NCBI RefSeq assembly: GCF_027923555.1
Contig: NZ_AP025523.1
Location: 1,364,001 to 1,428,000, forward strand
Direction of reading: 5' to 3'
Length of the DNA stretch: 64,000 nucleotides
Source of the DNA: Vulcanimicrobium alpinum
GTDB lineage: Bacteria > Vulcanimicrobiota > Vulcanimicrobiia > Vulcanimicrobiales > Vulcanimicrobiaceae
The notes below the pieces were generated by a model. It made no database searches and was not told where the DNA came from. It saw only the letters and a list, made by a program, of their open reading frames with translations. Shown in pieces: positions 1 through 64,000 of the stretch (positions are counted from its first letter, which is position 1; each line of letters begins with the position of its first letter). Position numbers and translations under genes: made by a program.

Positions 1-125
1 GCCGCGAAGGCGTCTTGGGTAGCGTCTTCCGCGAGCGCCAAGTCGCCGACGCGGCGCATCATCGCCGCCACGATCTGCGCCCAGTCCGCGCGCGCGGCGC
101 GGGCCAGTGCGTCGGTCGCGTTCAG
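1..125 (-). CDS. ECF RNA polymerase sigma factor, N-terminal end only (DGPF-linked, ECF42-like)
   Basis: This is the N-terminus of a gene running off the left edge of the window. The visible residues read DALARAARADWAQIVAAM followed by a DLALAEDATQDAFA stretch, which is the sigma-70 region 2 start typical of the long ECF sigma factors of the DUF6596 type. It overlaps the stop codon of the DGPF gene by a few bases, so the two are translationally coupled. The apparent first codon is CTG at 125-123; the true start could lie elsewhere. Members of this group are usually encoded beside DGPF (YCII) proteins, as here. Only about 41 codons are visible, so the assignment rests on region 2 and on the neighbour. 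Confidence 0.7.
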   Translation of the reverse strand, partial: MNATDALARAARADWAQIVAAMMRRVGDLALAEDATQDAFA

Positions 126-457
126 CCGACCGGGACCGACATGACCGGCCGGATTTCGAGGACGTTCTGCTTCGCGTCGGGCATCTTCGCGGCCCAATCG
201 AGCGCGGCGTCGAGATCCGGCACCTCGATGATGTAGTAGCCGATCAGCAGCTCTTTCGTCTCGGCGAATGGGCCGTCGGTGACGAGACGCTTCCCATCGC
301 GAAGCCGCAGGGTCGTCGCGGTCTCGCCGCCGTGCAACGGTTCCCCGGAGACGAATGCTCCGGCCTTGCGCATCTCCTCGGTGTAGGTGAACCAGGCATC
401 GTAGGGCTCGTTCGACTCGAGTTTCGGATCGGCATAGATTAGCAGCATGTACTGCAT
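122..457 (-). CDS. DGPF / YCII-related domain protein
   Basis: A 111-residue protein that begins MQYMLLIYADP and carries the family signature DGPF in VTDGPFAETKELLIGYY. Proteins of this fold (dimeric alpha-beta barrel, YCII-like) are small cytoplasmic proteins of unsettled biochemical role, typically partnered with an ECF42 sigma factor. The start at 457 is supported by GGGAG about seven bases upstream; an upstream in-frame ATG at 541 lacks such a site and would add a non-homologous arginine-rich tail. The sigma gene overlaps its stop codon. Confidence 0.9.
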   Translation of the reverse strand: MQYMLLIYADPKLESNEPYDAWFTYTEEMRKAGAFVSGEPLHGGETATTLRLRDGKRLVTDGPFAETKELLIGYYIIEVPDLDAALDWAAKMPDAKQNVLEIRPVMSVPVG

Positions 458-509
458 GGCGTTCTCCCTGAGCGTTGAGCGTGGCCGCTCCGCGGCGGCG
501 ACACCCACC

Positions 510-537
510 CTACGCCGCGGGGCCGTCGAATTCGACA
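510..537 (-). promoter_or_regulatory. possible ECF42-type promoter of the DGPF-sigma pair
   Basis: On the minus strand TGTCGA lies at 537-532 and CGTA at 514-511, separated by 17 bases. TGTCGA as -35 element is what I recall for ECF42 promoters. The -35 is part of a perfect 12-base palindrome at 525-536 (GTCGAATTCGAC). This would allow autoregulation of the pair. The -10 match is weak. Confidence 0.4.
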
Positions 538-556
538 GCATGCGCTCGATATCCGG

Positions 557-590
557 AAAAAAAGAACGGCGCCCGCCGCAGCGGACGCCG
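557..590 (-). terminator. rho-independent terminator of the solute-binding protein gene
   Basis: A ten-pair stem with one mismatch (567-576 with 581-590, loop CGCA) is followed on the minus strand by a run of seven T (563-557). It lies 18 bases past the stop codon of the minus-strand gene ending at 608. Confidence 0.8.
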
Positions 591-607
591 TACGCCGAGC
601 GACCGGC

Positions 608-1957
608 TTACTTGAGCGAGACGACCGTATAGCCTTCGCGCGCCCCGACCTTCTCGGAACCGATGATCTTCGCGGCGGCTTCGCTATCGGGATTGGCGCA
701 GGTCTCCGCGGCGAAGTCTCCGCCGACGCGCGAGGCGATCGTGAAGTACTCGTTCTCGCTGCGGCGCTTCGCTTTGGGCACGATCATCCCGGCGTACGTC
801 CCCTGCACGGCCTGATGGTCGCACTTGCGGAAGTATCCGTTGCCCGCCTTGGCCGCATCGTAGTGGTAGTTCTCGAACGCGGCGATGAGCTTCTCGGTGT
901 CGGTCGAGCCGGCAGCGTTGAGCCGGTTGACGATGTTCTGCCCGGCCATGTAGCCCAGATACTGGCGCCAGTCGACGTCCTTCGACCTCGCTTTGAGCGC
1001 CGCGTAGACGCGGGCTGCGCTGCCGCCGGCTTCCGGTCCCCAGACGTAGCCCCAGATCGATCCGACGATTTCGTCGACCGGGAGCCCGACGGCGACGTCG
1101 TTGCCGGAGAGAATTCCGCCGAACGTCATCTTCTTGTTGAGACCGAGCTGCACGGCGGCCTTGACGGAGTTTTGCGTATCCGGTCCGTAGTTGCAGAAGA
1201 CCAGCACGTTGGCGTCGGTGTTGCGCGCCTTGGTGAGATACGACGAGTAATCGGTCTGGCCGAGCGGATGGAGGTCAGCCCCCACCTCCGCGCCGCCTTG
1301 CGCTAAGAGGATCTTTTTCAGACGCTCGTGCGCGTCGTTGCCGAACGCGTAGTCGGCGACGAGAAAGTACCACTTCTTGCCGTGCTTGACGAGCTCGGGC
1401 GCGACGGCGTTGGCGAGCATCGCGTTGGAGCAGGTTTGCCGGAACGTGACGCGATGCGCCTTCGAACCGGTGATGTTGGTGTCGTGCGTGCCGAGCGCGA
1501 GGAAGAACGTATTGTTCTGCTGCGCCGTCGCCGAGACCGCGAGACCGACGCCCGAGCTCAGGCAGCCGGTGAGGACGTCGACCTTCTCCTGCGTGATGAG
1601 GCGTTTTGCTTCCGTCGTGCCGACGTCGGGCTTGTTGCTGTCGTCGCCTTTGATGATCTCGTACTTGATGCGGCTGTTCTTTTTCATCGCCTCGGCGACG
1701 GCGACTTCGATGCCCAGCTGCTGCGAGGCCGACGCGGCGGCATACACGCCCGAGAAGCCGTCGACGTGACCGATTTTAATCGTCGCGCCGCCGCCCGCGG
1801 CGATCACGTCGCGCGGCGGGAGCAGCGGCGACGCGCCGGCCGCGCGCGTCTCGAGGAGCGGAAAGCCGAGGGCGGCCGCGCCGGCGATCCCGAGAGCGCC
1901 GGACCGGCGCAGAAATTCTTTACGATCGACAGAAGGCTCCGGGCGTGTTTCGTCCAT
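608..1957 (-). CDS. ABC transporter substrate-binding protein, branched-chain amino acid / amide type
   Basis: A 449-residue exported binding protein of the periplasmic-binding-protein type 1 (LivK/AmiC-like) family. The N-terminus DRKEFLRRSGALGIAGAAA looks like a Tat signal with an RK variant of the twin-arginine pair, followed by a hydrophobic stretch and a likely cleavage after ETRAAGA. The mature part starts IKIGHVDGFSGVYAA, the usual ligand-cleft opening of this fold. AAGGAG lies five bases before the ATG. No permease or ATPase gene is adjacent, so it may share the Liv permease encoded at 4.8-8 kb or another one outside the window. The ligand cannot be told from sequence. Confidence 0.9.
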   Translation of the reverse strand: MDETRPEPSVDRKEFLRRSGALGIAGAAALGFPLLETRAAGASPLLPPRDVIAAGGGATIKIGHVDGFSGVYAAASASQQLGIEVAVAEAMKKNSRIKYEIIKGDDSNKPDVGTTEAKRLITQEKVDVLTGCLSSGVGLAVSATAQQNNTFFLALGTHDTNITGSKAHRVTFRQTCSNAMLANAVAPELVKHGKKWYFLVADYAFGNDAHERLKKILLAQGGAEVGADLHPLGQTDYSSYLTKARNTDANVLVFCNYGPDTQNSVKAAVQLGLNKKMTFGGILSGNDVAVGLPVDEIVGSIWGYVWGPEAGGSAARVYAALKARSKDVDWRQYLGYMAGQNIVNRLNAAGSTDTEKLIAAFENYHYDAAKAGNGYFRKCDHQAVQGTYAGMIVPKAKRRSENEYFTIASRVGGDFAAETCANPDSEAAAKIIGSEKVGAREGYTVVSLK

Positions 1958-1967
1958 GGTGCTCCTT

Positions 1968-2010
1968 ACCGAAGATAATGCTGATTTAACGAAATCTTCT
2001 GCATTTCGGT
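1968..2010. promoter_or_regulatory. nested inverted repeats in a divergent promoter region
   Basis: Between the divergent solute-binding protein and WYL genes, ACCGAA (1968-1973) pairs with TTCGGT (2005-2010) and GAAGAT (1971-1976) with ATCTTC (1994-1999). The block is AT-richer than its surroundings. It could be the operator of the WYL regulator, though no binding site has been defined. Confidence 0.35.
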
Positions 2011-2049
2011 TGCCCGCCCTATCCGATTTGCACGGACACGGTACCGAAA

Positions 2050-3045
2050 ATGCCGAAGAGCGGCGAGATGGCGGAAGAGCGCGCGGAGCCCAAGGTCGTC
2101 CTGCTCGTCCGCCTTCTCAGCGCGATCGACGAAGGGCGCTTCAGCTTCGAAGAGCTGAAGGACCAGATCGGCGAGGAGAAGGCGCCCAGCACGCGTACCC
2201 TGCGCCGCTACCTCTCGGTGCTCTCGGATGCAGGCTTTCCGTGGTTCTTCGACCGCGCGAGCGGGACGTACCGGTTCGCCGAGGGCTACAGCCTGCGCCG
2301 GCTCAACCTCTCGCAGCGCGAGCTGCTGGGGCTGGTCACGCTCAAGCGCCTCGGGTCGTCGCTGGGCGGGACGTTTGCAACCGCGATCGAGGAAACGACC
2401 CAGAAACTGCTTCGCTCGAGCGACCGGCGCACCGAAGTTTCGGTCGAGACGACGTCGCTGGCGATCCGCTTCGGCGACGTTGCGATGGACGACCACGTCG
2501 AGCGCGTCTTCGAACAGCTGCAGGCTGCCGAGCGCGACCGGCGGCGCGTCGGGTTCGGCTACACCGACAAGAACGGCGCGCGCACCCAGCGCCGCGTCGA
2601 TCCGTACGGCTTCATCGTTTCGTCGGGGCGCATCTACCTCGTCGGCTACGACCACAACCGTACAGATATGCGCGTCTTCGCAGTCGACAACGTCTCCGAC
2701 GTTGCGATAACGCCGCAGACCTTCGAGCGGCCCGCCGATTTCAACCTCGAGGCGTACGGCGCGAACTCCGTCAGCGGCGTGCGCGACGCCGGCACGCTCG
2801 GCGCAGTGACGGTGCGGTTTTCGCCGGTGGTCGCCAAGGCCGCCGCGGCCCGGCGCATCGCACGCGATCAGCAGGCTGCCCGTCGCGAAGACGGCTCCGT
2901 CGAGATCACCTACCGGGTCGTCGATCCGCTCGAGATCGTTCGCTTCTCGCTGGGCTGGGGCGCCGAGGCCGAGGTGGTCGCCCCGCCGGAGGCGCGGGCC
3001 GCCGCGGCCGAGCTCGTGCGCGCCGTCGCCGCGCGCTACGGCTGA
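2050..3045 (+). CDS. HTH and WYL-domain transcriptional regulator
   Basis: A 331-residue cytoplasmic regulator. Residues about 1-75 form a winged helix (LLSAIDEGRFSFEELKDQI, then TRTLRRYLSVLSDAGF), and residues about 165-225 form a WYL domain (VGFGYTDKNGARTQRRVDPYG and GRIYLVGYDH). A WCX-like C-terminal extension (VTVRFSP through VVDPLEIVRFSLGWG) follows. WYL proteins usually sense nucleic acid or small ligands and act as repressors or activators of DNA-metabolism or transport genes. It is transcribed away from the solute-binding protein gene, which it may control through the inverted repeats at 1968-2010. Confidence 0.9.
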   Translation: MPKSGEMAEERAEPKVVLLVRLLSAIDEGRFSFEELKDQIGEEKAPSTRTLRRYLSVLSDAGFPWFFDRASGTYRFAEGYSLRRLNLSQRELLGLVTLKRLGSSLGGTFATAIEETTQKLLRSSDRRTEVSVETTSLAIRFGDVAMDDHVERVFEQLQAAERDRRRVGFGYTDKNGARTQRRVDPYGFIVSSGRIYLVGYDHNRTDMRVFAVDNVSDVAITPQTFERPADFNLEAYGANSVSGVRDAGTLGAVTVRFSPVVAKAAAARRIARDQQAARREDGSVEITYRVVDPLEIVRFSLGWGAEAEVVAPPEARAAAAELVRAVAARYG

Positions 3046-3184
3046 GCCGCGAGCACGCCGTTCGGCCGGACGGGAGCCTCGAGCGCGAGCCCCGCGACCT
3101 GATATCCGCGAGGGAGACGGCGACGGTCGCCAGCAAGACGATGCACCCGACGGTGAACGTCAGGCGGAACGAGGGGCCTTTCAC
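3036..3184 (-). pseudogene. possible small single-span membrane protein, frameshifted
   Basis: From a GTG at 3184 the minus strand reads MKGPSFRLTFTVGCIVLL followed by ATVAVSLA, a good membrane segment, and then becomes arginine-rich. Restoring one G in the GCGGATAT run near 3107 switches to a frame that reads GYQVAGLALEAPVRPNG and stops at 3036-3038, giving a plausible protein of about 49 residues. It overlaps the WYL stop codon. I do not recognise the family; the case rests on composition and on the clean repair. Confidence 0.35.
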
Positions 3185-3221
3185 GGGCGTTACCCTAGGT
3201 GAAACGGATTATGCGAGGTTT

Positions 3222-3740
3222 ATGCCACACTTAGGTTCGCGTCTGGTCGCGCTCGCGGCCTTCCTCTTGGCCGCCGTGCCGATGCACCCCGCCGCGGCGG
3301 CACCGCCGGCCGGCCAGCCCGTCGACGGCATTCGCTGTGATTCGATGGAGGGCGCCGTGCTCCACATCCACCAGCACGTCGCGGTGTTCGACCATGGCCG
3401 GCCGGTGCCGATCCCCGAAGACCTCGGACGGCCGCTCGCGGCGCAATGTCTGTACTGGATCCACACCCACACGCCGGACGGGATTATCCATGTCGAGTCG
3501 CCGAGCTTTCACACCTTCACGCTCGGCAACGTCTTCGACATCTGGGGTCAGCCGCTCTCGGCGACCAACGTCGCCGGCGCGCGGCCGAACGCGGGCGAGC
3601 GCGTCGTGACGTGGGTCGACGGCCGCCGTGTCGGCGGCAGTCCGCGCGCGATCGAATTGACCGGGCACCTCGAGGTGACGATCGAGGTCGGTCCGCCGTA
3701 TCGCAAGCCGGCGCCGTTCACCGCCTGGAACGGCAACTGA
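3222..3740 (+). CDS. exported histidine-rich protein of unknown function
   Basis: A 172-residue protein with a clear signal peptide (MPHLGSRLVALAAFLLAAVP, cleavage near AAAA-PPAG). The mature part carries GIRCDSMEGAVLHIHQH near residue 50 and YWIHTHTPDGIIHVESP near residue 87, which is several closely spaced histidines plus Cys and Glu. I recall related, uncharacterised secreted proteins in Actinobacteria with the same HIHxH and HTH-DGIIHIESP blocks. The histidines suggest metal or haem binding outside the cytoplasm, but no function is established. The start at 3222 is chosen because it begins the signal peptide; an ATG at 3141 is also in frame. Confidence 0.75.
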   Translation: MPHLGSRLVALAAFLLAAVPMHPAAAAPPAGQPVDGIRCDSMEGAVLHIHQHVAVFDHGRPVPIPEDLGRPLAAQCLYWIHTHTPDGIIHVESPSFHTFTLGNVFDIWGQPLSATNVAGARPNAGERVVTWVDGRRVGGSPRAIELTGHLEVTIEVGPPYRKPAPFTAWNGN

Positions 3741-3757
3741 CGCTGCAAAACTGCTGA

Positions 3758-3913
3758 ACGCGACGAAGCCGGGAGGCGCGAACCTTCCGGCTTCGATGTG
3801 CGCGGGATTTGGTGTCGGCGGCAGCGGCTCCGGCGGGCTTGCGCCTTTCGTGATCCGTGGGGCCGGCGAGCTTCTCGCCGCTCGCGCGTCGACGGCATCG
3901 CTGCGGTCGACGT
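3758..3913 (-). ncRNA. putative small RNA, tandem unit C
   Basis: Predicted from promoter to terminal hairpin, about 155 nt, and the shortest of the three units. The conserved hairpin box lies about 27 nt after the expected start (3886-3861); it can form CGGCGAG-AAG-CTCGCCG. The 3' hairpin is followed by TTCGTCGCGTTC, the same sequence that follows the unit B hairpin. Reading frames across the box are not conserved between units, which argues against a peptide. Confidence 0.5.
3764..3795 (-). terminator. terminator-like hairpin of unit C
   Basis: The stem CGAAGCCGG/CCGGCTTCG has nine perfect pairs, then one A-C mismatch and an inner AGG/CCT stem. There is no tight T-run (TTTT only about 14 bases beyond on the minus strand). 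It could also end transcription of the plus-strand gene stopping at 3740. Confidence 0.55.
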
Positions 3914-3919
3914 GCGTGC

Positions 3920-3948
3920 ATCGTACGAAGATCGCCGCGCGGCTGCAA
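3920..3948 (-). promoter_or_regulatory. sigma-70-like promoter of unit C
   Basis: The minus strand reads TTGCAG (3948-3943), 17 bases, then TACGAT (3925-3920). The same two hexamers with the same spacing occur in unit B. Confidence 0.6.
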
Positions 3949-4104
3949 GTACCAGCGCCCGCTTCTCCACAAGAAACTTGCGTTGTGCACGGCGATCCAC
4001 GCAGATTCCCAGTTTTTCACAGCCCGAACGGTCGACCGCACTGAGCTCGTCGATGCGCCGCCGCACCTGACGCACGGAACGTTCGCTGCGTTAATTCCGC
4101 ACGA

Positions 4105-4314
4105 ACGCGACGAAACCGCTTCGGTTGCCCGACGCGGTTTCGGTCAGCACGAGAGTCGAGATGCGCACGTCCTCGCCGGCGTGAACCGGCCATTACGGCG
4201 TCGAACTTCGGGTCGACGGTCCGGCAACGTGTCATCGACCTTGCGGCGGACGTCACGCGCTAACTCGCCGGCGAGCCTCTCATCGCTCGCACGTCATCGT
4301 GTAACCGATGACGT
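4105..4314 (-). ncRNA. putative small RNA, tandem unit B
   Basis: About 210 nt. The expected start falls at the base of a perfect nine-pair hairpin (4291-4299 with 4306-4314, ACGTCATCG/CGATGACGT). The conserved box at 4290-4266 differs from units A and C, yet its stem is largely kept through one G-U pair and one mismatch, which is what an RNA-level constraint would leave. The unit ends in the hairpin at 4111-4142. Confidence 0.55.
4111..4142 (-). terminator. terminator-like hairpin of unit B
   Basis: The outer stem CGAAACCGC/GCGGTTTCG has nine perfect pairs. It encloses a G-A mismatch and an inner TCGG/CCGA stem with a GCAA loop. This is the same two-storey design as the unit C hairpin with different sequence, and it is followed by the shared TTCGTCGCGTTC. 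Confidence 0.55.
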
Positions 4315-4320
4315 GCAAGC

Positions 4321-4349
4321 ATCGTACGAAATCGATCGACGCACTGCAA
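4321..4349 (-). promoter_or_regulatory. sigma-70-like promoter of unit B
   Basis: The minus strand reads TTGCAG (4349-4344), a 17-base spacer, then TACGAT (4326-4321). Confidence 0.6.
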
Positions 4350-4483
4350 GAGCAGAAGCCGCAAACTCACATGCCGTCCACAAGAAAATGCAGTTATCCC
4401 CGAAGTTCCCCAGCATCTCCGCACAATTCACAGTGCGTTGCGCGATTCGGGCCGCGCTTCTACGGGCTGGAGCGTGACGTGCG

Positions 4484-4682
4484 AAAAGGCCGTCGCACTT
4501 TCGCGCGACGGCCTCCTGCACGAGAATCGCTATGCGCATCACGTCGCCGATTTGCATCAGCCACATGAACGTCGAACTTCGTACGGCCCGGTCGCTTGTG
4601 CCGCTTCGGCTTTCGCCGTCGCGTCGTTCGATTCGGACCGGCGAGCTTCTCGCCGCTCGCCCGCCGGCGTTGCTGCCAGCGT
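4484..4682 (-). ncRNA. putative small RNA, tandem unit A
   Basis: About 200 nt, the unit nearest the end of livF. The conserved box at 4660-4637 starts about 22 nt after the expected transcription start and forms CGGCGAG-AAG-CTCGCCG. The unit ends at a classical intrinsic terminator. A long basic reading frame can be drawn through it, but it is not kept in unit B. Confidence 0.55.
4487..4514 (-). terminator. intrinsic terminator of unit A
   Basis: The stem AGGCCGTCGC/GCGACGGCCT has ten perfect pairs and an eight-base loop, and is followed on the minus strand by TTTT. It is the best terminator of the three units. Confidence 0.7.
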
Positions 4683-4688
4683 GACGTC

Positions 4689-4717
4689 ATCCTAGCGCGC
4701 CGCGGTGCGGCGCGCAA
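4689..4717 (-). promoter_or_regulatory. sigma-70-like promoter of unit A
   Basis: The minus strand reads TTGCGC (4717-4712), 17 bases, then TAGGAT (4694-4689). The spacer lies within a perfect GCGCGCCGC/GCGGCGCGC palindrome at 4695-4715, a likely regulator site. Confidence 0.6.
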
Positions 4718-4820
4718 GGGAGTTTTCCGCCTGGCGCTCGCTTCTCCACAAGAAAGTTGCGTTGTCCACGGCGATTCGCCGGTTTCCACCGCAGTCGCCA
4801 GCGTTTCGCAAGTGCGCGCG

Positions 4821-5528
4821 TCAGCCGCCGAGATACGCGGCGACGACCTCGTGATGCGTCGCGAGTTCCGCGCCGGTGCCGCTGAGAACGATGCGTCCGC
4901 GTTCCATCACGTACGCGCGGTCGGCGAGCGCGAGCGCCCGGCGCGCGTTCTGCTCGACGAGCAGGATCGACGTCCCGCGCGCACGTTCGTCGGCGACGAT
5001 CGTGAAGATCTCGTCGACGAGTTTCGGCGCGAGCCCCATCGAGGGTTCGTCGAGCAGTAGTGCTTTGGGCCCGATCGCGAGCGCGCGCGCGATCGCGAGC
5101 ATCTGCTGTTCGCCGCCGGAGAGCGAGCCTGCCGCGACGTTGCGGCGCGTGCGCAGGATCGGGAAGCGCGAGAAAAGGTCGGGGATCAGCGCGTTTCCCT
5201 CGGCGCCGCGGACGGCGGCGGCGACGAGGAGGTTCTCCTCGACGCTCATCGCCGGCAGCATTCGCCGTCCTTCGGGGACGAGCACGAGCCCCGCCCGGAC
5301 GCGGGCGTGCGACGGCGCGTGCGTGACGTCGCGGCCGTCGAAGGTCACCGTCCCGGAGCGCGTGCGGTGGATCCCCGCGAGCGTCATCAGGAGCGTGGTC
5401 TTGCCGGCACCGTTCGCGCCGACGATCGCGCACAGCGTCCCCGCGTCGAGTGCGACCGCGACGTCGTGCAGCACTTCGATGTTGCCGTACCCTGCGTGCA
5501 GGCCGCTCGTCGCGAGGACGGCGCTCAT
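4821..5528 (-). CDS. livF: branched-chain amino acid ABC transporter ATP-binding protein LivF
   Basis: A 235-residue cytoplasmic ATPase that drives the Liv importer together with LivG. Walker A is GANGAGKTTLL near residue 36, the ABC signature is LSGGEQQMLAIARAL, and Walker B is ALLLDEPSMGLAP followed by the H-loop region of LivF-type proteins. The ATG at 5528 overlaps the livG stop as ATGA. Longer in-frame starts upstream only add out-of-family sequence. It is the last gene of the operon; the tandem noncoding units begin about 45 bases after its stop codon. Confidence 0.96.
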   Translation of the reverse strand: MSAVLATSGLHAGYGNIEVLHDVAVALDAGTLCAIVGANGAGKTTLLMTLAGIHRTRSGTVTFDGRDVTHAPSHARVRAGLVLVPEGRRMLPAMSVEENLLVAAAVRGAEGNALIPDLFSRFPILRTRRNVAAGSLSGGEQQMLAIARALAIGPKALLLDEPSMGLAPKLVDEIFTIVADERARGTSILLVEQNARRALALADRAYVMERGRIVLSGTGAELATHHEVVAAYLGG

Positions 5529-6244
5529 GCCGGCGACTCCGCCCCGGTCCCCAGATACGCTTCGACCACCACCGGATCGCGCGCGATCTCGGCCGGCGTG
5601 CCGCGCGCGATCACCTGACCGAAGTTCAGCACGACGACGCGATCGCACGCCGCGCGGACCAGCGTCATATCGTGCTCGATCAGCAGCATCGCGACGCCGC
5701 TCGCGGCGATCGCGCGAATCGTGTCGACCAGGCGCCCGGTCTCCGACGGGTTCATCCCCGCCGCCGGCTCGTCGAGCATCACGACGTTCGGCCGGGCTGC
5801 GAGCGCGCGCGCGATCTCCAGCCGCCGCTGATCGCCGTAGGGGAGCGAGCGCGCCTGCGCCGTCGGCGCGACATGCGCGATCCCGGCGCGCTCCAGCAGC
5901 GTTGCGATCTCGTTGTCCGCGAGGCGCTCGCGCCGCGAGAACGCGCCGGCCGCGAGGTTGCCGCGCACGTCGAGCGCGCCGAAGAGGCGGATGTTCTGAT
6001 AGGTGCGCGCGATCCCGGCGCGCGCGATCCGATGCGGCGGAAGTCCGTCGAGGCGCGCGCCGTCGAGCGTCACCGTTCCCGACGCCAGCGGTGCAAGCCC
6101 GGTCGTCGCGTTGACGAGCGTCGTCTTCCCCGCCCCGTTGGGACCGATCAGTCCCAGCACGCTTCCGGGCTGCAGTTCGAGCGAGACGTCGCGCAGCGCG
6201 TTGACGCCGCCGTAGCGCACGCCGACGCGATCGAGCGCGAGCAT
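5525..6244 (-). CDS. livG: branched-chain amino acid ABC transporter ATP-binding protein LivG
   Basis: A 239-residue ATPase subunit. It shows Walker A GPNGAGKTTLVN, signature LPYGDQRRLEIARALAA (the LivG form YGxQR), and Walker B VVMLDEPAAGMNP. The C-terminal segment VVVLNFGQVIARGTPAEIARDPVVVEAYLG is typical of LivG. The start at 6244 overlaps the livM stop by one base (TGATG), so translation is coupled. Together with LivF it energises LivH and LivM. Confidence 0.96.
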   Translation of the reverse strand: MLALDRVGVRYGGVNALRDVSLELQPGSVLGLIGPNGAGKTTLVNATTGLAPLASGTVTLDGARLDGLPPHRIARAGIARTYQNIRLFGALDVRGNLAAGAFSRRERLADNEIATLLERAGIAHVAPTAQARSLPYGDQRRLEIARALAARPNVVMLDEPAAGMNPSETGRLVDTIRAIAASGVAMLLIEHDMTLVRAACDRVVVLNFGQVIARGTPAEIARDPVVVEAYLGTGAESPA

Positions 6245-7089
6245 CAGGTGCGCACGCGGACGGCGCCGCGCTGCCACAGCGACGAGAGACCGCCGGGGAA
6301 GAAGAGGATCACCGCGAGCAGGATGACACCGTTGCTGATCTCGCGGTAGTCGGCGAGGAAGCGGATCGCCTCGGGCAAGATCGAGAGCAGCGTCGCGCCG
6401 AGCACCGCGCCGACGGGGCTCGCGACGCCGCCGATCACGCACCACACGAGCACCTGTTCCATCGTCGCGAACCCGAAGTCGGCCGGCGTGATGAAGTTGG
6501 CGGAGTGCGCGTGCAGCGCGCCCGCGAGGCCCGCGATCGCGCCGCCGAGGGCGAGCGTGAGCAGCCGGGCGCTCCCGACGTCGACCCCGACGCCGCGCGC
6601 CGCGTACTCGTCCTCGCGCACCAGCGTGACCGCAAGCGCGAACTTCGTGCGCGAGAGCAGCAGCAGCACGACGACGACGATCGCCAGCGAGCCGTAGATG
6701 AGCGGCGTCGTTGCGTCGTTCGGGATCCCGGAGATGCCCTCCGCGCCGCCCGTGATCTTCAGGTTGTTGGCGAAGACGCGGACGATCTCGCCGAAGCCGA
6801 TCGTCGCGATGGCGAGAAACACACCGCGCAGGCGGCGCACCGGGAACGCCAGCAGTGCCGCGGCCGCGCTGGACGCCGCCATCGCGAACGGGATCGTTGC
6901 GACGAGCGGAACGTGGTACTGCAGCGCGAGGATCGTCGAGACGTAGGCGGCGATCCCCATGAAGGCGACCTGCGAGAGCGCGAGCTGACCGGCCTGCAGC
7001 GAGACGGAGAGCGAGAGCGCGAGGATCGCGTTGATGCCGATCTGATCGATCAGCTGCGAGTGCTTCGCGTAAAAATCCAGCAGGTTCAC
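6244..7089 (-). CDS. livM: branched-chain amino acid ABC transporter permease LivM
   Basis: A 281-residue polytopic inner-membrane permease with about eight to nine hydrophobic segments. The EAA-like cytoplasmic loop and the family blocks GYGVFLAIATIGFGEIVRVFANN-like (here RGVFLAIATIGFGEIVRV) and GVASPVGAVLGATLLSILPE are recognisable. It pairs with LivH to form the channel. Fourteen bases separate it from livH upstream. Confidence 0.95.
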   Translation of the reverse strand: MNLLDFYAKHSQLIDQIGINAILALSLSVSLQAGQLALSQVAFMGIAAYVSTILALQYHVPLVATIPFAMAASSAAAALLAFPVRRLRGVFLAIATIGFGEIVRVFANNLKITGGAEGISGIPNDATTPLIYGSLAIVVVVLLLLSRTKFALAVTLVREDEYAARGVGVDVGSARLLTLALGGAIAGLAGALHAHSANFITPADFGFATMEQVLVWCVIGGVASPVGAVLGATLLSILPEAIRFLADYREISNGVILLAVILFFPGGLSSLWQRGAVRVRT

Positions 7090-7102
7090 GGCTGCGCCGC
7101 GC

Positions 7103-7984
7103 TCAGGCCTGACGCAGCGCGCGCTTGCCGAACAATCCGGTCGGCCGCAGCACGAGGATCAGGAACATCACCCCGAAGGTGATCGCGTCGCGCCACTCCG
7201 AGAGTCCCAGCGCCGTCGCCAGCGTCTCAACCGCGCCGATGATGAACGCGCCCACGACGGCGCCCGTGACCGAGCCCATCCCGCCCAGGATGATGATCGC
7301 GAGCCCTTTGAGTTCGATCGGGCCGCCCATGTCGAGCGTCACGCTGTTGTAGCGCAGCCCGGTGAGCACGCCCGCCGCGCCGCCCAGCGATGATGCGATG
7401 AAGAACGTCGCGGCGATCGTGCGCTCGAGGTTGACGCCGAGTAGCGCCGCCGCGACGCGATCCTCGGCGACGGCGCGGATCCGCCGGCCGAGCGTCGTCG
7501 CCCGCAGGATCCACGACAGCACCAGCATCAGCGCGATCGCGGCGGCGAAGATCGCGAGTTCGACGGTCGTGAACGTCACCGGGCCGACGTGGATCGCGGG
7601 CGCCGCGTCGAGTCCGTTCGTGGCGAAGTGCCGTTCGTCGACGCCGTAGATGCCGCGCAGCGTCGCGCCGATGATGATCGCGACGCCGATCGACGAGATC
7701 AACGGCACCAGTGTCCCCGCGTTGCGCCGCCGCAGCGGCGCGAACGCGACTTTGTCGAGTAGGATGCCGAGGATCCCTGCGACGATCGCTGCCGCCAGGA
7801 AGGCCGCCGGCAGCGGGACGCCCATCGTCGCGAGGGAGAACGCGGAGAACGCCGCCGCGGTGAAGATCGCCGCGTGCGCGAGGTTGAGGATGTCGAGCAC
7901 CCCGAACACCAGCGTGTAGCCGACGGCGAAGAGCGCGTAGACCGCGCCCAGAAAGACGCCGTTGAGTACCTGCTGCGCGAACAC
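7103..7984 (-). CDS. livH: branched-chain amino acid ABC transporter permease LivH
   Basis: A 293-residue permease. It opens MFAQQVLNGVFLGAVYALF and contains GYTLVFGVLDILNLAHAA, the LivH hallmark, and LKGLAIIILGGMGSVTGAV near residue 225. About eight membrane segments are expected. It lies 13 bases after livK and 14 before livM in one operon. Confidence 0.96.
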   Translation of the reverse strand: MFAQQVLNGVFLGAVYALFAVGYTLVFGVLDILNLAHAAIFTAAAFSAFSLATMGVPLPAAFLAAAIVAGILGILLDKVAFAPLRRRNAGTLVPLISSIGVAIIIGATLRGIYGVDERHFATNGLDAAPAIHVGPVTFTTVELAIFAAAIALMLVLSWILRATTLGRRIRAVAEDRVAAALLGVNLERTIAATFFIASSLGGAAGVLTGLRYNSVTLDMGGPIELKGLAIIILGGMGSVTGAVVGAFIIGAVETLATALGLSEWRDAITFGVMFLILVLRPTGLFGKRALRQA

Positions 7985-7996
7985 GGCGGGCGAACG

Positions 7997-9133
7997 CTAC
8001 CGGAAGTACGCGAACCCGTCTTTGACAATCGACAGGATCACCGGAGACGACTTTACGTCGCGATTCGGATCGAATCCGATCGGACCCAGGACGGTCTGGA
8101 TCACCCGTACGTTCTTGAGCGCACCGATCATGTCGTCTTTGGTCGTCGCGCCGTGCGCGACGAAGTACGCGACGATCTGCGCCGCCGCATAGGCCTGGGC
8201 GGCGAACTGATCGGGACCTTTCCCGTACTTGGCGGTGTAGCTCTTCACGAACGCGAGGTTCGATGCGTACTTCGCGCCCGAGTACCATGCCGCGCCGACG
8301 ACCGCGCCCTGCGCGGCCGGTCCCGCGACGCTGTACATCTCCGGCGAGTTCAGCCCGTTGCCGCCGATCATGCGGGTTTTGATTCCGAGCTTGCCGGCCT
8401 GCGCGATGATCTTCGTCGCTTCGGGGAACAGCGCGCCGATGGCGATGACGTCGGGCTTCTTGCCTTCGATGCGCGTCAGCGCGGCCTGGAAATCGGTGTC
8501 CTTCTGATGGAACGTCTCGGTGTCCACGACGTCGACGCCGGCGGCCTTGAACTCGCGGGCGAAGATGTCGCCGTCGGTCTTCGTGAACGCGTTGTCGTCA
8601 CCGTAGATGATCGCGGCGGTCTTGTAGTGCCACTTGTCCTTGGTGCGCTTCACCGTCGTCGGGATCACCTGCGATTCCGCCAGCGCGTCGCGATAGATCG
8701 TCGGACCGATCGCGGTGACGCCCTCGGCGGTCGTCGAGGTCCCCATCGCCGGGAAGTTCGCGCGGGCGGCCAGCGGAAACGCCTTGAAGGCTTCGCCCGA
8801 GAGCGTCGGCCCCAGCACGATCGCTGTCGATCCGTCGGTGATGAACTTCTGCATCAGGTTGACGACCTGCGCGCCGTCGCTCGCAGCGTCTTGCACGTCG
8901 AAGGTCAGCGTCGCGCCGCCCGCGTCGATCTTCCCCGACTTGATGTCCTCGTTGGCGAGCTCGTAGGCGTTCTTCTGCGGGGTCCCGTAGACGCCGGCCG
9001 CACCGGTGACGTCGGCGATCACGCCGACGTGCACCGTCTTGCCGGCCGCGGGTCCCTTGGTCGCCGCACCCGCGGGCGCGACGAGCGCGGCGATCGCACA
9101 AAGGGCGAGCGCCGCCGGCGTGGTTCGATTCAT
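7997..9133 (-). CDS. livK: branched-chain amino acid ABC transporter substrate-binding protein LivK
   Basis: A 378-residue binding protein with a Sec signal peptide (MNRTTPAALALCAIAALVAP, cleavage near AGAA). The mature protein opens VHVGVIADVTGAAGVYG, the start of the type 1 periplasmic-binding fold, and ends at the livH-proximal stop. GGAG lies upstream of the ATG. The exact ligand (leucine-type amino acid, amide or other) is not readable from the sequence. Confidence 0.95.
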   Translation of the reverse strand: MNRTTPAALALCAIAALVAPAGAATKGPAAGKTVHVGVIADVTGAAGVYGTPQKNAYELANEDIKSGKIDAGGATLTFDVQDAASDGAQVVNLMQKFITDGSTAIVLGPTLSGEAFKAFPLAARANFPAMGTSTTAEGVTAIGPTIYRDALAESQVIPTTVKRTKDKWHYKTAAIIYGDDNAFTKTDGDIFAREFKAAGVDVVDTETFHQKDTDFQAALTRIEGKKPDVIAIGALFPEATKIIAQAGKLGIKTRMIGGNGLNSPEMYSVAGPAAQGAVVGAAWYSGAKYASNLAFVKSYTAKYGKGPDQFAAQAYAAAQIVAYFVAHGATTKDDMIGALKNVRVIQTVLGPIGFDPNRDVKSSPVILSIVKDGFAYFR

Positions 9134-9200
9134 CTGATCACTCCATCCGAAAGGGGGTTCACGGCGCCGTTCGGAGGTCCGGCCGGTGCTCCCTCGGGGT

Positions 9201-9986
9201 TCAAGCGCCGGCCAGGATGGGCCGCAAGCCGCGCATGAACGCGCCGAAGCGCTCGTCGCTCTCGTCGCTGCTCGGCAGTTCCGTATAGACCGCGATCGCC
9301 CAGCGGCTCCCGGTCGCGAGCGTGAGGATCCCGCCGTCGTGCGCGACCTCGTCGGTGTCGCCGGTTTTGTGCGCGAACGTGTCGCCGGGTTCGAGGCCGC
9401 GGTGGAGCTTCACGTCCCACCACGACGTCGCGAGGATCCCGCGCAGGAGCTCCGACTGCGGCAGCGCCCGCGCGTCGAGGGCAACGAAGAACGCGAGGGC
9501 TTCGGCGGCCGGGAAGCTGTTGCGTCCGTCGGCGTGCGGATCGTCGATCAGCGGCAGCGCGCCCGAGAGTTTGCGCCGGAAGAAGGTCTGCCCGAAGCCG
9601 AGCCGGTGCGCGGTCGCGGTCGCCCGATGGCGGTCGAGCACGTCGAAGAGCTCGTTGGTCGCGACATTGTCCGACCGCTGGAGCATCAGCGTCACGAGTT
9701 CCTCGACCGTGCTCACGTAGCCCGGCTCGAGCGGGGAAGGGGTGTCGTTCGCGGTCAGGTTCTCGGCCGCGATCCGCACCGGCGTCTCCCAGGTCAGGTG
9801 ACCGGCGTCGATCGCCGCCCCGACGACGGCGGCGAGGGGCAGCTTGATCATCGACGCCGGGTAGATCCAGCGCCCGTCGTCGCGCGCGAAGCCCGCGGCC
9901 GGCCGGTCGAGCCGCTGCAGGTGCAGCTGGGCCGCCCCCAGCCCCGCGTCGTCGGCGAGGCGTCCCAGGAGATCCGGCGTCAGCAC
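9201..9986 (-). CDS. class A beta-lactamase-fold serine hydrolase
   Basis: A 261-residue enzyme with all three active-site motifs of the penicillin-binding/beta-lactamase superfamily: SxxK as PASMIKLP near residue 46, SDN in QRSDNVATN near residue 106, and KTG in AHKTGDTDEV near residue 208. No signal peptide is visible from the GTG start at 9986, which is unusual because class A beta-lactamases are exported. It is the first gene upstream of livK in the same direction (67-base gap), so it may be co-transcribed with the Liv operon and act on peptides or amides rather than on beta-lactams. Substrate is unknown. Confidence 0.85.
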   Translation of the reverse strand: MLTPDLLGRLADDAGLGAAQLHLQRLDRPAAGFARDDGRWIYPASMIKLPLAAVVGAAIDAGHLTWETPVRIAAENLTANDTPSPLEPGYVSTVEELVTLMLQRSDNVATNELFDVLDRHRATATAHRLGFGQTFFRRKLSGALPLIDDPHADGRNSFPAAEALAFFVALDARALPQSELLRGILATSWWDVKLHRGLEPGDTFAHKTGDTDEVAHDGGILTLATGSRWAIAVYTELPSSDESDERFGAFMRGLRPILAGA

Positions 9987-9992
9987 CGTGTC

Positions 9993-10059
9993 ATGCGTGT
10001 GGGTACTTGCACGGAACTTTTCCGTTCGCTATGATGTCCATGCGGGTACCCACACGCAT
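9993..10059. promoter_or_regulatory. 14-base perfect inverted repeat flanking a promoter
   Basis: ATGCGTGTGGGTAC at 9993-10006 is repeated inverted at 10046-10059, 39 bases apart. The arms bracket the plus-strand promoter at 10007-10035 and lie just upstream of the divergent hydrolase start at 9986. This looks like a two-site operator that could control both directions, for example by the nearby TetR protein. Confidence 0.7.
10007..10035 (+). promoter_or_regulatory. sigma-70 promoter of the STAS-LolA / tetR / emrA / tolC genes
   Basis: TTGCAC (10007-10012), a 17-base spacer and TATGAT (10030-10035). The expected transcription start near 10042 leaves a leader of about 20 bases to the ATG at 10062. 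Confidence 0.75.
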
Positions 10060-10061
10060 AG

Positions 10062-11063
10062 ATGACGACGATGAGAGAAACGCAGCTTTTTCACTATCCC
10101 CTCCGATTGCACGCCGCCGACGCGGACGCCCGTTCCAAGGTCGAGGCGGCCGTCGCCGACGTCCTCGCCGTCGACTGGGCGCTCCCGCGCCTGCGCGTCG
10201 TCCTCGAAGGCCAGCCGCTGGCCTCGGAGACGATCGTCGCGCTCGTCGCCGGGCTCCGCCGGCTGCGCGAGCATGGCGGCGCGATGGAAGTCGTGCCGGT
10301 CAGCCCGCTCGTGCGCGACGCCTTCGCCGTCGCCGGCCTCGACCGGGTCTTCGCGTTTCCGATCGACGCCGAGCGCAACGAGCGCCCGCGCCGGTCGACG
10401 GGCTTCCTGCGCCGGCTCACCGCCGCGTCGTTCGCCGTCGTGTTCGCGCTCTTCGCGATCCCGGCGTTCGCGCAGCCCGATCGCCCGACCGATCCCGCGC
10501 AGATCATCGCGCGCGTCCAGGAACGCAACCCGAACCTCTCGTCGTATCAGGGCCGGCTGCACGTCGATCTGCGGATGACGTCGTTCCCGTTCTACCGCAC
10601 CGGACTCGACGCGTCGACCTATTATAAGAAGCCGTCGAACTACGAGGTTGTCTTCGACCGCGTCCCCCGGCTGGCGAAGGGCTTCGACAAACTCTTCGCC
10701 GACGTCGGCGATCCGTCGACCTGGGAGAAGCGGTTCGTCATCACCTACGAAGGCGAGACGGCGTACAACGGTCACCCCGACCTGCAGCTCAAGATGGTGC
10801 AGCGCGTACGCGGGATGATCGATCACGAGACCGTCCTCGTCGATCCGATCGCGTGGACGGTCGACTCGATCCGCTACGATTACTACAACGGCGGCCACAT
10901 CACGATGACGCAGACGTTCCGCCAGATCGGCGGGTTCTCGATGATCGCCGAGCAGAGTGCCGAGATCGCGATCCCGTATGCGAAGGCCGTCGCGCACGGC
11001 TCGTATTCGGATTACAAGACGAACGTCGCGCTCGACGACTCCGTCTTCACTCGGAAGAACTGA
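10062..11063 (+). CDS. STAS domain fused to a membrane-anchored LolA-like domain
   Basis: A 333-residue protein with an odd layout. Residues about 1-105 resemble a STAS (anti-sigma antagonist) domain, with RLRVVLEGQPLASETIVALV and a final LDRVFAFPI. Residues about 117-138 are a membrane or signal segment (FLRRLTAASFAVVFALFAIP ending AFAQ). Residues about 145-333 resemble a LolA/outer-membrane-lipoprotein-sorting domain (ARVQERNPNLSSYQGRLHVD, and DHETVLVDPIAWTVDSIRYD). The STAS part would be cytoplasmic and the LolA-like part periplasmic if the segment is a type II anchor. No key phosphorylatable serine can be assigned with confidence. It is followed at one base by tetR. Confidence 0.7.
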   Translation: MTTMRETQLFHYPLRLHAADADARSKVEAAVADVLAVDWALPRLRVVLEGQPLASETIVALVAGLRRLREHGGAMEVVPVSPLVRDAFAVAGLDRVFAFPIDAERNERPRRSTGFLRRLTAASFAVVFALFAIPAFAQPDRPTDPAQIIARVQERNPNLSSYQGRLHVDLRMTSFPFYRTGLDASTYYKKPSNYEVVFDRVPRLAKGFDKLFADVGDPSTWEKRFVITYEGETAYNGHPDLQLKMVQRVRGMIDHETVLVDPIAWTVDSIRYDYYNGGHITMTQTFRQIGGFSMIAEQSAEIAIPYAKAVAHGSYSDYKTNVALDDSVFTRKN

Positions 11064-11064
11064 C

Positions 11065-11661
11065 GTGCTCGCAGCAGGCCATCGTACTCAGACCGGGGTC
11101 GAAGAGACGCGCGCGCGCATCATCAACGCTGCGCGCGAGCTCTTCGAGGCGCGCGGGACGCGCGGCACGACGACGCGCGAAGTCGCCGAACGCGCCGGCG
11201 TCAACGAAGCGACGCTGTTCCGGCACTTCGGCTCCAAACGCGCCCTGCTCGACGCGATGCGCGAAGCCTCGTGCGGGATAGACGAACTCCGTTCGACGAT
11301 CGCGTCGCTCTCGGGGACCGACGTCCGCGCCGACCTGCGCGTGCTCGCGCGGCAATCGGTCGAGCACATGCTCGCCAAGCGCGCGATGATGTGCGTCTCG
11401 CTGGCGGAAGAAGCGGCGGGAACCGACGACGCGCCCGAATGGCGCGGTCCGTCGCAGATCGTGGACGAGCTCGTCGCCTACTTCACCGCGCGGATCGCCG
11501 CCGGCCAGATGCGCGGCGATGCGCTGGTGCTTGCCCGCTGTTTTTTGGGCACGTTCTTTTCCTACGTCGTCGGACGCAAGATCTGGGGCAGCGGTGCGAT
11601 CGCCGACCCCGCCGCGATCGACGCGATCGTCGATGTCTTTCTGAACGGAGCTTGCGTCTAG
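11065..11661 (+). CDS. TetR/AcrR family transcriptional regulator
   Basis: A 198-residue repressor. The N-terminal helix-turn-helix reads TRARIINAARELFEARGTRG then TTREVAERAGVNEATLFRHF near residues 13-55. The C-terminal ligand-binding part is typical in length. The GTG start at 11065 follows GGAAGAA and keeps the normal spacing to the helix-turn-helix. It sits immediately before the emrA-tolC efflux genes, the usual target of such regulators, and the 14-base inverted repeat at 9993-10059 is a candidate binding site. Confidence 0.92.
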   Translation: MLAAGHRTQTGVEETRARIINAARELFEARGTRGTTTREVAERAGVNEATLFRHFGSKRALLDAMREASCGIDELRSTIASLSGTDVRADLRVLARQSVEHMLAKRAMMCVSLAEEAAGTDDAPEWRGPSQIVDELVAYFTARIAAGQMRGDALVLARCFLGTFFSYVVGRKIWGSGAIADPAAIDAIVDVFLNGACV

Positions 11662-11663
11662 TC

Positions 11664-13073
11664 ATGGAAACCCGCACCGAAGCCCCGCCGCAGCCGCGGC
11701 CCACCGTCGCGGACGGCCGCGGGGCGCCGCCGAGTGCCCCTGCCGGGGGCGCGGCGGTCGAGGCGACGTCGCGCCGGCGTCCGCCGATCGCCGTGATCGT
11801 CGTCGGCGCGATCGTGCTCGTCGCCGCGCTCATCTGGGGCGTCCGCTATCTGGCCTACGCGACGACGCACGAGTCGACCGACGATGCGCGCGTCGACGCC
11901 GACACCGTGACCGTGACCAGCAAGATCGCCGAACGCGTGAACCGCATCCTGGTCGACACCAACCAGCCCGTGCGCAAAGGCCAGGTCATCGCGCGGATGG
12001 ACGACACCGACGAACGCAACGCGGTGCAGCAGGCGCAGGCGGCGCTCGACGCGCAGCGCTCGCAGGCGCGTGCGGCGCAGGAGAACGTCTCGCTGACGCG
12101 CGCGCAAGTCGCCGCGCAGTCGCAGCAAGGCTCGGGCGGTATCACGTCGGCGCGCAGCAGCATCGTCAACGCCCAGGCGAACGCCGCGTCGGCGCAGCAG
12201 CAGGCCGATGCGGCGCGCGCCGCGATCGCGCAGTCGCAGGCGCAACTGAAGGTGGCGCAGTCGCAGGTGCCCGCGGCGCGCCAGGGGCTCGTGCGCGCCA
12301 ACGCCGACCTCGCGCGCTACGCCGCGCTCGTGCGCACGGGCGACGTGGCGAGCCAGCAGCTCGACGCGCAGCGCGCGGCGCAGGCGCAGGCGCAGTCGCA
12401 GTATCAGTCGGCGCTCGACAACGTCACCGCGGCCCAGACCGCGGTCGTGCAGAGTCAGGCGCGCTATACCGCCGCGGTCGCTGCGGCGAACGCCGCCACC
12501 GCCGGGATCGGCGCGCAGCAGGGTCAGCTTCAGACCGCGCAAGGCCGGCTGACCGAGAGCGACAACCCGTATCGCGTCTCGGCGACGCAGGCGCAAGCCG
12601 ACGCTGCGTTCGCGCAGGCAGGCTCGCTGCAAGCGCAACTGAAGACCGCGCAGGACAAGCTCGCGTACACGCAGATCCGCGCGCCGATCGACGGGATCGT
12701 CGGCGCGAAGAACGTCGAGGTCGGCACGTACGTCTCGCCGGGCCAGTCGCTGATCGTGATCGTTCCGAACTCGGGAACGTACGTCACCGCGAACTTCAAA
12801 GAGACGCAGCTCGGGAAGATCAAGGTCGGTCAGCCCGTCGACGTCACGGTCGACGCCTATAAAGGCACGACGTTCCACGGCCACGTCTCGGCGATCGCGC
12901 CGGCATCGCAGAACACGTTCAGCCTCGTCCCGGCGCAGAACGCAACCGGCAACTTCGTGAAGGTGACGCAGCGGATCCCCGTGCGCATCATCGTCGACAA
13001 CCCGCCCGCCGACAAGCCGCTCCGCGTCGGGATGTCGGTTGTCGCGGCGGTCGACACCCGCAAGGGATCGTAA
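11664..13073 (+). CDS. EmrA/HlyD-family efflux periplasmic adaptor
   Basis: A 469-residue membrane fusion protein. A short cytoplasmic tail is followed by one membrane span (IAVIVVGAIVLVAALIWGV, residues about 33-55). The lipoyl half-motif TDDARVDADTVTVTSKIAER leads into a long Ala/Gln-rich coiled-coil hairpin (about residues 115-330). The second lipoyl half is YTQIRAPIDGIVGAKNVEVG and a beta-barrel domain follows. It bridges an inner-membrane pump to TolC. The coiled coil is long and repetitive. No pump gene is adjacent. Confidence 0.93.
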   Translation: METRTEAPPQPRPTVADGRGAPPSAPAGGAAVEATSRRRPPIAVIVVGAIVLVAALIWGVRYLAYATTHESTDDARVDADTVTVTSKIAERVNRILVDTNQPVRKGQVIARMDDTDERNAVQQAQAALDAQRSQARAAQENVSLTRAQVAAQSQQGSGGITSARSSIVNAQANAASAQQQADAARAAIAQSQAQLKVAQSQVPAARQGLVRANADLARYAALVRTGDVASQQLDAQRAAQAQAQSQYQSALDNVTAAQTAVVQSQARYTAAVAAANAATAGIGAQQGQLQTAQGRLTESDNPYRVSATQAQADAAFAQAGSLQAQLKTAQDKLAYTQIRAPIDGIVGAKNVEVGTYVSPGQSLIVIVPNSGTYVTANFKETQLGKIKVGQPVDVTVDAYKGTTFHGHVSAIAPASQNTFSLVPAQNATGNFVKVTQRIPVRIIVDNPPADKPLRVGMSVVAAVDTRKGS

Positions 13074-13078
13074 CCTCC

Positions 13079-15214
13079 GTGCCGTTCGCCGTCCGTTCGC
13101 TCTCGCTCGCGCTGAGCGCGAGCCTCTTCACCGCGTCCGCGCTGCCGCTCGCGGCGGAGGCCCAGACGCCCCTACCGCCGCCGCGAGCAACGCCCGCATC
13201 GCAGGCGACGCCCGCATCGCAGCCGACGCCGGCGTCGCAGGCAACGTCCGCGCCGGGGACTGCGCCGGCATCGCCTCCGCAAACTCCGCTCACGGCGCCG
13301 TCAAATGGCGCGCCGCCCTCACCCGGTGTACCGACGCAGCCTGCGACCGGGCAGCCCGCGGCCTCGCAGCCGGCAACGTCGAACCGCGGCACGCCGCCGT
13401 CGGGACGCGGCGGTTCGGCGGGGGGCGCGCTTCCGCCGCCGGTGCCTGCCGTGCTTCCCGCGGTCCCCGACATCGCGCCGGGCTTCAGCGCGCCGATCGC
13501 GACAGCGCCCAACGGCGATCTCGTCGGCGTGCAGCAGCAGCCGTTCGTCGGCCTCACGCTGCAGGACGCGATCGCGATGGCGCTCCAGCGCAACACCGAT
13601 CTGGCGGTCGCGCAGTCGAATCGCCGCATCGCGAACTACCAGATCGTCGCGGCGCAGGGCGCGTACGACGTTCGTTTTCAGTTGGCGCCGTCGTACGCAC
13701 ACAGCGTGAGCCCCGCCGTCAGCCCGTTCCAGACCGGCCCCGGCGGCGGACCGATCACGCAGGACACCACCGGCGCGACCGCCGGGTTCACGGGTCAGAC
13801 GGCGACGGGCGCCCGCTACTCCGCGACGCTCAACGGGAACCGCATCTCGTCCAACGCCGCGACGAATTCGTACGATCCGTTCTATCAGACCGCACTCCAG
13901 CTCAACGTCACCCAGCCGCTGCTGCGCGGCCACGCGATCGATCAGACCCGACAGCAGCTCCAGCTTGCCCGCACCAACGCGACGATTCAGACCAACGCCG
14001 CGCTGCTGCAGGCGTCGAACACCGTCGTTGCGGTCTCGAACGCGTATTACGATCTGGTGGCGGCGTGGCGCAACGTCGCGATCCAGGAACAAGGGCTGCG
14101 CCAGGCGACCGCGCAGGCGGCGTCGAACCGTCGGCTCGCCGCGCGCGGTGCCGTTGCGCCGACCGATATCGTCGAAGCCAACACGCAGGTCGAAGTCTTT
14201 CAGGACAATGTCTTCTCGGCCTTGCAGAACGTGCAGCGCCTGCAGACCACGCTCAAGTCGCAGATCCTCGCCAATCCGGCGGATCCGGTGTGGTTCGCGA
14301 ACCTCGTTCCGACGACGCCCGTCGCGCAGATCCCGCAGGAGCCGAGCGTCGACGCGCTGATCGCGTCAGCGATCGCCAACCGCCCCGAAGTGGCGCAGCT
14401 GCGCGCGCAGCGTGAGAACGCGAACACCAACGCCGCCTTCGCGCGCGATCAGCTCAAGCCGCAGCTCGATCTCGGGCTCGGGTACACCGCGAGCGGCTTT
14501 GCCGGCGTCCTCGCGCCGGCGTCGGCGAACCCGATCGTGGGCCTGTTCGCCGCGCAGATCCAAGCGGTCAACACCCTGATCGCGCGCTCGAACGCGGCGA
14601 ACCCCGGTGCGCCGCCGATCCCGCCGATCACCGGCGGCTTCCCGCCCTCCCCGTCGTACCAGACGGGGCGCTTGGGTCAATCGTTCCAGAACCTGCTCGA
14701 CAACCGCTTCCCGACCTACAGCGCGCAGCTCACGCTGCAGATCCCGATCGGCAACCGCACCGCGAAAGCCGACTACGGGATCGCGCAAGAACAGCAGCGC
14801 CAAGTCTCGCTTCAAGAGACCGCAGTGCTGCAGCGCGTGCGGTCGGAATCCGTCAACGCGATTCAAGGTCTGCGCGAAGCGCAGTACCGCGTCGTCTCCG
14901 CGCGGTCGGCGCGCGAGGCGGCCGAGCGCGTCCTGCTCGGCGAGCAGCGGCGCTTCGGCGCCGGCACGTCGACGACGTTCCTCGTGCTGCAGCGGCAGCT
15001 CGACGTCGCGAACCAGCGCGGCCGCGAACTGCAGGCGCAGATCGATCTCGACAAGGCGATCGTCGAGCTGAACCGCGTGAGCGGCGGGATCTTCGCGCAG
15101 AACGGGATCGACGCGAGCGCGTTGGGCATGCCGACGCTGGGCGCGGCGAGCAGCACGACGTCGTCGCTGCCGCCGCCCGCAACGATCTCCGCTCCGCAGG
15201 TGCGCAAGCGCTGA
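13079..15214 (+). CDS. TolC-family outer-membrane efflux protein
   Basis: A 711-residue outer-membrane channel. The signal peptide is MPFAVRSLSLALSASLFTAS with cleavage near AEAQ. Residues about 29-130 are a Pro/Ala/Ser/Gln-rich linker containing three tandem ATPASQ-like hexapeptides (about 13187-13238). The TolC domain follows from about residue 155 (LQDAIAMALQRNTDLAVAQS), with two outer-membrane-factor repeats, and ends with the conserved YRVVSARSAREAAERVLLGE-type helix. It is longer than usual TolC proteins because of the linker. GTG start at 13079, six bases after emrA. Confidence 0.93.
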   Translation: MPFAVRSLSLALSASLFTASALPLAAEAQTPLPPPRATPASQATPASQPTPASQATSAPGTAPASPPQTPLTAPSNGAPPSPGVPTQPATGQPAASQPATSNRGTPPSGRGGSAGGALPPPVPAVLPAVPDIAPGFSAPIATAPNGDLVGVQQQPFVGLTLQDAIAMALQRNTDLAVAQSNRRIANYQIVAAQGAYDVRFQLAPSYAHSVSPAVSPFQTGPGGGPITQDTTGATAGFTGQTATGARYSATLNGNRISSNAATNSYDPFYQTALQLNVTQPLLRGHAIDQTRQQLQLARTNATIQTNAALLQASNTVVAVSNAYYDLVAAWRNVAIQEQGLRQATAQAASNRRLAARGAVAPTDIVEANTQVEVFQDNVFSALQNVQRLQTTLKSQILANPADPVWFANLVPTTPVAQIPQEPSVDALIASAIANRPEVAQLRAQRENANTNAAFARDQLKPQLDLGLGYTASGFAGVLAPASANPIVGLFAAQIQAVNTLIARSNAANPGAPPIPPITGGFPPSPSYQTGRLGQSFQNLLDNRFPTYSAQLTLQIPIGNRTAKADYGIAQEQQRQVSLQETAVLQRVRSESVNAIQGLREAQYRVVSARSAREAAERVLLGEQRRFGAGTSTTFLVLQRQLDVANQRGRELQAQIDLDKAIVELNRVSGGIFAQNGIDASALGMPTLGAASSTTSSLPPPATISAPQVRKR

Positions 15215-15237
15215 GCGCGGCGGCGGGAACGGTGCCC

Positions 15238-16220
15238 ATGCGGCACGAGGCGCCGTACGTGTGGGACATGCACGGCTGCCCGGGGCGCGGGCCGGCGAAC
15301 GATCTGCCGAGCGTCCTCGAGCGCTATCGCGCCGCGGGCTTCGACGCGGTGACCGTGAACGTCGGCGACTCGCCGAAACGCTCGAGCGCGTGATCGCGAC
15401 GATCGCGTCGTATCGCCGGCAGATCGCCGAGCATCCGGAGCGTTACCGCTTGGTGCAGGATGCCCGCGACCTGCGGCGCGATGCGCGGCTCGCGGTCGCG
15501 TTCGACGTCGAAGGCGCGCTTTCGATCGGCGACCGGCTCGATCTCGTCGACCTCTACTACGATCTGGGCGTGCGCTGGACGGCGTTCGTCTACAACCGGG
15601 CGAACCTGGCGGGCGCCGGTTGTCACGACGACGTCGACGAGGGGCTCACGCCGTTCGGCGGCCGGCTCGTCGCGCGGATGGAACACGCCGGGATGATCAA
15701 GTGCTGCTCGCATACCGGGTACCGCACCGCGCTCGAGATCTTTGCGGCCGCGCGCAAGCCGACGATTCTCTCCCATTCGAATCCCCGCGCGCTCGCCGAT
15801 CACGAACGCAACGTCCCCGACGCTCTGCTGCGCGCGTGCGCGCAGACCGGCGGCGTCGTCGGCATCAACGCCGTCGGCTTGTTCTTGGGCACGGCCGATC
15901 CGTCGGCGCGCGACGTGTTCCGTCATCTCGACTACGTCGTGCACTTGATCGGACCCGAGCACGTCGGGATCGCGTTCGATTCCGTGTTCCCCGCCGCGCC
16001 CGGCGCGAGCGGCTTCGAACCGGAGTCGCGGCCCGACTATTGGCCGCCGTCGCGGGGGTACAGCCGGTCGGTCACGATCCTCGGCCCCGAGATTCTGCAC
16101 GACGTCGTCGCCTGCATGCGCGAGGCGGGGTATTCGCGGAGCGCGATCGACGGGATCCTGGGCGGCAACTTCGCGCGGGTCGCGGCCGCGTGCTGGAAGT
16201 CCGGCGCCGCGTCAGCCTGA
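15238..16220 (+). pseudogene. membrane dipeptidase (peptidase M19), one frameshift
   Basis: The first frame (ATG 15238) reads YVWDMHGCPGRGPANDLPSV through AGFDAVTVNVGDSP and stops near 15393. The remainder of the enzyme continues in the -1 frame from ETLERVIATIASYRRQIAEH to 16220. Restoring one G at CCGAAAC near 15375 joins them as SPETLERVI. Metal and substrate residues of M19 are present: Glu in FDVEGA, and the two histidines in LSHSNPRALADHERNVPDAL. The usual HxD at the N-terminus is HGC here. M19 enzymes hydrolyse dipeptides, some with D-residues. The gene overlaps the convergent PLP enzyme gene by nine bases. Confidence 0.8.
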
Positions 16221-17144
16221 CGCCGGCGGATCGTATTTGAGGCCGGTGTCGCAGAGGACGGTTGCGACGACCGCGCCGTCGCGCAGCGTCCCGCTCGCGA
16301 GCAAACGGCGCGCGGCCAGCACGTTCGCCGCGGACGAGAACCCGACGTAGAACCCCATCCGTCCCAGCGTCGCGCGCTCGGCGCTCGCGTCCTCGTCGGT
16401 CACGCTCGCGTACGCGTCGACGAGCGAAGCGTCCCACAGCGGCGGGATCCGCGCATAGCCGGTCCCCTGCAGCAGGTGCGCGGCCTTCGTGACCGCCTCG
16501 CCGGCGAGCACGGCGGCGCCGTGCGGCTCGACGGCGACACCGCGGACGCGCCGATCGCGACGCTTGAGGTCGCGCAGCGTGCCGATCAGCGTCGCGCCGC
16601 TGCCGACGCAGGCGACGAACGCATCGATGCGCGGGAGCGCCGCGCGCAGTTCGGGGCCGGTCGTCGTCTCGTGCGCGAGGACGCAATCGGCGTTGGCGAA
16701 CTGATCGACGAAGAACGCGCAACGCTCGTCCGCGATCGCGCGCGCGCGCCGCGTCGCTGCGTCGATATCGGCGCCGGTGACCCGCCCGGGCGAACCGTCG
16801 ACCTGCGCGACGAGTTCGACCGCGGCACCGAGGCCGCGCATCATCGCAGCGCGTGCCGGACTGTTGCCGCGCGACATCACCGCGACGAACGGGTGTCCGA
16901 ACGCACCGCAGACCAGCGCGAGCCCCGCGCCCATGTTCCCGCTCGTCATCTCGACGACGGTTCCGCCGGGAGGGAGCGTCCCGCGCCGGCGCGCGTTGAC
17001 GATCGCCGCGAGCGCGGCGCGGTCTTTGACGCTGCCGCCGGGCTGCAAGTATTCCGCTTTCGCCGCGATCGTGCCGCCGGCCGCGTCGATCGCGACGACC
17101 TTCGTGCTGCCGATCAGCGCCGCGACGCCGCAGGAGGTGTCCAC
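16212..17144 (-). CDS. PLP-dependent cysteine synthase-family protein
   Basis: A 310-residue fold-type II PLP enzyme. The Schiff-base lysine lies in LQPGGSVKDRAAL near residue 36, the substrate loop is TSGNMGAGLAL near residue 67, and the glycine-rich phosphate loop is GSGATLIGTLRDL. This matches O-acetylserine sulfhydrylase and cystathionine beta-synthase-like proteins; which reaction it performs is not clear, since family members also act on diaminopropionate or threonine. The GTG at 17144 was chosen because it leaves the normal 30-odd residues before the lysine and does not run into the divergent gene starting at 17169. Confidence 0.85.
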   Translation of the reverse strand: MDTSCGVAALIGSTKVVAIDAAGGTIAAKAEYLQPGGSVKDRAALAAIVNARRRGTLPPGGTVVEMTSGNMGAGLALVCGAFGHPFVAVMSRGNSPARAAMMRGLGAAVELVAQVDGSPGRVTGADIDAATRRARAIADERCAFFVDQFANADCVLAHETTTGPELRAALPRIDAFVACVGSGATLIGTLRDLKRRDRRVRGVAVEPHGAAVLAGEAVTKAAHLLQGTGYARIPPLWDASLVDAYASVTDEDASAERATLGRMGFYVGFSSAANVLAARRLLASGTLRDGAVVATVLCDTGLKYDPPASG

Positions 17145-17168
17145 CCCGGACGGTATTGGAAGGCTGCC

Positions 17169-18106
17169 ATGGAGCTCCTCGATCGGCTGCGCGTCGTCGA
17201 TTCTCACACGGAAGGCGAACTGACGCGCACCGTCATCGACGGCTGGCCCGCCGCGGGAGCGTCGATCGCCGAACGCCTCGCCGACACGCGCGCGCGCTTC
17301 GATCCTCTGCGCCGTGCGATCGTCTGCGAACCGCGCGGTCACGAGCGATCGTCGCGGCGATTCTCACGCCGCCCGAACGCGACGGCTCCGTCGCGGGCGT
17401 GCTGTTCTGCAACGACGTGGGCTATCTGGGGATGTGCGGTCACGGGACGATCGGCGTCGTGCGCACGCTGCAGCATCTCGGCCGCATCGCGCCCGGCGTG
17501 GTGCGGATCGACACGCCGGCAGGCACCGTCGCTGCGACGCTCCACGACGACGGCAGCGCGAGCGTCGAGAACGTCCCGAGTTTTCTACACGCGCGCGACG
17601 TTGCGGTCGACGTCGACGGGCTCGGGCGCATCATCGGCGACGTCGCCTACGGCGGGAACTGGTTCTTTCTGACCTCGCTCCCCGCGCCCGCGCTGGACGT
17701 CCGCAATGCAGCCGCGCTGCTCGATGCGGCGACGCGGATTCGCGAGGCTCTCGGACGCAGCGCGATCACCGGCGCGCACGGCGCCGCGATCGACCACGTC
17801 GAACTCTTTGGACCGCCGCTGCGCGCCGACGCCGACGCTCGCAGCTTCGTGCTGTGTCCCGGCGCCGCGTACGATCGTTCGCCGTGCGGCACGGGGACCT
17901 CGGCGAAGATGGCCGCGCTGCATGCGCGCGGCCGCCTTCCGCTCCACGCGACGTGGCGCCAGGAGAGCATCACCGGCGGCCTGTTCACCGGGACGCTGGC
18001 GATGCACGACGGCGCGCTCGTCCCGACGACCCGCGGCCGCGCGTACGTCACCGCGGAGACGACGCTGCTCTTCGACCGCGACGACCCGTACCGCTTCGGA
18101 TTCTAG
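17169..18106 (+). pseudogene. proline racemase / 4-hydroxyproline 2-epimerase family, one frameshift
   Basis: The N-terminal frame reads MELLDRLRVVDSHTEGELTR up to EPRGHE, and the rest continues in another frame from AIVAAILTPPERDGSVAGVL to the stop at 18106. Restoring one G in CACGAGCG near 17345 gives the expected EPRGHEAIVAAILTPP. Both catalytic cysteines are present, in GYLGMCGHGTIG and DRSPCGTGTSAK, so it would be a racemase/epimerase and not the dehydratase variant. The reaction inverts the alpha carbon of proline or trans-4-hydroxyproline. It is transcribed divergently from the PLP enzyme. Confidence 0.82.
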
Positions 18107-18110
18107 CGCT

Positions 18111-18839
18111 TCAGAGCTTCGCCGCTGCGGCGGCGTCGACGAACCAGTGCAGGTCGCCGCTGCGCGGACGCACGATCTGCGACGGGTACACGTCGGGCTG
18201 CGGCGGCCCGTTGAGGACCATCGCCAGCGCGTCGGCCTTTTCCGCGCCGCCGGCGGTGATCGTGACGCTGTGCGCGTCGTTGATCGCGTGCGGCGTCAGG
18301 GTGATCCGCCAGCGGTCGAGCCGCGGGACGAAGTGCGCGATGCAGAGCGCGCTGCGCGCGATCCCGCTCACGGTGCCCGGGAAGAGTGATGCGGTGTGTC
18401 CGTCGGGGCCCATCCCAAGCAGGATCAGGTCGAGCCGCGGACGCTCGCCGAGCTCCCGCTGCAGCACCGCGTGATAGTCGGCGGCCGCGGCGGTGGGGTC
18501 GTCTTCACCGCGCATCCGATGAACGCGGCCGGGCGCGACGGCGAGCGGATCGAGCAGCGTCTCGCGGTTCATGCGGTAGTTGGAATCGGCGTCGGACGGC
18601 GGCACGCAGCGCTCGTCGCCGAACCAGAACACCACGCGCGTCCAGTCGAGCGCATCGCGGCGCGGCGGCGCCGCGAGCAGGGCGTTCATCGCGCGCGGCG
18701 TCGAGCCGCCCGCCAGCGCGAGGTGCGCGCGCTCGCGCGCGGCGAGGGTGCGCTGGAGGACGGCGACGGCGTGATCGGCCGCCGCCGTCGCGAGCGCGCC
18801 GGCGTCGGGGAGCACCGTCACGTTGCGGAGCCCCGCCAC
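18111..18839 (-). CDS. pgl: 6-phosphogluconolactonase
   Basis: A 242-residue DevB/SOL-type lactonase that hydrolyses 6-phosphogluconolactone to 6-phosphogluconate. Family blocks are LALAGGSTPRAMNALL, FWFGDERCVPPSDADSNYRM and LDLILLGMGPDGHTASLFPG, the last two with the active-site Asp/Glu and His. It converges with the epimerase gene four bases away. It is about 3.6 kb from the zwf-gnd block that makes and uses its substrate and product. Confidence 0.95.
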   Translation of the reverse strand: MAGLRNVTVLPDAGALATAAADHAVAVLQRTLAARERAHLALAGGSTPRAMNALLAAPPRRDALDWTRVVFWFGDERCVPPSDADSNYRMNRETLLDPLAVAPGRVHRMRGEDDPTAAAADYHAVLQRELGERPRLDLILLGMGPDGHTASLFPGTVSGIARSALCIAHFVPRLDRWRITLTPHAINDAHSVTITAGGAEKADALAMVLNGPPQPDVYPSQIVRPRSGDLHWFVDAAAAAKL

Positions 18840-18842
18840 GCG

Positions 18843-19397
18843 CTACGCTCCGGGAGTCAGATCGTCGGTCAGTTTGAGGTGGAGGATCGTGCCGCGCTTC
18901 ACGTCGATGTCGCTTTTGAGACTCGTCGCCAGCGCGAAGCCGCCGGCGGCGCCGGCCAGACCGCCGTGCTTCGCGGCGGCGACCTTGTGGCCGACGATCG
19001 CACCACCGACGATGAGGCCGGTATCGCGCAGAAGATGTTTCTTCGGCTCGAGCGCTTTTAGCGATGTGAGCGCGAGCGGCGCCGGGACTTTTCGGCCGTC
19101 GGCGAGCTGGATATCGTCGAAGACGATGTTGAGCGTCGCCCCGTGTCCCATGTGCGCGGGAGAAACCTGCTCAACGTGGCCGTCGACCTTCGCGCCTTTG
19201 AGCGCGTCGGGGGCTTTGTGAAAGAAGCCCTCGTGCTCGGTGAGCGTGAAGGTATCGCCCTCGTGCAAGCGCTTCGTGTTGAGTTCCTGATCGAGCCGCG
19301 CTTCGAACTGCGCTCCTTTGGGAGCGATGACGCCCTGAGCGGCGGCGGGGACGGCGAGCGCGGCCAGGGCTGCCGCGACGAGGACGAATCGTTGCAT
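18843..19397 (-). CDS. exported protein of unknown function
   Basis: A 184-residue protein with a signal peptide (MQRFVLVAAALAALAVPAAA, then QGV). The mature part contains FEARLDQELNTKRLHEGDTF and later a glycine-rich hydrophobic stretch (GLIVGGAIVGHKVAAAKHGG) like a glycine-zipper, ending in a beta-rich tail with GTILHLKLTDDL. The layout resembles envelope proteins with a short beta-sandwich plus glycine zipper. No family name is certain. It lies three bases before pgl in the same direction. Confidence 0.7.
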   Translation of the reverse strand: MQRFVLVAAALAALAVPAAAQGVIAPKGAQFEARLDQELNTKRLHEGDTFTLTEHEGFFHKAPDALKGAKVDGHVEQVSPAHMGHGATLNIVFDDIQLADGRKVPAPLALTSLKALEPKKHLLRDTGLIVGGAIVGHKVAAAKHGGLAGAAGGFALATSLKSDIDVKRGTILHLKLTDDLTPGA

Positions 19398-19456
19398 GCG
19401 GGCGGGCTTTGCGGAGCGGCCCGGCGGCGCCTCTCGTCGCGGCTGCGGTGCTGCCG

Positions 19457-19789
19457 TTACAGCCCCTTGCGGCAGGCGCCTACCAGATCGAAATCGATCA
19501 GGAAGTTGTAGCCGGGCTGCGCTTCGAGCGAGCCGGCCGCGGGGACGGGCATGGGGCCGACGACGGGCTGATTCGCACACTGTGCGAACGCCGGCTTCTG
19601 CACGTAGATTCCGCGCAGCGGGTCGACGTTGCGATACTGCAACGCAGTTTTGGTGTCGTTGGCACTCACGACGAGCGTCGTCTGCTGGTGTGCCGGCGCG
19701 AGCGGTGCCGCCGGCATCTGCGCGGATGCGGCGACCGTAGCGGATCCGAGCGCGACGGTGAGTCCGAATGTTGAGATCAAGGCGTTCAC
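19457..19789 (-). CDS. small exported protein of unknown function
   Basis: A 110-residue protein from a GTG at 19789, chosen because AAGGAGGAGA lies just upstream and the signal peptide (VNALISTFGLTVALGSATVA, cleavage near ASAQ) starts there. The mature 85 residues are Pro/Ala/Gln-rich at first and contain two cysteines (FAQCANQ and VGACRKGL), which may form a disulfide. No similarity is recognised. Confidence 0.65.
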   Translation of the reverse strand: MNALISTFGLTVALGSATVAASAQMPAAPLAPAHQQTTLVVSANDTKTALQYRNVDPLRGIYVQKPAFAQCANQPVVGPMPVPAAGSLEAQPGYNFLIDFDLVGACRKGL

Positions 19790-19879
19790 GGTGATGTTCT
19801 CCTCCTTACGGGAACACCCTGAGTATCGCATCGGAAAATATCGTTGTCCAATATTAATAAAGGACATATCTATCATGTT

Positions 19880-20776
19880 TCACGATGAAAGGCCGGCGCT
19901 GCGGATCTCGGCGGCGAGGGCGGCGAGGGCCGCCGAGGTCGCGTCGCGGCGCGTCACGGCGGCGAAGCGCAGCACGGTCTTCGGCATGACCGCGAGGTAG
20001 TGCAGCCCGCGGATCCCGAGATCGCGCGCGGCGGAGGTGACCAGCGTGACGCCGAGACCGGCGGCGACGAATCCCAGCACGATCCGTACGTCCGTCGCTT
20101 CCTGCACGATGCGCGGCGTGAAGCCGGCCTGCCGGCAGCGTTCCACGATGTCGTCGTTGATCGATTCGCCGATATTTCGTCCGAACATCACCCAGTCGTC
20201 GCCGGCGAATTCGGCGAGCGCGACCGACCGCCGTTTCGCGAGCCGGTGACGGCTGTCGACGGCCGCCGTCACGCGCTGGTCCGGGACGGGAAGAATCTCG
20301 AATTCATCGACGCGTCTCTCGCAGTCCGGGACGAGCCGCAGGAACGCGCAGTCGATCTCCCCGTTGCGCAGCGCCGAGATCTGATCGACGGAGGGCATCT
20401 CGCGCAGGTCGAGCGCGACGTCGGGGCGCCGCCGGCGGTAGCTGCGCAGGACGGCGGTGAGGATCCGCGCCGGAAACACGCGCGAGTAGCCCAGCGTCAA
20501 GCGTCCGACCAGCCCGCGCGCCCCGAGCCGGGCGACGCGCTCGACGTCGTCGGCGGCTCGAAGTGCGCGGCGCGCCTGCTCGAGGACGAGGCGCCCGCTT
20601 TCGGTCAGGCGCACGCGCCGGCCGGCCCGTTCGAAGAGGTCGACGCCGATCTCGGCCTCGAGCTTCGCCACCTGGGCGCTGAGCGCCGGCTGTGCGATCG
20701 CGAGATCCTCCGACGCGCGGGTGAAGCTCTCGTGCTCGGCGACCCCGACAAAGTATCGCAATTGCCGCAGTTCCAT
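19880..20776 (-). CDS. LysR-family transcriptional regulator
   Basis: A 298-residue regulator. The winged helix reads MELRQLRYFVGVAEHESFTR then PALSAQVAKLEAEIGVDLFE (residues 1-60), followed by an effector domain of two Rossmann-like lobes. It is divergent from the MFS efflux gene at 20850, the classical arrangement for LysR control of a neighbour. The palindrome ATCGCG-GTT-CGCGAT at 20787-20801 lies between them. Confidence 0.93.
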   Translation of the reverse strand: MELRQLRYFVGVAEHESFTRASEDLAIAQPALSAQVAKLEAEIGVDLFERAGRRVRLTESGRLVLEQARRALRAADDVERVARLGARGLVGRLTLGYSRVFPARILTAVLRSYRRRRPDVALDLREMPSVDQISALRNGEIDCAFLRLVPDCERRVDEFEILPVPDQRVTAAVDSRHRLAKRRSVALAEFAGDDWVMFGRNIGESINDDIVERCRQAGFTPRIVQEATDVRIVLGFVAAGLGVTLVTSAARDLGIRGLHYLAVMPKTVLRFAAVTRRDATSAALAALAAEIRSAGLSS

Positions 20777-20786
20777 ATCACCGTCT

Positions 20787-20801
20787 ATCGCGGTTCGCGA
20801 T
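20787..20801. promoter_or_regulatory. candidate LysR operator palindrome
   Basis: ATCGCG and CGCGAT separated by GTT, in the 73-base gap between the divergent lysR and MFS genes. Its size and position suit a LysR recognition site, although the T-N11-A form is not strictly kept. Confidence 0.45.
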
Positions 20802-20849
20802 CGGTTGGTTGCGTATCGGTATTGGACGCGCGCGCTCGCGTGCGCGACG

Positions 20850-22355
20850 ATGGCGCCGATGGATTCCGTCGTCGAGTACGGGTGGCGCCGCGCCGCCGTG
20901 GTCGCAGGGGTGATGCTCGCCACGGTGCTGCAAGTGCTCGATGCCACCATCGTCAACGTCGCGCTGCCGACGATTCAGGGCAATCTCGGCGCGTCGCTCG
21001 ACGACGGCACGTGGATTATCACCGGCTACATCATCGCCGCGGTGATCGTCATCCCCCTGACGCCCTGGCTGCAGACCCGCTTCGGCCGCAAGCGCTACTA
21101 CCTCGCCGCGATCGCGGGATTCACGCTGACCTCGGCGCTGTGCGGGCTCTCGACCGGCCTCGGGGAACTGGTCGTCTTCCGCATCCTGCAGGGGCTCTGC
21201 GGCGGCGGGCTCGCGGCGACGGGACAGGCGATTCTGCGCGACACGTTCCCGCCCCGGCAGCTCGGCCTCAGCCAAGTCCTCGTGGCGACCGGCGCGATCA
21301 CCGGGCCGTCGATCGGACCGACCCTCGGCGGCATTCTCACCGATGCGTGGTCCTGGAACTGGATCTTTTACATCAACGTGGTTCCCGGCGTGCTCGCGGT
21401 CGTGCTGCTGCTGCTCTACCTGCGGGATCCGGCGGCGCCGCGGCGCGCGCGCATCGACGTTCCGGGATTGGCGCTGCTGGCGATCGGTCTGGGCTGCCTG
21501 CAGTACGCCCTCAACGAGGGCGAACGCAACGACTGGTTCGCGGACGCGCGGCTAGTGACGTGCGCGGTGCTGGCGTGCGGCGGACTCGCGGCCTTCGTGT
21601 GGTGGGAGCTGCGCACCGCGCAGCCGATCGTCGACCTGCGGATCCTCAAGAACCGCACCGTCGCGGCGGGGACGCTGCTGGCGGGCGTCACCGGCTTCAC
21701 GCTGTTCGGCGGGATTGTGCTTGCGCCGCAGTTCACGCAAGGCGTCCTCGGTTTCACCGCGACGCTCAGCGGCGAGTCGGTGCTGGTGCGTGCGCTCGGG
21801 ATCCTGCTCTTCACGCCGCTGACCCTGGCGTTTCTCAACCGCATGAAGTGGAACGCGCGCTGGCTGCTGGGGGCGGGCTACGCGCTGGTAGCGGCGGCGA
21901 ATCTCTGGCAGGCCGAGGTGACGGCGTCGTCAGGCGAATTCGCAACCTACGTGCTGCCGCTCTTCGTGGGCGGCATCGGGTTCGCGCAGCTCTTCACGCC
22001 GCTCGCGGTGACGGTGCTCGGCGCGGTGCGCGGCGTCGACACGCCCAAAGCCGCCGCGCTGCTCGCGCTCGCGCAGCAGCTCGGCGGATCGATCGCGACC
22101 GCGGTTCTGGTCACGCTGCTCGATCGCCGCGGTGCGTTTCACCACGACGCGCTTGCCGCGGGAATCACGCTCTCGCGCGCGGCGATCGCGAATGTCGTGC
22201 AGCACGTCTCGCCGCAAGCGCTCGCGGGCCTGGTAACGCGCGAAGCCTCGGCGCTCTCGTTCGCCGACGCGTTCTACCTGCTAGCCCTGTGCGGCGCGCT
22301 CGCCGTCCCCCTCGTCCTCATCCTGCGCACCAAACCGGTCCTCGCGTCACCCTGA
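20850..22355 (+). CDS. MFS drug:H+ antiporter, DHA2 (EmrB/QacA) family
   Basis: A 501-residue inner-membrane transporter with 13-14 hydrophobic segments. It opens with the DHA2 motif LQVLDATIVNVALPTIQGNL and has motif A as LQTRFGRKRYYL and motif C near GAITGPSIGPTLGGIL. It exports hydrophobic compounds using the proton gradient. It may supply the pump for the EmrA and TolC proteins at 11.6-15.2 kb, which lack one. The start could be 20850 or the ATG at 20859. Confidence 0.92.
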   Translation: MAPMDSVVEYGWRRAAVVAGVMLATVLQVLDATIVNVALPTIQGNLGASLDDGTWIITGYIIAAVIVIPLTPWLQTRFGRKRYYLAAIAGFTLTSALCGLSTGLGELVVFRILQGLCGGGLAATGQAILRDTFPPRQLGLSQVLVATGAITGPSIGPTLGGILTDAWSWNWIFYINVVPGVLAVVLLLLYLRDPAAPRRARIDVPGLALLAIGLGCLQYALNEGERNDWFADARLVTCAVLACGGLAAFVWWELRTAQPIVDLRILKNRTVAAGTLLAGVTGFTLFGGIVLAPQFTQGVLGFTATLSGESVLVRALGILLFTPLTLAFLNRMKWNARWLLGAGYALVAAANLWQAEVTASSGEFATYVLPLFVGGIGFAQLFTPLAVTVLGAVRGVDTPKAAALLALAQQLGGSIATAVLVTLLDRRGAFHHDALAAGITLSRAAIANVVQHVSPQALAGLVTREASALSFADAFYLLALCGALAVPLVLILRTKPVLASP

Positions 22356-22412
22356 GCCTGTCGAAGGGCCGCACCGGAGGGCACCGGTGACGCGGCGCTT
22401 CGACAAGCTTAG
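22346..22412. repeat. imperfect inverted repeat of the CTTCGACAGGCTCAG type
   Basis: CTGAGCCTGTCGAAG (22352-22366) is mirrored by CTTCGACAAGCTTAG (22398-22412) with two mismatches. It lies between the convergent MFS and opcA genes and starts inside the last MFS codons. Such elements are dispersed in many high-GC genomes and can act as two-way terminators. Confidence 0.65.
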
Positions 22413-22438
22413 CGTGCGGGGCGTCAGCCGGCTTGCCT

Positions 22439-23407
22439 TCAGCCGACCAGCGTTGCAATCCAGCTCAGCGCGGTCACGAAGACCTCGTCTGCGCCCGGTT
22501 CGAGGATCGCGCGCTCGAGCAGCGAGGCGTTGTCGATCGCCTGCAGCGGAACCAGACGGCGCTCGCGCCCGTATTCGCCTTCGACCCAGACGGCGACGAC
22601 GGCCGGGTCGTCGGTCACCTCGCCATGATACCACGAGCCGTCGGTATCGAGGCAGACGCTGTGCACGCGGCGCGTCTGTCCCGCGATCTCATGCGTAAAC
22701 GCAATCTCTTTTCCGTCGCGAGCGGTGAAGGCGCTGCGGCCGGACGCGGTCCATCCCAGCCGGCTCGCGAGCCAGGCGCCCAGATAAAGCGCCTCCGCCT
22801 CCGAGCCGCTGGTGATGTGCAGGGCGCGCATCGTGTAGAGTTCCGAGAGCAGACGCGGATCGTCGAAGAAGCGTGCGATCATGTCCTGCCACGGCGTGAG
22901 CCGCAGCCACGCGAGATCGCGGATCGCGATCTCGGGGTGCCGCGGCGCGAAGGCGGCGAGACTGCACACCGCCGTATCGTCCGTCACACTCCCGGACGAG
23001 TCGACGAGCAGCGTGTGGGCGCGCGCCAGCAGCGCGTTCAAAATCTCGCCGGCGTCGACGTGCGCGCCGCTCCACCACAGCACGGTGGAGACCGCGTCGC
23101 GGCAGAACGCGCTGACGTACTGATCGACGCCGTCGGCGTCGAGCGCGGACGCATCGATCGAGACGCAGTTGCGGCTACCGCCGCAGCTCACGCGCGGCTC
23201 GCCGCTCTCGGCCCCGGTGCGGTCGAAGATCATCAGAAACGACGGATACTTCTCGGCGAGCATCCGCGCGCGCTCGAGCACCCAATCGCGCCGGCCCGCT
23301 TCGTCGATCCAAACGATGAAGGTGAGCGTCGAGGTGGAGAGGCCGCCGAGCGCGAGCTCGCCGCGCATCGTCTCGATCGACGAAGAAACCGCCGGCTCCG
23401 AGGTCAT
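22439..23407 (-). CDS. opcA: glucose-6-phosphate dehydrogenase assembly protein OpcA
   Basis: A 322-residue protein of the OpcA family known from Cyanobacteria and Actinobacteria, where it promotes oligomerisation and activity of Zwf. Recognisable blocks are TSTLTFIVWIDEAGRRDWVL, YPSFLMIFDR, and LAWLRLTPWQDMIARFFDDP. The start overlaps the zwf stop as ATGA, so the two are coupled. It is the last gene of the tkt-to-opcA operon. Confidence 0.88.
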   Translation of the reverse strand: MTSEPAVSSSIETMRGELALGGLSTSTLTFIVWIDEAGRRDWVLERARMLAEKYPSFLMIFDRTGAESGEPRVSCGGSRNCVSIDASALDADGVDQYVSAFCRDAVSTVLWWSGAHVDAGEILNALLARAHTLLVDSSGSVTDDTAVCSLAAFAPRHPEIAIRDLAWLRLTPWQDMIARFFDDPRLLSELYTMRALHITSGSEAEALYLGAWLASRLGWTASGRSAFTARDGKEIAFTHEIAGQTRRVHSVCLDTDGSWYHGEVTDDPAVVAVWVEGEYGRERRLVPLQAIDNASLLERAILEPGADEVFVTALSWIATLVG

Positions 23408-24960
23408 ATCTTTCTCCACTCGCGGCCGTCGGCGGCGAGCAGACGATCCGACGACGCCGGACCCTGACCGCCGGCCGCGTAGTTCGGAAAGTTCTCGTCG
23501 TAGGTCGCGGTCCACCGGTCGAGGACCGGCATGACGATGTTCCACGCGGTCTCGACGGCATCCCAGCGGGTGAAGAGCGTCGCGTCGCCGCGCATCGCGT
23601 CGCCGATGAGCCGTTCGTACGCGGGCGCTGAGACGACGCCGAAACCCGTCCCGTAGTTGAAATCCATCGAGACCGAGCGGATGTGCATCTTCGGTCCCGG
23701 GACCTTGGCGTTGAAGCGCAGCGAGATCCCCTCGTCGGGCTGGATCTTCATCACCAGCACGTTGTTGTCGAGCCCTTCGCCGGCTTCGCCGAAGAGCCGG
23801 TGCGGGATCGCGCGGAAGCGGATCGCGATCTCCGACATCTTGTGCCCCAGACGCTTGCCGGACCGCAGGTAGAACGGGACGTCGGCCCAGCGCCAGTTGT
23901 CGATCTGCAGCTTCACCGCCGCATACGTCTCGGTGTTCGAGTCGGGCCGCACGTCGGGCTCCTCGCGATACCCCGGCACCGGCTTCCCGCCGATCGAGCC
24001 CGCCTCGTACTGTCCGCGAGCCGTCTCCTGCATCACGCGGGCGCGGTCGATCGGCCGCACCGCGGAGAGCACTTTGAACTTCTCGTCGCGGATCGCGTCG
24101 GCGCCGGAATTCACCGGCGGTTCCATCGCGACGAGCGCGAGCAGGTTCATCACGTGGTTCTGGATCATGTCGCGCAGCGCGCCGGCGTTGTCGTAGTAGC
24201 CGCCGCGGCCTTCGACGCCGACCGTCTCCGCCGCGGTGATCTGCACCGAGTCGACGTAGCGCCGGTTCCAGATCGGCTCGAAGATCACGTTGGCGAAGCG
24301 CAGCGCCATGATATCCTGCACCGGCTCTTTGCCCAGGTAGTGATCGATGCGATAGATCTGCTTCTCGTCGAAGACCTTGGAGACTTCGGTCTGCAGCGCG
24401 CGCGCCGAGTCGAGATCGGTGCCGAACGGCTTCTCGATGATGATCCGCGTCCAGCCGGTCTTGTTCTGATGCGGGCCCAAGCCGGCGTCTTCGAGCTTGC
24501 CGACGATCGTGGCGAACAGCGACGGCGGCGTGCTCAGGTAGAAGAGCCGGTTTCCCGCGGTTCCGAACTGCTGGTCGTTGTGCTCGAGGACGTCGCGCAG
24601 CTTTTTGTAGGCGTCGGTGTCGTCGAACGGCCCGCTGACATACGAGACATGGTTGGCGAAGTCGCTCCACAGCGGCTCCTTGGCCAGGCCGCTGCGCGAG
24701 AACTCGTCGACGCTCTTGCGCATCTCGTCGCGGAACGACTGATCGCTGAACGGCGAGCGCGAGAAGCCGACGATCGCGTAGTTCGCCGGGAGAATGTCGC
24801 CGAGGCGGAGGTTCCACATCGCCGGCATCAGCATGCGCTTCATCAAGTCGCCGCTCGCGCCGAAGAACACAATCGAACACGGATCCCCGATGCGGTTGAC
24901 CGCGATCCCCGCGCGCAGCGGGTTCGCCGCCTGCGGCGGCGCGGTGAGGGTCGTGGTCAT
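23404..24960 (-). CDS. zwf: glucose-6-phosphate 1-dehydrogenase
   Basis: A 518-residue enzyme that oxidises glucose-6-phosphate to 6-phosphogluconolactone with NADP+. The dinucleotide motif is FFGASGDLMKRMLMPAMWNL near residue 33. The active-site histidine is in YRIDHYLGKEPVQDIMALRF. Length matches the family. Seven bases separate it from gnd upstream, and it overlaps opcA downstream. Confidence 0.97.
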   Translation of the reverse strand: MTTTLTAPPQAANPLRAGIAVNRIGDPCSIVFFGASGDLMKRMLMPAMWNLRLGDILPANYAIVGFSRSPFSDQSFRDEMRKSVDEFSRSGLAKEPLWSDFANHVSYVSGPFDDTDAYKKLRDVLEHNDQQFGTAGNRLFYLSTPPSLFATIVGKLEDAGLGPHQNKTGWTRIIIEKPFGTDLDSARALQTEVSKVFDEKQIYRIDHYLGKEPVQDIMALRFANVIFEPIWNRRYVDSVQITAAETVGVEGRGGYYDNAGALRDMIQNHVMNLLALVAMEPPVNSGADAIRDEKFKVLSAVRPIDRARVMQETARGQYEAGSIGGKPVPGYREEPDVRPDSNTETYAAVKLQIDNWRWADVPFYLRSGKRLGHKMSEIAIRFRAIPHRLFGEAGEGLDNNVLVMKIQPDEGISLRFNAKVPGPKMHIRSVSMDFNYGTGFGVVSAPAYERLIGDAMRGDATLFTRWDAVETAWNIVMPVLDRWTATYDENFPNYAAGGQGPASSDRLLAADGREWRKI

Positions 24961-24967
24961 CGCTTCG

Positions 24968-25891
24968 TCACTCTCCGGCAGCGCCCGCGTGCGCCGGCTC
25001 TTCCTTGATTGCGTGGCCGCCGAACTGATTGCGCAGTGCGGCGATCACCTTCGCGCTGAACGACTCGTCCTGGCGCGAGACGAAGCGCGAGAGCAGCGAC
25101 ATCGTGATCACCGGCGCCGGGACGTTTTCGTCGATCGCGGCCTGCACGGTCCATCGCCCCTCGCCGGAGTCCTCGACCCAGCCGCGGACCTTCGAGAGCG
25201 TCGCGTCCTCCTTGAAAGCAAGCTCCGCGAGCTCGAGCAGCCACGATCGCACGACCGAACCGTGCAGCCAGAGCGCGGACAGCTGATGGAGGTCGTACCG
25301 GTACTCCGACTTCTCGAGGATCTCGAAACCCTCGCCGTACGCGGCGAGCATCCCGTACTCGATCCCGTTGTGCACCATCTTCGAGAAGTGCCCGGCACCG
25401 CTCGGTCCGACGTACGCGTAACCGTCGGGCGGCGCCAGCGTCGTGAAGATCGGCTCGACGCGTTTCACCGCCGCCTCGTCGCCGCCGACCATCAGGCAGT
25501 AGCCGTTCGCCAGCCCCCACACGCCGCCGGACGTGCCGGCGTCGATGAACGCGATCTGCTTCTCGCAGCAGCGCGCGTAGCGCGCCTTCGAATCGGTCCA
25601 GCGCGAGTTGCCGCCGTCGATGATCGAGTCGCCGGGCTGCAGCATCCCCAGCAGGTCGGAGATCGTCGAGTCGGTGGGCGCGCCCGCCGGCACCATGATC
25701 CACACCGCGCGCGGCGGCTGGAGTTTCGCGACCAGATCGGCGAGCGACGAGGCGGCGGTCGCGCCGTCGCCCGCGCTGCGCGCAACCGCAGCCGAATCGC
25801 GATCGTACGCCACCACCGCATGTCCGCCGCGCACCAGCCGCGTCGTCATGTTGGCGCCCATCTTGCCCAGCCCGATCATCCCGAGTTGCAT
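24968..25891 (-). CDS. gnd: 6-phosphogluconate dehydrogenase (decarboxylating), short form
   Basis: A 307-residue enzyme of the short 6PGDH class (about 300 residues against 470 in the long class), which tends to prefer NAD+. The N-terminal Rossmann motif is MQLGMIGLGKMGANMTTRL, the substrate loop is IDAGTSGGVWGLANGYCLMV and the catalytic lysine lies in GAGHFSKMVHNGIEYGM. The product is ribulose-5-phosphate, which feeds Tkt and Rpe. It is within the pentose phosphate operon. Confidence 0.95.
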   Translation of the reverse strand: MQLGMIGLGKMGANMTTRLVRGGHAVVAYDRDSAAVARSAGDGATAASSLADLVAKLQPPRAVWIMVPAGAPTDSTISDLLGMLQPGDSIIDGGNSRWTDSKARYARCCEKQIAFIDAGTSGGVWGLANGYCLMVGGDEAAVKRVEPIFTTLAPPDGYAYVGPSGAGHFSKMVHNGIEYGMLAAYGEGFEILEKSEYRYDLHQLSALWLHGSVVRSWLLELAELAFKEDATLSKVRGWVEDSGEGRWTVQAAIDENVPAPVITMSLLSRFVSRQDESFSAKVIAALRNQFGGHAIKEEPAHAGAAGE

Positions 25892-25918
25892 CTCTGCGTC
25901 CTTCGCTTTCGAATCCGG

Positions 25919-28753
25919 TTACGCGCGCGCGCCGACGGCGTGTTCGATCGCCGCCGCGAACGCGGCGAGCCCGGCCTGGACCTCACCCGGGAAGTGGACG
26001 CGGATGCCGCGCCGTTCGCGTTTGTCGAGCGACTCGAAATCGCCCAGCGCCTGCGCGCGTTCGAGGGTGCGGAACCCGACCATCCCGGGGATCGCGATCT
26101 CGAACGGCGCGTCGTAGGTGAACTGGAAGAACACGCCCTCGTTCGAGCCGCCTTTGTGGAGCTGTCCCGTGGAGTGCAGGAAGCGCGGCCCGAAGCCGAC
26201 CGTCGTCGCGACCTTGTGCGCGTCGCGCACGACCGCGCGGATCCGGCGGAGCGCATCCTCGTTCACGCCGTTCATCGGGACGTACGCGTTGAAGGCGACG
26301 TAGTCGCCGGCGCGGATCTGATCGGCGATCGCCGCGACCGCGCTCTGCAGATCGCTGCCCAGCGCGGCGGCGCGCGATCCGGCGAGCGGGAAGATCTGGG
26401 CGTCGGACGACGTCACCCGCGGTTCCGGTTCGCCGAAGCCGCCCTTCTGCGCGTACTCCGCGAGCAGACGTTTCGTGTTGTCTTTGGACTCCTGGACGTT
26501 GGGCTGATCGAACGCGTCGATCCCGAGCACCGCGCCGGCCGCCGCGGTCGCGATCTCCCACAGATAGAACTGCTCGCCGATGTCGTACGCGTCGCTCATC
26601 GCCAGCCGGATCACCGGATGTCCCGCTGCCTCGAGCTCGCACGCGCGCGCGCCGGCGTCGTCGTCGCCGGGGAGCGTCGCGCCGACGTAGACGAAGACGC
26701 GGTCCTCGCCGTAGGCGCCCACCTCACCGAGCGGCTCGCCCTCGACCGGGACGATCCCGATCCCCGATTTGCCGGTCGACTCGGCGATCAGCTGTTCGGC
26801 CCACGCGCCGAACGCGCGCACCGAGGGATGGGTGAGGATCGTCAGCTTGTCCCGGCCCTGCTTCGCGAGCGCCCCGATCGCCGCGCCGAAGCGCACTCCC
26901 GGCGCGTCGTGCGGGACGACGGTGCGCGCGTTGGCGTGCATCGCGTTGATCGCGCGGTCGAGGATCGCCGTGACGTCGTAGCCGGCCAGCGCCGCCGGGA
27001 CCATCCCGAAGTACGAGAGCGCCGAGTACCGGCCGCCGATGTTCGGATCGTTGGTGAAGACGCGCGCGAACTTCGCCTGCTTCGCCTCCGCCTCGAGTTT
27101 CGTCCCCGGATCGGTCACCGCGACGAAATGGTCGCCGGCGTTCTGCGCCCCGACCGTCTGCTGAACGCGCTGGAAGAAATAGCGGTAGAAGGCGTCGGGC
27201 TCCGTCGTCGTCCCCGATTTCGAGGCGACGATGAAGAGCGAGCGCGCGATGTCGAGCGACTCGTCGAGCGCGCGCACCTGCTGCGGATCGGTCGAGTCGA
27301 GGACGTGCAGCGCCGGATAGCCGGGCGTCTTCCCGAACGTCCGGCGCAGGACGTCGGGCGCGAGCGAGCTCCCGCCCATCCCGAGCACCACGACGTGATC
27401 GAACCGCTTCGCGCACGACTGCGCGAACTCGCGCAGGTCGCTGCTCTGCGCGTGCGTCTGCTGCGGGATCTCCACCCAGCCCAGCGCGTGCGTGACGATC
27501 GCGACGTGCGCCGGATCGGACGACCACGGCGACGGATCGGCGAGCCAGAGCTTCTTGAGGATGTCGAGCGTGCCGAGCCGGTCGAGCGCCGCGTCGGCGG
27601 CGGGCTGCGCGGCGCCGAGCGCGAGCGAGACCTTCGGCGGCGCGTCGCTGCGGAGTTTTTCGAGCTTCGAGCCGATTGCGGCGAGCATCGCGTTGAACGA
27701 GTCGGCGAACGACGTGACGCCGTCGGCGACGAGTTGTTCGGTGACGTCGTAGAGCGAGATCTGTTCTTTCCCGAGCGCCTCGATCGTCGCCCGCGCGCGG
27801 CCGAGGTCCTCGAGGACCGTCTCCGGACGGACCGTCCCGTGGTCGAGGATCGCGTCGAGCGTGTTGGGCGGAACGGTGTTGACCGTGTCGCGGCCGACGA
27901 GCGGCTCGACGTACATCAGATCGGCATACGCCGGATTCTTCGTCGAGGTCGACGCCCACAGCGGACGCTGCACGCGTGCGCCCTTCGCCCGCAGCGCCGC
28001 GAAGCGCTCGCCGCCGAAGAGTTTGAGAAAACGCTGGTACGCGAGTTTGGTGTTCGCGACCGCGGCCTTCCCCAGCAGGTGCTCGAGGTGCGCGCCGGCC
28101 TCGATCTTGGCGTGAAGCTGTTTGTCGATCGCGGTGTCGATGCGCGAGACGAAGAACGATGCGACCGACGCGATCGCGTCGATCGGCTCGCCGCGCTTCA
28201 CGCGCTCTTCGAGCCCTTCGATGTACGCGTTCGCCGCGGTCTCGTAGCGGTCGACCGAGAAAAGCAGCGTGACGTTGACGTTGATCCCGGCCGCGATCGT
28301 CGCCTTGATCGCCGGGCCGCCTTCGACGGTTCCCGGGATCTTGATCATCACGTTGGGGCGGTCGACGGCGCGCCACAACCGGGCCGCCGCGTCGATCGTC
28401 CCCTGCGTGTCGTTGGCGAGCGTCGGCGAGACCTCGAGCGAGACGTAGCCGTCGAGCCCGTGCGTCTGGTCCCACACCGGACGGAAGAGATCGCACGCGC
28501 TGCGGATGTCGCGGATCGCGAGCGCCTCGAAGATCGCGGCGGTGTCGCGCTCGGCGGCGAGCGTGCGGAGCTGCTCGTCGTAGTCGGTCCCCGCGCCGAT
28601 CGCCTTCTCGAAGATCGTCGGGTTGGAAGTCATTCCGCGCAGGCCCTGATCGATCAGCGTCTGCAGTTCGCCCGAGGCGAACATGCTGCGGCGGATGTTG
28701 TCGAGCCAGATGCTCTGCCCGGCTGCCGCGAGTTCGCGCAGTTGGTTGCCCAT
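25919..28753 (-). CDS. tal-pgi: bifunctional transaldolase / glucose-6-phosphate isomerase
   Basis: A 944-residue fusion. Residues about 1-370 are transaldolase, with MTSNPTIFEKAIGAGTDYDE near the start and the Schiff-base lysine in RPNVMIKIPGTVEGGPAIKA. Residues about 400-944 are phosphoglucose isomerase, with VVLGMGGSSLAPDVLRRTFG, the sugar-phosphate loop ASKSGTTTEPDAF, and a C-terminal Lys/His region (GQLHKGGSNEGVFFQF). This fusion is known in several phyla. It links the non-oxidative pentose phosphate branch directly to glucose-6-phosphate. The ATG at 28753 was preferred over longer frames that run into tkt. Confidence 0.96.
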   Translation of the reverse strand: MGNQLRELAAAGQSIWLDNIRRSMFASGELQTLIDQGLRGMTSNPTIFEKAIGAGTDYDEQLRTLAAERDTAAIFEALAIRDIRSACDLFRPVWDQTHGLDGYVSLEVSPTLANDTQGTIDAAARLWRAVDRPNVMIKIPGTVEGGPAIKATIAAGINVNVTLLFSVDRYETAANAYIEGLEERVKRGEPIDAIASVASFFVSRIDTAIDKQLHAKIEAGAHLEHLLGKAAVANTKLAYQRFLKLFGGERFAALRAKGARVQRPLWASTSTKNPAYADLMYVEPLVGRDTVNTVPPNTLDAILDHGTVRPETVLEDLGRARATIEALGKEQISLYDVTEQLVADGVTSFADSFNAMLAAIGSKLEKLRSDAPPKVSLALGAAQPAADAALDRLGTLDILKKLWLADPSPWSSDPAHVAIVTHALGWVEIPQQTHAQSSDLREFAQSCAKRFDHVVVLGMGGSSLAPDVLRRTFGKTPGYPALHVLDSTDPQQVRALDESLDIARSLFIVASKSGTTTEPDAFYRYFFQRVQQTVGAQNAGDHFVAVTDPGTKLEAEAKQAKFARVFTNDPNIGGRYSALSYFGMVPAALAGYDVTAILDRAINAMHANARTVVPHDAPGVRFGAAIGALAKQGRDKLTILTHPSVRAFGAWAEQLIAESTGKSGIGIVPVEGEPLGEVGAYGEDRVFVYVGATLPGDDDAGARACELEAAGHPVIRLAMSDAYDIGEQFYLWEIATAAAGAVLGIDAFDQPNVQESKDNTKRLLAEYAQKGGFGEPEPRVTSSDAQIFPLAGSRAAALGSDLQSAVAAIADQIRAGDYVAFNAYVPMNGVNEDALRRIRAVVRDAHKVATTVGFGPRFLHSTGQLHKGGSNEGVFFQFTYDAPFEIAIPGMVGFRTLERAQALGDFESLDKRERRGIRVHFPGEVQAGLAAFAAAIEHAVGARA

Positions 28754-28785
28754 GGTGCTCGTGTCTCTTTCTCGGGTGTGGGAGA

Positions 28786-30768
28786 TCAGACGTTGGCCAG
28801 CAGGCCCGCCGCGACGTCCGCGACGTGTCTGGGCGTGAAGCCGTAATCGGCGGCGATCGCGGCGCCCGGCGCCGAGGTGCCGAAATGGTCGAGGCCGTAC
28901 GCGATCCCGCGCTCGCCGACGTATTTCGACCAGCCGATCGTCGCGGCGGCTTCGATCGACATGCGCGCGCGCACGTGCGGCGGAAGGATCCGATGCCGGT
29001 AGGCTTCGTCCTGCGCGTCGAACAGCCGCCACGACGGCATCGAGACGACGCGGGTCTTCGTACCGCCCGCTTCGAGCAGTTTCGCCGCTTCGACGGCGAG
29101 CGAAACTTCGGATCCGGTGCCGATGAGGATCACGTCGGGTTCGTCGGGCGGCTCGACGAGGATATACGCGCCGCGTGCGACGTCGGCGCGGCGTTCGCCC
29201 AGAAACGGGACCTTCTGCCGCGTCAGCACGATCGCGGTCGGTCCCGCGTGCGGCTGGATCGCGAGCTTCCACGCTTCGAGCGTCTCGAGCGCGTCGGCGG
29301 GGCGGATGTCGACGACGTTGGGCGTCGCGCGCAGCATCGCGAGCTGTTCGATCGGCTGGTGCGTCGGACCGTCTTCGCCGAGAAAGACCGAGTCGTGCGT
29401 GAAGACGAAGATCTCGCGGATCTGGTTGAGCGCTGCGAGCCGCAGCGACGGCTTCATGTAGTCGAGGAAGTTGAAGAACGTCGCGCTGAACGGCAGCAGG
29501 CCGCCGTGCAGCGCGATCCCGTTCGACGCCGCCGCCATCGCGTGCTCGCGCACGCCGTAGTGGATGTTGCGGCCGGCGTACGAGCCGGGTTGGAAATCGC
29601 CCTGGTCTTTCAGATACGTCTTGGTCGACGGATCCAAGTCGGCGGAGCCGCCGACGAGTTCGGGGAGCGCGGCGGCGATCGCGTTCATCACCGTTCCGCC
29701 GGCCTCGCGCGTCGCGACGCTGCCGTTCTCCGCGGTGAACGCGGGCCACGGAAGGGTCGAGGGCAGCGTCCCGTCGCGCGCTCGCTCGAACTGCGCCGCA
29801 AGCTCCGCGTGCGTGGCCTTCCACCGCGCGTAGCGCGCGTTCCACGCATCCTGCAGCGCCGCGCCCTTCGCGCCGGCGTCTTTGAAGAACGCGGCCGCCT
29901 CGGCGGGGATCTCGAATGGCGGAGAGTCCCAGTGCAGCGCCTTGCGCGTCGCCTCCATGTTCTTGCCGAGCGGCTCGCCGTGGGTCTTGAACGTCCCCGC
30001 TTCGGGGGAGCCGTAGCCGATCGTGGAGCGGATCGCGATCAGCGTCGGCGCGTCGGCCTGCGATTTCGCCAGCGCAATCGCGCGGTCGATCGTCTCGACG
30101 TCGTTCGCTTCACCAGGTCCGACCTCGATCGTGTGCCAGCCGTACGCCTCGAACCGTTCGCGGACGTCTTCGGTGAACGTCAGCGAGGTCGCGCCGGCGA
30201 GCGAGACCTTATTGTCGTCGTAGAGGACGATCAGCTTGCCGAGCTGGAGGTGCCCGGCGAGCGACGCCGCCTCCGACGCCACGCCTTCCATCAGATCGCC
30301 GTCGCCGGCGAGAACGTACGTGTCGTGGTCCACGATCGTCTCGTCGCCGTTGTAGACCGCCGCGAGATGCGCCTCGGCGATCGCGAGCCCGACGGCGTTG
30401 GCGAATCCCTGCCCGAGCGGACCGGTGGTCACCTCGACGCCGGCGGTGTGGTGGTACTCCGGGTGCCCCGGGGTTCGGCTGCCGAGCTGGCGGAACGCCT
30501 TGAGATCGTCGAGGGTGAGATCGAACCCGGTGAGATGGAGCAGCGCGTAGAGCAGGGCCGAGCCGTGCCCGGCGCTGAGCACGAAGCGGTCGCGGTCGAA
30601 CCACTTCGGATCGGCCGCGTTGAAGCGCAGGTGACGCGTCCACAGCGTGTACGCCGCCGCCGCCGCGCCGAGCGGGAGCCCCGGGTGGCCGGAGTTGGCC
30701 TTCTGGACGGCGTCGACGGCCAGAAAACGGATGGCGTTGATGCGTTGTTCGTCCGCTGCGGAATTCAC
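28786..30768 (-). CDS. tkt: transketolase
   Basis: A 660-residue thiamine-diphosphate enzyme that moves two-carbon units between sugar phosphates. The ThDP motif is LAGDGDLMEGVASEAASLAG through LIVLYDDN near residue 155. The N-terminal AVDAVQKANSGHPGLPLGAA block carries a substrate histidine, and the pyrimidine domain includes GVREHAMAAASNGIALHGG. It is the first gene of the operon tkt, tal-pgi, gnd, zwf, opcA and is divergent from dapD. Confidence 0.97.
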   Translation of the reverse strand: MNSAADEQRINAIRFLAVDAVQKANSGHPGLPLGAAAAAYTLWTRHLRFNAADPKWFDRDRFVLSAGHGSALLYALLHLTGFDLTLDDLKAFRQLGSRTPGHPEYHHTAGVEVTTGPLGQGFANAVGLAIAEAHLAAVYNGDETIVDHDTYVLAGDGDLMEGVASEAASLAGHLQLGKLIVLYDDNKVSLAGATSLTFTEDVRERFEAYGWHTIEVGPGEANDVETIDRAIALAKSQADAPTLIAIRSTIGYGSPEAGTFKTHGEPLGKNMEATRKALHWDSPPFEIPAEAAAFFKDAGAKGAALQDAWNARYARWKATHAELAAQFERARDGTLPSTLPWPAFTAENGSVATREAGGTVMNAIAAALPELVGGSADLDPSTKTYLKDQGDFQPGSYAGRNIHYGVREHAMAAASNGIALHGGLLPFSATFFNFLDYMKPSLRLAALNQIREIFVFTHDSVFLGEDGPTHQPIEQLAMLRATPNVVDIRPADALETLEAWKLAIQPHAGPTAIVLTRQKVPFLGERRADVARGAYILVEPPDEPDVILIGTGSEVSLAVEAAKLLEAGGTKTRVVSMPSWRLFDAQDEAYRHRILPPHVRARMSIEAAATIGWSKYVGERGIAYGLDHFGTSAPGAAIAADYGFTPRHVADVAAGLLANV

Positions 30769-30874
30769 GTCGTCCTCCGGAAAGGGGGGAACGCGCGTTC
30801 GCGAGCCGCGCCTGGTCGGCCTCCTTCAATACCCGCGGACGGAAGCGCGGTTTGCGGCGCGGAACGGAGCGGCG

Positions 30875-31750
30875 ATGGATGCTTCGTTGGAGAGCCGAGT
30901 CGTCGAGCTGGAGACGCGTTGCGAGACCGAGCCTGATGCGATCAAGAAGAAGCCCGGCCGCGTCGTCGAGGAGGTGCTCGACGCGCTCGACACCGGTGCG
31001 TTGCGCGGCTGCGAACCGGTCGACGGCGAGTGGGTCGTGCACGCGTGGGTCAAGCGAGCGATCCTTCTATCGTTCGCGCGCTTCGACAACGTCTCGATCC
31101 ACGACGTGATGAGCAGGCCGGCCGCGCTCAAAGACGCGCTCGCAGGCCGCGCGCTACTGCCGTCGTTCTACGATAAACTGCCCACCAAGCGGAATTGGAA
31201 GAAACTCGGCGCGCGCTGCGTGCCGCCGGGCGTCGCCCGCTACGGTTCGTATCTGGGGCGCGGGGCGATCCTGATGCCGGGCTTCGTCAACATCGGTGCC
31301 TACGTCGACGACGGCACGATGGTCGACACGTGGGCGACGGTCGGCTCGTGCGCGCAGATCGGCAAGAACGTCCACCTCTCGGGCGGAGTGGGGATCGGCG
31401 GCGTCCTGGAGCCGCCGCAGGCGACGCCGGTGATCGTCGAGGACGGGGCTTTCGTCGGCTCACGCTGCATCGTCGTCGAAGGCGTCCGTGTCGGCGCGGA
31501 AGCGGTGCTGGGCGCGGGCGTCGTGCTGACCGCATCGACGCCGATCGTCGACGTGCGCGGCGACGAGCCGGTGACGACGAAGGGCGCGATCCCGCCGCGT
31601 GCGGTCGTGATTCCGGGTACGCTCCCCAAGCGGTTCCCGGCCGGCGAGTTCGGGACGCCGTGCGCGCTGATCATCGGCGTGCGCACCGAGTCCACCGACT
31701 TGAAGACGTCGCTCAACGCCGCGCTGCGCGAATTCGAGGTCGCCGTTTAG
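30875..31750 (+). CDS. dapD: 2,3,4,5-tetrahydropyridine-2,6-dicarboxylate N-succinyltransferase
   Basis: A 291-residue acyltransferase of lysine/diaminopimelate synthesis. A helical N-terminal domain (to about residue 100) precedes a left-handed beta-helix built of hexapeptide repeats (GRGAILMPGFVNIGAYVDDG, then MVDTWATVGSCAQIGKNVHL). This sequence matches DapD and not DapH. Succinyl-CoA is the donor. The ATG at 30875 follows GGAACGGAG. The next gene, four bases on, fits the following step. Confidence 0.94.
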   Translation: MDASLESRVVELETRCETEPDAIKKKPGRVVEEVLDALDTGALRGCEPVDGEWVVHAWVKRAILLSFARFDNVSIHDVMSRPAALKDALAGRALLPSFYDKLPTKRNWKKLGARCVPPGVARYGSYLGRGAILMPGFVNIGAYVDDGTMVDTWATVGSCAQIGKNVHLSGGVGIGGVLEPPQATPVIVEDGAFVGSRCIVVEGVRVGAEAVLGAGVVLTASTPIVDVRGDEPVTTKGAIPPRAVVIPGTLPKRFPAGEFGTPCALIIGVRTESTDLKTSLNAALREFEVAV

Positions 31751-31754
31751 CTCC

Positions 31755-32870
31755 GTGAATCCGAAAGTGCTGGCAATCGAGCCGTCGATGATCCGCGCGA
31801 TCGCGGCGAAGAAACAGGCGGGCGCGATCGATCTGGGGATCGGGGAGCCGGCGCTGCTGCCGCAGCAGCGCTTCATCGACGCGGCGGCACGCTGGGCGGC
31901 GGAACACGGCGTCAAGTACACGGTGAACGCCGGCGACGTCGCGCTGCGCGAATTGATCGCCGCGCACTACGCGTTTCCGGGGATGGGCGCGGCGCGCAAC
32001 GTCTGCATCACCACCGGCTCGCAAGAAGCGGTGTACGTCGCGATCAAGACGCTCCTCGATCCGGCGGTCGACGAACTCCTCGTCGTGGCGCCGGCGTTTC
32101 CGGCGTACGCGAAGATGGCCCAGCTCGAGGGAATCGCGTCGCGCGCCGTGCACATGCGCGCCGACGACGACTTTCGCTACGACGTCGACGCGATCGTCGA
32201 CGCGATCGACCCGGCGACGCGGATGATCGCGATCGCGTCGCCGGCGAATCCCACCGGACGCGTCCTGCGCGACGCCGACGCGCGGCGGCTCGCCGCGGCC
32301 CTGCTCGCGCGCCCCGGTGCGCCGGTGTGGATCCTGCAGGATGAGATCTACCGCGAGCTCACCTACGTCGACGACCCCGGCTCGATCGCCGACTACTATC
32401 CGTACACGATCGTCGCGAATTCGCTCTCGAAGTCGAACGCGCTCACCGGAATGCGGATCGGCTGGCTGATCGCGCCCGGCGAGGTGAGCGACGCGCTGGT
32501 GAAGACGCACGCGTGGGTGACGTCGACGGCGAGCTCGTTCGGACAGCGCGTGGCGCTCGAGATCTTCCGCGAGCCCGGTGCTCTGCAGGAGCACGCGGCA
32601 TGGTACCGCGCGCAGCACGGCAGCGTCACGGCCGCGCTCGAGGAGAGCGGTCTGCGCTACGTTCCGATCGACGGGGCGTTTTACGCCTGCGTGCGTTTGC
32701 CGCGCGGCGGCGACGCGATGGCGGCGGCGCTGGAACTCGTCGAGCGCCGCAACGTCGTGGCGATCCCCGGCGGAACGTTCGGCGCGTCGCTCGAGGGGTG
32801 GCTGCGGATCAGTTGGGTCGCGCCGGCCGACGACGTCGCCGAGGGGCTGCGGCGGATCGCCGCGCTCTAG
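31755..32870 (+). CDS. class I/II aminotransferase, probable N-succinyldiaminopimelate aminotransferase
   Basis: A 371-residue fold-type I PLP enzyme. The PLP lysine is in ANSLSKSNALTGMRIGW near residue 226, the Asn/Pro loop is IASPANPTGRVL, and the Asp/Tyr pair is in ILQDEIYRELTY. General aspartate-aminotransferase family members have broad substrates. The tight coupling to dapD suggests the DapC step that forms N-succinyl-LL-diaminopimelate, but this is inferred from context. GTG start. Confidence 0.85.
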   Translation: MNPKVLAIEPSMIRAIAAKKQAGAIDLGIGEPALLPQQRFIDAAARWAAEHGVKYTVNAGDVALRELIAAHYAFPGMGAARNVCITTGSQEAVYVAIKTLLDPAVDELLVVAPAFPAYAKMAQLEGIASRAVHMRADDDFRYDVDAIVDAIDPATRMIAIASPANPTGRVLRDADARRLAAALLARPGAPVWILQDEIYRELTYVDDPGSIADYYPYTIVANSLSKSNALTGMRIGWLIAPGEVSDALVKTHAWVTSTASSFGQRVALEIFREPGALQEHAAWYRAQHGSVTAALEESGLRYVPIDGAFYACVRLPRGGDAMAAALELVERRNVVAIPGGTFGASLEGWLRISWVAPADDVAEGLRRIAAL

Positions 32871-32892
32871 CGGACCCCGGCGCGCGGAACGC

Positions 32893-33120
32893 TTACGAGG
32901 CTTGCGGGCGGCGGAGTTCGTCGACGTGGCGGGCGAAGGCGTCGAACCACAGATCGAGCAGCTGCCGATCCGGCACGTTCCGGACGATGGCCGGATCGGC
33001 GGCCGTGCGCAGGAGCGTGATGATGCGGCGATCGCTCAAGCGGCCGAACTTGTGGCGCTTCACGACGCGCCGGGCAACCCTCGCCGCATCCTCGTCGAGG
33101 ATACGCTGAAGTTCATCCAT
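32893..33120 (-). CDS. small protein of unknown function
   Basis: A 75-residue, charged and probably helical protein (MDELQRILDEDAARVARRVV, then KRHKFGRLSDRRIITLLRTA). No cysteine and no membrane segment. It converges with the aminotransferase gene 22 bases away. A ribosome-binding site is weak, so the gene is supported mainly by its composition and clean frame. Confidence 0.5.
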   Translation of the reverse strand: MDELQRILDEDAARVARRVVKRHKFGRLSDRRIITLLRTAADPAIVRNVPDRQLLDLWFDAFARHVDELRRPQAS

Positions 33121-33224
33121 TCTTGATTCTTTCGTTTTTGCTGGGAGATGGTCCCGCACACGACGTGCGTCGCAGGTGAAGTTTTGGTGTCGATCGGCTG
33201 TGCCGCAGCGCACAGCGAGCGGCA

Positions 33225-34133
33225 TCAGCCGCGCTCGGCCGAATGTCTCCTATGCCCGCCGGCCGGTCCGTCCACACCGGCCGCGGCGTATGCGCGCGCG
33301 GTCCGTTCGAGCACGCGCTGCGGCGCGAGCCCGATGAGTTCGGTCCGCGCGACCGCGACGCCGTCGCGCGCCGCGGCGCGCCGGACGAGTTCCGTCAGGC
33401 GGTAGAGCGGCACCGCATCGACGTCGGTGAGGTTGCACGAGACCTGGACGCGGTCGGGCGCAACCTGCAGTCCGAGGCACTTGAGCGTGCGCAGACCCCC
33501 GCCCGACGCACGCAGTCGGCGCGCGATGCGCTGCGCGATCCGGACGTCGCCGCAGGCGAGTTCGACGTTGAAGGCGACGAGGAACGGCCGCGCTCCGATC
33601 GCGATCGCGCCGGCCGAGGCGTGAGCGGCGTCGCCGTAATCGAAGGACCATGCCGCGTCGAGGGCGTGACGAGCGGCGAGGCCTTCGAACTCGCCGCGCC
33701 GGATCTCGGCGAGCTGCGTGCGATGCGGCGCGCTCGCGGCGGCGCCGTACAGAAACGACGGGATCGCCAAGTCGCACCAGATGCGTCCCGCGGCGCGGTG
33801 CGCCAGCGTCACCGCGTCGTCGAGCGTCGCGTCCGCGAGCGGGACGAACGGCAGGACGTCGAGGGCCCCGATCCGCGGGTGGACGCCGTGATGCACGCGC
33901 AGATCGATCCGTTCGCGCGCGACGCGCGCCAGCGCGACGGCCGCGGCGACGACCTGCGAGGGGCGGCCGACGGCAGTGATCACGCTGCGGTGATGGACGC
34001 GGTCGCTCGTGCGGTGGACCACCTCGGCGCCCTCCGCGCGCATCGCGTCGACGCACGCGTCGACGATCGCCGGGTCGCGGCCCTCGCTGATGTTCGGGAC
34101 GATCTCGAAGAGGCCGGCCGCCGGATCCCTCAC
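33225..34133 (-). CDS. glutamate formimidoyltransferase
   Basis: A 302-residue protein matching the N-terminal and middle formiminotransferase domains of FTCD. It begins LFEIVPNISEGRDPAIVDAC and contains HHRSVITAVGRPSQVVAAAV and DLRVHHGVHPRIGALDVLPFVP, which carry the catalytic histidine. It transfers the formimidoyl group from formimidoylglutamate to tetrahydrofolate, or formyl groups in some bacteria. The cyclodeaminase domain and the other histidine-degradation genes are absent here. GTG start. Confidence 0.92.
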   Translation of the reverse strand: MRDPAAGLFEIVPNISEGRDPAIVDACVDAMRAEGAEVVHRTSDRVHHRSVITAVGRPSQVVAAAVALARVARERIDLRVHHGVHPRIGALDVLPFVPLADATLDDAVTLAHRAAGRIWCDLAIPSFLYGAAASAPHRTQLAEIRRGEFEGLAARHALDAAWSFDYGDAAHASAGAIAIGARPFLVAFNVELACGDVRIAQRIARRLRASGGGLRTLKCLGLQVAPDRVQVSCNLTDVDAVPLYRLTELVRRAAARDGVAVARTELIGLAPQRVLERTARAYAAAGVDGPAGGHRRHSAERG

Positions 34134-34184
34134 ATCGATGATACGTACGCGGGGGCGGCGTTCGTTCCGCGGTGCCGCGCGATT

Positions 34185-36044
34185 TCAGCGGACGAACGCG
34201 TCGATCGCCTCGTGCGGCGCGGGCGGCTCCGTGCGGCCGCCGAGGTGACGCGCCAAGAACGCTTCGACCGCCGCGTTGAAGCGCTTCGCGTTCTCGGGCC
34301 GGGCGAAGCCGTGGCCCTCGTCGTCGAACACGATGTAGGTCACGTCTAGCTTGCGCTCGCGCATCGCGGCGACGATCTGGTCGGACTCGGCGATCTTCAC
34401 GCGCGGGTCGTTCGCGCCTTGCCCGATGAGCAGCGGCGCGCGGATCTCGCCGGCGCGGAAGAGCGGTGACTGCTCGCGCAGGAACGCTTCGGTCTCGCCC
34501 ATGCGGCGGGTGAACGTCGCCCGAAGCGTCTCCCAGTACGGCGGGATCGACGCCAGCAGCGTGTTGAGGTTGGACGGTCCGACGATGTCGACGCCGCACG
34601 CGAACGCGAGCGGCTCGAACGTCAGCGCGGTGAGCACCGCGTAGCCGCCGTACGAGCCGCCCATGATCCCGACGCGCAGCGGATCAGCGATCCCCTGATG
34701 CACGAGCCAGGCCTTCGCGTCGAGCAGATCGGTGCGCATCGAGCCGGCCCATTCCCGATCTCCGGCGTTGAGGAACGCTTTGCCGTAGCCGGTCGATCCG
34801 CGATAGTTCGGCTGCAGCACGGCATAGCCGCGGTTGGCCAGCCATTGCACCGTGCTGTTGTAGCCCCACTCGTCGCGCACCCACGGTCCGCCGTGGACCA
34901 GCACGATCGCCGGAAGCCGCTTCGCTTCGACGCCGGCCGGGGTCGTCAGGTAGCCGTGGATCGTCAGGCCGTCGCGCGCTTGAAACGAGATCGGCGTCAT
35001 CGGCGAGAGCGCGTACCCTTCGAGCGACGGGCGCGCGGCGAAGAGTTTCGTCGCGCGCCGAGCGGTACGGTCGTACGACCAGTACGTCACCGACCCGGCA
35101 TCGACGTTGGAGGCGACGAGCCAGGTACGGTCGTCGCGATCGATCGAGGTCAAGGAGGCGTCGCCGGGAACCTGCGCCGCGAGCGCGGCGAAGTCGTCGG
35201 CGTACGCGGGATCGAGCACGATCCAGTCGCGGCGCTCGCGCACGATCGACGCGGCGATCGGCGTCTTCGTCTTCGGCGAGAACTGCACGTCGTGCACGTC
35301 GTACGCTGCGTCGCCGGCGATCTCGACGGCGGTGCCGGCGGCGAGGTCGTAGCGCATCAGCCGCGCGGCGTTGCCGCCGGCGCTGCTGACGACGAGCAGC
35401 CCGCCGCCGTCGACGGTGAATCCGACGAGCGACGGGGTCCCGTCGTCGGGATCGAAGTGTGCGAGCGTGCGCCACGGCGCGTTCGCGTCGTCGCGCACGA
35501 CGATCTCGTTCGACGCGTCGGCGTGCATGATCACGCCGGCGCGCACCGTCATCGTCATGTCATCCGCGAACGCGGCGATCGTCCCGGGGTTCTCGGTGTC
35601 GAGCGTCGCCTTGCCGCTGTGCGGATCGAGCCGGTAGACGTCGAACAGCTGCGGATTGCGGCGGTTCATTACCACGAGAATGCGGTCGGGACGGTGCGGA
35701 TCGATCGTCTGCACGTCGACGCGCACGCCGTCGTACGGCGTGAGATCGACCGGCGCCTCACCGCCGCGCGGATCGGCGGCGAAGAGGTGGAAGTCTTCGT
35801 TGCCGCCGAGGTCCTGCAGGTAGAGAACGCGCGCGCCGTCGGGCGACCAGAAGGCGTTGCGGATCGGCCGCCGGGCATCCGACGCGACCATTCGCGTATC
35901 GTCGCGATCGACCGAGCGCACCCACACCGAGAGCACGCCGTCGTGCGGAGCGAGAAACACGAACTGCGTCCCGTCGGGCGAGAGGAAGGGCGCGGCGCGC
36001 TCCGGGTTGCCGAAGAGGACGTCGCGCGGGATGAGGTCGGTCAT
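34185..36044 (-). CDS. S9 family (prolyl-oligopeptidase-like) serine peptidase
   Basis: A 619-residue protein with an N-terminal beta-propeller (repeats such as FLSPDGTQFVFLAPHDGVLS and FWSPDGARVLYLQDLGGNED) and a C-terminal alpha/beta-hydrolase from about residue 370. The catalytic triad is visible: Ser in GGSYGGYAV (about 462), Asp in GQGANDPRVKI (about 545), His in DDEGHGFARPEN (about 577). No signal peptide, so it probably works on short peptides in the cytoplasm. It resembles acylaminoacyl peptidases. It lies 51 bases upstream of the formimidoyltransferase gene in the same direction. Confidence 0.93.
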   Translation of the reverse strand: MTDLIPRDVLFGNPERAAPFLSPDGTQFVFLAPHDGVLSVWVRSVDRDDTRMVASDARRPIRNAFWSPDGARVLYLQDLGGNEDFHLFAADPRGGEAPVDLTPYDGVRVDVQTIDPHRPDRILVVMNRRNPQLFDVYRLDPHSGKATLDTENPGTIAAFADDMTMTVRAGVIMHADASNEIVVRDDANAPWRTLAHFDPDDGTPSLVGFTVDGGGLLVVSSAGGNAARLMRYDLAAGTAVEIAGDAAYDVHDVQFSPKTKTPIAASIVRERRDWIVLDPAYADDFAALAAQVPGDASLTSIDRDDRTWLVASNVDAGSVTYWSYDRTARRATKLFAARPSLEGYALSPMTPISFQARDGLTIHGYLTTPAGVEAKRLPAIVLVHGGPWVRDEWGYNSTVQWLANRGYAVLQPNYRGSTGYGKAFLNAGDREWAGSMRTDLLDAKAWLVHQGIADPLRVGIMGGSYGGYAVLTALTFEPLAFACGVDIVGPSNLNTLLASIPPYWETLRATFTRRMGETEAFLREQSPLFRAGEIRAPLLIGQGANDPRVKIAESDQIVAAMRERKLDVTYIVFDDEGHGFARPENAKRFNAAVEAFLARHLGGRTEPPAPHEAIDAFVR

Positions 36045-36105
36045 TGCGCGCGTCGCATTCGTCGGACCGCCTCGCAATCCCCGAGGAACCGCAGGGGCGC
36101 TGCGG

Positions 36106-37431
36106 TCAGTCGAACGCGAGCCGGATCGCCGTGGCGACGTCGCGCGCGGCATCGGGCGCGATCAGCCGGGTGAACCCGAGCTTCGTCGCCTCGGCGGCGC
36201 GCCGCACCGGGAGCGAGACGCTGCGCAGTTCGCCCGAGAGCCCGAGCTCGCCGAACGCGACCGCGCCGCTCGCCAGCGGGATGTCGCGAAACGCCGACGC
36301 GATTGCGAGTGCGATCCCCAGATCCGCCCCCGTCTCGACGACGCGCAGCCCGCCGGCGACGGAGCAGTAGATGTCGTGACCGCCGAGCTGCATCCCGGCG
36401 CGGCGTTCGAGGATCGCGATGATCATGGCGAGACGCGCGGCATCGACATTGGCCGCGAGCCGGCGCGGCGTCCCGTACGCGGCCTCCCCGACCAGCGCTT
36501 GGATCTCGACGAGCACGGGCCGCTGGCCCACCAGCGTGGGGACGACGCAAGTGCCGCTCGGACGCGCACCGCGCGACTGCAGAAACAGCGCCGACGGATC
36601 GGCGACTTCGTGCAGCCCGCGATCGTCCATCGAGAAGACGCAGATCTCGTCGATCCCGCCGAAGCGGTTCTTGTACGCGCGCACGATGCGGTACTCGCCC
36701 GATGCGTCGCCTTCGAAGTAGAGCACCGTGTCGACGAGATGCTCGAGCAGACGCGGGCCGGCGATCGCACCGTCCTTGGTGACGTGGCCGACGACGAACG
36801 TCGCGCAGCCAGTGCGTTTCGCAAACTCCATCAGGACCTGCGTGCAGTCGCGGATCTGCGAGACGCTGCCGGCGAATGACTCGACGTCGGGGAGCCACAT
36901 CGTCTGAATCGAGTCGACCACCAGGATCTCCGGGACGTCGCGCTCGAGTGCGTCGAGCACCGCGCGCAGATTGGTCTCGGGGAAAACCAGCAGCGAGTCG
37001 GCCGCGCCGATCCGCTGCGCGCGCAGTTTCGTCTGCGCCGCCGACTCCTCGCCGCAGACGTAGACGGTCCCGGCGCCGTCGCGTGCGAGCGCCGTCGCCA
37101 GCTGCAGCAGCAGCGTCGATTTCCCCGCGCCGGGCGGACCGCCGAGCAGGACGAGGCTTCCGGGGACGATGCCGCCGCCGAGCAGTCCGTCGAACTCGCG
37201 CATCCCGGTGCGGCGCCGCGCGATGCGCGTCTCCTCGATCGCCGCGAGCCGGACCGGTCCGGCGGCGCGCAGCGGCGTAGCGACGGCCCGCGCCGATGCG
37301 CCCTTCGCCGGGCGGACCACCGGCGCGTCGTCGAAGGTGTTCCAGGCGTCGCACGACGGACAGCGTCCGAGCCAGCGCGCGGACTCAAACCCGCACCCCG
37401 TGCAGTAGTACACCGTTTTGGGCTTCGCCAC
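36106..37431 (-). CDS. radA: DNA repair protein RadA
   Basis: A 441-residue RecA-like branch-migration helicase. The zinc finger is YYCTGCGFESARWLGRCPSC near residue 8. Walker A is GGPPGAGKSTLLL near residue 100, Walker B is ILVVDSIQT and the RadA signature is YKNRFGGIDEICVF. A C-terminal Lon-like domain (LGIALAIASAFRDIPL, then GELGLSGELRSV) follows. The GTG at 37431 places the zinc finger right at the N-terminus, as in the family; longer frames would run into the divergent gene. Confidence 0.96.
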   Translation of the reverse strand: MAKPKTVYYCTGCGFESARWLGRCPSCDAWNTFDDAPVVRPAKGASARAVATPLRAAGPVRLAAIEETRIARRRTGMREFDGLLGGGIVPGSLVLLGGPPGAGKSTLLLQLATALARDGAGTVYVCGEESAAQTKLRAQRIGAADSLLVFPETNLRAVLDALERDVPEILVVDSIQTMWLPDVESFAGSVSQIRDCTQVLMEFAKRTGCATFVVGHVTKDGAIAGPRLLEHLVDTVLYFEGDASGEYRIVRAYKNRFGGIDEICVFSMDDRGLHEVADPSALFLQSRGARPSGTCVVPTLVGQRPVLVEIQALVGEAAYGTPRRLAANVDAARLAMIIAILERRAGMQLGGHDIYCSVAGGLRVVETGADLGIALAIASAFRDIPLASGAVAFGELGLSGELRSVSLPVRRAAEATKLGFTRLIAPDAARDVATAIRLAFD

Positions 37432-37522
37432 CGCCGCATCGTTGCGCGGCCCTGTGCCTGACGCCTGGCACACCGCGCGGCCCGAGGATGGGGCGCCGTC
37501 GCGGACGCCGTAGGGAGCGCAC

Positions 37523-37912
37523 GTGGAACACGCCCCGATTCCGGTCAGCGGCATGGACGCGAGCGGATACATGGTCAAGGACGCGGGGCGCGCGATCGCG
37601 TTCTATCGCGACGTGTTCGGTCTCGAACCGTCGTGGGTGTATCCCGGCGGCCACGGCGCGGAATACGAACTCTCCGACGGCACGACGTTCGTGCTGTGGG
37701 GCGGGGGCGCGCAGCCGGCGATGCCGTTTCAGCCCAGCAACGGGATCCTGTTCCGCGTCGCCGACGTCGCCGCGGCCGTCGCGGCGCTCCAGGCCCGCGG
37801 GATCGCGGTGCAGATGCAGACGGAGACGCCCGTGTGCGTCATGGCAATGATTGCCGATAGCGAAGGGAACACCGTCACGCTGCACCAGCGCAAAGCCGCG
37901 CCGGCGCGCTGA
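37523..37912 (+). CDS. VOC (glyoxalase/bleomycin-resistance) family protein
   Basis: A 129-residue protein with paired beta-alpha-beta-beta-beta modules (YMVKDAGRAIAFYRDVFGLE, then FRVADVAAAVAALQARGIAV, ending MIADSEGNTVTLHQRK). The metal-ligand Glu near the C-terminus (DSEGN) is present, but the first metal His is not obvious. Function cannot be narrowed. Its stop overlaps the cmk start as TGATG. Confidence 0.85.
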   Translation: MEHAPIPVSGMDASGYMVKDAGRAIAFYRDVFGLEPSWVYPGGHGAEYELSDGTTFVLWGGGAQPAMPFQPSNGILFRVADVAAAVAALQARGIAVQMQTETPVCVMAMIADSEGNTVTLHQRKAAPAR

Positions 37913-38595
37913 TGTCCCAGCGGGAGAGCGTCGCGATCGACGGGTGGGTCGCGAGCGGGAAGACGACCGTCGCCAAGCAGTTGGCGGCGGAACTGCGCTT
38001 TCTGTATCTCGACACCGGTGCGATGTACCGCGCCGTCGCGTATCTCGCGCTGCGCAACGGCGTCGACCTCGACAACGAAGCGGCGCTGCTGGCGATGCTC
38101 GCGCACCACACGATCGCGATCGTCCCCGAACCCGAGGCGACGGCCGGCTATCGCGTGCTGATCGACCGCTTCGACACCGCCGAGCGGCTCTTCGATCCGG
38201 ATGTCGCGGCGGCGGTCTCGACCGTCGCGGCGCTCCCGGGCGTGCGTCGTGAACTCGTCGCGCGCCAGCGCGCAATCGCCGAGCAGGGCCCGGTGGTGAT
38301 GGCGGGACGCGACATCGGCACCGTCGTCCTCCCCGACGCGCGCCACAAATTCTTCCTGACCGCGTCGATCGACGAGCGCGCACGGCGCCGGCAGGCGGAG
38401 TTCCACGAACGCGGTCTCGACGTCGCGTTCGACGAGGTGCGCGCGCAGATCGCCGAACGCGATCGCCTCGATTCGACCCGCGCGGTTTCGCCGTTGCGCG
38501 CAGCGGACGACGCGATCACGATCGATTCGACCGAGATGGAACCCGGCCAAGTCGTCGCGCTGATGCGCAATGCAATGGAGCGCGCGCGGGCGTGA
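37912..38595 (+). CDS. cmk: cytidylate kinase
   Basis: A 227-residue nucleoside-monophosphate kinase that phosphorylates CMP and dCMP. The P-loop is AIDGWVASGKTTVAKQLA, followed by FLYLDTGAMYRAVAYLAL, VVMAGRDIGTVVLPDARHKF and the LID segment ASIDERARRRQAE. All are diagnostic for Cmk. It is translationally coupled to both neighbours; cmk-plsC-ispH is also the clostridial order. Confidence 0.96.
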   Translation: MSQRESVAIDGWVASGKTTVAKQLAAELRFLYLDTGAMYRAVAYLALRNGVDLDNEAALLAMLAHHTIAIVPEPEATAGYRVLIDRFDTAERLFDPDVAAAVSTVAALPGVRRELVARQRAIAEQGPVVMAGRDIGTVVLPDARHKFFLTASIDERARRRQAEFHERGLDVAFDEVRAQIAERDRLDSTRAVSPLRAADDAITIDSTEMEPGQVVALMRNAMERARA

Positions 38596-39179
38596 GCGTC
38601 TACGCCGCGGCAAAGTTCGCCGTCACCGCGATCGCGACGGCGCTCTTTCGCTATCGCGTGATCGGCGCGGAGAAGGTGCCCCGGGACGGCGGCGTCATCA
38701 TCGCCGCCAACCACATCTCGAACTTCGATCCGCCGCTGCTCGGGATCGGCGTCCCGCGCCCCGTGTCGTACATGGCGAAGAAGGAGCTCTTCGCGCTCCC
38801 GGTCCTCGGCCCGCTCCTGCCGCATCTCAACGCCTTTCCCGTCGATCGCCAGGCCGGCGGAACCGCGGCGCTGCGCGCGAGCCTGCGGATGCTCAAGGAA
38901 GGGCGCTGCGTGGGGATCTTCCCCGAGGGCGGCCGCAACGTCAGCGGGACAAACGAAGAGAAGGCGGGCGCCGCCTTTCTGGCGGCGGCGTCGGGCGCGC
39001 CGGTCGTTCCGGCCGCGATCGTCGGCACGCGGTCGCTCCGTCCGTTCCGCCGGATCACCGTCGTCTTCGGCGATCCCCTGCGAATCGAACGGAACCGGAA
39101 GTCGGACGAGGGCGATCTGGAGAAGGGAGCAGCGGAGATTATGAGCCGGATACGCGCGCTCGAGGGGAGCATTCGTTGA
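38592..39179 (+). CDS. plsC: 1-acyl-sn-glycerol-3-phosphate acyltransferase (PlsC-like)
   Basis: A 195-residue membrane-associated acyltransferase. The HX4D motif is AANHISNFDPPLLG, the second motif is MAKKELFALPVLGPLLPHLN, and the third is GIFPEGGRNVSG. It acylates lysophosphatidic acid in phospholipid synthesis. GTG start overlapping the end of cmk by four bases. Confidence 0.93.
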   Translation: MSVYAAAKFAVTAIATALFRYRVIGAEKVPRDGGVIIAANHISNFDPPLLGIGVPRPVSYMAKKELFALPVLGPLLPHLNAFPVDRQAGGTAALRASLRMLKEGRCVGIFPEGGRNVSGTNEEKAGAAFLAAASGAPVVPAAIVGTRSLRPFRRITVVFGDPLRIERNRKSDEGDLEKGAAEIMSRIRALEGSIR

Positions 39180-40021
39180 TCATCAAGCGAGCCAAGACGC
39201 AGGGGTTCTGCTTCGGCGTCGCCATCACGGTGAAGAAGGCCGAGGAGGCGATCGAACGCCTTCCGGGCGGCGTCACCACGCTGGGGCACGTCGTCCACAA
39301 CCCGCAGATGGTCGCGCAGCTCGAAGCAAAGGGTCTCAAGAACGCCGCCGCGGTCGACGAGATCGAGAGCGGGACGATGTTCGTGCGCGCGCACGGCCTT
39401 CCGGTTGAGACGTTCGAGAAGGCGGCGGCCAAAGGACTCTCGGTGATCGACGCTACCTGCCCGATGGTCACGAAGATCCACGTCCAGGCCGAGAAGCTGC
39501 GCGACGAAGGCTACAAGATCGTCGTCGTCGGCGATCCCAATCACCCCGAGGTGAAGGGGACGCTCTCGCACGTCCCGGGGGCGTGGTGCATCACGAGCGT
39601 CGACGAGATCGCGGCGCTCCCGCGCGCGAGCCGGGTCGGAGTCGTCGTGCAGTCGACGTGGAACGGGCCCGGTTTCGCCGACATCGTCCGCAAGCTCAGC
39701 GAGAAGTATTACGAGGTGCGGGCCGTCAACACGATCTGCACCGACACCAAGAACCGGCAGACCGAGGTCGACGAACTCTCGCGCGAAGTCGAGGTGATGG
39801 TCGTCGTCGGCGGCAAGACGTCGGCGAACACGAAGCATCTCGCCGAACTTGCCGCGATGAACGGCGCGCGTTCGTATCACATCGAAGGACCGGACGAACT
39901 GCAGGCCGAGTGGTTCGCGGGGATCGAGCGAGCGGGGCTTATGTCGGGCGCGTCGACGCCGGGCTGGCTCGTCGATCAAGTCGCGGATCGGATGGATGCG
40001 CTCGCCCACCGCGTCGGATAA
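39176..40021 (+). CDS. ispH: 4-hydroxy-3-methylbut-2-enyl diphosphate reductase
   Basis: A 281-residue [4Fe-4S] enzyme, the last step of the MEP pathway, giving IPP and DMAPP. The three cluster cysteines are in TQGFCFGVAI, VIDATCPMVTK and VNTICTDTKNRQ. The HVVHNPQ and EVEVMVVVGGKTSANTKHLA blocks are also conserved. The likely start is TTG at 39176, overlapping the plsC stop as TTGA with GGGGAG just upstream. No better start is available. Confidence 0.95.
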   Translation: MIIKRAKTQGFCFGVAITVKKAEEAIERLPGGVTTLGHVVHNPQMVAQLEAKGLKNAAAVDEIESGTMFVRAHGLPVETFEKAAAKGLSVIDATCPMVTKIHVQAEKLRDEGYKIVVVGDPNHPEVKGTLSHVPGAWCITSVDEIAALPRASRVGVVVQSTWNGPGFADIVRKLSEKYYEVRAVNTICTDTKNRQTEVDELSREVEVMVVVGGKTSANTKHLAELAAMNGARSYHIEGPDELQAEWFAGIERAGLMSGASTPGWLVDQVADRMDALAHRVG

Positions 40022-40991
40022 TCTCGAAGCCGCGCTCGAACGCGCGGTCGCGCGTTTCGACGACGGCTCCGCGACGTGCGCGCAGATCCGTTACCACCTC
40101 GGCTTCGAAGACGAAGCGCGGCGCGGGAAGCGCTTGCGTTCGCGTCTGGTGCTCGCAGTCGCCGAAGAAGAAGGGGGCGATCCGGCCGCGGCGCTCGATC
40201 CGGCGTGCGCGGTCGAGATCATCCACGAGTTCTCGCTGGTCCACGACGACATCGAAGACGGCGACCGTCTGCGGCGCGGACGCGAGACGGTGTGGTCGCG
40301 CTTCGGGGTCGCGCACGGGATCAACGCCGGCGATGCGCTCTGCGCCGTCGCGTATCTCGCGCTGCTCGACGGAACCGTCACTCGCCCCGCAGACCGCACC
40401 GTCGCGATGACGCGCGCGCTGCACGAAGCGCACCTCGCGATGTGCGGCGGCCAAGCCCGCGACATCGCATTCGAGACGCAGACGCGCGTCTCGATTGACG
40501 ACTACCGCGCGATGGCGGGCGGGAAAACGGCGGCGCTCTTCGGCGCGGCGTGCGAACTCGGCGCGCTGTGCGCCGGGGCGAGCGACGAGCGCGCGCGCGC
40601 GTACCGGCATCTCGGACGCGCGTACGGCCTGGCGTTTCAGATCGAGGACGACGTGCTCGGCACCTGGGGCGATCCCGGGACCACCGGCAAGCCGTCGGGC
40701 TCGGATCTGGCGCGCCGGAAGTGGACCTTTCCGGTGGTGTGGGCGGTGGCCGGGCCGCCGTCGGCGGCACGCGAGACGATCGCCGCGGCGTACGCACGCG
40801 GCGCCGCGCTCGACCCTCCGGCGGTCGCCGCCGCGATCGCCTCGCTCGATGCGCTCGGCGCGCGCGAGGCCGCGCTCGAAGCGGCGCGCGCGGAACTCGA
40901 CGACGCCGACGCCGTCGCCGCGACGTTCGGCATCGACCGCAGCGGTGCGGTGCGCGCGTTCTTTCAGCGCGCGCTCAGGCGCATCGCCTGA
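39996..40991 (+). CDS. polyprenyl diphosphate synthase (geranylgeranyl/farnesyl type)
   Basis: A 331-residue trans-prenyltransferase that condenses IPP with allylic diphosphates. The first Asp-rich motif is VHDDIEDGDRLRRGRET and the second is FQIEDDVLGTWGD, and GGQARDIAFE precedes it. Product length cannot be read confidently. It overlaps ispH by 26 bases, which fits a shared isoprenoid function. Confidence 0.92.
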   Translation: MRSPTASDNLEAALERAVARFDDGSATCAQIRYHLGFEDEARRGKRLRSRLVLAVAEEEGGDPAAALDPACAVEIIHEFSLVHDDIEDGDRLRRGRETVWSRFGVAHGINAGDALCAVAYLALLDGTVTRPADRTVAMTRALHEAHLAMCGGQARDIAFETQTRVSIDDYRAMAGGKTAALFGAACELGALCAGASDERARAYRHLGRAYGLAFQIEDDVLGTWGDPGTTGKPSGSDLARRKWTFPVVWAVAGPPSAARETIAAAYARGAALDPPAVAAAIASLDALGAREAALEAARAELDDADAVAATFGIDRSGAVRAFFQRALRRIA

Positions 40992-41104
40992 AGCCGCATC
41001 GACGACCCCAGCGGGTATGGGGCTGGGGCCGCGAACAAGGTCCGGTCCGGCTTGGCGGCCGCGCACGTCCCCAGCGATCCCCCTTCTCTTCCGGTAGGTC
41101 TGGC

Positions 41105-41869
41105 ATGTCTGGTCATTCCAAGTGGCACAACATCAAGCTGCGCAAGGGCAAGGTCGACGCGCAGCGCGGTGCGCTGTTCACGAAACTCAGCAAAGAGATC
41201 ATCCTCGCCGCGAAAAACGGCTCGCCTGACCCGGCCGCCAACTACCGGCTGAAGATGGCGGTCGACAAGGCGCGCGCGAACAACATGCCGGCCGACAACA
41301 TCAAGCGGGCGATCGCGCGCGCGAGCGGCGCCGGCGAGAAAGAGATCGAGGAGATCCGCTACGAGGGGTACGGTCCGGCCGGCGTCGCGGTCATCGTCGA
41401 AGCCGCCACCGACAACCGCAACCGCACCGCCTCCGAACTGCGCTTTCTCTTCAGCCGCAACGAGGGCGGGCTCGGCGAGACCGGGAGCGTCGGCTGGATG
41501 TTCGCATCGCGGGGGATCGTCGAGGTCGATCCGGGCCGGATGGACGAGGACGCGCTCACCGAGCGCGCGCTCATCGACGGCGTCGTCGACGTACGTGCGT
41601 CCGGCTCCGCACCGGCAGGCGAAGGGGCGGGGTTCGAGGTGGTGACCGAGCCGCAGGCGCTGATGGCGGTGAAAGACGCGCTCGAGGCCGCAGGGATCAC
41701 GGTCAAATCGGCGCGTCTGGTGATGGAAGCGACGCAGACGACGCGGCCCGGGCCCGGCGACGCCGAGAAGGTGCTCGGCTTCCTCGATGCGCTCGAAGAG
41801 CACGAAGACGTGCAGAACGTGTACAGCAACGCGGAGTTCGACGAGGCACAGCTCGAGGCGCTCGCCTGA
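41105..41869 (+). CDS. YebC/PmpR family protein
   Basis: A 254-residue protein opening MSGHSKWHNIKLRKGKVDAQ and containing AARANNMPADNIKRAI-type and EIRYEGYGPAGVAVIVEAAT blocks. Family members are DNA-binding regulators or, by more recent work, factors that relieve ribosome stalling at proline stretches. The 112-base gap from the upstream gene may hold a separate promoter. It overlaps the PASTA gene by one base. Confidence 0.95.
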   Translation: MSGHSKWHNIKLRKGKVDAQRGALFTKLSKEIILAAKNGSPDPAANYRLKMAVDKARANNMPADNIKRAIARASGAGEKEIEEIRYEGYGPAGVAVIVEAATDNRNRTASELRFLFSRNEGGLGETGSVGWMFASRGIVEVDPGRMDEDALTERALIDGVVDVRASGSAPAGEGAGFEVVTEPQALMAVKDALEAAGITVKSARLVMEATQTTRPGPGDAEKVLGFLDALEEHEDVQNVYSNAEFDEAQLEALA

Positions 41870-42927
41870 TGCAGATGGAGGGCGCGCAGACGCCCGCGCG
41901 CGAGCCCCGCACCATCCTCGGCTGGCTTGGCGATCAGGATTGGGTCTTCGCCGTCGCGCTCGCGCTCGCGGTCGGCACGGCGGTGTGGTTCGCGCGCTCG
42001 ATCAAGGACTTCTTCGGTCCGAGCGCCGCCAGCGTGGTCGTCCCGGCGCTCGCCGGGACGACGCGCACCGACGCGCTCGCCGAATGCGGGCGCGTGCGCC
42101 TGCAATGCAAGGTGCTCGCCACGCAGCCCAGCGACCGGTTTCCGAAAGACGTCGTGATGAGCCAAGCGCCGCCGGCGGGCTCGCGCGTGCGCGAGGGGCG
42201 CGCGGTCTCGCTGGTGGTGAGCAGCGGCGTGACGATCTTCGCGATGCCCGATCTGCGTTTCGAATCGCTGCGCAACGCCGGCTTGGATCTCAACCGGCTC
42301 AGACTGCAGCTCGCCAAGACGTCGATCGTCGCCAACGACGACATCCCCGCCAATCACGTCGTCGCGCAGGACCCGCCGCCGCTCACCAGCGTGCGCCAGG
42401 GTTCGCGCGTCACGCTGTCGCTGAGCAAAGGTCCGCCGAGCGCCGTGAAGGTGATCGACTTCGTCGGGATGCGGATCGATGCGGCGCGCGCGCGCGCACA
42501 GCACGCGAAAATCAAGCTCGGGCAGGTCGTGTGGACCCCGTTCGGGCCGAGCGGGAAGCCGCGCGGCGAGATCGTCCGGCAGAATCCGCCGCCGGGAACG
42601 CAGATCGACCCGTTCGAGGAAGTCTCGCTGCAAGTGAGCGCGGGTCCGTACGAGTACGGCTACCTCATCCGCCAGGTGCACGCGACCGCGACCGTACCGG
42701 CGCGCGACGACGCGGCGCGCGTGCGGATGCAGGTGCGCGACGACACCGGAACGTGGAATGTGTACGACGGCTTCGCGCAGGGCGGTCAGAAGCTCGACTT
42801 CAACTTGACGGTCGTCGGTAGCGCCGAACTCGACACGTACGTCAACAACGAGCTGCTGAACCAGACGAAGCTCGGCGTCGAACCCCCGAAGGGTCCGCCG
42901 CCGACGTCGCCGCCGGAGCGTAAGTGA
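41869..42927 (+). CDS. PASTA-domain membrane protein without a kinase domain
   Basis: A 352-residue protein with one membrane span (WVFAVALALAVGTAVWFA, residues about 25-43) and three PASTA repeats outside: about 58-115 (VVVPALAGTTRTDALAECGR to LVVSSG), 122-190 (MPDLRFESLRNAGLDLNRL to LSLSKG) and 193-263 (VIDFVGMRIDAARARAQHAK to LQVSAG). A C-terminal beta domain and a proline-rich tail follow. PASTA domains bind peptidoglycan fragments. It lies directly before rpe, where Firmicutes carry the PASTA kinase PrkC, but the kinase is absent. Confidence 0.88.
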   Translation: MQMEGAQTPAREPRTILGWLGDQDWVFAVALALAVGTAVWFARSIKDFFGPSAASVVVPALAGTTRTDALAECGRVRLQCKVLATQPSDRFPKDVVMSQAPPAGSRVREGRAVSLVVSSGVTIFAMPDLRFESLRNAGLDLNRLRLQLAKTSIVANDDIPANHVVAQDPPPLTSVRQGSRVTLSLSKGPPSAVKVIDFVGMRIDAARARAQHAKIKLGQVVWTPFGPSGKPRGEIVRQNPPPGTQIDPFEEVSLQVSAGPYEYGYLIRQVHATATVPARDDAARVRMQVRDDTGTWNVYDGFAQGGQKLDFNLTVVGSAELDTYVNNELLNQTKLGVEPPKGPPPTSPPERK

Positions 42928-43610
42928 ACGTGCGTCGGCCGAAGATCGCGCCGTCGCTGCTCTCCGCCGATTTCGCGGCGATCGCCGATCAGATCGCGAT
43001 GGTCGAAGCGGCTGGCGCCGACGAACTGCATCTCGACACGATGGACGGACGCTTCGTCCCCAACATCACCTGGGGGATGAAGATCGTCAAGGATCTGCGG
43101 CGTCTCACGGCGCTGCCGTTCGACTGCCACCTGATGATCGTCGAACCCGAACGGTACGTCGACGCGTTCCGCGAGGCCGGCGCCGACGTGATCACCTTCC
43201 ACTACGAAGCGACGCCGCACCCGCACCGGCTGCTGCGCCATCTGCGCGAGATCGGAGCCAAGGCCGGGATCGCGATCAATCCGGGTACGCCCGCGGCGAT
43301 GCTCGAGGATCTCATCGAAGAGATCGACCGCGTGCTGGTGATGAGCGTCAACCCGGGGTTCGGCGGCCAGTCGTTCATCGAGCGCGCGCTGGTGAAGGTC
43401 GAGGAGGTGCGCGCGGTGCTCGAGCGGCGCAACCCGGCCTGTGAGATTGAAGTCGACGGCGGGATCGGCTTGGCGAACATCGAGCGCGCGGTCCGCGCCG
43501 GCGCCGACGTGCTCGTCGCGGGCAACTCCGTCTTCGCCGCCGGCGATCCGCCGGCGGCACTGCGCGAGATGCGGTCCCGCGTCGATACCGCGCGCGCCGC
43601 GTCGCGTTGA
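42924..43610 (+). CDS. rpe: ribulose-phosphate 3-epimerase
   Basis: A 228-residue TIM-barrel enzyme that interconverts ribulose-5-phosphate and xylulose-5-phosphate. Motifs are IAPSLLSADFAAIADQI, ELHLDTMDGRFVPNITWG, FDCHLMIVEPERYV, VMSVNPGFGGQSF and IEVDGGIGLANIERAVRAGA, with the metal-binding His/Asp residues in place. It complements the pentose phosphate operon at 22-31 kb. GTG start overlapping the PASTA stop. Confidence 0.97.
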   Translation: MNVRRPKIAPSLLSADFAAIADQIAMVEAAGADELHLDTMDGRFVPNITWGMKIVKDLRRLTALPFDCHLMIVEPERYVDAFREAGADVITFHYEATPHPHRLLRHLREIGAKAGIAINPGTPAAMLEDLIEEIDRVLVMSVNPGFGGQSFIERALVKVEEVRAVLERRNPACEIEVDGGIGLANIERAVRAGADVLVAGNSVFAAGDPPAALREMRSRVDTARAASR

Positions 43611-44581
43611 CCGAAGACGCGCTCGTCGCGCAGATCCGCGAACGCCTGCGCGGCGTCGACGCCGCGCGTCTGTCGGTCGGGATCGGCGACGACGCCGCGG
43701 TGTGGCAGCCGAAGGCGAATAACCGGAGCGTCATCACCACCGACGCGATGGTCGAGGGGGTGCACTTCAGGCGCGACGCGATGCCGCCCGAGGCGATCGG
43801 GCATCGCGTTCTCGCCGCGAACCTCTCCGATATCGCCGCGATGGGTGCGCGACCCGTGCTGGCGACGATCGCGCTGGGATTTCCGCCGGAGACCGACACG
43901 GACTGGCTGCTGCGCTGTTACGACGGGGTCGCCGCGCTCGCGGCGCGCGCGCACTGCACGATCGCCGGCGGCGACCTCACGCGCGCGCCGGCGATCCTGT
44001 TCTCGGTTACGGTGATCGGCGAGGTGCGCGCATCGAACGTCACCCTGCGCAGCGGCGCACGCCCGGGCGATGTCGTCGCGCTCACCGGTCCGCTCGGCGC
44101 GAGCCGGGCAGGGCTGCTCCTCGCGCTCGACCGGCCCGACCTGGCGTTCGATCCCGCGTTCGCGCCGCTGCTCGCCGCGTATCGCACGCCGGAACCGCGG
44201 CTTCGGGAGGGGCGCTGGCTCGGGGCATCGCGGCACGTCCACGCGATGATCGATACGAGCGACGGGCTCTCGACCGATCTCGGGCGCTTGTGCGCGGCAT
44301 CGGGGACCGGCGCGGAAGTCGACGCGATCCCCGTGCACGCGGTTGCGCGCGCGCTCGCCGAGCGCACCGGCGACGATCCCGAACGCTGGGCGCTCGACGG
44401 CGGCGAAGATTTCGAACTGCTCGCCGCGATCGATCGGCACGCGTTCGGGCACCTCGCGAACCGCTTTCACGCGCACACGGGCCGCACGCTGCTGCGCGTG
44501 GGCCGCATCACCGGGGGTGCGGAGGTGCGCTTCGCGGACGGCATCGCCATCGCGCCCTCCGGCTGGGATCATCTTCGTTGA
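43607..44581 (+). CDS. thiL: thiamine-monophosphate kinase
   Basis: A 324-residue PurM-like ATPase that makes thiamine diphosphate, the transketolase cofactor. Metal and nucleotide residues are in SVGIGDDAAVWQP, TTDAMVEGVHFRRD, AGGDLTRAPAILFSVTVIGE and ALDGGEDFELLAAI. TTG start overlapping the rpe stop as TTGA. Bacillus carries thiN (a thiamine pyrophosphokinase) at the equivalent place. Confidence 0.95.
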   Translation: MTEDALVAQIRERLRGVDAARLSVGIGDDAAVWQPKANNRSVITTDAMVEGVHFRRDAMPPEAIGHRVLAANLSDIAAMGARPVLATIALGFPPETDTDWLLRCYDGVAALAARAHCTIAGGDLTRAPAILFSVTVIGEVRASNVTLRSGARPGDVVALTGPLGASRAGLLLALDRPDLAFDPAFAPLLAAYRTPEPRLREGRWLGASRHVHAMIDTSDGLSTDLGRLCAASGTGAEVDAIPVHAVARALAERTGDDPERWALDGGEDFELLAAIDRHAFGHLANRFHAHTGRTLLRVGRITGGAEVRFADGIAIAPSGWDHLR

Positions 44582-44608
44582 ATACGGATCCCGCCGGAAA
44601 CAGTGAGA

Positions 44609-44631
44609 GGGCGCGACTCGCGTTCGCGCCC
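44609..44631. terminator. hairpin between convergent thiL and rpmB
   Basis: GGGCGCGA (44609-44616) pairs perfectly with TCGCGCCC (44624-44631) around a seven-base loop. No T-run follows on either strand. It may end either transcript. Confidence 0.45.
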
Positions 44632-44659
44632 CCCGTCACGTAGGAACCGGAGCTGAAGG

Positions 44660-44857
44660 TTAGGCGACGCCCACGCGCTTGACCCGCTTGCTCCGCAGGC
44701 AACTGGTGCAGACGCGGGCCGTCTTGTGCGTGCCGCGGTCGTCGATCTTGACGGCCTGCAGGTTGGGGAGCCACCGCCGCTTGGTCTTGTTCATCGCGTG
44801 GCTGACGTTGTTTCCCGTCATCGGTCCCTTGCCGCACACGTCGCATCGCTTGGCCAT
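44660..44857 (-). CDS. rpmB: 50S ribosomal protein L28
   Basis: A 65-residue ribosomal protein: [20 protein letters not shown], then [14 protein letters not shown]. The cysteine pairs (CDVC, CTSC) indicate the zinc-binding C+ form. Convergent with thiL and divergent from the fakA-like gene. The promoter places the transcript start almost at the ATG. Confidence 0.97.
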
Positions 44858-44866
44858 AACGGAGGG

Positions 44867-44895
44867 AGTGTATCAAAAACGCGGACTCCGGTAAA
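44867..44895 (-). promoter_or_regulatory. promoter of rpmB
   Basis: The minus strand reads TTTACC (44895-44890), 17 bases, then TACACT (44872-44867). The start point would fall about 3 bases before the ATG at 44857, implying a leaderless mRNA; no Shine-Dalgarno sequence is present there. Confidence 0.5.
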
Positions 44896-44913
44896 GGGCG
44901 GCGGCTGCCGCCC
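44896..44913. other. hairpin upstream of the fakA-like gene
   Basis: GGGCGGC/GCCGCCC with a GGCT loop, seven perfect pairs, 22 bases before the ATG at 44935. It could be a leader hairpin or simply GC-rich chance. Confidence 0.3.
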
Positions 44914-44934
44914 CCGGAACGCGAACGGCGCTCG

Positions 44935-46524
44935 ATGGCAGTCACCCATCTCGACGGCCGCGCGTTCGAACGATTCGTCGCGGCCGGCACGTACTTTCTG
45001 CGCAAATATCGGGGCGTCCTCAACGACCTGAACGTGTTCCCCGTCCCCGACGGCGACACGGGTTCGAACATGTTTCTGACGGCGAAAGCGGCGCTGCGCG
45101 AGGCGAGCAAGGTCCGGGATCAGGAGCTCTCGACGGTGGCCGCGGCGGCCGCGAACGGCTCGCTGCTCGGCGCCCGCGGCAACAGCGGGGTGATCCTCTC
45201 GCAGATGCTGCGCGGGTTCTCGCACAGCGTCCGCCACCGCAGCTCGATCGATACCTTTCAACTGTCGCTCGCGATGAAGGAGGCGGTCGCCGCCGCCCGC
45301 GCCGCGCTGACCAAGCCGGTCGAGGGGACGATCCTGACGGTCGCCGGGGCCGCCGCCGACGAAGCGTACCGCCTCGCCGTCCGGGAGCCGGACTTCTACC
45401 GGCTGGCGAACGCGGTGCTGCGCGCCGCGAACGACGCGCTCGAACGGACGCCCGAGCAGCTCCCGGCGCTCAAGGAGGCCGGCGTCGTCGACTCCGGCGG
45501 CGCCGGCTTCTGTTACTTCCTCGAAGGCGCGCTGCGTTTTCTCCCCGAGGCGACCGTCCGCGCCACGGCCTTTCCGCGCCGGCCGACCCGCTCGGCCGTC
45601 TTCACCCGTCGGCAGGCTGTCGGCGAGTACCGGTTCTGCACCGAGTTCGTGCTCGAGGACGCGAACGTCGAGGCGTACCCTCTGCGCGATCAGTTGGAGA
45701 AGCTCGGCGACTCCCTGCTGGTCATCGGCGCCAAGCCGACGATCAAGGTCCACGTGCATACCGCCGAGCCGGAGACGGTCAAGGCGATCGCCGCGCGGTA
45801 CGGCGCCGTGACCCGCTGGAAGGTCGAGGACATGGCCCGCCAGCACACCCTCCTCGTCGTCGACGCGCCGCTGAGGCCGGTCGGGATCGCCGCCGTCGTC
45901 GCCGGCCCCGGCTTCGACCGTATCGCGCGCGAACTGGGCGCCGACGTCACCATCCCGACGCCGGCCGGCGCCAACCCGTCGGTCCAGGATCTCCTCGTCG
46001 CCGCCAACGCCGCGCTCGCGTCGACGGTCTACCTGCTCCCCAACGACTCGAACGTCGCCCTCGCCGCCCGCGAGGTCCCGGCCCTCACCGACAAGCGGGT
46101 GGTGATCGTCCCGACCCGCGACCCCGTCGCCGGCCTCGCGATGCTGCTGCGGCTCGCAGGCGCCGACGAGCCCGTCGCGTTCGACCGCCTCACCGCCGCG
46201 CTCGAGGAGGTGCGCAGCGCGTCGGTCTTTTTTGCCGGCAAAGATTCGAGCGTCGGCGGCGTCGCGGTGCAGCGCGGCGCGCCGACCGCGTCGATCGGTG
46301 GACGCCTGATCACCGCGCCCGCGCTGAACGACCTCATCGTCGAGACGGCCGCCCAACTCGGCGCGGGCGACGGCGGGCTCATCACGCTCTACTACGGGAA
46401 CGCCCAGAAAGAACGCGACGCGCAGAGACTCGCCGCGACGCTCGCCGAACGTTTTGCGGGGATCGAGGTCGAATACTACTACGGCGGACAGCCGGCGATC
46501 GAGTACTGGATCTCGTACGAATGA
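44935..46524 (+). CDS. DAK2-domain fatty acid kinase-like protein (FakA/YloV)
   Basis: A 529-residue protein. The N-terminal Dhak-L ATP-binding domain has FPVPDGDTGSNMFLTAKAAL and GSLLGARGNSGVILSQMLRG with the Mg-binding aspartates. A middle domain and a FakA-type C-terminal domain (DSGGAGFCYFLEGALRFL and IKVHVHTAEPETV) follow. In Firmicutes FakA phosphorylates a fatty acid held by a FakB/DegV protein. A DegV protein is encoded two genes downstream, and plsX next to it accepts acyl groups, which supports this role. Confidence 0.9.
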   Translation: MAVTHLDGRAFERFVAAGTYFLRKYRGVLNDLNVFPVPDGDTGSNMFLTAKAALREASKVRDQELSTVAAAAANGSLLGARGNSGVILSQMLRGFSHSVRHRSSIDTFQLSLAMKEAVAAARAALTKPVEGTILTVAGAAADEAYRLAVREPDFYRLANAVLRAANDALERTPEQLPALKEAGVVDSGGAGFCYFLEGALRFLPEATVRATAFPRRPTRSAVFTRRQAVGEYRFCTEFVLEDANVEAYPLRDQLEKLGDSLLVIGAKPTIKVHVHTAEPETVKAIAARYGAVTRWKVEDMARQHTLLVVDAPLRPVGIAAVVAGPGFDRIARELGADVTIPTPAGANPSVQDLLVAANAALASTVYLLPNDSNVALAAREVPALTDKRVVIVPTRDPVAGLAMLLRLAGADEPVAFDRLTAALEEVRSASVFFAGKDSSVGGVAVQRGAPTASIGGRLITAPALNDLIVETAAQLGAGDGGLITLYYGNAQKERDAQRLAATLAERFAGIEVEYYYGGQPAIEYWISYE

Positions 46525-47522
46525 GCAGCCAGGGACGAGCCCTCCGCGTCATCGCGGTCGACGCGATGGGCGGCGACGATGCGCCCGGCGAGATCGTCGC
46601 CGGTGCGCTGGCCGCGCACCGCGACGGGCTCGGCCGCATCGTGCTGGTCGGCGATCGCGCGCGGATCGAACCCCTGCTCCACGGCGAACGCGCGATCGAG
46701 GTGGTGCATTCGGCCGGTGAGGTCGCGATGGACGCGCAGGCCTCCGCCGTCGTGCGCAAATCGGCCGGCACGTCGCTCGGCGACGCGATCGATCTGGTCC
46801 GCGACGGAAAGGCCGACGCCGTCGTCTCGGCCGGGAACAGCGGCGCGTTCCTCGCGATCGCACTGGTGCGGCTGCGCACCATCCCGGGGATCGCGCGGCC
46901 GGCGATCGGCGCCGTCCTGCCGGGACGAACCGGACCGGTCGTGCTGTGCGACGCCGGCGCCAACGTCGACTGCAAGCCCGAGTGGCTGATGCAGTTCGGC
47001 GTGATGGGGAGTGCGTACGCGCGCGCGGCGCTGGGGATCGCCGAGCCGCGCGTCGGGATCATCTCGGTCGGCGAAGAGCGAACGAAGGGCAACACGCAGA
47101 CGATTGAGGCGGCCGCGCTGTTGGAACGCGCACCGGTGCGCTTCGTCGGAAACGTGGAGGGCAAGGATGTGCTGCTCAACCATGCCGACGTGATCGTCGC
47201 CGACGGTTTCGTCGGCAACGTGATCCTCAAGACGGCGGAGGGCGCGGCCGCGTATTTCCGCGAGGTGCTGCGCGAGTCGTACGAGAGCGCGGGGCTCGTC
47301 GGCAAGGCCGGCGCGCTGCTGAGCCGCGGCGTGTTCGACGCGATGCGCGTGCGCTTGAACTACGCGACCTACGGCGGCGCGCCGCTGCTGGGCGTGCGCG
47401 GCAACTGCGTCGTCGCGCACGGCCGTTCCGATCGCGTCGCGATCCGCAACGCGATCCGCCAGGCGGCGGCGGTCGCCGGCGCCGATCTCGTCGGCTCGAT
47501 CGGCGCGGCGCTGGCAGCATGA
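46521..47522 (+). CDS. plsX: phosphate acyltransferase PlsX
   Basis: A 333-residue enzyme that makes acyl-phosphate from acyl-ACP for phospholipid synthesis. It opens VIAVDAMGGDDAPGEIVAGA and has VVSAGNSGAFLAIALVRLRT, GVMGSAYARAALGIAEPRVG and the NVEGKDVLLNHADVIVADGF block. It overlaps both neighbours by four bases (ATGA). The usual downstream fab genes of fatty acid synthesis do not follow here. Confidence 0.96.
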   Translation: MSSQGRALRVIAVDAMGGDDAPGEIVAGALAAHRDGLGRIVLVGDRARIEPLLHGERAIEVVHSAGEVAMDAQASAVVRKSAGTSLGDAIDLVRDGKADAVVSAGNSGAFLAIALVRLRTIPGIARPAIGAVLPGRTGPVVLCDAGANVDCKPEWLMQFGVMGSAYARAALGIAEPRVGIISVGEERTKGNTQTIEAAALLERAPVRFVGNVEGKDVLLNHADVIVADGFVGNVILKTAEGAAAYFREVLRESYESAGLVGKAGALLSRGVFDAMRVRLNYATYGGAPLLGVRGNCVVAHGRSDRVAIRNAIRQAAAVAGADLVGSIGAALAA

Positions 47523-48406
47523 GCGCAGCGCCGCAGACGCGCCGCGTCGCGATCGTCACCGATTCGACCTCGGATCTCGAGCCCGCCGACGCCGCGGCGC
47601 GCGGGATCGACGTCGTCCCGCTGTTCGTCAACTTCGGCGACGCGCGGTTTCGCGATCGGGTCGATCTCTCGCTCGACGAGTTCTATCGCAAGCTCGCGAG
47701 CCTCACGGTGCTGCCGACGACATCGCAGCCGACGCCCGCGCTGTTCGAAGAGGCGTTCCGTCCGCACGTCGAGGCGGGACGCGCAATCGTGTGCGTGACG
47801 ATCATGGCGTCCCTCTCCGGGACGATCAACGCTGCGACGACGGCGGGCCGTTCGTTTCCGGGCGCCGAGATCCGCGTCGTCGACAGCGGGACGGTCGCCG
47901 GCGGGCTCGCGCTGATCGCACAGCACGCGAGCGACCTCGCGCGCGACGGCGCCGATGCCGCGACGATCGCCGCCGCGCTCGAAGGCGACGCGCGCACGCT
48001 GCGCGGCTACGCGACCGTCCCCGACCTCTCGCACGCCGTGCGGACCGGCCGCGTCTCGCGCGCGCAAGCGTTCATCGGTTCGTTGGTTAAGATACTTCCG
48101 GTGCTGCGGATCGACAGCGGCAAGATCCAGGAACACGCGCGCGTCCGCACGTTCGCCCGCGCCCTCGACGCGATCGTCGATGCCGGCGCCGCGGTCGCCA
48201 ATCAGGCCGACGGTGCGCGCATCTGCGTGATCGACTCGCACGCCGCCGACGAAGCGGCGATCGTCGCCGCTCGTCTGCGCGAGAAGATCACCACGGTGCC
48301 GTTGCTGTTCGAACGGCTGCAGGCAGGCCCGGTCATCGGCACGCACGCGGGACAAGGCGCCCTCGGCGTGTTCGTCCTGCCTGGTCCTTCGACCGGCTCA
48401 GGATGA
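47519..48406 (+). CDS. DegV family protein (fatty-acid-binding, FakB-like)
   Basis: A 295-residue two-lobe lipid-binding protein. Recognisable are VAIVTDSTSDLEPADAAARG, VLPTTSQPTPALFEEAFRPH (lipid-contact Thr/Ser) and IMASLSGTINAATTAGR. The last residues GPSTGSG are encoded by a dispersed repeat, not by family sequence. With the FakA-like kinase and PlsX upstream this forms a likely exogenous fatty acid activation unit. Confidence 0.92.
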   Translation: MSAAPQTRRVAIVTDSTSDLEPADAAARGIDVVPLFVNFGDARFRDRVDLSLDEFYRKLASLTVLPTTSQPTPALFEEAFRPHVEAGRAIVCVTIMASLSGTINAATTAGRSFPGAEIRVVDSGTVAGGLALIAQHASDLARDGADAATIAAALEGDARTLRGYATVPDLSHAVRTGRVSRAQAFIGSLVKILPVLRIDSGKIQEHARVRTFARALDAIVDAGAAVANQADGARICVIDSHAADEAAIVAARLREKITTVPLLFERLQAGPVIGTHAGQGALGVFVLPGPSTGSG

Positions 48407-48408
48407 CG
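48386..48408 (+). repeat. half copy of the dispersed CTTCGACnGGCTCAGGATGA repeat
   Basis: The sequence resembles one arm of the element at 22346-22412. It encodes the C-terminus of the DegV protein and supplies the ATG of hemW. Confidence 0.5.
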
Positions 48409-49536
48409 TCGGAGACGGCGGGCGTGTACGTGCACCTGCCGTTCTGTCCGTACCTGTGCCCGTACTGCGATTTCGCGAAATGGGCGTGGGACGACGCGCG
48501 CGCCGAGCGCTACCTGCGCGCGCTGCACGCCGAGATCGACGCGGCACCGCCCGTGCGGGCGCGAACGCTCTTTTTCGGCGGCGGGACCCCGACGCTCTAC
48601 GGCGCCGCCGAGATCGCGGCGATCGTCGCGCGCGTGCGCGAGCGGTTCGCGCTGGCCGCCGGCGCCGAGGTCACCGCGGAGGCCAACCCCGACCCGGCGC
48701 TGGTCGAGAAGATCCCGGGACTCATCGCCGGCGGCGTGAACCGGCTTTCGATCGGCGTGCAGTCGTTCGACGCGCGCGAGCTGCGCGTGCTGGGGCGGCG
48801 CCACACCGCCGGCGACGTTCGGCGCGCGGTCGCCGCCGCGCGCGCTGCCGGGGTGGCGAGCCTCTCGCTCGATCTGATCTTCGGCGTCCCCGGTCAGAGC
48901 GTCGCGGACTGGGAGCGTTCGCTCGATGCGGCGCTCGCGCTCGACGTCGATCATCTCTCGTGTTACGGCCTCACGGTCGAGGAGGGAACGCCCTACGCAG
49001 CCTGGTTCGCGCGTGATCCGTCGGCGTTCGCCGACGACACGCGCGAAGCGGAACTCTACGCGCTCGCGATCGAGCGCCTCGGCGCCGCCGGTTACGAGCA
49101 GTACGAGATCTCGAACTGGGCGCGCCCCGGCCATCGCAGCGGTCACAACCAGATCTACTGGCGCAACGAGCCGTACCTGGGGTTGGGCGTCTCAGCGGCT
49201 TCCTACCTCGACGGTGTTCGCTCGACCCATGCGCGCGATCTCGAGGTCTATTGCACCGCGGCGCTGGCGGGGGCGACGATCCCGGGCGAGTTCGAACGCC
49301 TCGAAGGCGCGGCGCAGGCCGGCGAGGCGATCATGCTCGCCCTGCGGACCGCCGAAGGAGTCGACGCCGTCGCGTTCCGCGAACGGTATGGGCTCGATGT
49401 GGAAGAACGCTATGGGACGACGATCGACGAACTGGCGGCGGCGGGTATGCTCGAACGCGCCGGCACGAGCGTGCGCCTCACGGCGCGCGGACGGTTCGTA
49501 GCCAACGATGTCTGTGGTGCGTTCCTCGCCGACTGA
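48403..49536 (+). CDS. hemW: radical SAM protein HemW (oxygen-independent coproporphyrinogen oxidase-like)
   Basis: A 377-residue radical SAM protein. The cluster motif is PFCPYLCPYCDFAKW. LFFGGGTPTLYGAAEIAAIV, GVQSFDARELRVLGRRHTA and HNQIYWRNEPYLGLGVSAAS follow. HemW proteins bind haem and act as haem chaperones; the extra Cys of true HemN is missing. ATGA overlap with degV and a 29-base overlap with the next gene. Confidence 0.92.
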   Translation: MTSETAGVYVHLPFCPYLCPYCDFAKWAWDDARAERYLRALHAEIDAAPPVRARTLFFGGGTPTLYGAAEIAAIVARVRERFALAAGAEVTAEANPDPALVEKIPGLIAGGVNRLSIGVQSFDARELRVLGRRHTAGDVRRAVAAARAAGVASLSLDLIFGVPGQSVADWERSLDAALALDVDHLSCYGLTVEEGTPYAAWFARDPSAFADDTREAELYALAIERLGAAGYEQYEISNWARPGHRSGHNQIYWRNEPYLGLGVSAASYLDGVRSTHARDLEVYCTAALAGATIPGEFERLEGAAQAGEAIMLALRTAEGVDAVAFRERYGLDVEERYGTTIDELAAAGMLERAGTSVRLTARGRFVANDVCGAFLAD

Positions 49537-50617
49537 ACCGGGACGCGGCGTCGCGACGACGCTGCTGCGCGTCGCCTTTGCGGCGATTTTCGGGACGACG
49601 GGCTTTCTGCTCGGCCGCGAAGCCTATCTCCACCTGTTCTCGCTGCACGTTGCGAGCGAGTTTTGGCAGCTCACCCTGCTCATCGCGGCTCCGGTCGCGG
49701 GCGCGCTCCTCGGCGTGCTGATCGTCCCGCTCGTGCAATCGTTCTTCGTCGCCGAACTGCATCAGGTCGAGCGCGCGATCGACCGGCTCGCGCCGGGCGA
49801 ACTCGTCGGCGGCGCGATCGGCCTGGTGACGGGGCTCGTCGTCGCGTTCCTGGTGAAGAGCGTGCTGTTCGAGTTCATCACGTTCGCCGGCCCGACCGGC
49901 GGCTACATCGCGATCGCGCTGTACCTCGTGCTGAGCCTGTTCGCGGCGTTTCTCGGCGCGCGGGTCGGCGCCAAACAGCGCGTCGCTCTCTCGGGGATGG
50001 CGGCTTCGGCGAGCGGGAGCGGCGGCGAACCGAAGGTGCTCGATACCTCGGTGATCATCGACGGTCGCGTCCTCGACATCGTGCGCAGCGGCTTTCTCGA
50101 AGGACCGCTGCTGCTGCCGCGCTTCGTGCTGCGCGAACTGCACCTGATCGCCGACAGCTCCGATCCGCTCAAGCGCACGCGCGGACGGCGCGGGCTGGAA
50201 CTGCTGCGCAAGCTCCAGGACACGATCGCGATCGAGATCGTCGAGCGCGATCCGGAAGAGATCGCGCAGGTCGACGCCAAGCTCGTGCGCCTCGCCCAGG
50301 AGCGCGGCGCGAAGCTCGTCACGAACGACTTCAACCTCAACCGCGTCGCGCAAGTCGAAGGCGTGAGGGTGCTCAACATCAACGAGCTCGCGAACGCTGT
50401 GAAGCCGGTGCTGCTGCCGGGCGACGAACTCCGGGTCGCGGTGATTCGCGAAGGACGCGAGACGCACCAGGGCGTGGGGTATCTCGACGACGGTACGATG
50501 ATCGTCGTGGAGAACGGCCGGCGGCTGATCGGCGAAACGGTCGAGGTGGCGGTGACCAGCGCGCTGCAGACGAACGCGGGGCGGATGATCTTCGCGCGGC
50601 CGAAGGTGCGCGCGTGA
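49508..50617 (+). CDS. membrane-anchored PIN-TRAM domain protein (YacL-like)
   Basis: A 369-residue protein with about four membrane spans (residues about 15-155), then a PIN nuclease domain (VLDTSVIIDGRVLDIVRSGF, later AKLVTNDFNLNRVAQVEGV with metal-binding Asp residues) and a C-terminal TRAM RNA-binding domain (GYLDDGTMIVVENGRRLIGE). This is the YacL architecture, probably an RNA-cleaving or RNA-binding membrane protein. It precedes ispD-ispF as in Bacillus. The ATG at 49508 lies inside the end of hemW. Confidence 0.93.
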   Translation: MSVVRSSPTEPGRGVATTLLRVAFAAIFGTTGFLLGREAYLHLFSLHVASEFWQLTLLIAAPVAGALLGVLIVPLVQSFFVAELHQVERAIDRLAPGELVGGAIGLVTGLVVAFLVKSVLFEFITFAGPTGGYIAIALYLVLSLFAAFLGARVGAKQRVALSGMAASASGSGGEPKVLDTSVIIDGRVLDIVRSGFLEGPLLLPRFVLRELHLIADSSDPLKRTRGRRGLELLRKLQDTIAIEIVERDPEEIAQVDAKLVRLAQERGAKLVTNDFNLNRVAQVEGVRVLNINELANAVKPVLLPGDELRVAVIREGRETHQGVGYLDDGTMIVVENGRRLIGETVEVAVTSALQTNAGRMIFARPKVRA

Positions 50618-51567
50618 TCTGGGGCGCGGTGATCGTCGCCGCCGGCCGAGGGACGCGCTTCGGGCGCCCCAAACAGCTCGTGGAGCTCGCAGGACGGCCG
50701 ATGATCGCGTGGTCGGTCCTGACGTTCGCCTCGATGCCGGAGATCAGCGAGATCGCGATCGTCACCGAGCCCGAATTCATCGAACGGATCGAAGCGATCG
50801 CGCATGCGGCGGTGCGGCACGCGACGGTGCGCGTGGTGCGCGGCGGCGACGAGCGCCAAGCCAGCGTGCGCGCCGGGATCGAGGCGCTCGGCGACGGCGT
50901 CGCAGCGATCCTCGTGCACGACGGCGCGCGTCCGCTGGTGCAGGCGGTCGACGTGCGCGCCGGTATGCGGCCGGTGCAGCCCGGGATCGCATCGCTGCTC
51001 GCGACGCCGGTCGTCGACACGGTCAAGGTCGTCGCCGACGGGAAGGTGACGCGAACGCTCGACCGCGCCGAACTCTGGGCCGCGCAGACGCCGCAATTCG
51101 CCACCGCGCGCGACCTGCGCCGTGCGCACGCCGACGCCGTCCGCCACGGTACGCCCGCGGCGACCGACGACGCGGCGCTCCTCGAGCGCGCGGGCCTCGA
51201 CGTCCTCGTCGTCCCCGGCGCGCCGGAGAACTTCAAGGTGACGCTGCCGACCGATCTGGTGCGGGCCGAAGCGCTGCTGCGCGAGCGCGCACCGCACGCG
51301 CTCACCGATGAAGAGGTGCTGCTGGTCGAGTGCTACGTCGATCCGGGCGCCGTCGACGCCGTGCTCAGCGAGCTCGAAGCGCGCGATGCGCGCATCGACG
51401 AGATCGATCGCGAGCTCCCCGGCGCAAACGTCGTGCGCGCCTACGCGAGCTCCGCCGCGCTGCGCGGTTTCGGCGCGCGCCTCCACGCGCTCGCCGGCGA
51501 GCAGGCCGTGTTCACCGCGCACCTCTCGCATTTGGCGCCGCGGATCGCGGTCGACCGCGAGCATTGA
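50614..51567 (+). CDS. ispD: IspD cytidylyltransferase fused to an EF-G domain V-like module
   Basis: A 317-residue protein. Residues 1-225 are IspD (MEP cytidylyltransferase): VIVAAGRGTRFGRPKQLVEL, VLVHDGARPLV in the form ILVHDGARPLVQAV, and TDDAALLERAGLDVLVVPGA. IspD proteins normally end there. Residues about 228-317 continue as VECYVDPGAVDAVLSELEAR through VVRAYASSAALRGFGARLHA and FTAHLSHLAP. This follows the pattern of the ferredoxin-like C-terminal domain of elongation factor G (VPLSEMFGYATQLRSLT in that family). The role of the added domain is unknown. GTG start overlapping the previous stop; ispF follows with TGATG overlap. Confidence 0.9.
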   Translation: MIWGAVIVAAGRGTRFGRPKQLVELAGRPMIAWSVLTFASMPEISEIAIVTEPEFIERIEAIAHAAVRHATVRVVRGGDERQASVRAGIEALGDGVAAILVHDGARPLVQAVDVRAGMRPVQPGIASLLATPVVDTVKVVADGKVTRTLDRAELWAAQTPQFATARDLRRAHADAVRHGTPAATDDAALLERAGLDVLVVPGAPENFKVTLPTDLVRAEALLRERAPHALTDEEVLLVECYVDPGAVDAVLSELEARDARIDEIDRELPGANVVRAYASSAALRGFGARLHALAGEQAVFTAHLSHLAPRIAVDREH

Positions 51568-52076
51568 TGCACGAACCGAAAGCGCGCGTCGGCCACGGCT
51601 TCGACGCGCACCGGCTCGTCGAGGGACGGCCGTTCATCTTGGGCGGCGTGCGCGTGCCGTTCGAGAAGGGCCCGCTCGGACACAGCGACGCCGACGTGCT
51701 GACGCACGCGGTCTGCGACGCCCTGCTCGGCGCGTGCGCGCTGGGCGATTTGGGCGCGCACTTCCCCGACACCGACCCGCAGTGGAAGGACGCCGACTCA
51801 CTGCGGCTGCTCGCCGCATGTCACGAGCTGGCGGTGCGCAAAGGCTGGACGATCGCGAACATCGATGCGACCGTCGTCGTGCAGCAGCCGAAGCTCGCGC
51901 CGTTCGTCGGCGCGATGCGCGATTCGCTCGCCGACGTGCTCGGGCTCGAAGTCGAGCGGATCAGCGTGAAGGCGAAGACGAGCGAGGGGATGGGCTACAC
52001 CGGTGACGGTACCGGGATCGCGGCCTACGCGGTCGTGCTGATGGAAGCGCTGGGCGGCAAGGAATCCGCTATTTGA
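51567..52076 (+). CDS. ispF: 2-C-methyl-D-erythritol 2,4-cyclodiphosphate synthase
   Basis: A 169-residue trimeric enzyme of the MEP pathway. Zinc ligands lie in RVGHGFDAHRLVEG and LGHSDADVLTHAVCDALLGA; FPDTDPQWKDADS and KAKTSEGMGYTGDGTGIAAY are also typical. It overlaps ispD by one base. Last gene of the plus-strand operon that starts at 44935. Confidence 0.97.
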   Translation: MHEPKARVGHGFDAHRLVEGRPFILGGVRVPFEKGPLGHSDADVLTHAVCDALLGACALGDLGAHFPDTDPQWKDADSLRLLAACHELAVRKGWTIANIDATVVVQQPKLAPFVGAMRDSLADVLGLEVERISVKAKTSEGMGYTGDGTGIAAYAVVLMEALGGKESAI

Positions 52077-52257
52077 GCGAACAGCGCGGGACGTAGGGTT
52101 CCGCCGGCGGCGGCGGGCGTTTTCGCGGCGGCGGCACGTCAACGTCCTCCTCGTCCTCGTCTCCCGGTGCGGCGGCGGCCGGCGTCTGCCCGGCATTGGG
52201 AAACGGCACCACCACCGCGTCGTCGCCCAGACCTTCGAACGGGGCGAACCAGATCAC
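52069..52257 (-). CDS. small acidic/proline-rich protein of unknown function
   Basis: A 62-residue reading frame: MIWFAPFEGLGDDAVVVPFP, then an acidic DEDEEDVDV run and proline-rich end. It overlaps the ispF stop on the other strand by eight bases and the preceding minus-strand ORF by four (ATGA), so the two may be a coupled pair. No homology is recognised and the region is short, so it may be noncoding. Confidence 0.4.
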   Translation of the reverse strand: MIWFAPFEGLGDDAVVVPFPNAGQTPAAAAPGDEDEEDVDVPPPRKRPPPPAEPYVPRCSLK

Positions 52258-52445
52258 AGCGCTTTCACCTGAAGCTCTTGCCGGCTGCCCTCGCCGGCGC
52301 CGCGGACGTCGTCGCGCTGACGTCTCCGAGCGGTAAGTTCATCATCCCACACCCCGGCAGCAGCGCACTCGGCCGCGATCTCACGCAGTTCGGCGAGGAA
52401 CCGGAGGGAACCGGCGATCTGCCGGGGCGGCGGTGCGAAGTCCAT
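52254..52445 (-). CDS. small protein of unknown function, coupled to the next ORF
   Basis: A 63-residue frame starting MDFAPPPRQIAGSLRFLAEL and ending GSRQELQVKAL; helical and charged. A TTG start two codons earlier is possible. Its stop overlaps the start of the acidic ORF. An inverted repeat at 52488-52530 lies about 45 bases upstream. Confidence 0.4.
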   Translation of the reverse strand: MDFAPPPRQIAGSLRFLAELREIAAECAAAGVWDDELTARRRQRDDVRGAGEGSRQELQVKAL

Positions 52446-52487
52446 GCCCAAACGCTACCGGAGCGGGCGGGCGGCAACCATCCGGGA

Positions 52488-52530
52488 CGGTACGGAGCTT
52501 GAGCGCGGCCGATACGCAACTTCCGTACCG
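52488..52530. promoter_or_regulatory. nine-base perfect inverted repeat
   Basis: CGGTACGGA (52488-52496) and TCCGTACCG (52522-52530), 25 bases apart. It lies ten bases past the stop of the LuxR-type gene and upstream of the two small ORFs. Operator or weak terminator are both possible. Confidence 0.4.
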
Positions 52531-52539
52531 GCGGTGCGG

Positions 52540-55272
52540 CTACGGGGCGGCCGAGGTCTCGGCGAGGAGCGCCGCGAGCTCGCGGCGGCCGTTGACGCCC
52601 AGCTTCCGATAGACCGAGGCGACGTGGGTCTCGACGGTACGCTCGGAGATCACCAGCAGCTCGGCGATCGCCTTCGCCGGGTGCCCGCCGACGACGAGCC
52701 GGGCGATCTCGCGCTCGCGCGGGGTGAGCGTCGACTCGCCGCGACGGCGGGTGGTGGCCGCGGTCTGGGTCAGCCGGGCGACCTCTCCGGCGGCCCCGCG
52801 TTCGCGGAACAACGCGACCGCGTCGGCGGGACGACCGGCCGCCTCGAGCGCGTAGCCTTGATCGATGCGCCAGCCCGCCGACGCGAGCGCCGCGGCCGCG
52901 TCGAGGGCGCGCGCGGTCGCCGCCGCGCGGTCGCGCAGCCGCTGCGCATCGCGGGCGTCGGCCAGGAGCAGAAAGCCCTGCGCGCTGACCGCCCCTTCGA
53001 AGCCCGCAAGCTGTTCGAGCCGCTCCCGCGCGGCGATGCGCAGCGAACGCGAGCCGAAACGCGCGGCGGCGTCGTGGGCCCAGTACGGAAACGCGCCGAC
53101 GCCAAGGAACGGCCCGCAGGCGGCGACCGCCGCCGCCGCGTCGTCGAGCCGCCGCTGCGCCGCGTGCTGATACGCCAGTGCGCCGCCGAGGATGCAGACC
53201 GCGAAGCCGTCACCCGACGAGACGGCCTCGTCGAGCGCGTCGACCGCCTGCCGGAAGAACTCGTCGTCGACGGCCCCGCGCAGCGTCCCCAGACGCAGGG
53301 CGAGCGCGATGCGCGCGTGCCGGACGATCGCCACCCCGTGCTCGATCCACGTCGTTCGCGCGAGCAGCGCGTCGGCGCCCGGAAGGTCGCCGGCGACCAG
53401 CGCGGCGAGGCCGGCGTTCGTCGCGAGCCACGCGGTCTGGCGCAGGTTCTTCACGTCGTCGGCCGTCCGCAGCGCATCGTCGTACAGCGCGCGCGCGCGC
53501 GCTATCGGGCCGGCGAAGAGTTCGAGATTCGCCCAGTTGTTGTACGTGCGCAGCACCAGATCGTGATCGCCGATCGCGCGCGCGGACACGATCGCTTCGG
53601 CGTATTTCTCGCGCGCCTCCGACGAACGTCCGAGCGCCGAGAGCGCGTAGGCGTACGTCGCCGCCAGACGCGTAGTGATCGCGGCCTCCGGTGCGGCGTC
53701 CGTCAGCGCTTCGGCGGCTCGCAGCCGTTCGAGCGCCGCGAGGGGATCGCCGCGCGAGGCCAGCAGTCCGGCCAGCATCGTCTCCGCTTCGAACCGCAGG
53801 GTCGCGTCCGCGTCGCGCGTCGTCAGCGCGCCGCACTCGGCGATCCCGTCGTCGTAGCGTCCCGATTCGAAGAGCACGCGCGCGCGGCGCAGCGAGAGGC
53901 GATGCGCGTAGGCGGAGCGGCCGGTCACGGCGGTGGCGTCGGCCGCGTTCGCATACCAATCCGTCGACCGCCGCATGTCGCCGATCGCGTACCACGCCTC
54001 GGCGCACTTCTCCGCGACGCGGGCGCGGCGCTCGACGTCGGCCGTGCTGCGAAATGCGCGCTCGTAGGAACGCGCCGCGTCGGCGTAAGCGAAGACCGCG
54101 GCGGCGCGATCGGCCGCGCGTTCGCACCACAGCGCCGTGTTCTCGCCGTCCGCCGCGCGCCACGCGTGTTCCGCAACGGCGGCGAGATCGGGCGGGTTGG
54201 CCGCGGCGAGCATCGTCGAGACGCGCGCGTGCAGAACCCGCGTCTCCGCGCGCAGCAATTCGGCATAGATCGCCTCGCGCGTGAGCGCGTGGCGGAAGGC
54301 GAACGAGTCGCCCGCGTCGTCGGCCTCCTCGACCACCAATTGCAGATCGCGCGCGCTGCGCAGCGCCGCGTAGACGGCTGCGGGAGCGACGCCCATCAGT
54401 TCCGCGACGAAGCGCGCCGAGAAGCGGCGGCCGATGACGGCGGCGTGCACGAGGACGTCGCGCTCCGCGACCGCGAGGCTCCGGTACCGTTCGCGTACCG
54501 TTGCGCGGATCGTGCGCGGCACCGACGTTTCGCCCGACTCGCCGCGATCGATGCGCTCGAGCAGACCGCGCAGGATCTCCTCGGCGAAGAGCGGCCGGCC
54601 GTCGGCGAGATCGCGCACCGCAGCGATCGCGTCGTCGCCGAGCGAGCGTTCCACCGACGCGAGCGCGGTCATGATGAGCCGTTCGATCTGACCGTCGGCG
54701 AGCGGGTTGAGCGTCAGAATATCCGCGTCGCGTTCGATCGCCGCGAGCGCGCGGGTCACCGCGGAGTCGTCTTCGAGCGCCTCGTCGTTGCGGTAGGCGA
54801 TCACGAAGAGGACGCGCGCGTCGGTGAGCTGCGCGGCGCAGTAGCGCAGCAGATCGATCGTCGCGACGTCGGCCCACTGCAGGTCGTCGAGCGCGACGAT
54901 CAGACCGCGCGAACGCGATGCAGCGTGCCGCCGCAGCGCGTCGGCGACCGACGCGTACCACAGCAGCTTGGTGTCGGCGACGGCGCCGCGCGGGATCTCC
55001 GGGATCGTCAGCGCCAGCGCGTCGAGCGCCTCGGCGATCGCCGCGTACGGCCCGTTCGCATACTCGCGGACCGCGCCGGCACCGACGTCGAACCCGTCCT
55101 CCGCGACGGCACCGAGAAACTCCGCGATCAGCCGCGTCTTCCCGATCCCCGCTTCGCCGCGCACGACGATGCAGCCGGCGCGCTCGCCCAAATCGCCGGC
55201 GCGTGAGAGCAGAAAACCCAATTCGCGCGATCTGCCGATCAGGTTGCGGCTGTAGACGCCGGTCGAGATCAC
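52540..55272 (-). CDS. large ATP-binding LuxR-family (LAL-type) transcriptional regulator
   Basis: A 910-residue regulator. Residues about 8-260 form an AAA/STAND ATPase: LIGRSRELGFLLSRAG, Walker A VRGEAGIGKTRLIAEFL, Walker B-like GLIVALDDLQWADV. A long alpha-helical repeat region follows (TPR-like, about residues 350-820). The C-terminal 60 residues are a LuxR helix-turn-helix (TLTPREREIARLVVGGHPAK, then ISERTVETHVASVYRKLGV). Such proteins are ligand-triggered activators. The GTG at 55272 was chosen as it directly precedes the ATPase domain; other starts are possible. It sits between ispF and the gltX remnant on the opposite strand. Confidence 0.9.
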   Translation of the reverse strand: MISTGVYSRNLIGRSRELGFLLSRAGDLGERAGCIVVRGEAGIGKTRLIAEFLGAVAEDGFDVGAGAVREYANGPYAAIAEALDALALTIPEIPRGAVADTKLLWYASVADALRRHAASRSRGLIVALDDLQWADVATIDLLRYCAAQLTDARVLFVIAYRNDEALEDDSAVTRALAAIERDADILTLNPLADGQIERLIMTALASVERSLGDDAIAAVRDLADGRPLFAEEILRGLLERIDRGESGETSVPRTIRATVRERYRSLAVAERDVLVHAAVIGRRFSARFVAELMGVAPAAVYAALRSARDLQLVVEEADDAGDSFAFRHALTREAIYAELLRAETRVLHARVSTMLAAANPPDLAAVAEHAWRAADGENTALWCERAADRAAAVFAYADAARSYERAFRSTADVERRARVAEKCAEAWYAIGDMRRSTDWYANAADATAVTGRSAYAHRLSLRRARVLFESGRYDDGIAECGALTTRDADATLRFEAETMLAGLLASRGDPLAALERLRAAEALTDAAPEAAITTRLAATYAYALSALGRSSEAREKYAEAIVSARAIGDHDLVLRTYNNWANLELFAGPIARARALYDDALRTADDVKNLRQTAWLATNAGLAALVAGDLPGADALLARTTWIEHGVAIVRHARIALALRLGTLRGAVDDEFFRQAVDALDEAVSSGDGFAVCILGGALAYQHAAQRRLDDAAAAVAACGPFLGVGAFPYWAHDAAARFGSRSLRIAARERLEQLAGFEGAVSAQGFLLLADARDAQRLRDRAAATARALDAAAALASAGWRIDQGYALEAAGRPADAVALFRERGAAGEVARLTQTAATTRRRGESTLTPREREIARLVVGGHPAKAIAELLVISERTVETHVASVYRKLGVNGRRELAALLAETSAAP

Positions 55273-55340
55273 GTCGCGGGCCTTCGCTGTACGATCCTGC
55301 AACGCATGGTATTTCTGTCGGGAAAGGGAAACGTCTCGCC

Positions 55341-55472
55341 ATGCCCGTTGCACTTTTCGAACGACCCCTGGTCCTGAGCGCCGGTCAGCCGCCCGGTGAC
55401 GGCACGCGGAACATCGACGCCGAAGAGCCCGAGACGCCGCCCGAGGGCGAGGACGAAGAAGAGGGCTCATAG
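55341..55472 (+). CDS. 43-residue acidic peptide of unknown function
   Basis: The frame reads MPVALFERPLVLSAGQPPGD, then ends in an EEPETPPEGEDEEEGS tail. GGGAAAGGGAAA lies upstream of the ATG. It precedes the GltX-like gene by 14 bases and is divergent from the LuxR gene. Too short to classify. Confidence 0.4.
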   Translation: MPVALFERPLVLSAGQPPGDGTRNIDAEEPETPPEGEDEEEGS

Positions 55473-55486
55473 CGCCGCATCCCGTC

Positions 55487-56092
55487 GTGGATGACTCGAC
55501 CTTCGCATCGTCGCCCAGGGAGCGCGCCCACGCGCTGCTCGCCGAGCGGATGCAGGCGCACCGGCTGTTGGAAGATCCGATCCCGGCGGCGGCGCATCGT
55601 TGGATCGACACCTTCCTCGATGCGTATCCCGGCGGCTTCTCGAGCGTCCGCGACGCGCTCGCCGCGGTCGCCGAGCTCCGCGACGAAGCCGTGACCCTCC
55701 CCGCGCTCGAACTCGAGCGCCTCCGTCATCGCCAGGTGCTGTTCTTTCTCGACGCCGTCTCGCAATATGTCGACGACCAGCCGGAGCTGCGCGGCCTCCC
55801 GCTCGATGCCGACCTCACGACGATCGGGAGCGAATTCGGGCTTGCGGCAGCGGACGCGCTCGGCGCGGTGCGGATGGCGCTCACCGGCAAAGCGGACGGC
55901 CCGCCGCTGGAGTTCCTCTTTCCTCTGCTCGGGCACGACCGCATCATGATCCGCATCGGTGCGGTGAGTTCGCACATCCTGCACGGCCGCGGACTGGAGC
56001 CGATCAAGTTCGGCCCCGGCGGCGTCCCCTTCGAAACGATCCAGCCGCAACGGCCCGGCGCGGAAACCGGCGAGCCGCACGAGGGGTCCTAG
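55487..56092 (+). CDS. stand-alone GltX anticodon-binding-like domain (gltX remnant)
   Basis: A 201-residue protein that resembles only the C-terminal, anticodon-binding part of glutamyl-tRNA synthetase. It has ALGAVRMALTGKADGPPLEF followed by LFPLLGHDRIMIRIGAVSSH, which matches the end of GltX (RVALTGR, then a LGxxRxxxRI segment). The class I catalytic domain (HIGH and KMSKS motifs) is missing. The position between ispF and cysS is exactly where Firmicutes carry gltX. It may be a remnant or a repurposed tRNA-binding domain; the intact length and clean frame favour a maintained protein. GTG start. Confidence 0.72.
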   Translation: MDDSTFASSPRERAHALLAERMQAHRLLEDPIPAAAHRWIDTFLDAYPGGFSSVRDALAAVAELRDEAVTLPALELERLRHRQVLFFLDAVSQYVDDQPELRGLPLDADLTTIGSEFGLAAADALGAVRMALTGKADGPPLEFLFPLLGHDRIMIRIGAVSSHILHGRGLEPIKFGPGGVPFETIQPQRPGAETGEPHEGS

Positions 56093-56098
56093 CACTCC

Positions 56099-57597
<1,499 letters not shown>

Positions 57598-57619
<22 letters not shown>

Positions 57620-58440
57620 GCGCGCAGCGTCCGGATCCAGGCCGGCGCGGGCCGCGGATCGACCTCGACGACGTGATCTACGGCGTGCACGCGGTCGACG
57701 AGATGCTCGTCGCCGGCGAGCCCCTGCGGCACATCCACGTCGGCGACGACCGCAAGAACGATCCGGTGCTGCGCAACCTGCTCGAGCGGGCCCGCGCCGC
57801 GAACGTCCCGGTCCGGTTCGAGAGCCGGGCGTACTTCGCGACCTTTCCCTATAAGGCGCATCAAGGCGTGGTCGCGTTCGGCGAACCGTTCGCCTACGGC
57901 ACGCTCGAGGAAGCGATCGAATTGGGGAAGCGCGCGCGCCCGTCGCTCTACGTCGTCCTCGACCACGTGACCGACCCGCACAACGTCGGCGCGATCATCC
58001 GCTCCGCCGAGAGCGCGGGCGCGACGGCCGTCATCCTTCCCGAGCGGCGCAGCGCCGGCGTCAACCCGACAGTCCGAAAGTCGTCCGCGGGCGCGACCGC
58101 GTTCGTCCCCGTCGCTCGGGTCGCCAACGTCGCCCAGGCAATACGGACGATGAAGAAGGCGGGGATCTGGGTCTACGGCGCGGCGGTCGGGGCGGGGACG
58201 CGCCCGTACACCCGCGCCGCGCTCGACGGCGACGTGGCGCTGGTGATCGGGGCCGAGGGCGAAGGGATCTCGCAGCTCGTGAAGCGCGAGTGCGACGCCC
58301 TGGTCGCGATCCCGATGAGGGGACGGGTCCAGTCCCTCAACGCCTCGGTGGCGGCCGGGGTGCTTTTGTACGAAGCGGTCAGACAGCGCGACGCCGCCGC
58401 GGCGGCCCCGGAAGCCGACCAAGCGGCCGACGACGACTGA
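57598..58440 (+). CDS. rlmB: 23S rRNA (guanosine-2'-O)-methyltransferase RlmB-type (SPOUT)
   Basis: A 280-residue TrmH/SpoU methyltransferase. An N-terminal ribosome-binding domain (VIYGVHAVDEMLVAGEPLRH) precedes the knotted SPOUT fold: VVLDHVTDPHNVGAIIRSAE, VALVIGAEGEGISQLVKREC and IPMRGRVQSLNASVAAGVLL. It probably modifies G2251 of 23S rRNA. The GTG at 57598 overlaps cysS by 22 bases; the GTG at 57676 would give the common 254-residue length. MrnC, often between cysS and rlmB, is absent. Confidence 0.92.
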
Positions 58441-58506
58441 GGGGAGCGGCTCCGAATTCGGCGTCCTCCGGAGCGGTGCGTGGCTTGGAAAGCTCTCGCT
58501 CTGTGC

Positions 58507-58535
58507 TTGACCCTCTGGCAGGACCTCCCTATACT
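58507..58535 (+). promoter_or_regulatory. strong sigma-70 promoter of sigH
   Basis: TTGACC (58507-58512), 17 bases, TATACT (58530-58535). The leader is about 65 bases. GTGCTTGACC and a downstream GGCA(A)GG are repeated near 58578-58600 without a second -10. Confidence 0.75.
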
Positions 58536-58607
58536 TAGACGGTCATGCACGGCTCGACGGGCTCCGGCCCGCGTTTTCGTGCTTGACCACCCGGCAAGGT
58601 AGGTTCA

Positions 58608-59255
58608 ATGGCGCTCACGCAGCCCGCCGCCGAGGCCCTCGAATACCACGAGCGGCCGGACGAAGACCTCGTCTCAGCGGCGAAATCCGGCGACAATCTC
58701 GCCATGGAGTTCTTGCTCAACAAGTACAAGAACTTCGTACGGATCAAGGCCAAAAGTTATTTTCTTATCGGCGCCGACCGCGAGGACATCATCCAAGAGG
58801 GGATGATCGGCCTCTACAAAGCGGTCCGCGATTTCAAGGCCGACAAGCTGTCGAGCTTTCGTGCGTTCGCCGAGCTGTGCATCACCCGTCAGATCATCAC
58901 CGCCATCAAGACGGCGACCCGCCAGAAGCACATCCCGCTCAACCAGTACATCTCGCTGAACAAGCCGATCTACGACGAGGACAGCGAACGGACGCTCCTC
59001 GACGTGATGCCCTCGCAGAAGACGTCCGATCCCGAAGAGCTCGTGATCAACCAAGAAGTCAGCGAAGACATCAAGGCGCGCATCCAGGAGAATCTCTCCG
59101 ATCTCGAATCGCAGGTGCTTCTCTCGTATCTCGAAGGCAAATCCTATCAGGAGATGGCGCGCGACCTGAACCGGCACGTGAAGTCGATCGACAACGCGCT
59201 CCAGCGCGTGAAGCGGAAGATCGAAAAGAACCTGGCCGAAATCGAACTGCCTTGA
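58608..59255 (+). CDS. RNA polymerase sigma factor, SigH-like
   Basis: A 215-residue sigma factor of the sporulation SigH type. Region 2 reads LLNKYKNFVRIKAKSYFLIG through DREDIIQEGMIGLYKAVRDF, and region 4 is SDLESQVLLSYLEGKSYQEM. It keeps the PLNQYISLNKPIYDEDSERT linker found in SigH. In Firmicutes SigH controls sporulation and competence; its role in this diderm is unknown. AAGGTAGG precedes the ATG. Gene order rlmB-sigH matches Firmicutes, but the rpmG-secE-nusG genes that normally follow are replaced by insertion-sequence material. Confidence 0.93.
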   Translation: MALTQPAAEALEYHERPDEDLVSAAKSGDNLAMEFLLNKYKNFVRIKAKSYFLIGADREDIIQEGMIGLYKAVRDFKADKLSSFRAFAELCITRQIITAIKTATRQKHIPLNQYISLNKPIYDEDSERTLLDVMPSQKTSDPEELVINQEVSEDIKARIQENLSDLESQVLLSYLEGKSYQEMARDLNRHVKSIDNALQRVKRKIEKNLAEIELP

Positions 59256-59321
59256 AAGGACCTAGGGACGCGTAGCTGATCCGTCAGCCGACGTCTTCGA
59301 GGATCTCGACGGACATCCCGA

Positions 59322-59354
59322 AAGGCTCCGCATACGCGGGGCTTTTTCTTTTCT
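59322..59354 (+). terminator. rho-independent terminator of sigH
   Basis: AAGGCTCCGC pairs with GCGGGGCTT (one bulge) around ATAC and is followed by TTTTTCTTTTC. It lies about 70 bases past the sigH stop. Confidence 0.85.
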
Positions 59355-59371
59355 AACGAGGAGATCCGCCG

Positions 59372-59716
59372 GTGCGAGGGCGTGATCGAGTTTTTACAAA
59401 CGGCGCATCGGCGCTGCGAATGATCGGCGCCCACCTCGCCGAGATCAGCGAGACTTGGCAAGAAAAGCTCTATCTCGACATGGGTGACTACCACGAATGG
59501 GTAGCTGAACAGAGTACGCCTAAGAAAGAGAGAACGTCAACGACCCAACGGTTCGCATCCAGCGATGCTGCGTCAATCCTGTGTGACGGATTTCGTGACG
59601 GAATCTGTGCCGATCTCAAATACCGGCTGTTTTGGACGGAGCAACCAGAGGGGGGCGTTGGCGTTATGCTCGGGCGACCAGGCGTTGCTCGCGTTGCACA
59701 TATCAGCGAGCCCTAG
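59372..59716 (+). pseudogene. IS256-family transposase C-terminal relic
   Basis: The first 45 residues (VFTNGASALRMIGAHLAEIS, then ETWQEKLYLDMGDYHEW) look like the extreme C-terminus of an IS256/Mutator transposase (normally NxASALRLxxAxLxExxExW, RYLDM). The catalytic part is absent and the rest of the frame has no known match. It is oriented like the second IS256 copy at 61470. A separate new gene is possible but less likely. Confidence 0.5.
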
Positions 59717-59749
59717 GCTCAGGAGACGTGGACCCTCCCCCTGCAGCGG

Positions 59750-60406
59750 TCATGCTCCGATGTTCGCGATCTCGGACGGGCCGAGCGGAAGCACGTTCGC
59801 GTTGAAGCCACGGCGTCGAAGAACCGTAGCCGCCTCATCGGCCCACGCGCAAAACGCGCCGCGACAGTACACGAGCAGTTCGCGGTCTCGCGGCAAGCGC
59901 GGCCGCGAGCCGCGCGAGACTATGTGCTGCAGTGGTACGGAAACTGCACCCGGCAGATGCGCCGTTTCGAACTCGGCGCGCGGACGGACGTCGACGAGCA
60001 CGGCGTGACCTGCGCGGCCCCGTGCCACGGCAGTGCGCATCGCGGCGTCCGCATCGCCGGCGACAAGAAAATCCGCGCCGAGCACCGTTGCGAGGACGGG
60101 GTTCGTTCCGATCGCGGTGTCGCGCAGGCTGCGGAGAAGTCCGGGAGAGAGGCCGGGGATCGTGCGATAAAAGATCCGGTTACCATCGCGGCGGCGGCGG
60201 ACGAGGTGCGCACGCGCGAGCACGGCCAAGTGCCGAGACGCGTTCGGGATGCCGAGATCCGCCTCACCGGCGATATCCTCGACTGACCGCTCCCGCTGCG
60301 CCAGCAGTTCGAGCAGCTCCAGCCGGATCGGGCTGCCCAGCGCGATCCCCACTTTAGCGGCCTCGGTATACAGCAACGTCTTGCGCTCGCGGTGAGAGGT
60401 TTTCAT
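59750..60406 (-). CDS. ArsR-type regulator fused to a rhodanese domain
   Basis: A 218-residue protein. Residues about 12-90 form a winged helix of the ArsR/SmtB type (ALGSPIRLELLELLAQRERS, then ASRHLAVLARAHLVRRRRDG). Residues about 120-215 form a rhodanese domain with VDVRPRAEFETAHLPGA and the catalytic cysteine loop VYCRGAFCAWADEA. Such fusions are thought to sense sulfur or metalloid compounds through the rhodanese cysteine. It is divergent from the LysR gene; TATAGT at about 60418-60423 (minus strand) may be its -10. Confidence 0.92.
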   Translation of the reverse strand: MKTSHRERKTLLYTEAAKVGIALGSPIRLELLELLAQRERSVEDIAGEADLGIPNASRHLAVLARAHLVRRRRDGNRIFYRTIPGLSPGLLRSLRDTAIGTNPVLATVLGADFLVAGDADAAMRTAVARGRAGHAVLVDVRPRAEFETAHLPGAVSVPLQHIVSRGSRPRLPRDRELLVYCRGAFCAWADEAATVLRRRGFNANVLPLGPSEIANIGA

Positions 60407-60511
60407 GATGCCCTCGCACTATACTACTTGCGCAACAACGAAACTAGGAGCGGTCGATTTGTCTTTGTCATCGCCGCGTCGCTCACGACGACCTGGGCTA
60501 ATGATTCGTCG

Positions 60512-61402
60512 GTGACGATCAATCTGAATCAGCTCGCGACGTTCGTACAGTTGGCGGAGAAACGCAATTTTACGCGGACCGCTGACGCGCTGCATCTGAC
60601 ACAGCCTGCCGTCACGCAACAGATTCGTGCGCTCGAGCGGGACCTCGGTGTGACGCTTGTCGACATCGTGGGGCGCCGCACGGAAATTACGGAGATCGGC
60701 GCGTTTGTCGCCGAACGCGGTGAGCTGCTGCTAAACCAAGTCGATACGCTCAGGCGTGACGTGCGCGAGCTCGCGGAGGCTCGGAGCGGGGTGGTGCACG
60801 TGGGCGCGACCGTCACGATCGGCGGCTATGTTCTCCCGGATCTCTTGGCACGGTTCGCTGAGCGGCACGAGGGCATCCGGGTCGAAGTCGCTGTGGAGAA
60901 CACCACGACCATCGTTCCGATGGTGGCCGACGGCCGCGTCGGACTCGCCTTGGTGGAGGGCGTCGTCACCGACGCCTCACTTGAGGTCGTGCCCTTTGCC
61001 GATGACGAGCTCGTGCTCATCGTCGGCGAGTCGCATCGTCTGGCGCGCCGGCGATCCGTCGCGCCGAGCGACCTCGCCGATGAGTCGTTTGTCACCCGCG
61101 AAGTCGGTTCTGGGACGCGCGACTTGTTCGAGCGAGCCATGTGTTCGGCTGGGTTTGCACCCCGCATCGTTCTTGCGCTGCCCACGGGCGAAGGAATCGT
61201 CCGCGCCGTGCGCTGCGGGCTGGGTGTCGCGATGGTCTCGCGTATCGTCGCGGCTGACGCGATCGGCGCCGGAGTCGTCAAAGAGATCGACGTCCAAGGA
61301 GTTGAGCTTCGCCGGCGGCTGTTCTTGGTGCGCCGCAGCCTCCGGACGCGCTCGGCTGCCGCACGCGCCTTTGCGGATCTCGTCCTGGAAGGGAGCTCGT
61401 AA
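60512..61402 (+). CDS. LysR-family regulator (CysL/RbcR-like)
   Basis: A 296-residue regulator from GTG 60512 (VTINLNQLATFVQLAEKRNF). The helix-turn-helix is ALHLTQPAVTQQIRALERDL, followed by an effector domain (ARSGVVHVGATVTIGGYVLP). The sequence resembles LysR proteins that control sulfur or CO2 assimilation. The longer frame upstream runs into the ArsR-rhodanese gene and is AT-richer. The two regulators share a 105-base gap and may cross-control each other. Confidence 0.9.
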   Translation: MTINLNQLATFVQLAEKRNFTRTADALHLTQPAVTQQIRALERDLGVTLVDIVGRRTEITEIGAFVAERGELLLNQVDTLRRDVRELAEARSGVVHVGATVTIGGYVLPDLLARFAERHEGIRVEVAVENTTTIVPMVADGRVGLALVEGVVTDASLEVVPFADDELVLIVGESHRLARRRSVAPSDLADESFVTREVGSGTRDLFERAMCSAGFAPRIVLALPTGEGIVRAVRCGLGVAMVSRIVAADAIGAGVVKEIDVQGVELRRRLFLVRRSLRTRSAAARAFADLVLEGSS

Positions 61403-61430
61403 CGATTTTCGGGGAAATTGAAAAAGAAGC

Positions 61431-61469
61431 GGCGTAGTCCCCGGTTGCTAACACCAAAGGAGCTACGCC
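61431..61469 (+). promoter_or_regulatory. hairpin around the IS256 transposase ribosome-binding site
   Basis: GGCGTAG (61431-61437) pairs with CTACGCC (61463-61469), directly before the TTG start; AAAGGAG at 61456-61462 sits in the loop beside the stem. This could damp translation of the transposase, as in several insertion sequences. Confidence 0.5.
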
Positions 61470-62097
61470 TTGAAGAAAGTTTACCCCAAACCAGATCCCG
61501 TTGCCAAGCCCGAGCGCGACTTTTCAGTCGAACTGGACGAATTGTGCCGGGCCAAAGTCGCCGAACTCGTCCAATCGTACCTCGAAGCGGAGGTCGATGA
61601 GTTACTCGGCCGACTCCGTTACGAACGCCGAGACGGCAAGCGCATTGGTTTCCGCGATGGGCACGACCCCGAGCGGATGGTCACCGCGAGCATCGGCCCT
61701 ATCGCGATCCGCCGTCCGCGCGTTCGCGGCGTTGCGCACGAGTCAGCGCTGATCCCCAAATACCGACGTCGGCTTCCGTCGATCGACAAGACGATCCATC
61801 AGCTGTGGATCGAAGGCCTCGCGCATCGCGATTTCGAGCCGACGCTGCGCGGATTACTCGGCGCAGAAGCTCCGCTTTCGGCTTCGACGATCGCTCGCGT
61901 GAACGCCGAGTTCGGCGCGGAGTACGACACGTGGAAGAAACGCCGCCTCCCCCCGTGTCAAGATAGAGTGGTACCGGTAGCATAGGGAGTTTTTTGTACA
62001 ACGTTCGTCGCAGCAGCAGAGCTGTGGATAACGGGGATACTGTGGAAAACATCCGGAACGATGCAAAGCACGCGGGGGCGAGAAAGTCCTGCAACAG

Positions 62098-62517
62098 ATG
62101 CAGTCCTCGAACGGAACCGTTTCAACGGAAATCAAGGCAACCAGTTCACCCCAAAAACCTCAGCGACGTCGGTTCTCCGCCGCCGAGAAGCTGCGCATCG
62201 TGCGCGAGGCTGATGCGCGTCCAGCCGGCACGATCGGAGCGTTTCTCCGGCGCGAAGGTATTTACTCATCGCAGCTCTATGCCTGGCGAAGGCAGCGCGA
62301 TCAAGGCGACCTCGATCCAGGTGCGGTGCGCCAACGTGCAAAAGCCAAAATGCAAGCCGACGAGGTTGCGCAGCGGCTCAAAGAACTCGAGCGGGAAAAC
62401 CGGAAACTCCGTCGCCAGTTGGCGCGCGCCGAGCTCATAAACGATATCCAAAAAAAATTTGCGGGGCTCCTGGGCGTCGATCTGGAGAGCCCCGAGACGA
62501 ACGAGAACGCAGAATGA
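62098..62517 (+). CDS. IS3-family transposase OrfA (HTH and leucine zipper)
   Basis: A 139-residue DNA-binding subunit. The helix-turn-helix is RRRFSAAEKLRIVREADARP, then EGIYSSQLYAWRRQ. A coiled coil with Leu/Arg heptads (AQRLKELERENRKLRRQLAR) follows at about 95-115. It recognises the IS ends. It overlaps orfB by four bases (ATGA), so orfB is reached by coupling and not by an evident slippery site. GTG/ATG choice: ATG at 62098. Confidence 0.9.
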   Translation: MQSSNGTVSTEIKATSSPQKPQRRRFSAAEKLRIVREADARPAGTIGAFLRREGIYSSQLYAWRRQRDQGDLDPGAVRQRAKAKMQADEVAQRLKELERENRKLRRQLARAELINDIQKKFAGLLGVDLESPETNENAE

Positions 62518-63518
62518 GTGCGGCGCTGGAACTTGCCCACGAGATTCCGCAGCGCGCGTTGTGCACTGCAGCGGGCATCAGCCGCTCGACGCTGCGGCGC
62601 CGCCTAAACGGCACGCCGGAACGACTTCCGTCCGTGATCTCGCGCCGGCGCTCGAGAAGAGCACTGAGCGAACACGAGCAAGCTGAGGTGCTCGCGGTGC
62701 TGCATGGCGAGCGGTTTGCCGATCGCGCGCCGGCGACGATCCACGCGACCTTGCTGGACGAAGGTATCTACCTGTGCTCGGTGAGCACGATGTACCGCCT
62801 GCTGCGAGCAAACGCGGAGGTGCGCGAACGTCGCCGTATTGCACGTCATCCGGAGTACCGTAAGCCCGAACTGGTGGCCACCGGTCCGCGTCAAGTTTTC
62901 TCGTGGGATATCACGAAGCTGCGCGGCCCGCACCCGGGTGAGTGGTTCTCGCTGCTGGTGATGCTCGACATCTTCAGCCGGTTTGTCGTCGGCTGGATGC
63001 TCGTGCATCGGGCCAACGCCGAACTCGCACGGCACTTCATCGCGCAGACGCTGGAACGTGAAGGCATCCAGCCCGGGCACGCGATCGTTCACGCCGATCG
63101 CGGCGCGGAGATGACGGCGCAACCCGTGTGCGCCCTGATGGACAAGCTCGGCGTCGTACGTTCGCACAGCCGTCCGCACGTTAGCGACGATAACCCCTTC
63201 TCGGAGTCCCAGTTCCGCACGCTGAAGTACCATCCCGAATTCCCCGATCGATTTGGGTCGTTTGAGCACGGGCACGATTTCGTTGGTGAGTTCATGACCT
63301 GGTACAACAACGAGCACCGGCACTCCGGAATCGCGATGCTGACGCCGGCAATGGTGCATCACGGCCAGGCGGACCGCGTGCTCGCCGCCAGACACGACGT
63401 GATGCTCGCGGCTTACCGCGCCAAACCGGAACGATTCATCGGCGGATCGCCAAAGCGGATCGTGTTACCGCCCGCGGTGTGGATAAATCCGCCCGCTCAC
63501 GACGGGGTCGCCGTGTAG
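62514..63518 (+). CDS. IS3-family transposase OrfB (DDE integrase)
   Basis: A 334-residue catalytic subunit. An N-terminal HTH_21-like region (APATIHATLLDEGIYLCSVS, then TMYRLLRAN) precedes the integrase core. The DDE triad is visible in VFSWDITKLRG, AIVHADRGAEM and PFSESQFRTLKYHPEF. The C-terminal TWYNNEHRHSGIAMLTPAMV matches IS3 proteins. No internal stop, so it is probably functional. Confidence 0.94.
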   Translation: MSAALELAHEIPQRALCTAAGISRSTLRRRLNGTPERLPSVISRRRSRRALSEHEQAEVLAVLHGERFADRAPATIHATLLDEGIYLCSVSTMYRLLRANAEVRERRRIARHPEYRKPELVATGPRQVFSWDITKLRGPHPGEWFSLLVMLDIFSRFVVGWMLVHRANAELARHFIAQTLEREGIQPGHAIVHADRGAEMTAQPVCALMDKLGVVRSHSRPHVSDDNPFSESQFRTLKYHPEFPDRFGSFEHGHDFVGEFMTWYNNEHRHSGIAMLTPAMVHHGQADRVLAARHDVMLAAYRAKPERFIGGSPKRIVLPPAVWINPPAHDGVAV

Positions 63519-64000
63519 GCGCTCACAAAAAGCAGATGACTAACAGGACCAAACACCTTGACAGATTCCGCCTCGATGGCAATCGCTACGTGTACCTGTG
63601 GGTCGACGGCATCCATCTTGGCGCCGGCCCCGCTGACGACGGCGCGTGTTGCTCGTGGTGATTGGGGCAGATGCCGATGGCACCAAGCATTTGGTGGCCC
63701 TCGACGATGCGATGAGTGAGAGCGAACTGAGTTGGACGGAGCTTTTCGAAGACCTTAAAAAGCGCGGTTTACACATGCCGCAACTCCTCATCGCCGACGG
63801 CGCAAACGGGTTATGGGCTGCTGCCGGGAAGGCACTTCCCAACACGCGACAGCAACGGTGCTGGCTGCACAAAGTACGCAACGTCTTGGACAAGCTTCCC
63901 GAGAAACAGAAGCCGCGCGTCCATACCGAACTGCGATGCATCGTAAACGCGCCGAGCGAGACGGAAGCGCGCGATCGGATCGAGGCGCTCGCGAAAACAT

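Follow-up and report, generated by a model that had tools for sequence, protein, structure and literature searches.

A tandem array of pseudoknotted non-coding RNA genes with DnaA-box-like promoter sites in Vulcanimicrobium alpinum, and a related RNA across its family

Downstream of livF in Vulcanimicrobium alpinum, three RNA units lie in tandem on the minus strand (4800-3760 of the window, by which we mean the whole 64,000-nucleotide stretch of DNA that was analysed; the livF reading frame ends at 4821), each of them a local form of a structured RNA that is found across the family (Table 1). The recurrence of the array, the RNA fold, the pseudoknot, the promoter layout, the synteny and the non-coding character are established by computation; transcription is inferred. 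Our preferred reading, to which we give a slightly better than even chance, is that the locus encodes a trans-acting structured RNA that is transcribed under the control of DnaA, the protein that initiates DNA replication, that has been amplified and has diverged in this genus, and that acts through its folded core. Each unit would be an independent gene for a non-coding RNA of ~200 nt with its own promoter, and the array would be an amplified, diverged version of an RNA that is mostly kept convergent with a WYL-WCX regulator gene in the family. By computation only, the locus meets the definition of a sibling small RNA (sRNA) array, i.e. at least two homologous non-coding RNA genes with their own promoters. 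A preliminary description of this DNA had placed the tandem units behind the Liv operon, an arrangement that we confirm in the window and find in the same order across the genus. Three points go beyond that description: each unit is a local version of an RNA found across the family, its box hairpin forms a pseudoknot, and the upstream boxes match DnaA boxes.

Table 1. Features of the array and its surroundings (positions in the window)
Feature	Position	Strand	Remarks
RNA unit A, first of array	4481..4683	-	R1 match 164.2 bits, full length 1-204
RNA unit B, middle	4107..4315	-	R1 match 168.4 bits, full length
RNA unit C, last of array	3760..3914	-	R1 match 71 bits, 51-position gap
P2 hairpin, unit A	4640..4661	-	loop CGAGAA (~4652-4647) pairs with UUCUCG (~4526-4521)
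P2 hairpin, unit B	4270..4291	-	loop UGAGAG pairs with CUCUCG (~4155-4150)
P2 hairpin, unit C	3865..3886	-	partner strand largely lost
Terminal hairpin, unit A	4487..4514	-	inverted repeat in sequence; helix 8 of alignments
Terminal hairpin, unit B	4110..4142	-	inverted repeat I8; helix 8 of alignments
Terminal hairpin, unit C	3763..3795	-	inverted repeat I10
Promoter, unit A	4689..4717	-	TTGCGC-N17-TAGGAT
Promoter, unit B	4321..4349	-	TTGCAG-N17-TACGAT
Promoter, unit C	3920..3948	-	TTGCAG-N17-TACGAT
Phased GTGGA / DnaA-box-like sites 5' of unit A	4740..4800	-	end in TTTCTTGTGGA (4755-4745); exact TTNTCCACA site
Phased GTGGA sites 5' of unit B	4372..4432	-	end in TTTCTTGTGGA
Phased GTGGA sites 5' of unit C	3961..4021	-	end in TTTCTTGTGGA; exact TTNTCCACA site
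WYL-WCX transcriptional regulator gene	2050..3045	+	Pfam WYL 4.2e-20, WCX 8.3e-13; convergent with array

All the parts that had previously been listed for the three units are present, namely the TTTCTTGTGGA box, a TTGCNN-N17-TANGAT promoter, a GCGAGC..GCTCGC box hairpin and a terminal hairpin. The predicted RNAs, of ~203 (A), ~209 (B) and ~155 nt (C), start with CACG at the 5' end and stop just past the long terminal hairpin. A covariance model of the units (R1) scores 168 and 164 bits at units B and A, and no more than 21 bits anywhere outside the array. Some 50 nt are missing from unit C, among them hairpin P4 and the greater part of the pseudoknot strand; this loss of the core is seen in unit C of this genome, the last units of other genomes retaining it, and unit C may be decaying.

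The RNA structure is well supported. Eight helices are supported by an alignment of 39 units, one of them a pseudoknot that joins the loop of P2 to the strand before the terminal hairpin. The proposed core runs from a 5' hairpin, P1, through P2, whose loop would pair near the 3' end, a variable P3 and P4 to the terminal hairpin. From inspection of the sequence, several hairpins are capped by GNRA-type loops. When a hand-written structure of 55 pairs is applied to 34 units aligned by sequence alone (A1), 91% of cells are paired and 34 of the 55 pairs have changed on both sides, a level reached by 0 of 500 shuffles. On the 39 units aligned to R1 (A2), an alignment biased towards the modelled helices, 40 of the 55 pairs are doubly changed with pairing kept (207 cells), and here too 0 of 500 shuffles come as high. 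The pseudoknot is absent from R1, so the fit cannot have shaped its count on A2: 92% paired across the array units, with three pairs doubly changed. The altered box of unit B, whose hairpin had been noted to keep most of its pairing through a G-U pair, fits the pseudoknot, its loop UGAGAG pairing with CUCUCG where other units pair CGAGAA with UUCUCG. The covariation check that the preliminary description had proposed for a structured RNA family has been run, and upholds it.

Conservation of the fold bears on the main alternative, which we regard as unlikely, namely that these are base-pairing sRNAs whose exposed variable segments pair with different mRNAs, the pseudoknot being only a scaffold for stability. 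The tandem siblings here do diverge in their middle (P3) parts, there is precedent for sibling sRNAs whose targets are partly redundant and partly not (PMC4211561), and AbcR siblings control ABC transporters, the array here lying behind the Liv ABC operon. However, conservation is highest in the parts that pair or form the pseudoknot, and duplex energies against the starts of LivJ1, LivJ2, WYL and minC were unremarkable (mean z -0.3 to -1.3; four targets only). Under our preferred reading of a structured RNA acting through its core, we infer that the RNA most likely functions by binding a protein through that core, and that the position-specific units may be specialised.

A DNA search of the genus identified a similar array in each of its ten other genomes. 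Arrays with promoter and box, whose recurrence had been named in advance as support, are hence present in 11 of 11 genomes, with 2-4 units per genome (some contigs are broken). The order LivF, array, WYL-WCX regulator is conserved, in most cases accompanied by a small gene for a secreted protein. In the window, this last gene (3222-3740, plus strand) encodes a secreted protein (172 aa) that has no Pfam match, and it is conserved in its place between the WYL gene and the array; by eye, one further genome (G015) has a similar gene at the matching place, without the RNA there. A second genus has two units in each of two genomes, on both sides of a hydrolase-like gene; the gene between the two RNA units resembles alpha/beta-hydrolases (L126 7966-9285 and L049). 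The genome of the window, a single contig of 3,508,363 bases, has reaction-centre genes; strain WC8-2 is described as having 3.50 Mbp, 68.4% G+C and phototrophy (PMC9758169). We rejected a link between the array and phototrophy, since within the genus the reaction-centre genes are found only in the window's genome.

A tree built from the 39 units joins the last units of every genome, second genus included, in one clade, weakly supported (0.59) and with support of 0.81 within the genus alone; the remaining units fall into further groups, and unit C of the window sits among the last units from all the other genomes. The distance from box to -35 element is 16-17 nt in last units and 27-28 nt in most others, a difference kept across the genus. 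Given this clade and the kept distances, the siblings are probably old and position-specific. Local duplication, proposed from the window alone, fits the tandem homologous units; judged from these sequences, and with weak support, the array does not look like a recent duplication, the position-specific subtypes appearing older than the split of the two genera.

R1 alone gave no match outside the two genera, and the restriction to these genera that R1 by itself suggested was wrong: a search beside the WYL gene revealed diverged relatives. At least 20 further genera of the family have, in the matching place, a related RNA of ~200 nt that is convergent with the WYL gene and has hairpin order, pseudoknot and promoter in common with the array units. 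Of 149 genomes from the phylum, a second model (R2), from 17 family-wide sequences (A3; 37 of 65 pairs doubly changed), matched 59; these represent 20 genera, all of one family. The window's genus gave no R2 match at the 0.001 threshold of this phylum search. In fetched array loci there are weak full-length R2 matches (18-26 bits; at 4108-4315 for unit B) whose ends coincide with those of the R1 units. Chance matches score similarly in G+C-rich DNA, so it is the coincident ends and not the score that count as evidence. The RNA is thus found in 72 of 99 genomes of the family (13 by R1 and 59 by R2).

The pseudoknot recurs in the family-wide type. Other genera typically have the P2 loop ACGUAU and the strand AUACGU before the terminal hairpin, and G035 has CCGUAA with UUACGG. 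On 49 sequences of this type (A4), 50 of 59 modelled pairs are doubly changed, and the pseudoknot, again outside the model, is paired in 91% of cells with four pairs doubly changed. Its sequence differs wholly from the CGAGAA and UUCUCG of the array type, and the pairing is retained. That the two types are homologous is a strong inference from the coincident ends, synteny, promoter distance and hairpin order, and similarity in sequence counts for less in it than gene neighbourhood, promoter and architecture. Many of the genomes matched by R2 have a further copy at another site, with promoter and core kept and different neighbours; from such copies in unrelated places we infer that the RNA acts in trans. 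By eye, second copies in L219, L221 and L226 lie near a gene for quinolinate synthase (NadA) or an OPT-type transporter. A genome of a different genus (G011) carries the family-wide RNA as a tandem pair of its own (L210:1141-1699).

All three units of the window have a -35/-10 spacing of 17. The spacers had been described as identical, which is correct for this spacing and incorrect for the distance from box to -35 element, which is 27 (A), 27 (B) and 17 (C), the last being one helical turn shorter. From the end of the TTGTGGA box to the RNA start there are 61-63 nt family-wide and 51-52 or 61-62 nt in arrays, again one helical turn (four values of 27 nt come from the search pattern matching the -35 region). 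In 44 of 46 family-wide promoters a second TGTG lies exactly 2 bp past the first 9-mer. Roughly half to two thirds of the 46 also have a TGTGNATAA-like box, which is TTATNCACA on the opposite strand, 20 bp upstream. The boxes 5' of dnaA in these genomes are TTGTCCACA, TTATCCACA, TTTTCCACA and TTCTCCACA, and a pair of boxes separated by 2-3 bp is the arrangement that DnaA favours in E. coli (PMC11317965). Boxes at a fixed distance and paired in this way, as would be expected of a DnaA-regulated promoter, are found in the family-wide type; the array promoters have boxes, which are degenerate and lack the 2-bp double box, with steps of 9-10 and 20 bp instead. Exact TTNTCCACA never occurs as the TTGTGGA box of the 46 family-wide promoters. 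It is present at 6 per kb in array promoters against a background of 0.01 per kb (380 kb of genome), a figure that is not independent because the array units are related. The complete motif is almost restricted to arrays, and a search of viral contigs with one exact motif gave no match. A GTGGACAAC..TTCYYGTGCA..TGTGGA element is conserved 5' of a MinC-like gene in six genomes (L128, L127 and L145-L148), and is a possible DnaA target. In the window, TTATCCACA/TTTTCCACA sites (~62031-62049) lie just upstream of two frames (62098-63518, plus strand) that resemble an IS3-type transposase pair.

That DnaA binds the fixed upstream boxes of these promoters is our best guess from their sequence and has not been shown; control by DnaA is likely, but inferred. 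If DnaA does bind them, transcription would follow the replication state. Against our preferred reading, there are no expression data, no target emerged among the four candidates, the boxes of the arrays are degenerate, unit C lacks part of the core, and another factor, even the neighbouring WYL protein, could be the box binder. The last possibility can be put in a fuller, doubtful form, in which the WYL-WCX regulator binds the boxes and controls the RNA, and is perhaps controlled by it, the likeness to DnaA boxes being coincidental. The WYL gene is indeed the constant neighbour, in this genus and in other genera, but its orthologues are present in 93 of 99 family genomes, including genomes without an RNA match by either model, second RNA copies distant from WYL retain the boxes, the box consensus and 2-bp spacing match DnaA, and the short gap between LivJ1 and WYL has no such box. 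Being nearly universal in the family, the WYL gene was also discarded as a predictor of the RNA.

It is very improbable that the locus matters mainly as DNA, as a DnaA-titrating box cluster like datA with incidental transcripts. The array, at 1.37 Mb, does hold dense DnaA-like boxes at a great distance from dnaA (match at position 1184) and the boxes beside it, but the extensive RNA-level covariation and the fixed phasing of box and promoter require selection on the transcript. A replication origin at the array was rejected, as dnaA is at the contig start with canonical DnaA boxes adjoining, and a weak GC skew does not favour the array. It is scarcely credible that these short, structured units with terminator-like hairpins serve as riboswitches or leaders or as type I antitoxins, or that they are a diverged form of a known RNA such as 6S. 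Each unit is followed by the promoter of the next or by the convergent gene, leaving no downstream gene for a riboswitch or cis-acting leader, no small ORF is conserved on either strand, and the weak 6S candidate is located away from the array. The reading frames, already reported as unconserved, have mixed anchor phases, and shuffled units contain longer closed ORFs than the real ones; on these grounds we rejected a coding or antisense peptide and a type I toxin. Rfam 15 gave no match in the window at the gathering threshold, in agreement with the earlier statement that no known RNA class was recognised, and relaxed Rfam searches with the array and its relatives gave only chance matches far below threshold.

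Comparison with known systems places the array among sibling RNAs. CsrB/RsmZ-type RNAs are multi-copy and work by binding, and so sequestering, a protein; the array RNAs, for which we propose protein binding, resemble them in both respects, but on inspection of the sequence show no repeated GGA-in-loop motif, their core being a pseudoknot. 6S RNA is a structured, trans-acting RNA of about 180-200 nt, sometimes present in two copies. The array RNAs are similar in size and structured nature to 6S RNA (RF00013), but their ends are not paired with each other, their topology is P1-P2-pseudoknot-terminal hairpin, and RF00013 has no match at the array. Candidates for 6S below threshold (25-30 bits) were seen in three genomes of the family (G000:C1:3397618-3397797 on L150, and on L149 and L151), and may represent a diverged 6S RNA in the family. 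The genes for OmrA/OmrB, PrrF1/PrrF2, AbcR1/AbcR2 and the csRNAs are likewise related RNA genes in a row, with their own promoters and partly diverged (PMC4211561); unlike these tandem siblings, the array RNAs are ~200 nt long, with a conserved pseudoknot, long helices, no recognisable seed and sites that fit DnaA. Promoters of the E. coli DnaA regulon have paired DnaA boxes 2 bp apart 5' of genes (PMC11317965), whereas the target here is a non-coding RNA and the array promoters use 9-10 and 20-bp steps. In the literature that was searched, no description of the RNA family and no link from DnaA to a non-coding RNA was found. We conclude that, as sibling RNAs, the array members belong to a known kind, and that what is new is a pseudoknotted, DnaA-boxed, family-wide RNA.

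The phylum has very few cultivated species. Our analysis adds an RNA family with good support that is missing from Rfam 15, and the array illustrates how one RNA gene can give rise to position-specific siblings with fold and promoter phasing retained. The promoters offer a direct, testable link between DnaA and a non-coding RNA. We suggest, tentatively and at somewhat less than even odds, that direct DnaA control of a pseudoknotted, trans-acting RNA couples replication initiation to other cell functions, the array of one genus being a set of specialised siblings.

Follow-up and report, generated by a model that had tools for sequence, protein, structure and literature searches.

An open reading frame of Vulcanimicrobium alpinum that lies in front of genes for a TetR-type regulator, an EmrA-type adaptor and a TolC-type channel appears to join a STAS domain, a hydrophobic segment and a LolA-like domain in one chain. 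This raises the question of whether the two halves truly belong to a single protein and, if so, what such a protein would do at the head of an efflux or export operon. We analysed the surrounding window, a stretch of 64,000 nucleotides (bases 1,364,001-1,428,000) from a one-contig genome of 3.51 Mb, and compared the locus with those of its relatives, most of the named ones being metagenome-assembled 'Candidatus Eremiobacterota'.

One open frame with two predicted folds

The gene is a single open frame on the forward strand, encoding 333 amino acids that run from a STAS fold through a hydrophobic, signal-peptide-like segment to a LolA-superfamily fold (Table 1). Since independent genomes carry the same STAS-LolA frame, a sequencing artefact or a frameshift merging two genes is ruled out, and the fusion in the window is real. 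The sequence-only reading had proposed this order of STAS domain, membrane segment and LolA-like domain, and both predicted folds as well as the hydrophobic segment agree with it.

Table 1. Features of the fusion gene, its operon and the shared upstream region (window coordinates)
Feature	Coordinates	Strand	Basis
Divergent class-A beta-lactamase-like gene, shares the operator region	9201..9986	-	Beta-lactamase2 E 1.3e-32
Operator-like palindrome 1, TGTGGGTACTTGCA	9998..10011		exact fit to TGYRRGTACYYRCA; conserved in relatives
Putative promoter TTGCAC-17-TATGAT	10007..10035	+	by eye; conserved columns between the palindromes
Operator-like palindrome 2, TGCGGGTACCCACA	10041..10054		pattern search; conserved in relatives
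STAS - signal-anchor - LolA-like fusion gene	10062..11063	+	open frame; same frame in relatives
STAS domain, residues 7-104, S55 at the phospho-acceptor column	10080..10373	+	profile, structural and alignment comparisons
Basic linker and hydrophobic signal-peptide-like segment, core residues 121-137, terminal AFA	10374..10472	+	sequence
LolA-superfamily domain, residues 141-333	10482..11060	+	predicted fold, family profiles
TetR-family regulator	11065..11661	+	TetR_N E 8.2e-20
EmrA-type periplasmic adaptor	11664..13073	+	TIGR00998 242 bits (cut-off 390.8), HlyD_3 6.8e-17
TolC-type outer membrane channel	13079..15214	+	OEP E 1.9e-36

Residues 1-123 of the window protein matched the Pfam family STAS_2 at E 0.0018 (18.8 bits, below the curated cut-off of 29.2). 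Of the 29 aligned members, 21 reached E <= 0.01 against this family (best 4.5e-11), and 19 matched TIGR00377. When the 29-member profile was compared with the PDB, it found TM1442 (2.8e-9) and SpoIIAA (2.5e-6), among others. The predicted model of this half (pLDDT 83.1) has three main helices, three strands and a short fourth strand; Foldseek returned STAS structures in its top rows (best E 4.3e-3, probability 1.00), and structural comparison aligned the model with TM1442 (Z 10.1, rmsd 2.5, 95 residues aligned), RsbV (Z 9.3), SpoIIAA (9.1) and MlaB (6.9). The last of these values is little proof by itself because unrelated ClpP rows reach a Z of about 6 lower in the same list. The STAS fold put forward for the N-terminal half is thus upheld by structure prediction.

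As for the C-terminal half, a LolA-type half-open beta-barrel is firmly predicted. Its model (pLDDT 87.5) aligned with 3bk5 at a Z of 17.5 (rmsd 3.1, 184 residues aligned), with further rows for the DUF1329 protein 4z48 (Z 17.4), LolA3 of P. gingivalis (17.0) and NE2245 (14.3); LolA and LolB followed at about 8-12 and LprG at 6.5, with RseB also among these lower rows, and TM-scores to LprG were low (0.23-0.26). Profile searches had less to offer: the window's LolA half has no Pfam match, LolA_like (PF17131) was matched by six of 41 members (best 6.8e-6), and the profile of this half found no PDB chain at E <= 0.01. While the LolA-like fold had been foreseen from the sequence, the suggested role in lipoprotein handling is not specially indicated, given that the nearest folds include LolA3, DUF1329, LolA, LolB and LprG and that the gene's neighbours encode efflux-pump components.

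We then asked whether the STAS half retains the features of a phosphorylation switch. The switch column was defined, from profile-PDB alignments, as the one aligned with the SpoIIAA serine that is alanine in 1tid, and we take this SpoIIAA column to be the phospho-acceptor. In the window protein the site reads Ala54-Ser55. Ser or Thr occupies the acceptor column in 13 of the 29 STAS members, and the rest have Asp, Ala, Pro, Ile, Val or Asn there; the preceding Asp is kept by 13 of the 29, of which none is from the window's genus. A conserved phospho-switch is therefore unlikely. Of the cytoplasmic STAS switch that the sequence-only reading had envisaged, the fold stands, and its use as a conserved phospho-switch is improbable. 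L65, R66, R69 and L93 are invariant across the 29 sequences. In eight chosen pairs among 12 fused sequences, dN/dS was 0.17-0.75 for the STAS part, below 1 in all eight, and 0.11-0.25 for the LolA part. By these ratios the STAS part is retained by purifying selection, under weaker constraint and with faster evolution than the LolA part.

Fused, split and STAS-less loci, and the segment between the domains

In a 60-genome search, the fusion was present in all 11 genomes of the window's genus, the window's own included (in one, G003, the one frame lies in two pieces), and in five further genera of its family. When 103 genomes of the order were searched by profile, one uninterrupted frame spanning both domains appeared in at least 22, among the matches listed; 20 of these belong to the family and two to another family, in which the matches begin at model position 52. 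This recurrence supports a real fusion. The sequence-only reading had also considered that the halves might be separate genes in relatives, and this is so in other genera and not in the window's own. Among 29 TetR-linked loci from a first fetched set of 40, 15 were fused, 11 split and three without STAS; 13 further named loci divided into four fused, four split and five without STAS, the carrier and pump genes remaining in these five (paralogues, loci lacking TetR and duplicates of named records enter neither count). With separate genes in many relatives, the fusion is to be seen as the state of one clade and not as the general form.

In the split loci, the STAS and LolA genes lie in the same operon and share either 4 nt, of the ATGA type, or 1 nt, so that the two proteins would already be coupled there. 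Furthermore, three genomes of another genus (g44; L104-L106) carry STAS and LolA in one reading frame parted by a single stop codon, with at most one codon between this stop and the carrier's ATG; judged by this junction, the arrangement is one step from fusion. In a tree of LolA, TetR, EmrA and TolC combined, all fused loci formed one clade (support 1.000) with the STAS-less locus L050 inside; L046-L048, which have no TetR, EmrA or TolC, were not part of it. A LolA-only tree again grouped the fused loci and added those of the second family, and with paralogues included the fused clade had a support of 0.919 and contained L056 (no TetR) together with the STAS-less L046 and L050. The direction of the change, fusion or fission, is read by parsimony only.

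Paralogues were seen beside these loci. L046 (5848-6582, genome G037) keeps the start and signal segment of the fusion and is missing the STAS core, which a second copy, L047, has. Genome G000 holds seven LolA-like places, L067-L070 among them, and the four others looked at have no adjoining TetR or EmrA homologue. Together these places amount to a family expansion.

Between the two domains of the window protein, residues 121-137 form a 17-residue hydrophobic core with a mean Kyte-Doolittle value of 2.24, the hydrophobicity maximum of the protein, preceded by an n-region of charge +4 and ending in AFA|Q. Of 18 fused proteins, 17 have an Ala/Val-X-Ala (-3,-1) motif behind the core; L042 is without it by that pattern. 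We looked for a lipobox cysteine in the window's segment and found none. In split relatives the matching stretch is, by eye, an ordinary-type signal peptide of the carrier, and it therefore looks as if the fusion took in the signal peptide of a formerly separate protein. Of the membrane-tethered LolA domain that had been proposed, the hydrophobic segment is borne out and the tether is in doubt, since a segment that so resembles an old signal peptide may allow the periplasmic part to be cleaved free. Internal initiation was considered as another source of a separate carrier. No in-frame start codon lies between 25 residues before the core and the core's second residue in the window gene, nor in ten of 15 others, and initiation of this kind is rejected for these; the remaining five of 15 have at least one internal in-frame start near the segment, and there it would be possible.

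The operon and its operator region

The fusion gene is followed by the TetR, EmrA and TolC genes at gaps of 1, 2 and 5 nt (the EmrA profile search used the frame from 11679, and the start was then re-read as given in Table 1). These gaps and the profile matches are in agreement with the transcription unit proposed for the fusion gene and its three neighbours. We found no EmrB-type or other transporter permease gene in the window's operon, no ABC ATPase or MlaE gene (MlaE lies at another position of the genome) and no kinase or phosphatase gene. Among the 21 loci looked at, 12 have an MFS-type frame of 505-529 amino acids between EmrA and TolC; these frames are all similar to one another, and we take them to be DHA2-type MFS proteins, named EmrB from this and from their position. 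STAS presence and EmrB presence showed no correlation by eye across loci.

The nearest EmrB-type homologue in the window lies at 20.7-22.4 kb, about 5.6 kb downstream of TolC (47-48% identity to the operonic gene of relatives), and several more are encoded elsewhere in the genome, the best at 58% identity. The region 19880-22355 comprises this EmrB-like MFS gene and a divergent neighbour frame that is presumably a LysR-type gene; the MFS protein might take the place of the permease that the operon lacks. The frames around it, at 22439-25891 and at 18111-18839 (- strand), we take to be oxidative pentose-phosphate genes (G6PDH-, 6PGDH-, OpcA- and 6PGL-like).

Upstream of the fusion gene, two 14-bp palindromes 43 bp apart flank the putative promoter region. 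The pattern TGYRRGTACYYRCA was first read from the window and its relatives and then searched: the 3.5-Mb genome has two exact sites, both here, and none for the reversed control pattern, while 0.11 sites per shuffle are expected in the window at one mismatch. With up to two mismatches allowed, each of the 29 TetR-linked loci has at least one palindrome in front of the carrier gene and 25 of them have two or more, and none was found in four checked loci without TetR (L046-L048, L053). The palindromes are thus strong candidates for a TetR operator. The putative promoter between them was recognised by eye; a consensus promoter scan did not report it. Of the 29 TetR-linked loci, 26 have a beta-lactamase-like gene next to the operon; in the window the start of this gene is 12 bp from palindrome 1, which suggests that it may share TetR control.

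Possible roles of the fusion product and its relation to known systems

Because the fusion bears LprG-like and MlaB-like elements together, we favour, tentatively and at not quite an even chance, a role as a membrane-held carrier for a hydrophobic substrate of TetR-controlled EmrA-TolC efflux or export, with the STAS domain as a cytoplasmic docking or tuning handle. The product would be the first component of such a system. Its STAS domain would stay in the cytoplasm, the hydrophobic segment would insert N-in/C-out, and the LolA domain would face the periplasm, where it might take a hydrophobic (lipid-like) molecule and give it to the EmrA-TolC pump or receive it from there. The former signal peptide would hold the carrier at the inner membrane, much as a lipid anchor holds LprG, and the STAS handle would serve a membrane transporter in the way that MlaB serves MlaF, in most cases with no phosphorylation involved. 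TetR would bind both palindromes around the promoter and come off in response to a compound handled by the pump, and the divergent beta-lactamase-like gene may come under the same control. As the STAS domain is missing from three of 29 and five of 13 loci in which carrier and pump genes are kept, it appears to be dispensable and would tune rather than drive the system. Evidence against this role comes from the operon's lack of a permease, from the absence of STAS in some loci, from its faster evolution and from the low TM-scores to LprG.

The motif behind the hydrophobic core also bears on the choice, since with it in nearly all fused proteins signal peptidase could cut the tether. On a different account, which we regard as somewhat unlikely, the chain is a precursor of two proteins: Sec would insert it whole, signal peptidase I would cut after AFA, and a free periplasmic carrier and a short, membrane-held STAS remnant would result, the fusion only equalising their amounts as overlapping genes do. 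The motif in 17 of 18 proteins, the basic n-region, the ordinary signal peptides that separate carriers have by eye and the start-stop overlap of the separate loci are all in keeping with this, but such a motif can turn up by chance where a segment is rich in Ala, and descent would by itself account for it. A classical anti-anti-sigma switch, in which an RsbW-like kinase would set STAS phosphorylation and carrier loading would affect its state to give outside-in signalling, is highly improbable to our minds. SpoIIAA, RsbV and TM1442 are indeed the nearest solved folds, TIGR00377 is matched by most members and the window protein has Ser at the acceptor column; yet this column and the Asp before it vary among members, the Asp being absent throughout the genus, the operon has no kinase or phosphatase gene, and control is already explained by the local TetR. 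We consider it very doubtful that the STAS part is a relic in decay, one that is tolerated because carrier export goes on unhindered. It evolves faster than LolA and is missing in other branches, and the paralogue L046 has kept the start and signal segment without the STAS core. Against decay stand the open frame retained in at least 22 genomes, the dN/dS below 1 in all eight chosen pairs, the four residues invariant in 29 sequences and a full fold predicted with good confidence.

Returning to the membrane-held carrier with a STAS handle, we also considered that the protein may represent a new kind of membrane-spanning adaptor, in which a cytoplasmic STAS handle would grip an inner-membrane transporter and the LolA-type lipid carrier would work on the far side, so that a hydrophobic substrate would be loaded onto an MFS-type tripartite pump by a process coupled across the membrane; this we hold to be unlikely. 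LolA-type carriers for MFS transporters and STAS domains that tune lipid transporters, known apart, would here be joined in one transmembrane chain, and our search of the open-access literature found no description of a STAS-LolA fusion. Related species furnish natural controls for the role of STAS, as they carry the operon in fused, split and STAS-less form.

Several known systems share parts of this arrangement. With LolA, LolB, LolA3 and LolA_like (PF17131) the window protein shares the fold (Z 17.5 to 3bk5 and 17.0 to LolA3), with 11-15% identity in those structural alignments. The fold and the profile match to SpoIIAA likewise connect the STAS half to SpoIIAA and RsbV, from which the window family differs in that its acceptor motif is not conserved and a secreted domain is fused to it. 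The EmrAB-TolC tripartite MFS pump resembles the operon in having an EmrA-type adaptor and a TolC-type channel under a local regulator, whereas the window's operon lacks EmrB and has a carrier and STAS in addition.

The Mla system provides another likeness, as a small STAS protein of three helices and about four strands is tied to a lipid-carrier system; MlaC is not known to be LolA-type. According to two reports, MlaB is a minimal STAS protein of four strands and three helices (PMC7367683), much like the model of the window's STAS half, that is needed for the assembly and activity of the lipid transporter and whose T52 maps to a SpoIIAA serine (PMC5016091). MlaB, however, is a protein of its own and binds the ATPase MlaF, whereas STAS is fused in the window, and membership of the Mla system is rejected, as the operon has no ABC gene, MlaF or MlaE and MlaE lies elsewhere in the genome.

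The LprG-Rv1410 (P55) pair of mycobacteria resembles the window's system, as proposed here, in its inner-membrane-held LolA-type carrier, its hydrophobic substrate and the MFS partner in the operon: LprG shares an operon with the MFS transporter Rv1410, the two are held to move triacylglycerides, and LprG is anchored in the inner membrane (PMC10576003). The passages on this pair describe a lipid anchor and make no mention of STAS (PMC10576003), whereas the window protein has a transmembrane or signal segment without Cys and a STAS domain. In addition, the window's operon contributes an adaptor and TolC and lacks the MFS gene, though 12 of 21 relatives' operons have one. With no lipobox cysteine in its segment the protein is not an LprG-type lipoprotein carrier, and with no MFS permease in its operon it does not belong to an LprG-MFS operon. 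By analogy, we infer that the fusion works like LprG-Rv1410 with an MlaB-like STAS domain and belongs to neither system.

Follow-up and report, generated by a model that had tools for sequence, protein, structure and literature searches.

A lone glutamyl-tRNA synthetase anticodon-binding domain conserved at the gltX locus of Vulcanimicrobium and its relatives

Gene content of the locus

We analysed a 64,000-nucleotide stretch (hereafter, the window) of the genome of the cultured Vulcanimicrobium alpinus WC8-2, a single contig (C1) of 3,508,363 bp, which is the length of the published chromosome (PMC9758169). The window spans positions 1364001–1428000 of this contig. At the site of interest, the gene order is ispD, ispF, the target ORF, cysS and rlmB, followed by a sigma-factor-like ORF. 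This is presumably also the order of the Bacillus gltX region, which we take to run through ispD, ispF, gltX, cysS, rlmB and a sigma factor. We refer to the second glutamyl-tRNA synthetase (GluRS) of this locus as GltX2, and to its free anticodon-binding domain as ACB2. The features are as follows:

50614–51311, + strand: ispD, an upstream marker of the locus, kept there in relatives
51567–52076, + strand: ispF, marking the upstream side of the ancestral gltX site, kept there in relatives
52540 to about 55335, − strand: LuxR-type ATPase regulator gene of 2.8 kb between ispF and the target (tblastn of regions)
55342–55473, + strand: 43-aa ORF with an acidic C-terminus, just 5′ of the target (ORF inspection of congeners)
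55487–56092, + strand: ACB2, GTG start, 201 aa (ORF list, Pfam, fold and orthologues at the locus)
55511–55522, + strand: probable deletion junction within ACB2, residues 9–12 (PRER) (comparison with full-length genus members)
55532–55963, + strand: anticodon-binding helical core of ACB2, residues 16–159, with 8 predicted helices (median omega 0.28)
55964–56056, + strand: conserved C-terminal tail of ACB2, residues 160–190, near-invariant in 20 relatives (omega 0.12)
56099–57619, + strand: cysS (Pfam tRNA-synt_1e, E 2e-109), the next gene of the presumed operon

The first-pass annotation had described a gene tightly packed against cysS and lying between ispF and cysS, where Firmicutes keep gltX. 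The packing is indeed tight, as the earliest in-frame cysS start lies 7 nt past the stop of the target. The gene order also stands, but the target does not adjoin ispF, from which it is separated by the LuxR-type ATPase gene and the 43-aa ORF, and the organism itself belongs to the Eremiobacterota/Vulcanimicrobiota and not to the Firmicutes. The LuxR-type gene follows ispF in all genus members examined and is absent from the nearest outgroup genus (G028); its insertion may have cut gltX2 off from the upstream operon.

Several further features of the region were observed. ORFs of 41–45 aa with the same layout and place as the 43-aa ORF occur in four congeners (G003, G005, G008 and G010), and the 43-aa ORF may encode a small protein associated with the LuxR-type regulator. 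cysS directly follows the GltX2 gene in the window, G005, G009 and G010, and a spacer of 600–700 bp separates the two in other relatives. This spacer is probably cysE, which seems to be gone from this locus in some members of the genus. Farther downstream, an IS3-like OrfA/OrfB pair (62098–63518, + strand) lies beside an apparent truncated IS256-like transposase ORF (61470–61985, + strand), both named by eye.

The target ORF encodes a whole anticodon-binding domain

Pfam-A recognized Anticodon_2 (PF19269) alone in the target, aligning residues 39–158 with positions 15–138 of the 141-position profile (E 3.6e-5; 24.6 bits against a curated cut-off of 23.6). The NCBIfam model gltX_bact matched only over profile positions 359–464 of 470, scoring 17 bits where the cut-off is 290. 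Sequence searches of the PDB with the domain returned GluRS matches, all of them weak, and we therefore turned to comparison of folds. AlphaFold2, run on an alignment of 20 relatives, predicted eight helices with a mean pLDDT of 80 and left the last ~35 residues poorly defined. Searching this model against the PDB with Foldseek, we found that the first 41 matches were all GluRS, four of them at E ≤0.001, with class I LysRS next. VIA-align superposed the model on the non-discriminating GluRS of T. elongatus with Z 14.6 over 166 residues, a value to be read against the Z of up to about 13 that a common arrangement can reach in a helical domain; matches outside GluRS and LysRS stayed at Z ≤4.9. 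Overall, residues 1–168 match GluRS C-terminal domains. Given the extent of the Pfam match and the fold, the target is a whole anticodon-binding domain and no mere scrap.

The earlier proposal that the protein is related solely to the C-terminal end of GltX is thus borne out by the profiles and by the fold. The target belongs to the PF19269 family, scoring over the curated cut-off with a matching fold. It is not a GluRS enzyme, lacking the PF00749 domain with its HxGH and KMSKS-type motifs, and PF00749 is absent from the locus; together with the gene order, this agrees with loss of the catalytic half in place at the ancestral gltX site, as first suggested. Synteny, alignment with eroded and intact full-length forms, and the catalytic tree of those forms identify the target as an orthologue of GltX2.

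Relatives carry GltX2 in intact, eroded, reduced and absent states

The ACB2 protein matched 43 of 60 related genomes. A profile search found matches in 87 of 149 genomes of the phylum, though what it matched in f2, f3 and more distant families was the C-terminal end of ordinary full-length GluRS. Both the sister family (f2) and the class relatives (f3) keep a full GltX at the ispF–cysS site and a second GltX elsewhere. Within the window's own family (f1), nearly all examined genera have the ACB2 domain, the exceptions being one large genus (g44) and a few others; its forms share 60–77% identity and have open frames across many genera.

Four states of the gene can be distinguished in this family. 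Long GltX2 with intact catalytic motifs occurs in five genomes: G014, G015, G031, G035 (split over contigs) and G100 (with a frame change within the domain). The short form, which the first-pass annotation had proposed to look for in relatives, is present at the same locus in many of them: domain-only GltX2 occurs in the window, G005, G009, G028 and about 17 more genera among the first 60 genomes. The gene is wholly absent from G023, G027, G030 and genus g44. Finally, eight congeners (G001–G004, G006–G008 and G010) have a full-length GltX2 with eroded catalytic motifs. KLSKR is broken in all eight, in several ways (KLSAR, KLSEG, KLSRQ in two, a deletion and others), and residues of the Glu/AMP site are altered among them. 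All eight also lack the putative zinc-binding segment, as does G015, whose motifs are otherwise intact. This segment is deleted in some other bacterial GluRS too, always beside GlnRS or GluRS2 (PMC4381286), so that its loss alone is no proof of inactivity.

The residues PRER near the start of the target match the stretch that precedes the domain in full-length relatives, PRERYHALLAERM, and mark the probable junction. In G005, the N-terminus of the short form (MDPSALDLDRPLPV; LDLDRPLPV) resembles the start of GltX2 in full-length congeners (LNLDRPLRV), a possible scar of a deletion that was internal and in frame. Short forms differ in their N-terminal leaders, which would fit separate deletions. 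Searches of the window, G005 and G009 with two congener catalytic halves gave no convincing relics of the lost half beyond the junction. A FASSP/FAPSP match at the start of the target was considered as a deletion scar and set aside as too short to count. Viral contigs yielded no relative.

The state of GltX2 follows the type of the other GluRS

The full-length gltX that the first-pass annotation had supposed elsewhere in the genome does exist. The sole PF00749 catalytic domain of the genome belongs to a full-length GltX with its own anticodon domain, at C1:3070998–3071948 on the − strand; we call this type GltX1a. As this was the only match of the PF00749 profile search, a GlnRS domain is absent from the window genome; GatB occurs there, as in all 20 genomes tested. 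The indirect route to Gln-tRNA is therefore obligatory in this organism.

GltX1a of the window genome is most similar to the GluRS of Pseudomonas, a resemblance that suggests a horizontal origin without proving it, and has Arg at the position of Thermus Arg358. The surviving GluRS is of a Pseudomonas/Thermus-like type, unlike that of the outgroup families, which we call GltX1b; likely, an essential GluRS was replaced by transfer across most of a family. GltX1b occurs in members of f2 and f3 and in the five genomes with intact GltX2 (G014, G015, G031, G035 and G100). Among the typed genomes, which are part of the set, intact GltX2 occurs solely alongside GltX1b, and every genome with eroded, short or absent GltX2 has GltX1a, these states occurring solely alongside it.

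GltX1a and ACB2 do not form a split GluRS. In such an enzyme, the anticodon domain would be missing from the catalytic chain and the two chains would always be found together, whereas GltX1a brings an anticodon domain of its own and genus g44 has it without ACB2. The presence or absence of HemA and GatB does not track that of ACB2. Being present in every genome tested, GatB does not discriminate whether ACB2 belongs to a glutamine transamidosome, a complex with GatCAB, GluRS and tRNA-Gln.

The catalytic half was lost repeatedly

A tree of IspD, IspF, CysS and RlmB, all taken from the same locus, implies seven independent irreversible losses of the catalytic half, and still seven when forks below 90 are collapsed. 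In a focused tree, the window groups with G010, which has the long form (support 92/88). AU tests rejected the grouping of the window into one clade with G009 (p 0.032), G005 (p 0.019) or both (p 0.012). A single clade of all GltX1a genomes was likewise rejected (p 4e-7). In the tree of catalytic halves, the GltX2 proteins of the family, eroded and intact together, form one clade next to f2 and apart from GltX1a and GltX1b. In the domain's own tree (144 columns), short and eroded forms group apart from the intact ones, which lie outside them, and, contrary to the flanking-gene tree, the eight eroded forms come together. A conservative reading of this tree, made without computation and counting each open fork as one event, still gives about three losses. 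Judged from these sequence trees, loss of the catalytic half is repeated, with fewer than seven events if the domain tree is preferred.

A helix and a tail predate loss of the catalytic half

Two elements set ACB2 apart from canonical GluRS. The tail motif H[IL]LHGRGLEPIxxGPxGxPFExI is near-invariant across 20 relatives, predicted to be disordered and absent from canonical GluRS. The helix PALELERLRxRxVLFFLDxVxQYVD (residues 72–96) is common to the members and is not conserved in the canonical GluRS of the phylum. Core positions such as VRMALTG and LLGHDR are common to ACB2 and GluRS. Both helix and tail are present in the intact GltX2 of G014 and G035 and, less completely, in that of the f2 member G040, so they predate loss of the catalytic half. 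The tail also occurs on the intact GltX2 of G100. It is lost in G013, and the intact GltX2 of G015 and G031 has none; these two may have lost the tail or may be copies of another history.

With the tail as query, no second copy was found in 11 searched genomes. A weak match in G030 was rejected, as it lies in an antisense frame within another gene, and the window genome gave one match at 772389 (E 0.17).

ACB2 is under purifying selection

We estimated omega as NG86 medians within the genus and G028; such values are rough in GC-rich genomes, and neighbouring genes were measured identically. The domain had a median of 0.28, the tail of 0.12 and the eroded catalytic half of 0.38, compared with 0.34 for cysS, 0.21 for rlmB and 0.14 for ispF. 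Purifying selection on ACB2 is therefore seen both in the domain, at a level like that of cysS and rlmB, and in the tail. Among short forms alone, omega was 0.23, as low as in housekeeping neighbours. With omega of 0.12–0.28 and a frame that is open here and in most relatives, ACB2 resembles no pseudogene, which would have a broken frame or omega near 1. Relaxation of the eroded catalytic half is barely above cysS, so this half may still serve as structure.

History and possible role of ACB2

The states of GltX2 and their partners point to a history in four steps. The ancestor had two GluRS, GltX1b and GltX2, the latter at the ispF–cysS site. The anticodon domain of GltX2 acquired its conserved residues and tail while the enzyme was still intact. 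In genomes with GltX1a in place of GltX1b, the catalytic half of GltX2 is eroded or deleted, or the whole gene is lost, and the anticodon domain with its tail is usually retained. The sequences show these four steps, which together we regard as highly probable. The first-pass annotation had offered two alternatives, a maintained protein or a remnant left behind once a second gltX had assumed its role. The two hold together instead: the anticodon domain and tail are kept by selection, and GltX1a assumed the role of the enzyme.

As to function, we infer an adaptor on three grounds: the fold is kept, constraint is strongest in the disordered tail, and the gene has persisted after the loss of catalysis. 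The tail and the new helix surface would dock ACB2 onto a partner. The likeliest partner would lie in the indirect Gln-tRNA pathway, that is tRNA-Gln, the GatCAB amidotransferase or GltX1a, because this was the pathway of the parent enzyme and because GatB is present and GlnRS absent. Against such a role, GltX1a occurs without ACB2 in g44, G023, G027 and G030, where ACB2 is thus dispensable for charging tRNA-Gln. That ACB2 is a maintained non-catalytic protein, produced by in-place reduction of GltX2 and acting as an adaptor in the Gln-tRNA pathway, is as a whole a tentative statement, to which we assign a probability of roughly 0.38.

The strongest rival is a maintained protein–protein module, such as a regulator or scaffold reusing the anticodon fold, with a partner unrelated to tRNA charging. 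The charge of the domain speaks for it, with a net of −5 to −12 in the family, whereas most GltX1a anticodon domains are neutral to basic. The site equivalent to Thermus Arg358, which reads the third anticodon base, is also free to vary in ACB2 (G, E, A or R), and the invariant residues cluster in the helix of residues 72–96 and the disordered tail, the former not conserved in canonical GluRS. We had considered loss of Arg358 as a mark of a tRNA-Gln-specific domain, and dropped this since the position varies in ACB2 and GltX1a has Arg. Against a module of this kind, Arg129 and the VRMALTG motif are nearly invariant, and the tail arose on an intact enzyme, which favours an enzyme-linked role. 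Arg129 aligns with Thermus Arg435, a residue that presumably acts in anticodon binding, in the anticodon-arm part of the domain. On these sequence features, the acidic core and the variability at Arg358 speak against a simple reading of the anticodon, and the invariant Arg129 would favour some contact with tRNA; the signs are indirect and go both ways. A partner outside tRNA charging is a serious possibility, and a protein-only role is about as likely as one with tRNA or GatCAB as partner.

Much less probable is a trans-acting specificity subunit, required by GltX1a to accept tRNA-Gln, so that the pair would effectively be a split enzyme. GltX1a is closest to the GluRS of Pseudomonas, which like that of Thermus discriminates against tRNA-Gln (PMC3927822), it has Arg at position 358, and the window genome has no GlnRS domain. 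However, there are bacteria in which Arg358 is not decisive (PMC3927822), GltX1a has a complete anticodon domain of its own, and g44 and three other genomes have GltX1a with neither ACB2 nor a second intact PF00749 enzyme. We find it even less credible that ACB2 is an autoregulator that binds RNA and controls the operon it shares with cysS, through an mRNA structure like an anticodon arm: ACB2 is closely linked to cysS in the window, but this link was inherited from gltX and is far older than the reduction, and the domain is acidic. A neutral remnant heading for loss is the least credible reading and is refuted for the family as a whole, for although the gene is wholly absent from g44, G023, G027 and G030 and the tail is lost in G013, the housekeeping-like omega among short forms, the still lower value of the tail and the open frames at 60–77% identity over many genera all speak against it.

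Comparison with known synthetase paralogs

Synthetase fragments with second jobs are known. HisZ, AsnA-like proteins and other synthetase-derived paralogs use a piece of a synthetase in a non-charging role, and are mostly derived from the catalytic domain and of class II; ACB2, in contrast, is a lone class I anticodon domain. We know of no conserved bacterial family consisting solely of a class I synthetase's anticodon domain, and open-access literature, queried with a limited wording, yielded no description of one.

The C-terminal domain of bacterial GluRS (PF19269; T. thermophilus residues 323–468) has the same fold over its full extent, and relatives keep the full-length gltX at the same locus; ACB2 differs from it in having no catalytic half, an extra tail, an acidic character and a newly conserved helix at residues 72–96. 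In Glu-Q-RS (YadB), too, one half of a GluRS paralog persists by itself in another function, but as a mirror image, since this protein retains the catalytic half and has no anticodon domain. The inactive second GluRS of the Thermotoga type, a duplicate without charging activity beside an active copy (PMC3927822), is comparable to the eight eroded GltX2. That copy is still full length, whereas ACB2 has lost the catalytic half altogether and the remainder is conserved. The tRNA-Gln-specific GluRS2 of Helicobacter and Acidithiobacillus (PMC3927822, PMC9976931) belongs to a two-GluRS arrangement like the ancestral pair of GltX1b and GltX2, and by analogy a division of labour between these two is likely. 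GluRS2 in those bacteria is an active enzyme, and ACB2 is non-catalytic.

Implications

ACB2 is a real, conserved reduced paralog, undescribed as far as we found, and a synthetase-derived accessory protein. It may even represent a new kind of translation accessory factor, one that would have gained its role while fused to an active GluRS, whose catalytic half could then be discarded repeatedly once another GluRS had arrived; we regard this wider reading as doubtful. The phylum holds the entire series of intact, eroded, reduced and lost forms, and the order of events can therefore be read from it, with the features of the domain coming first and catalytic loss beside a replacement enzyme later. 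Because one owner of the gene, Vulcanimicrobium alpinus, is in culture, the function of ACB2 is directly testable.
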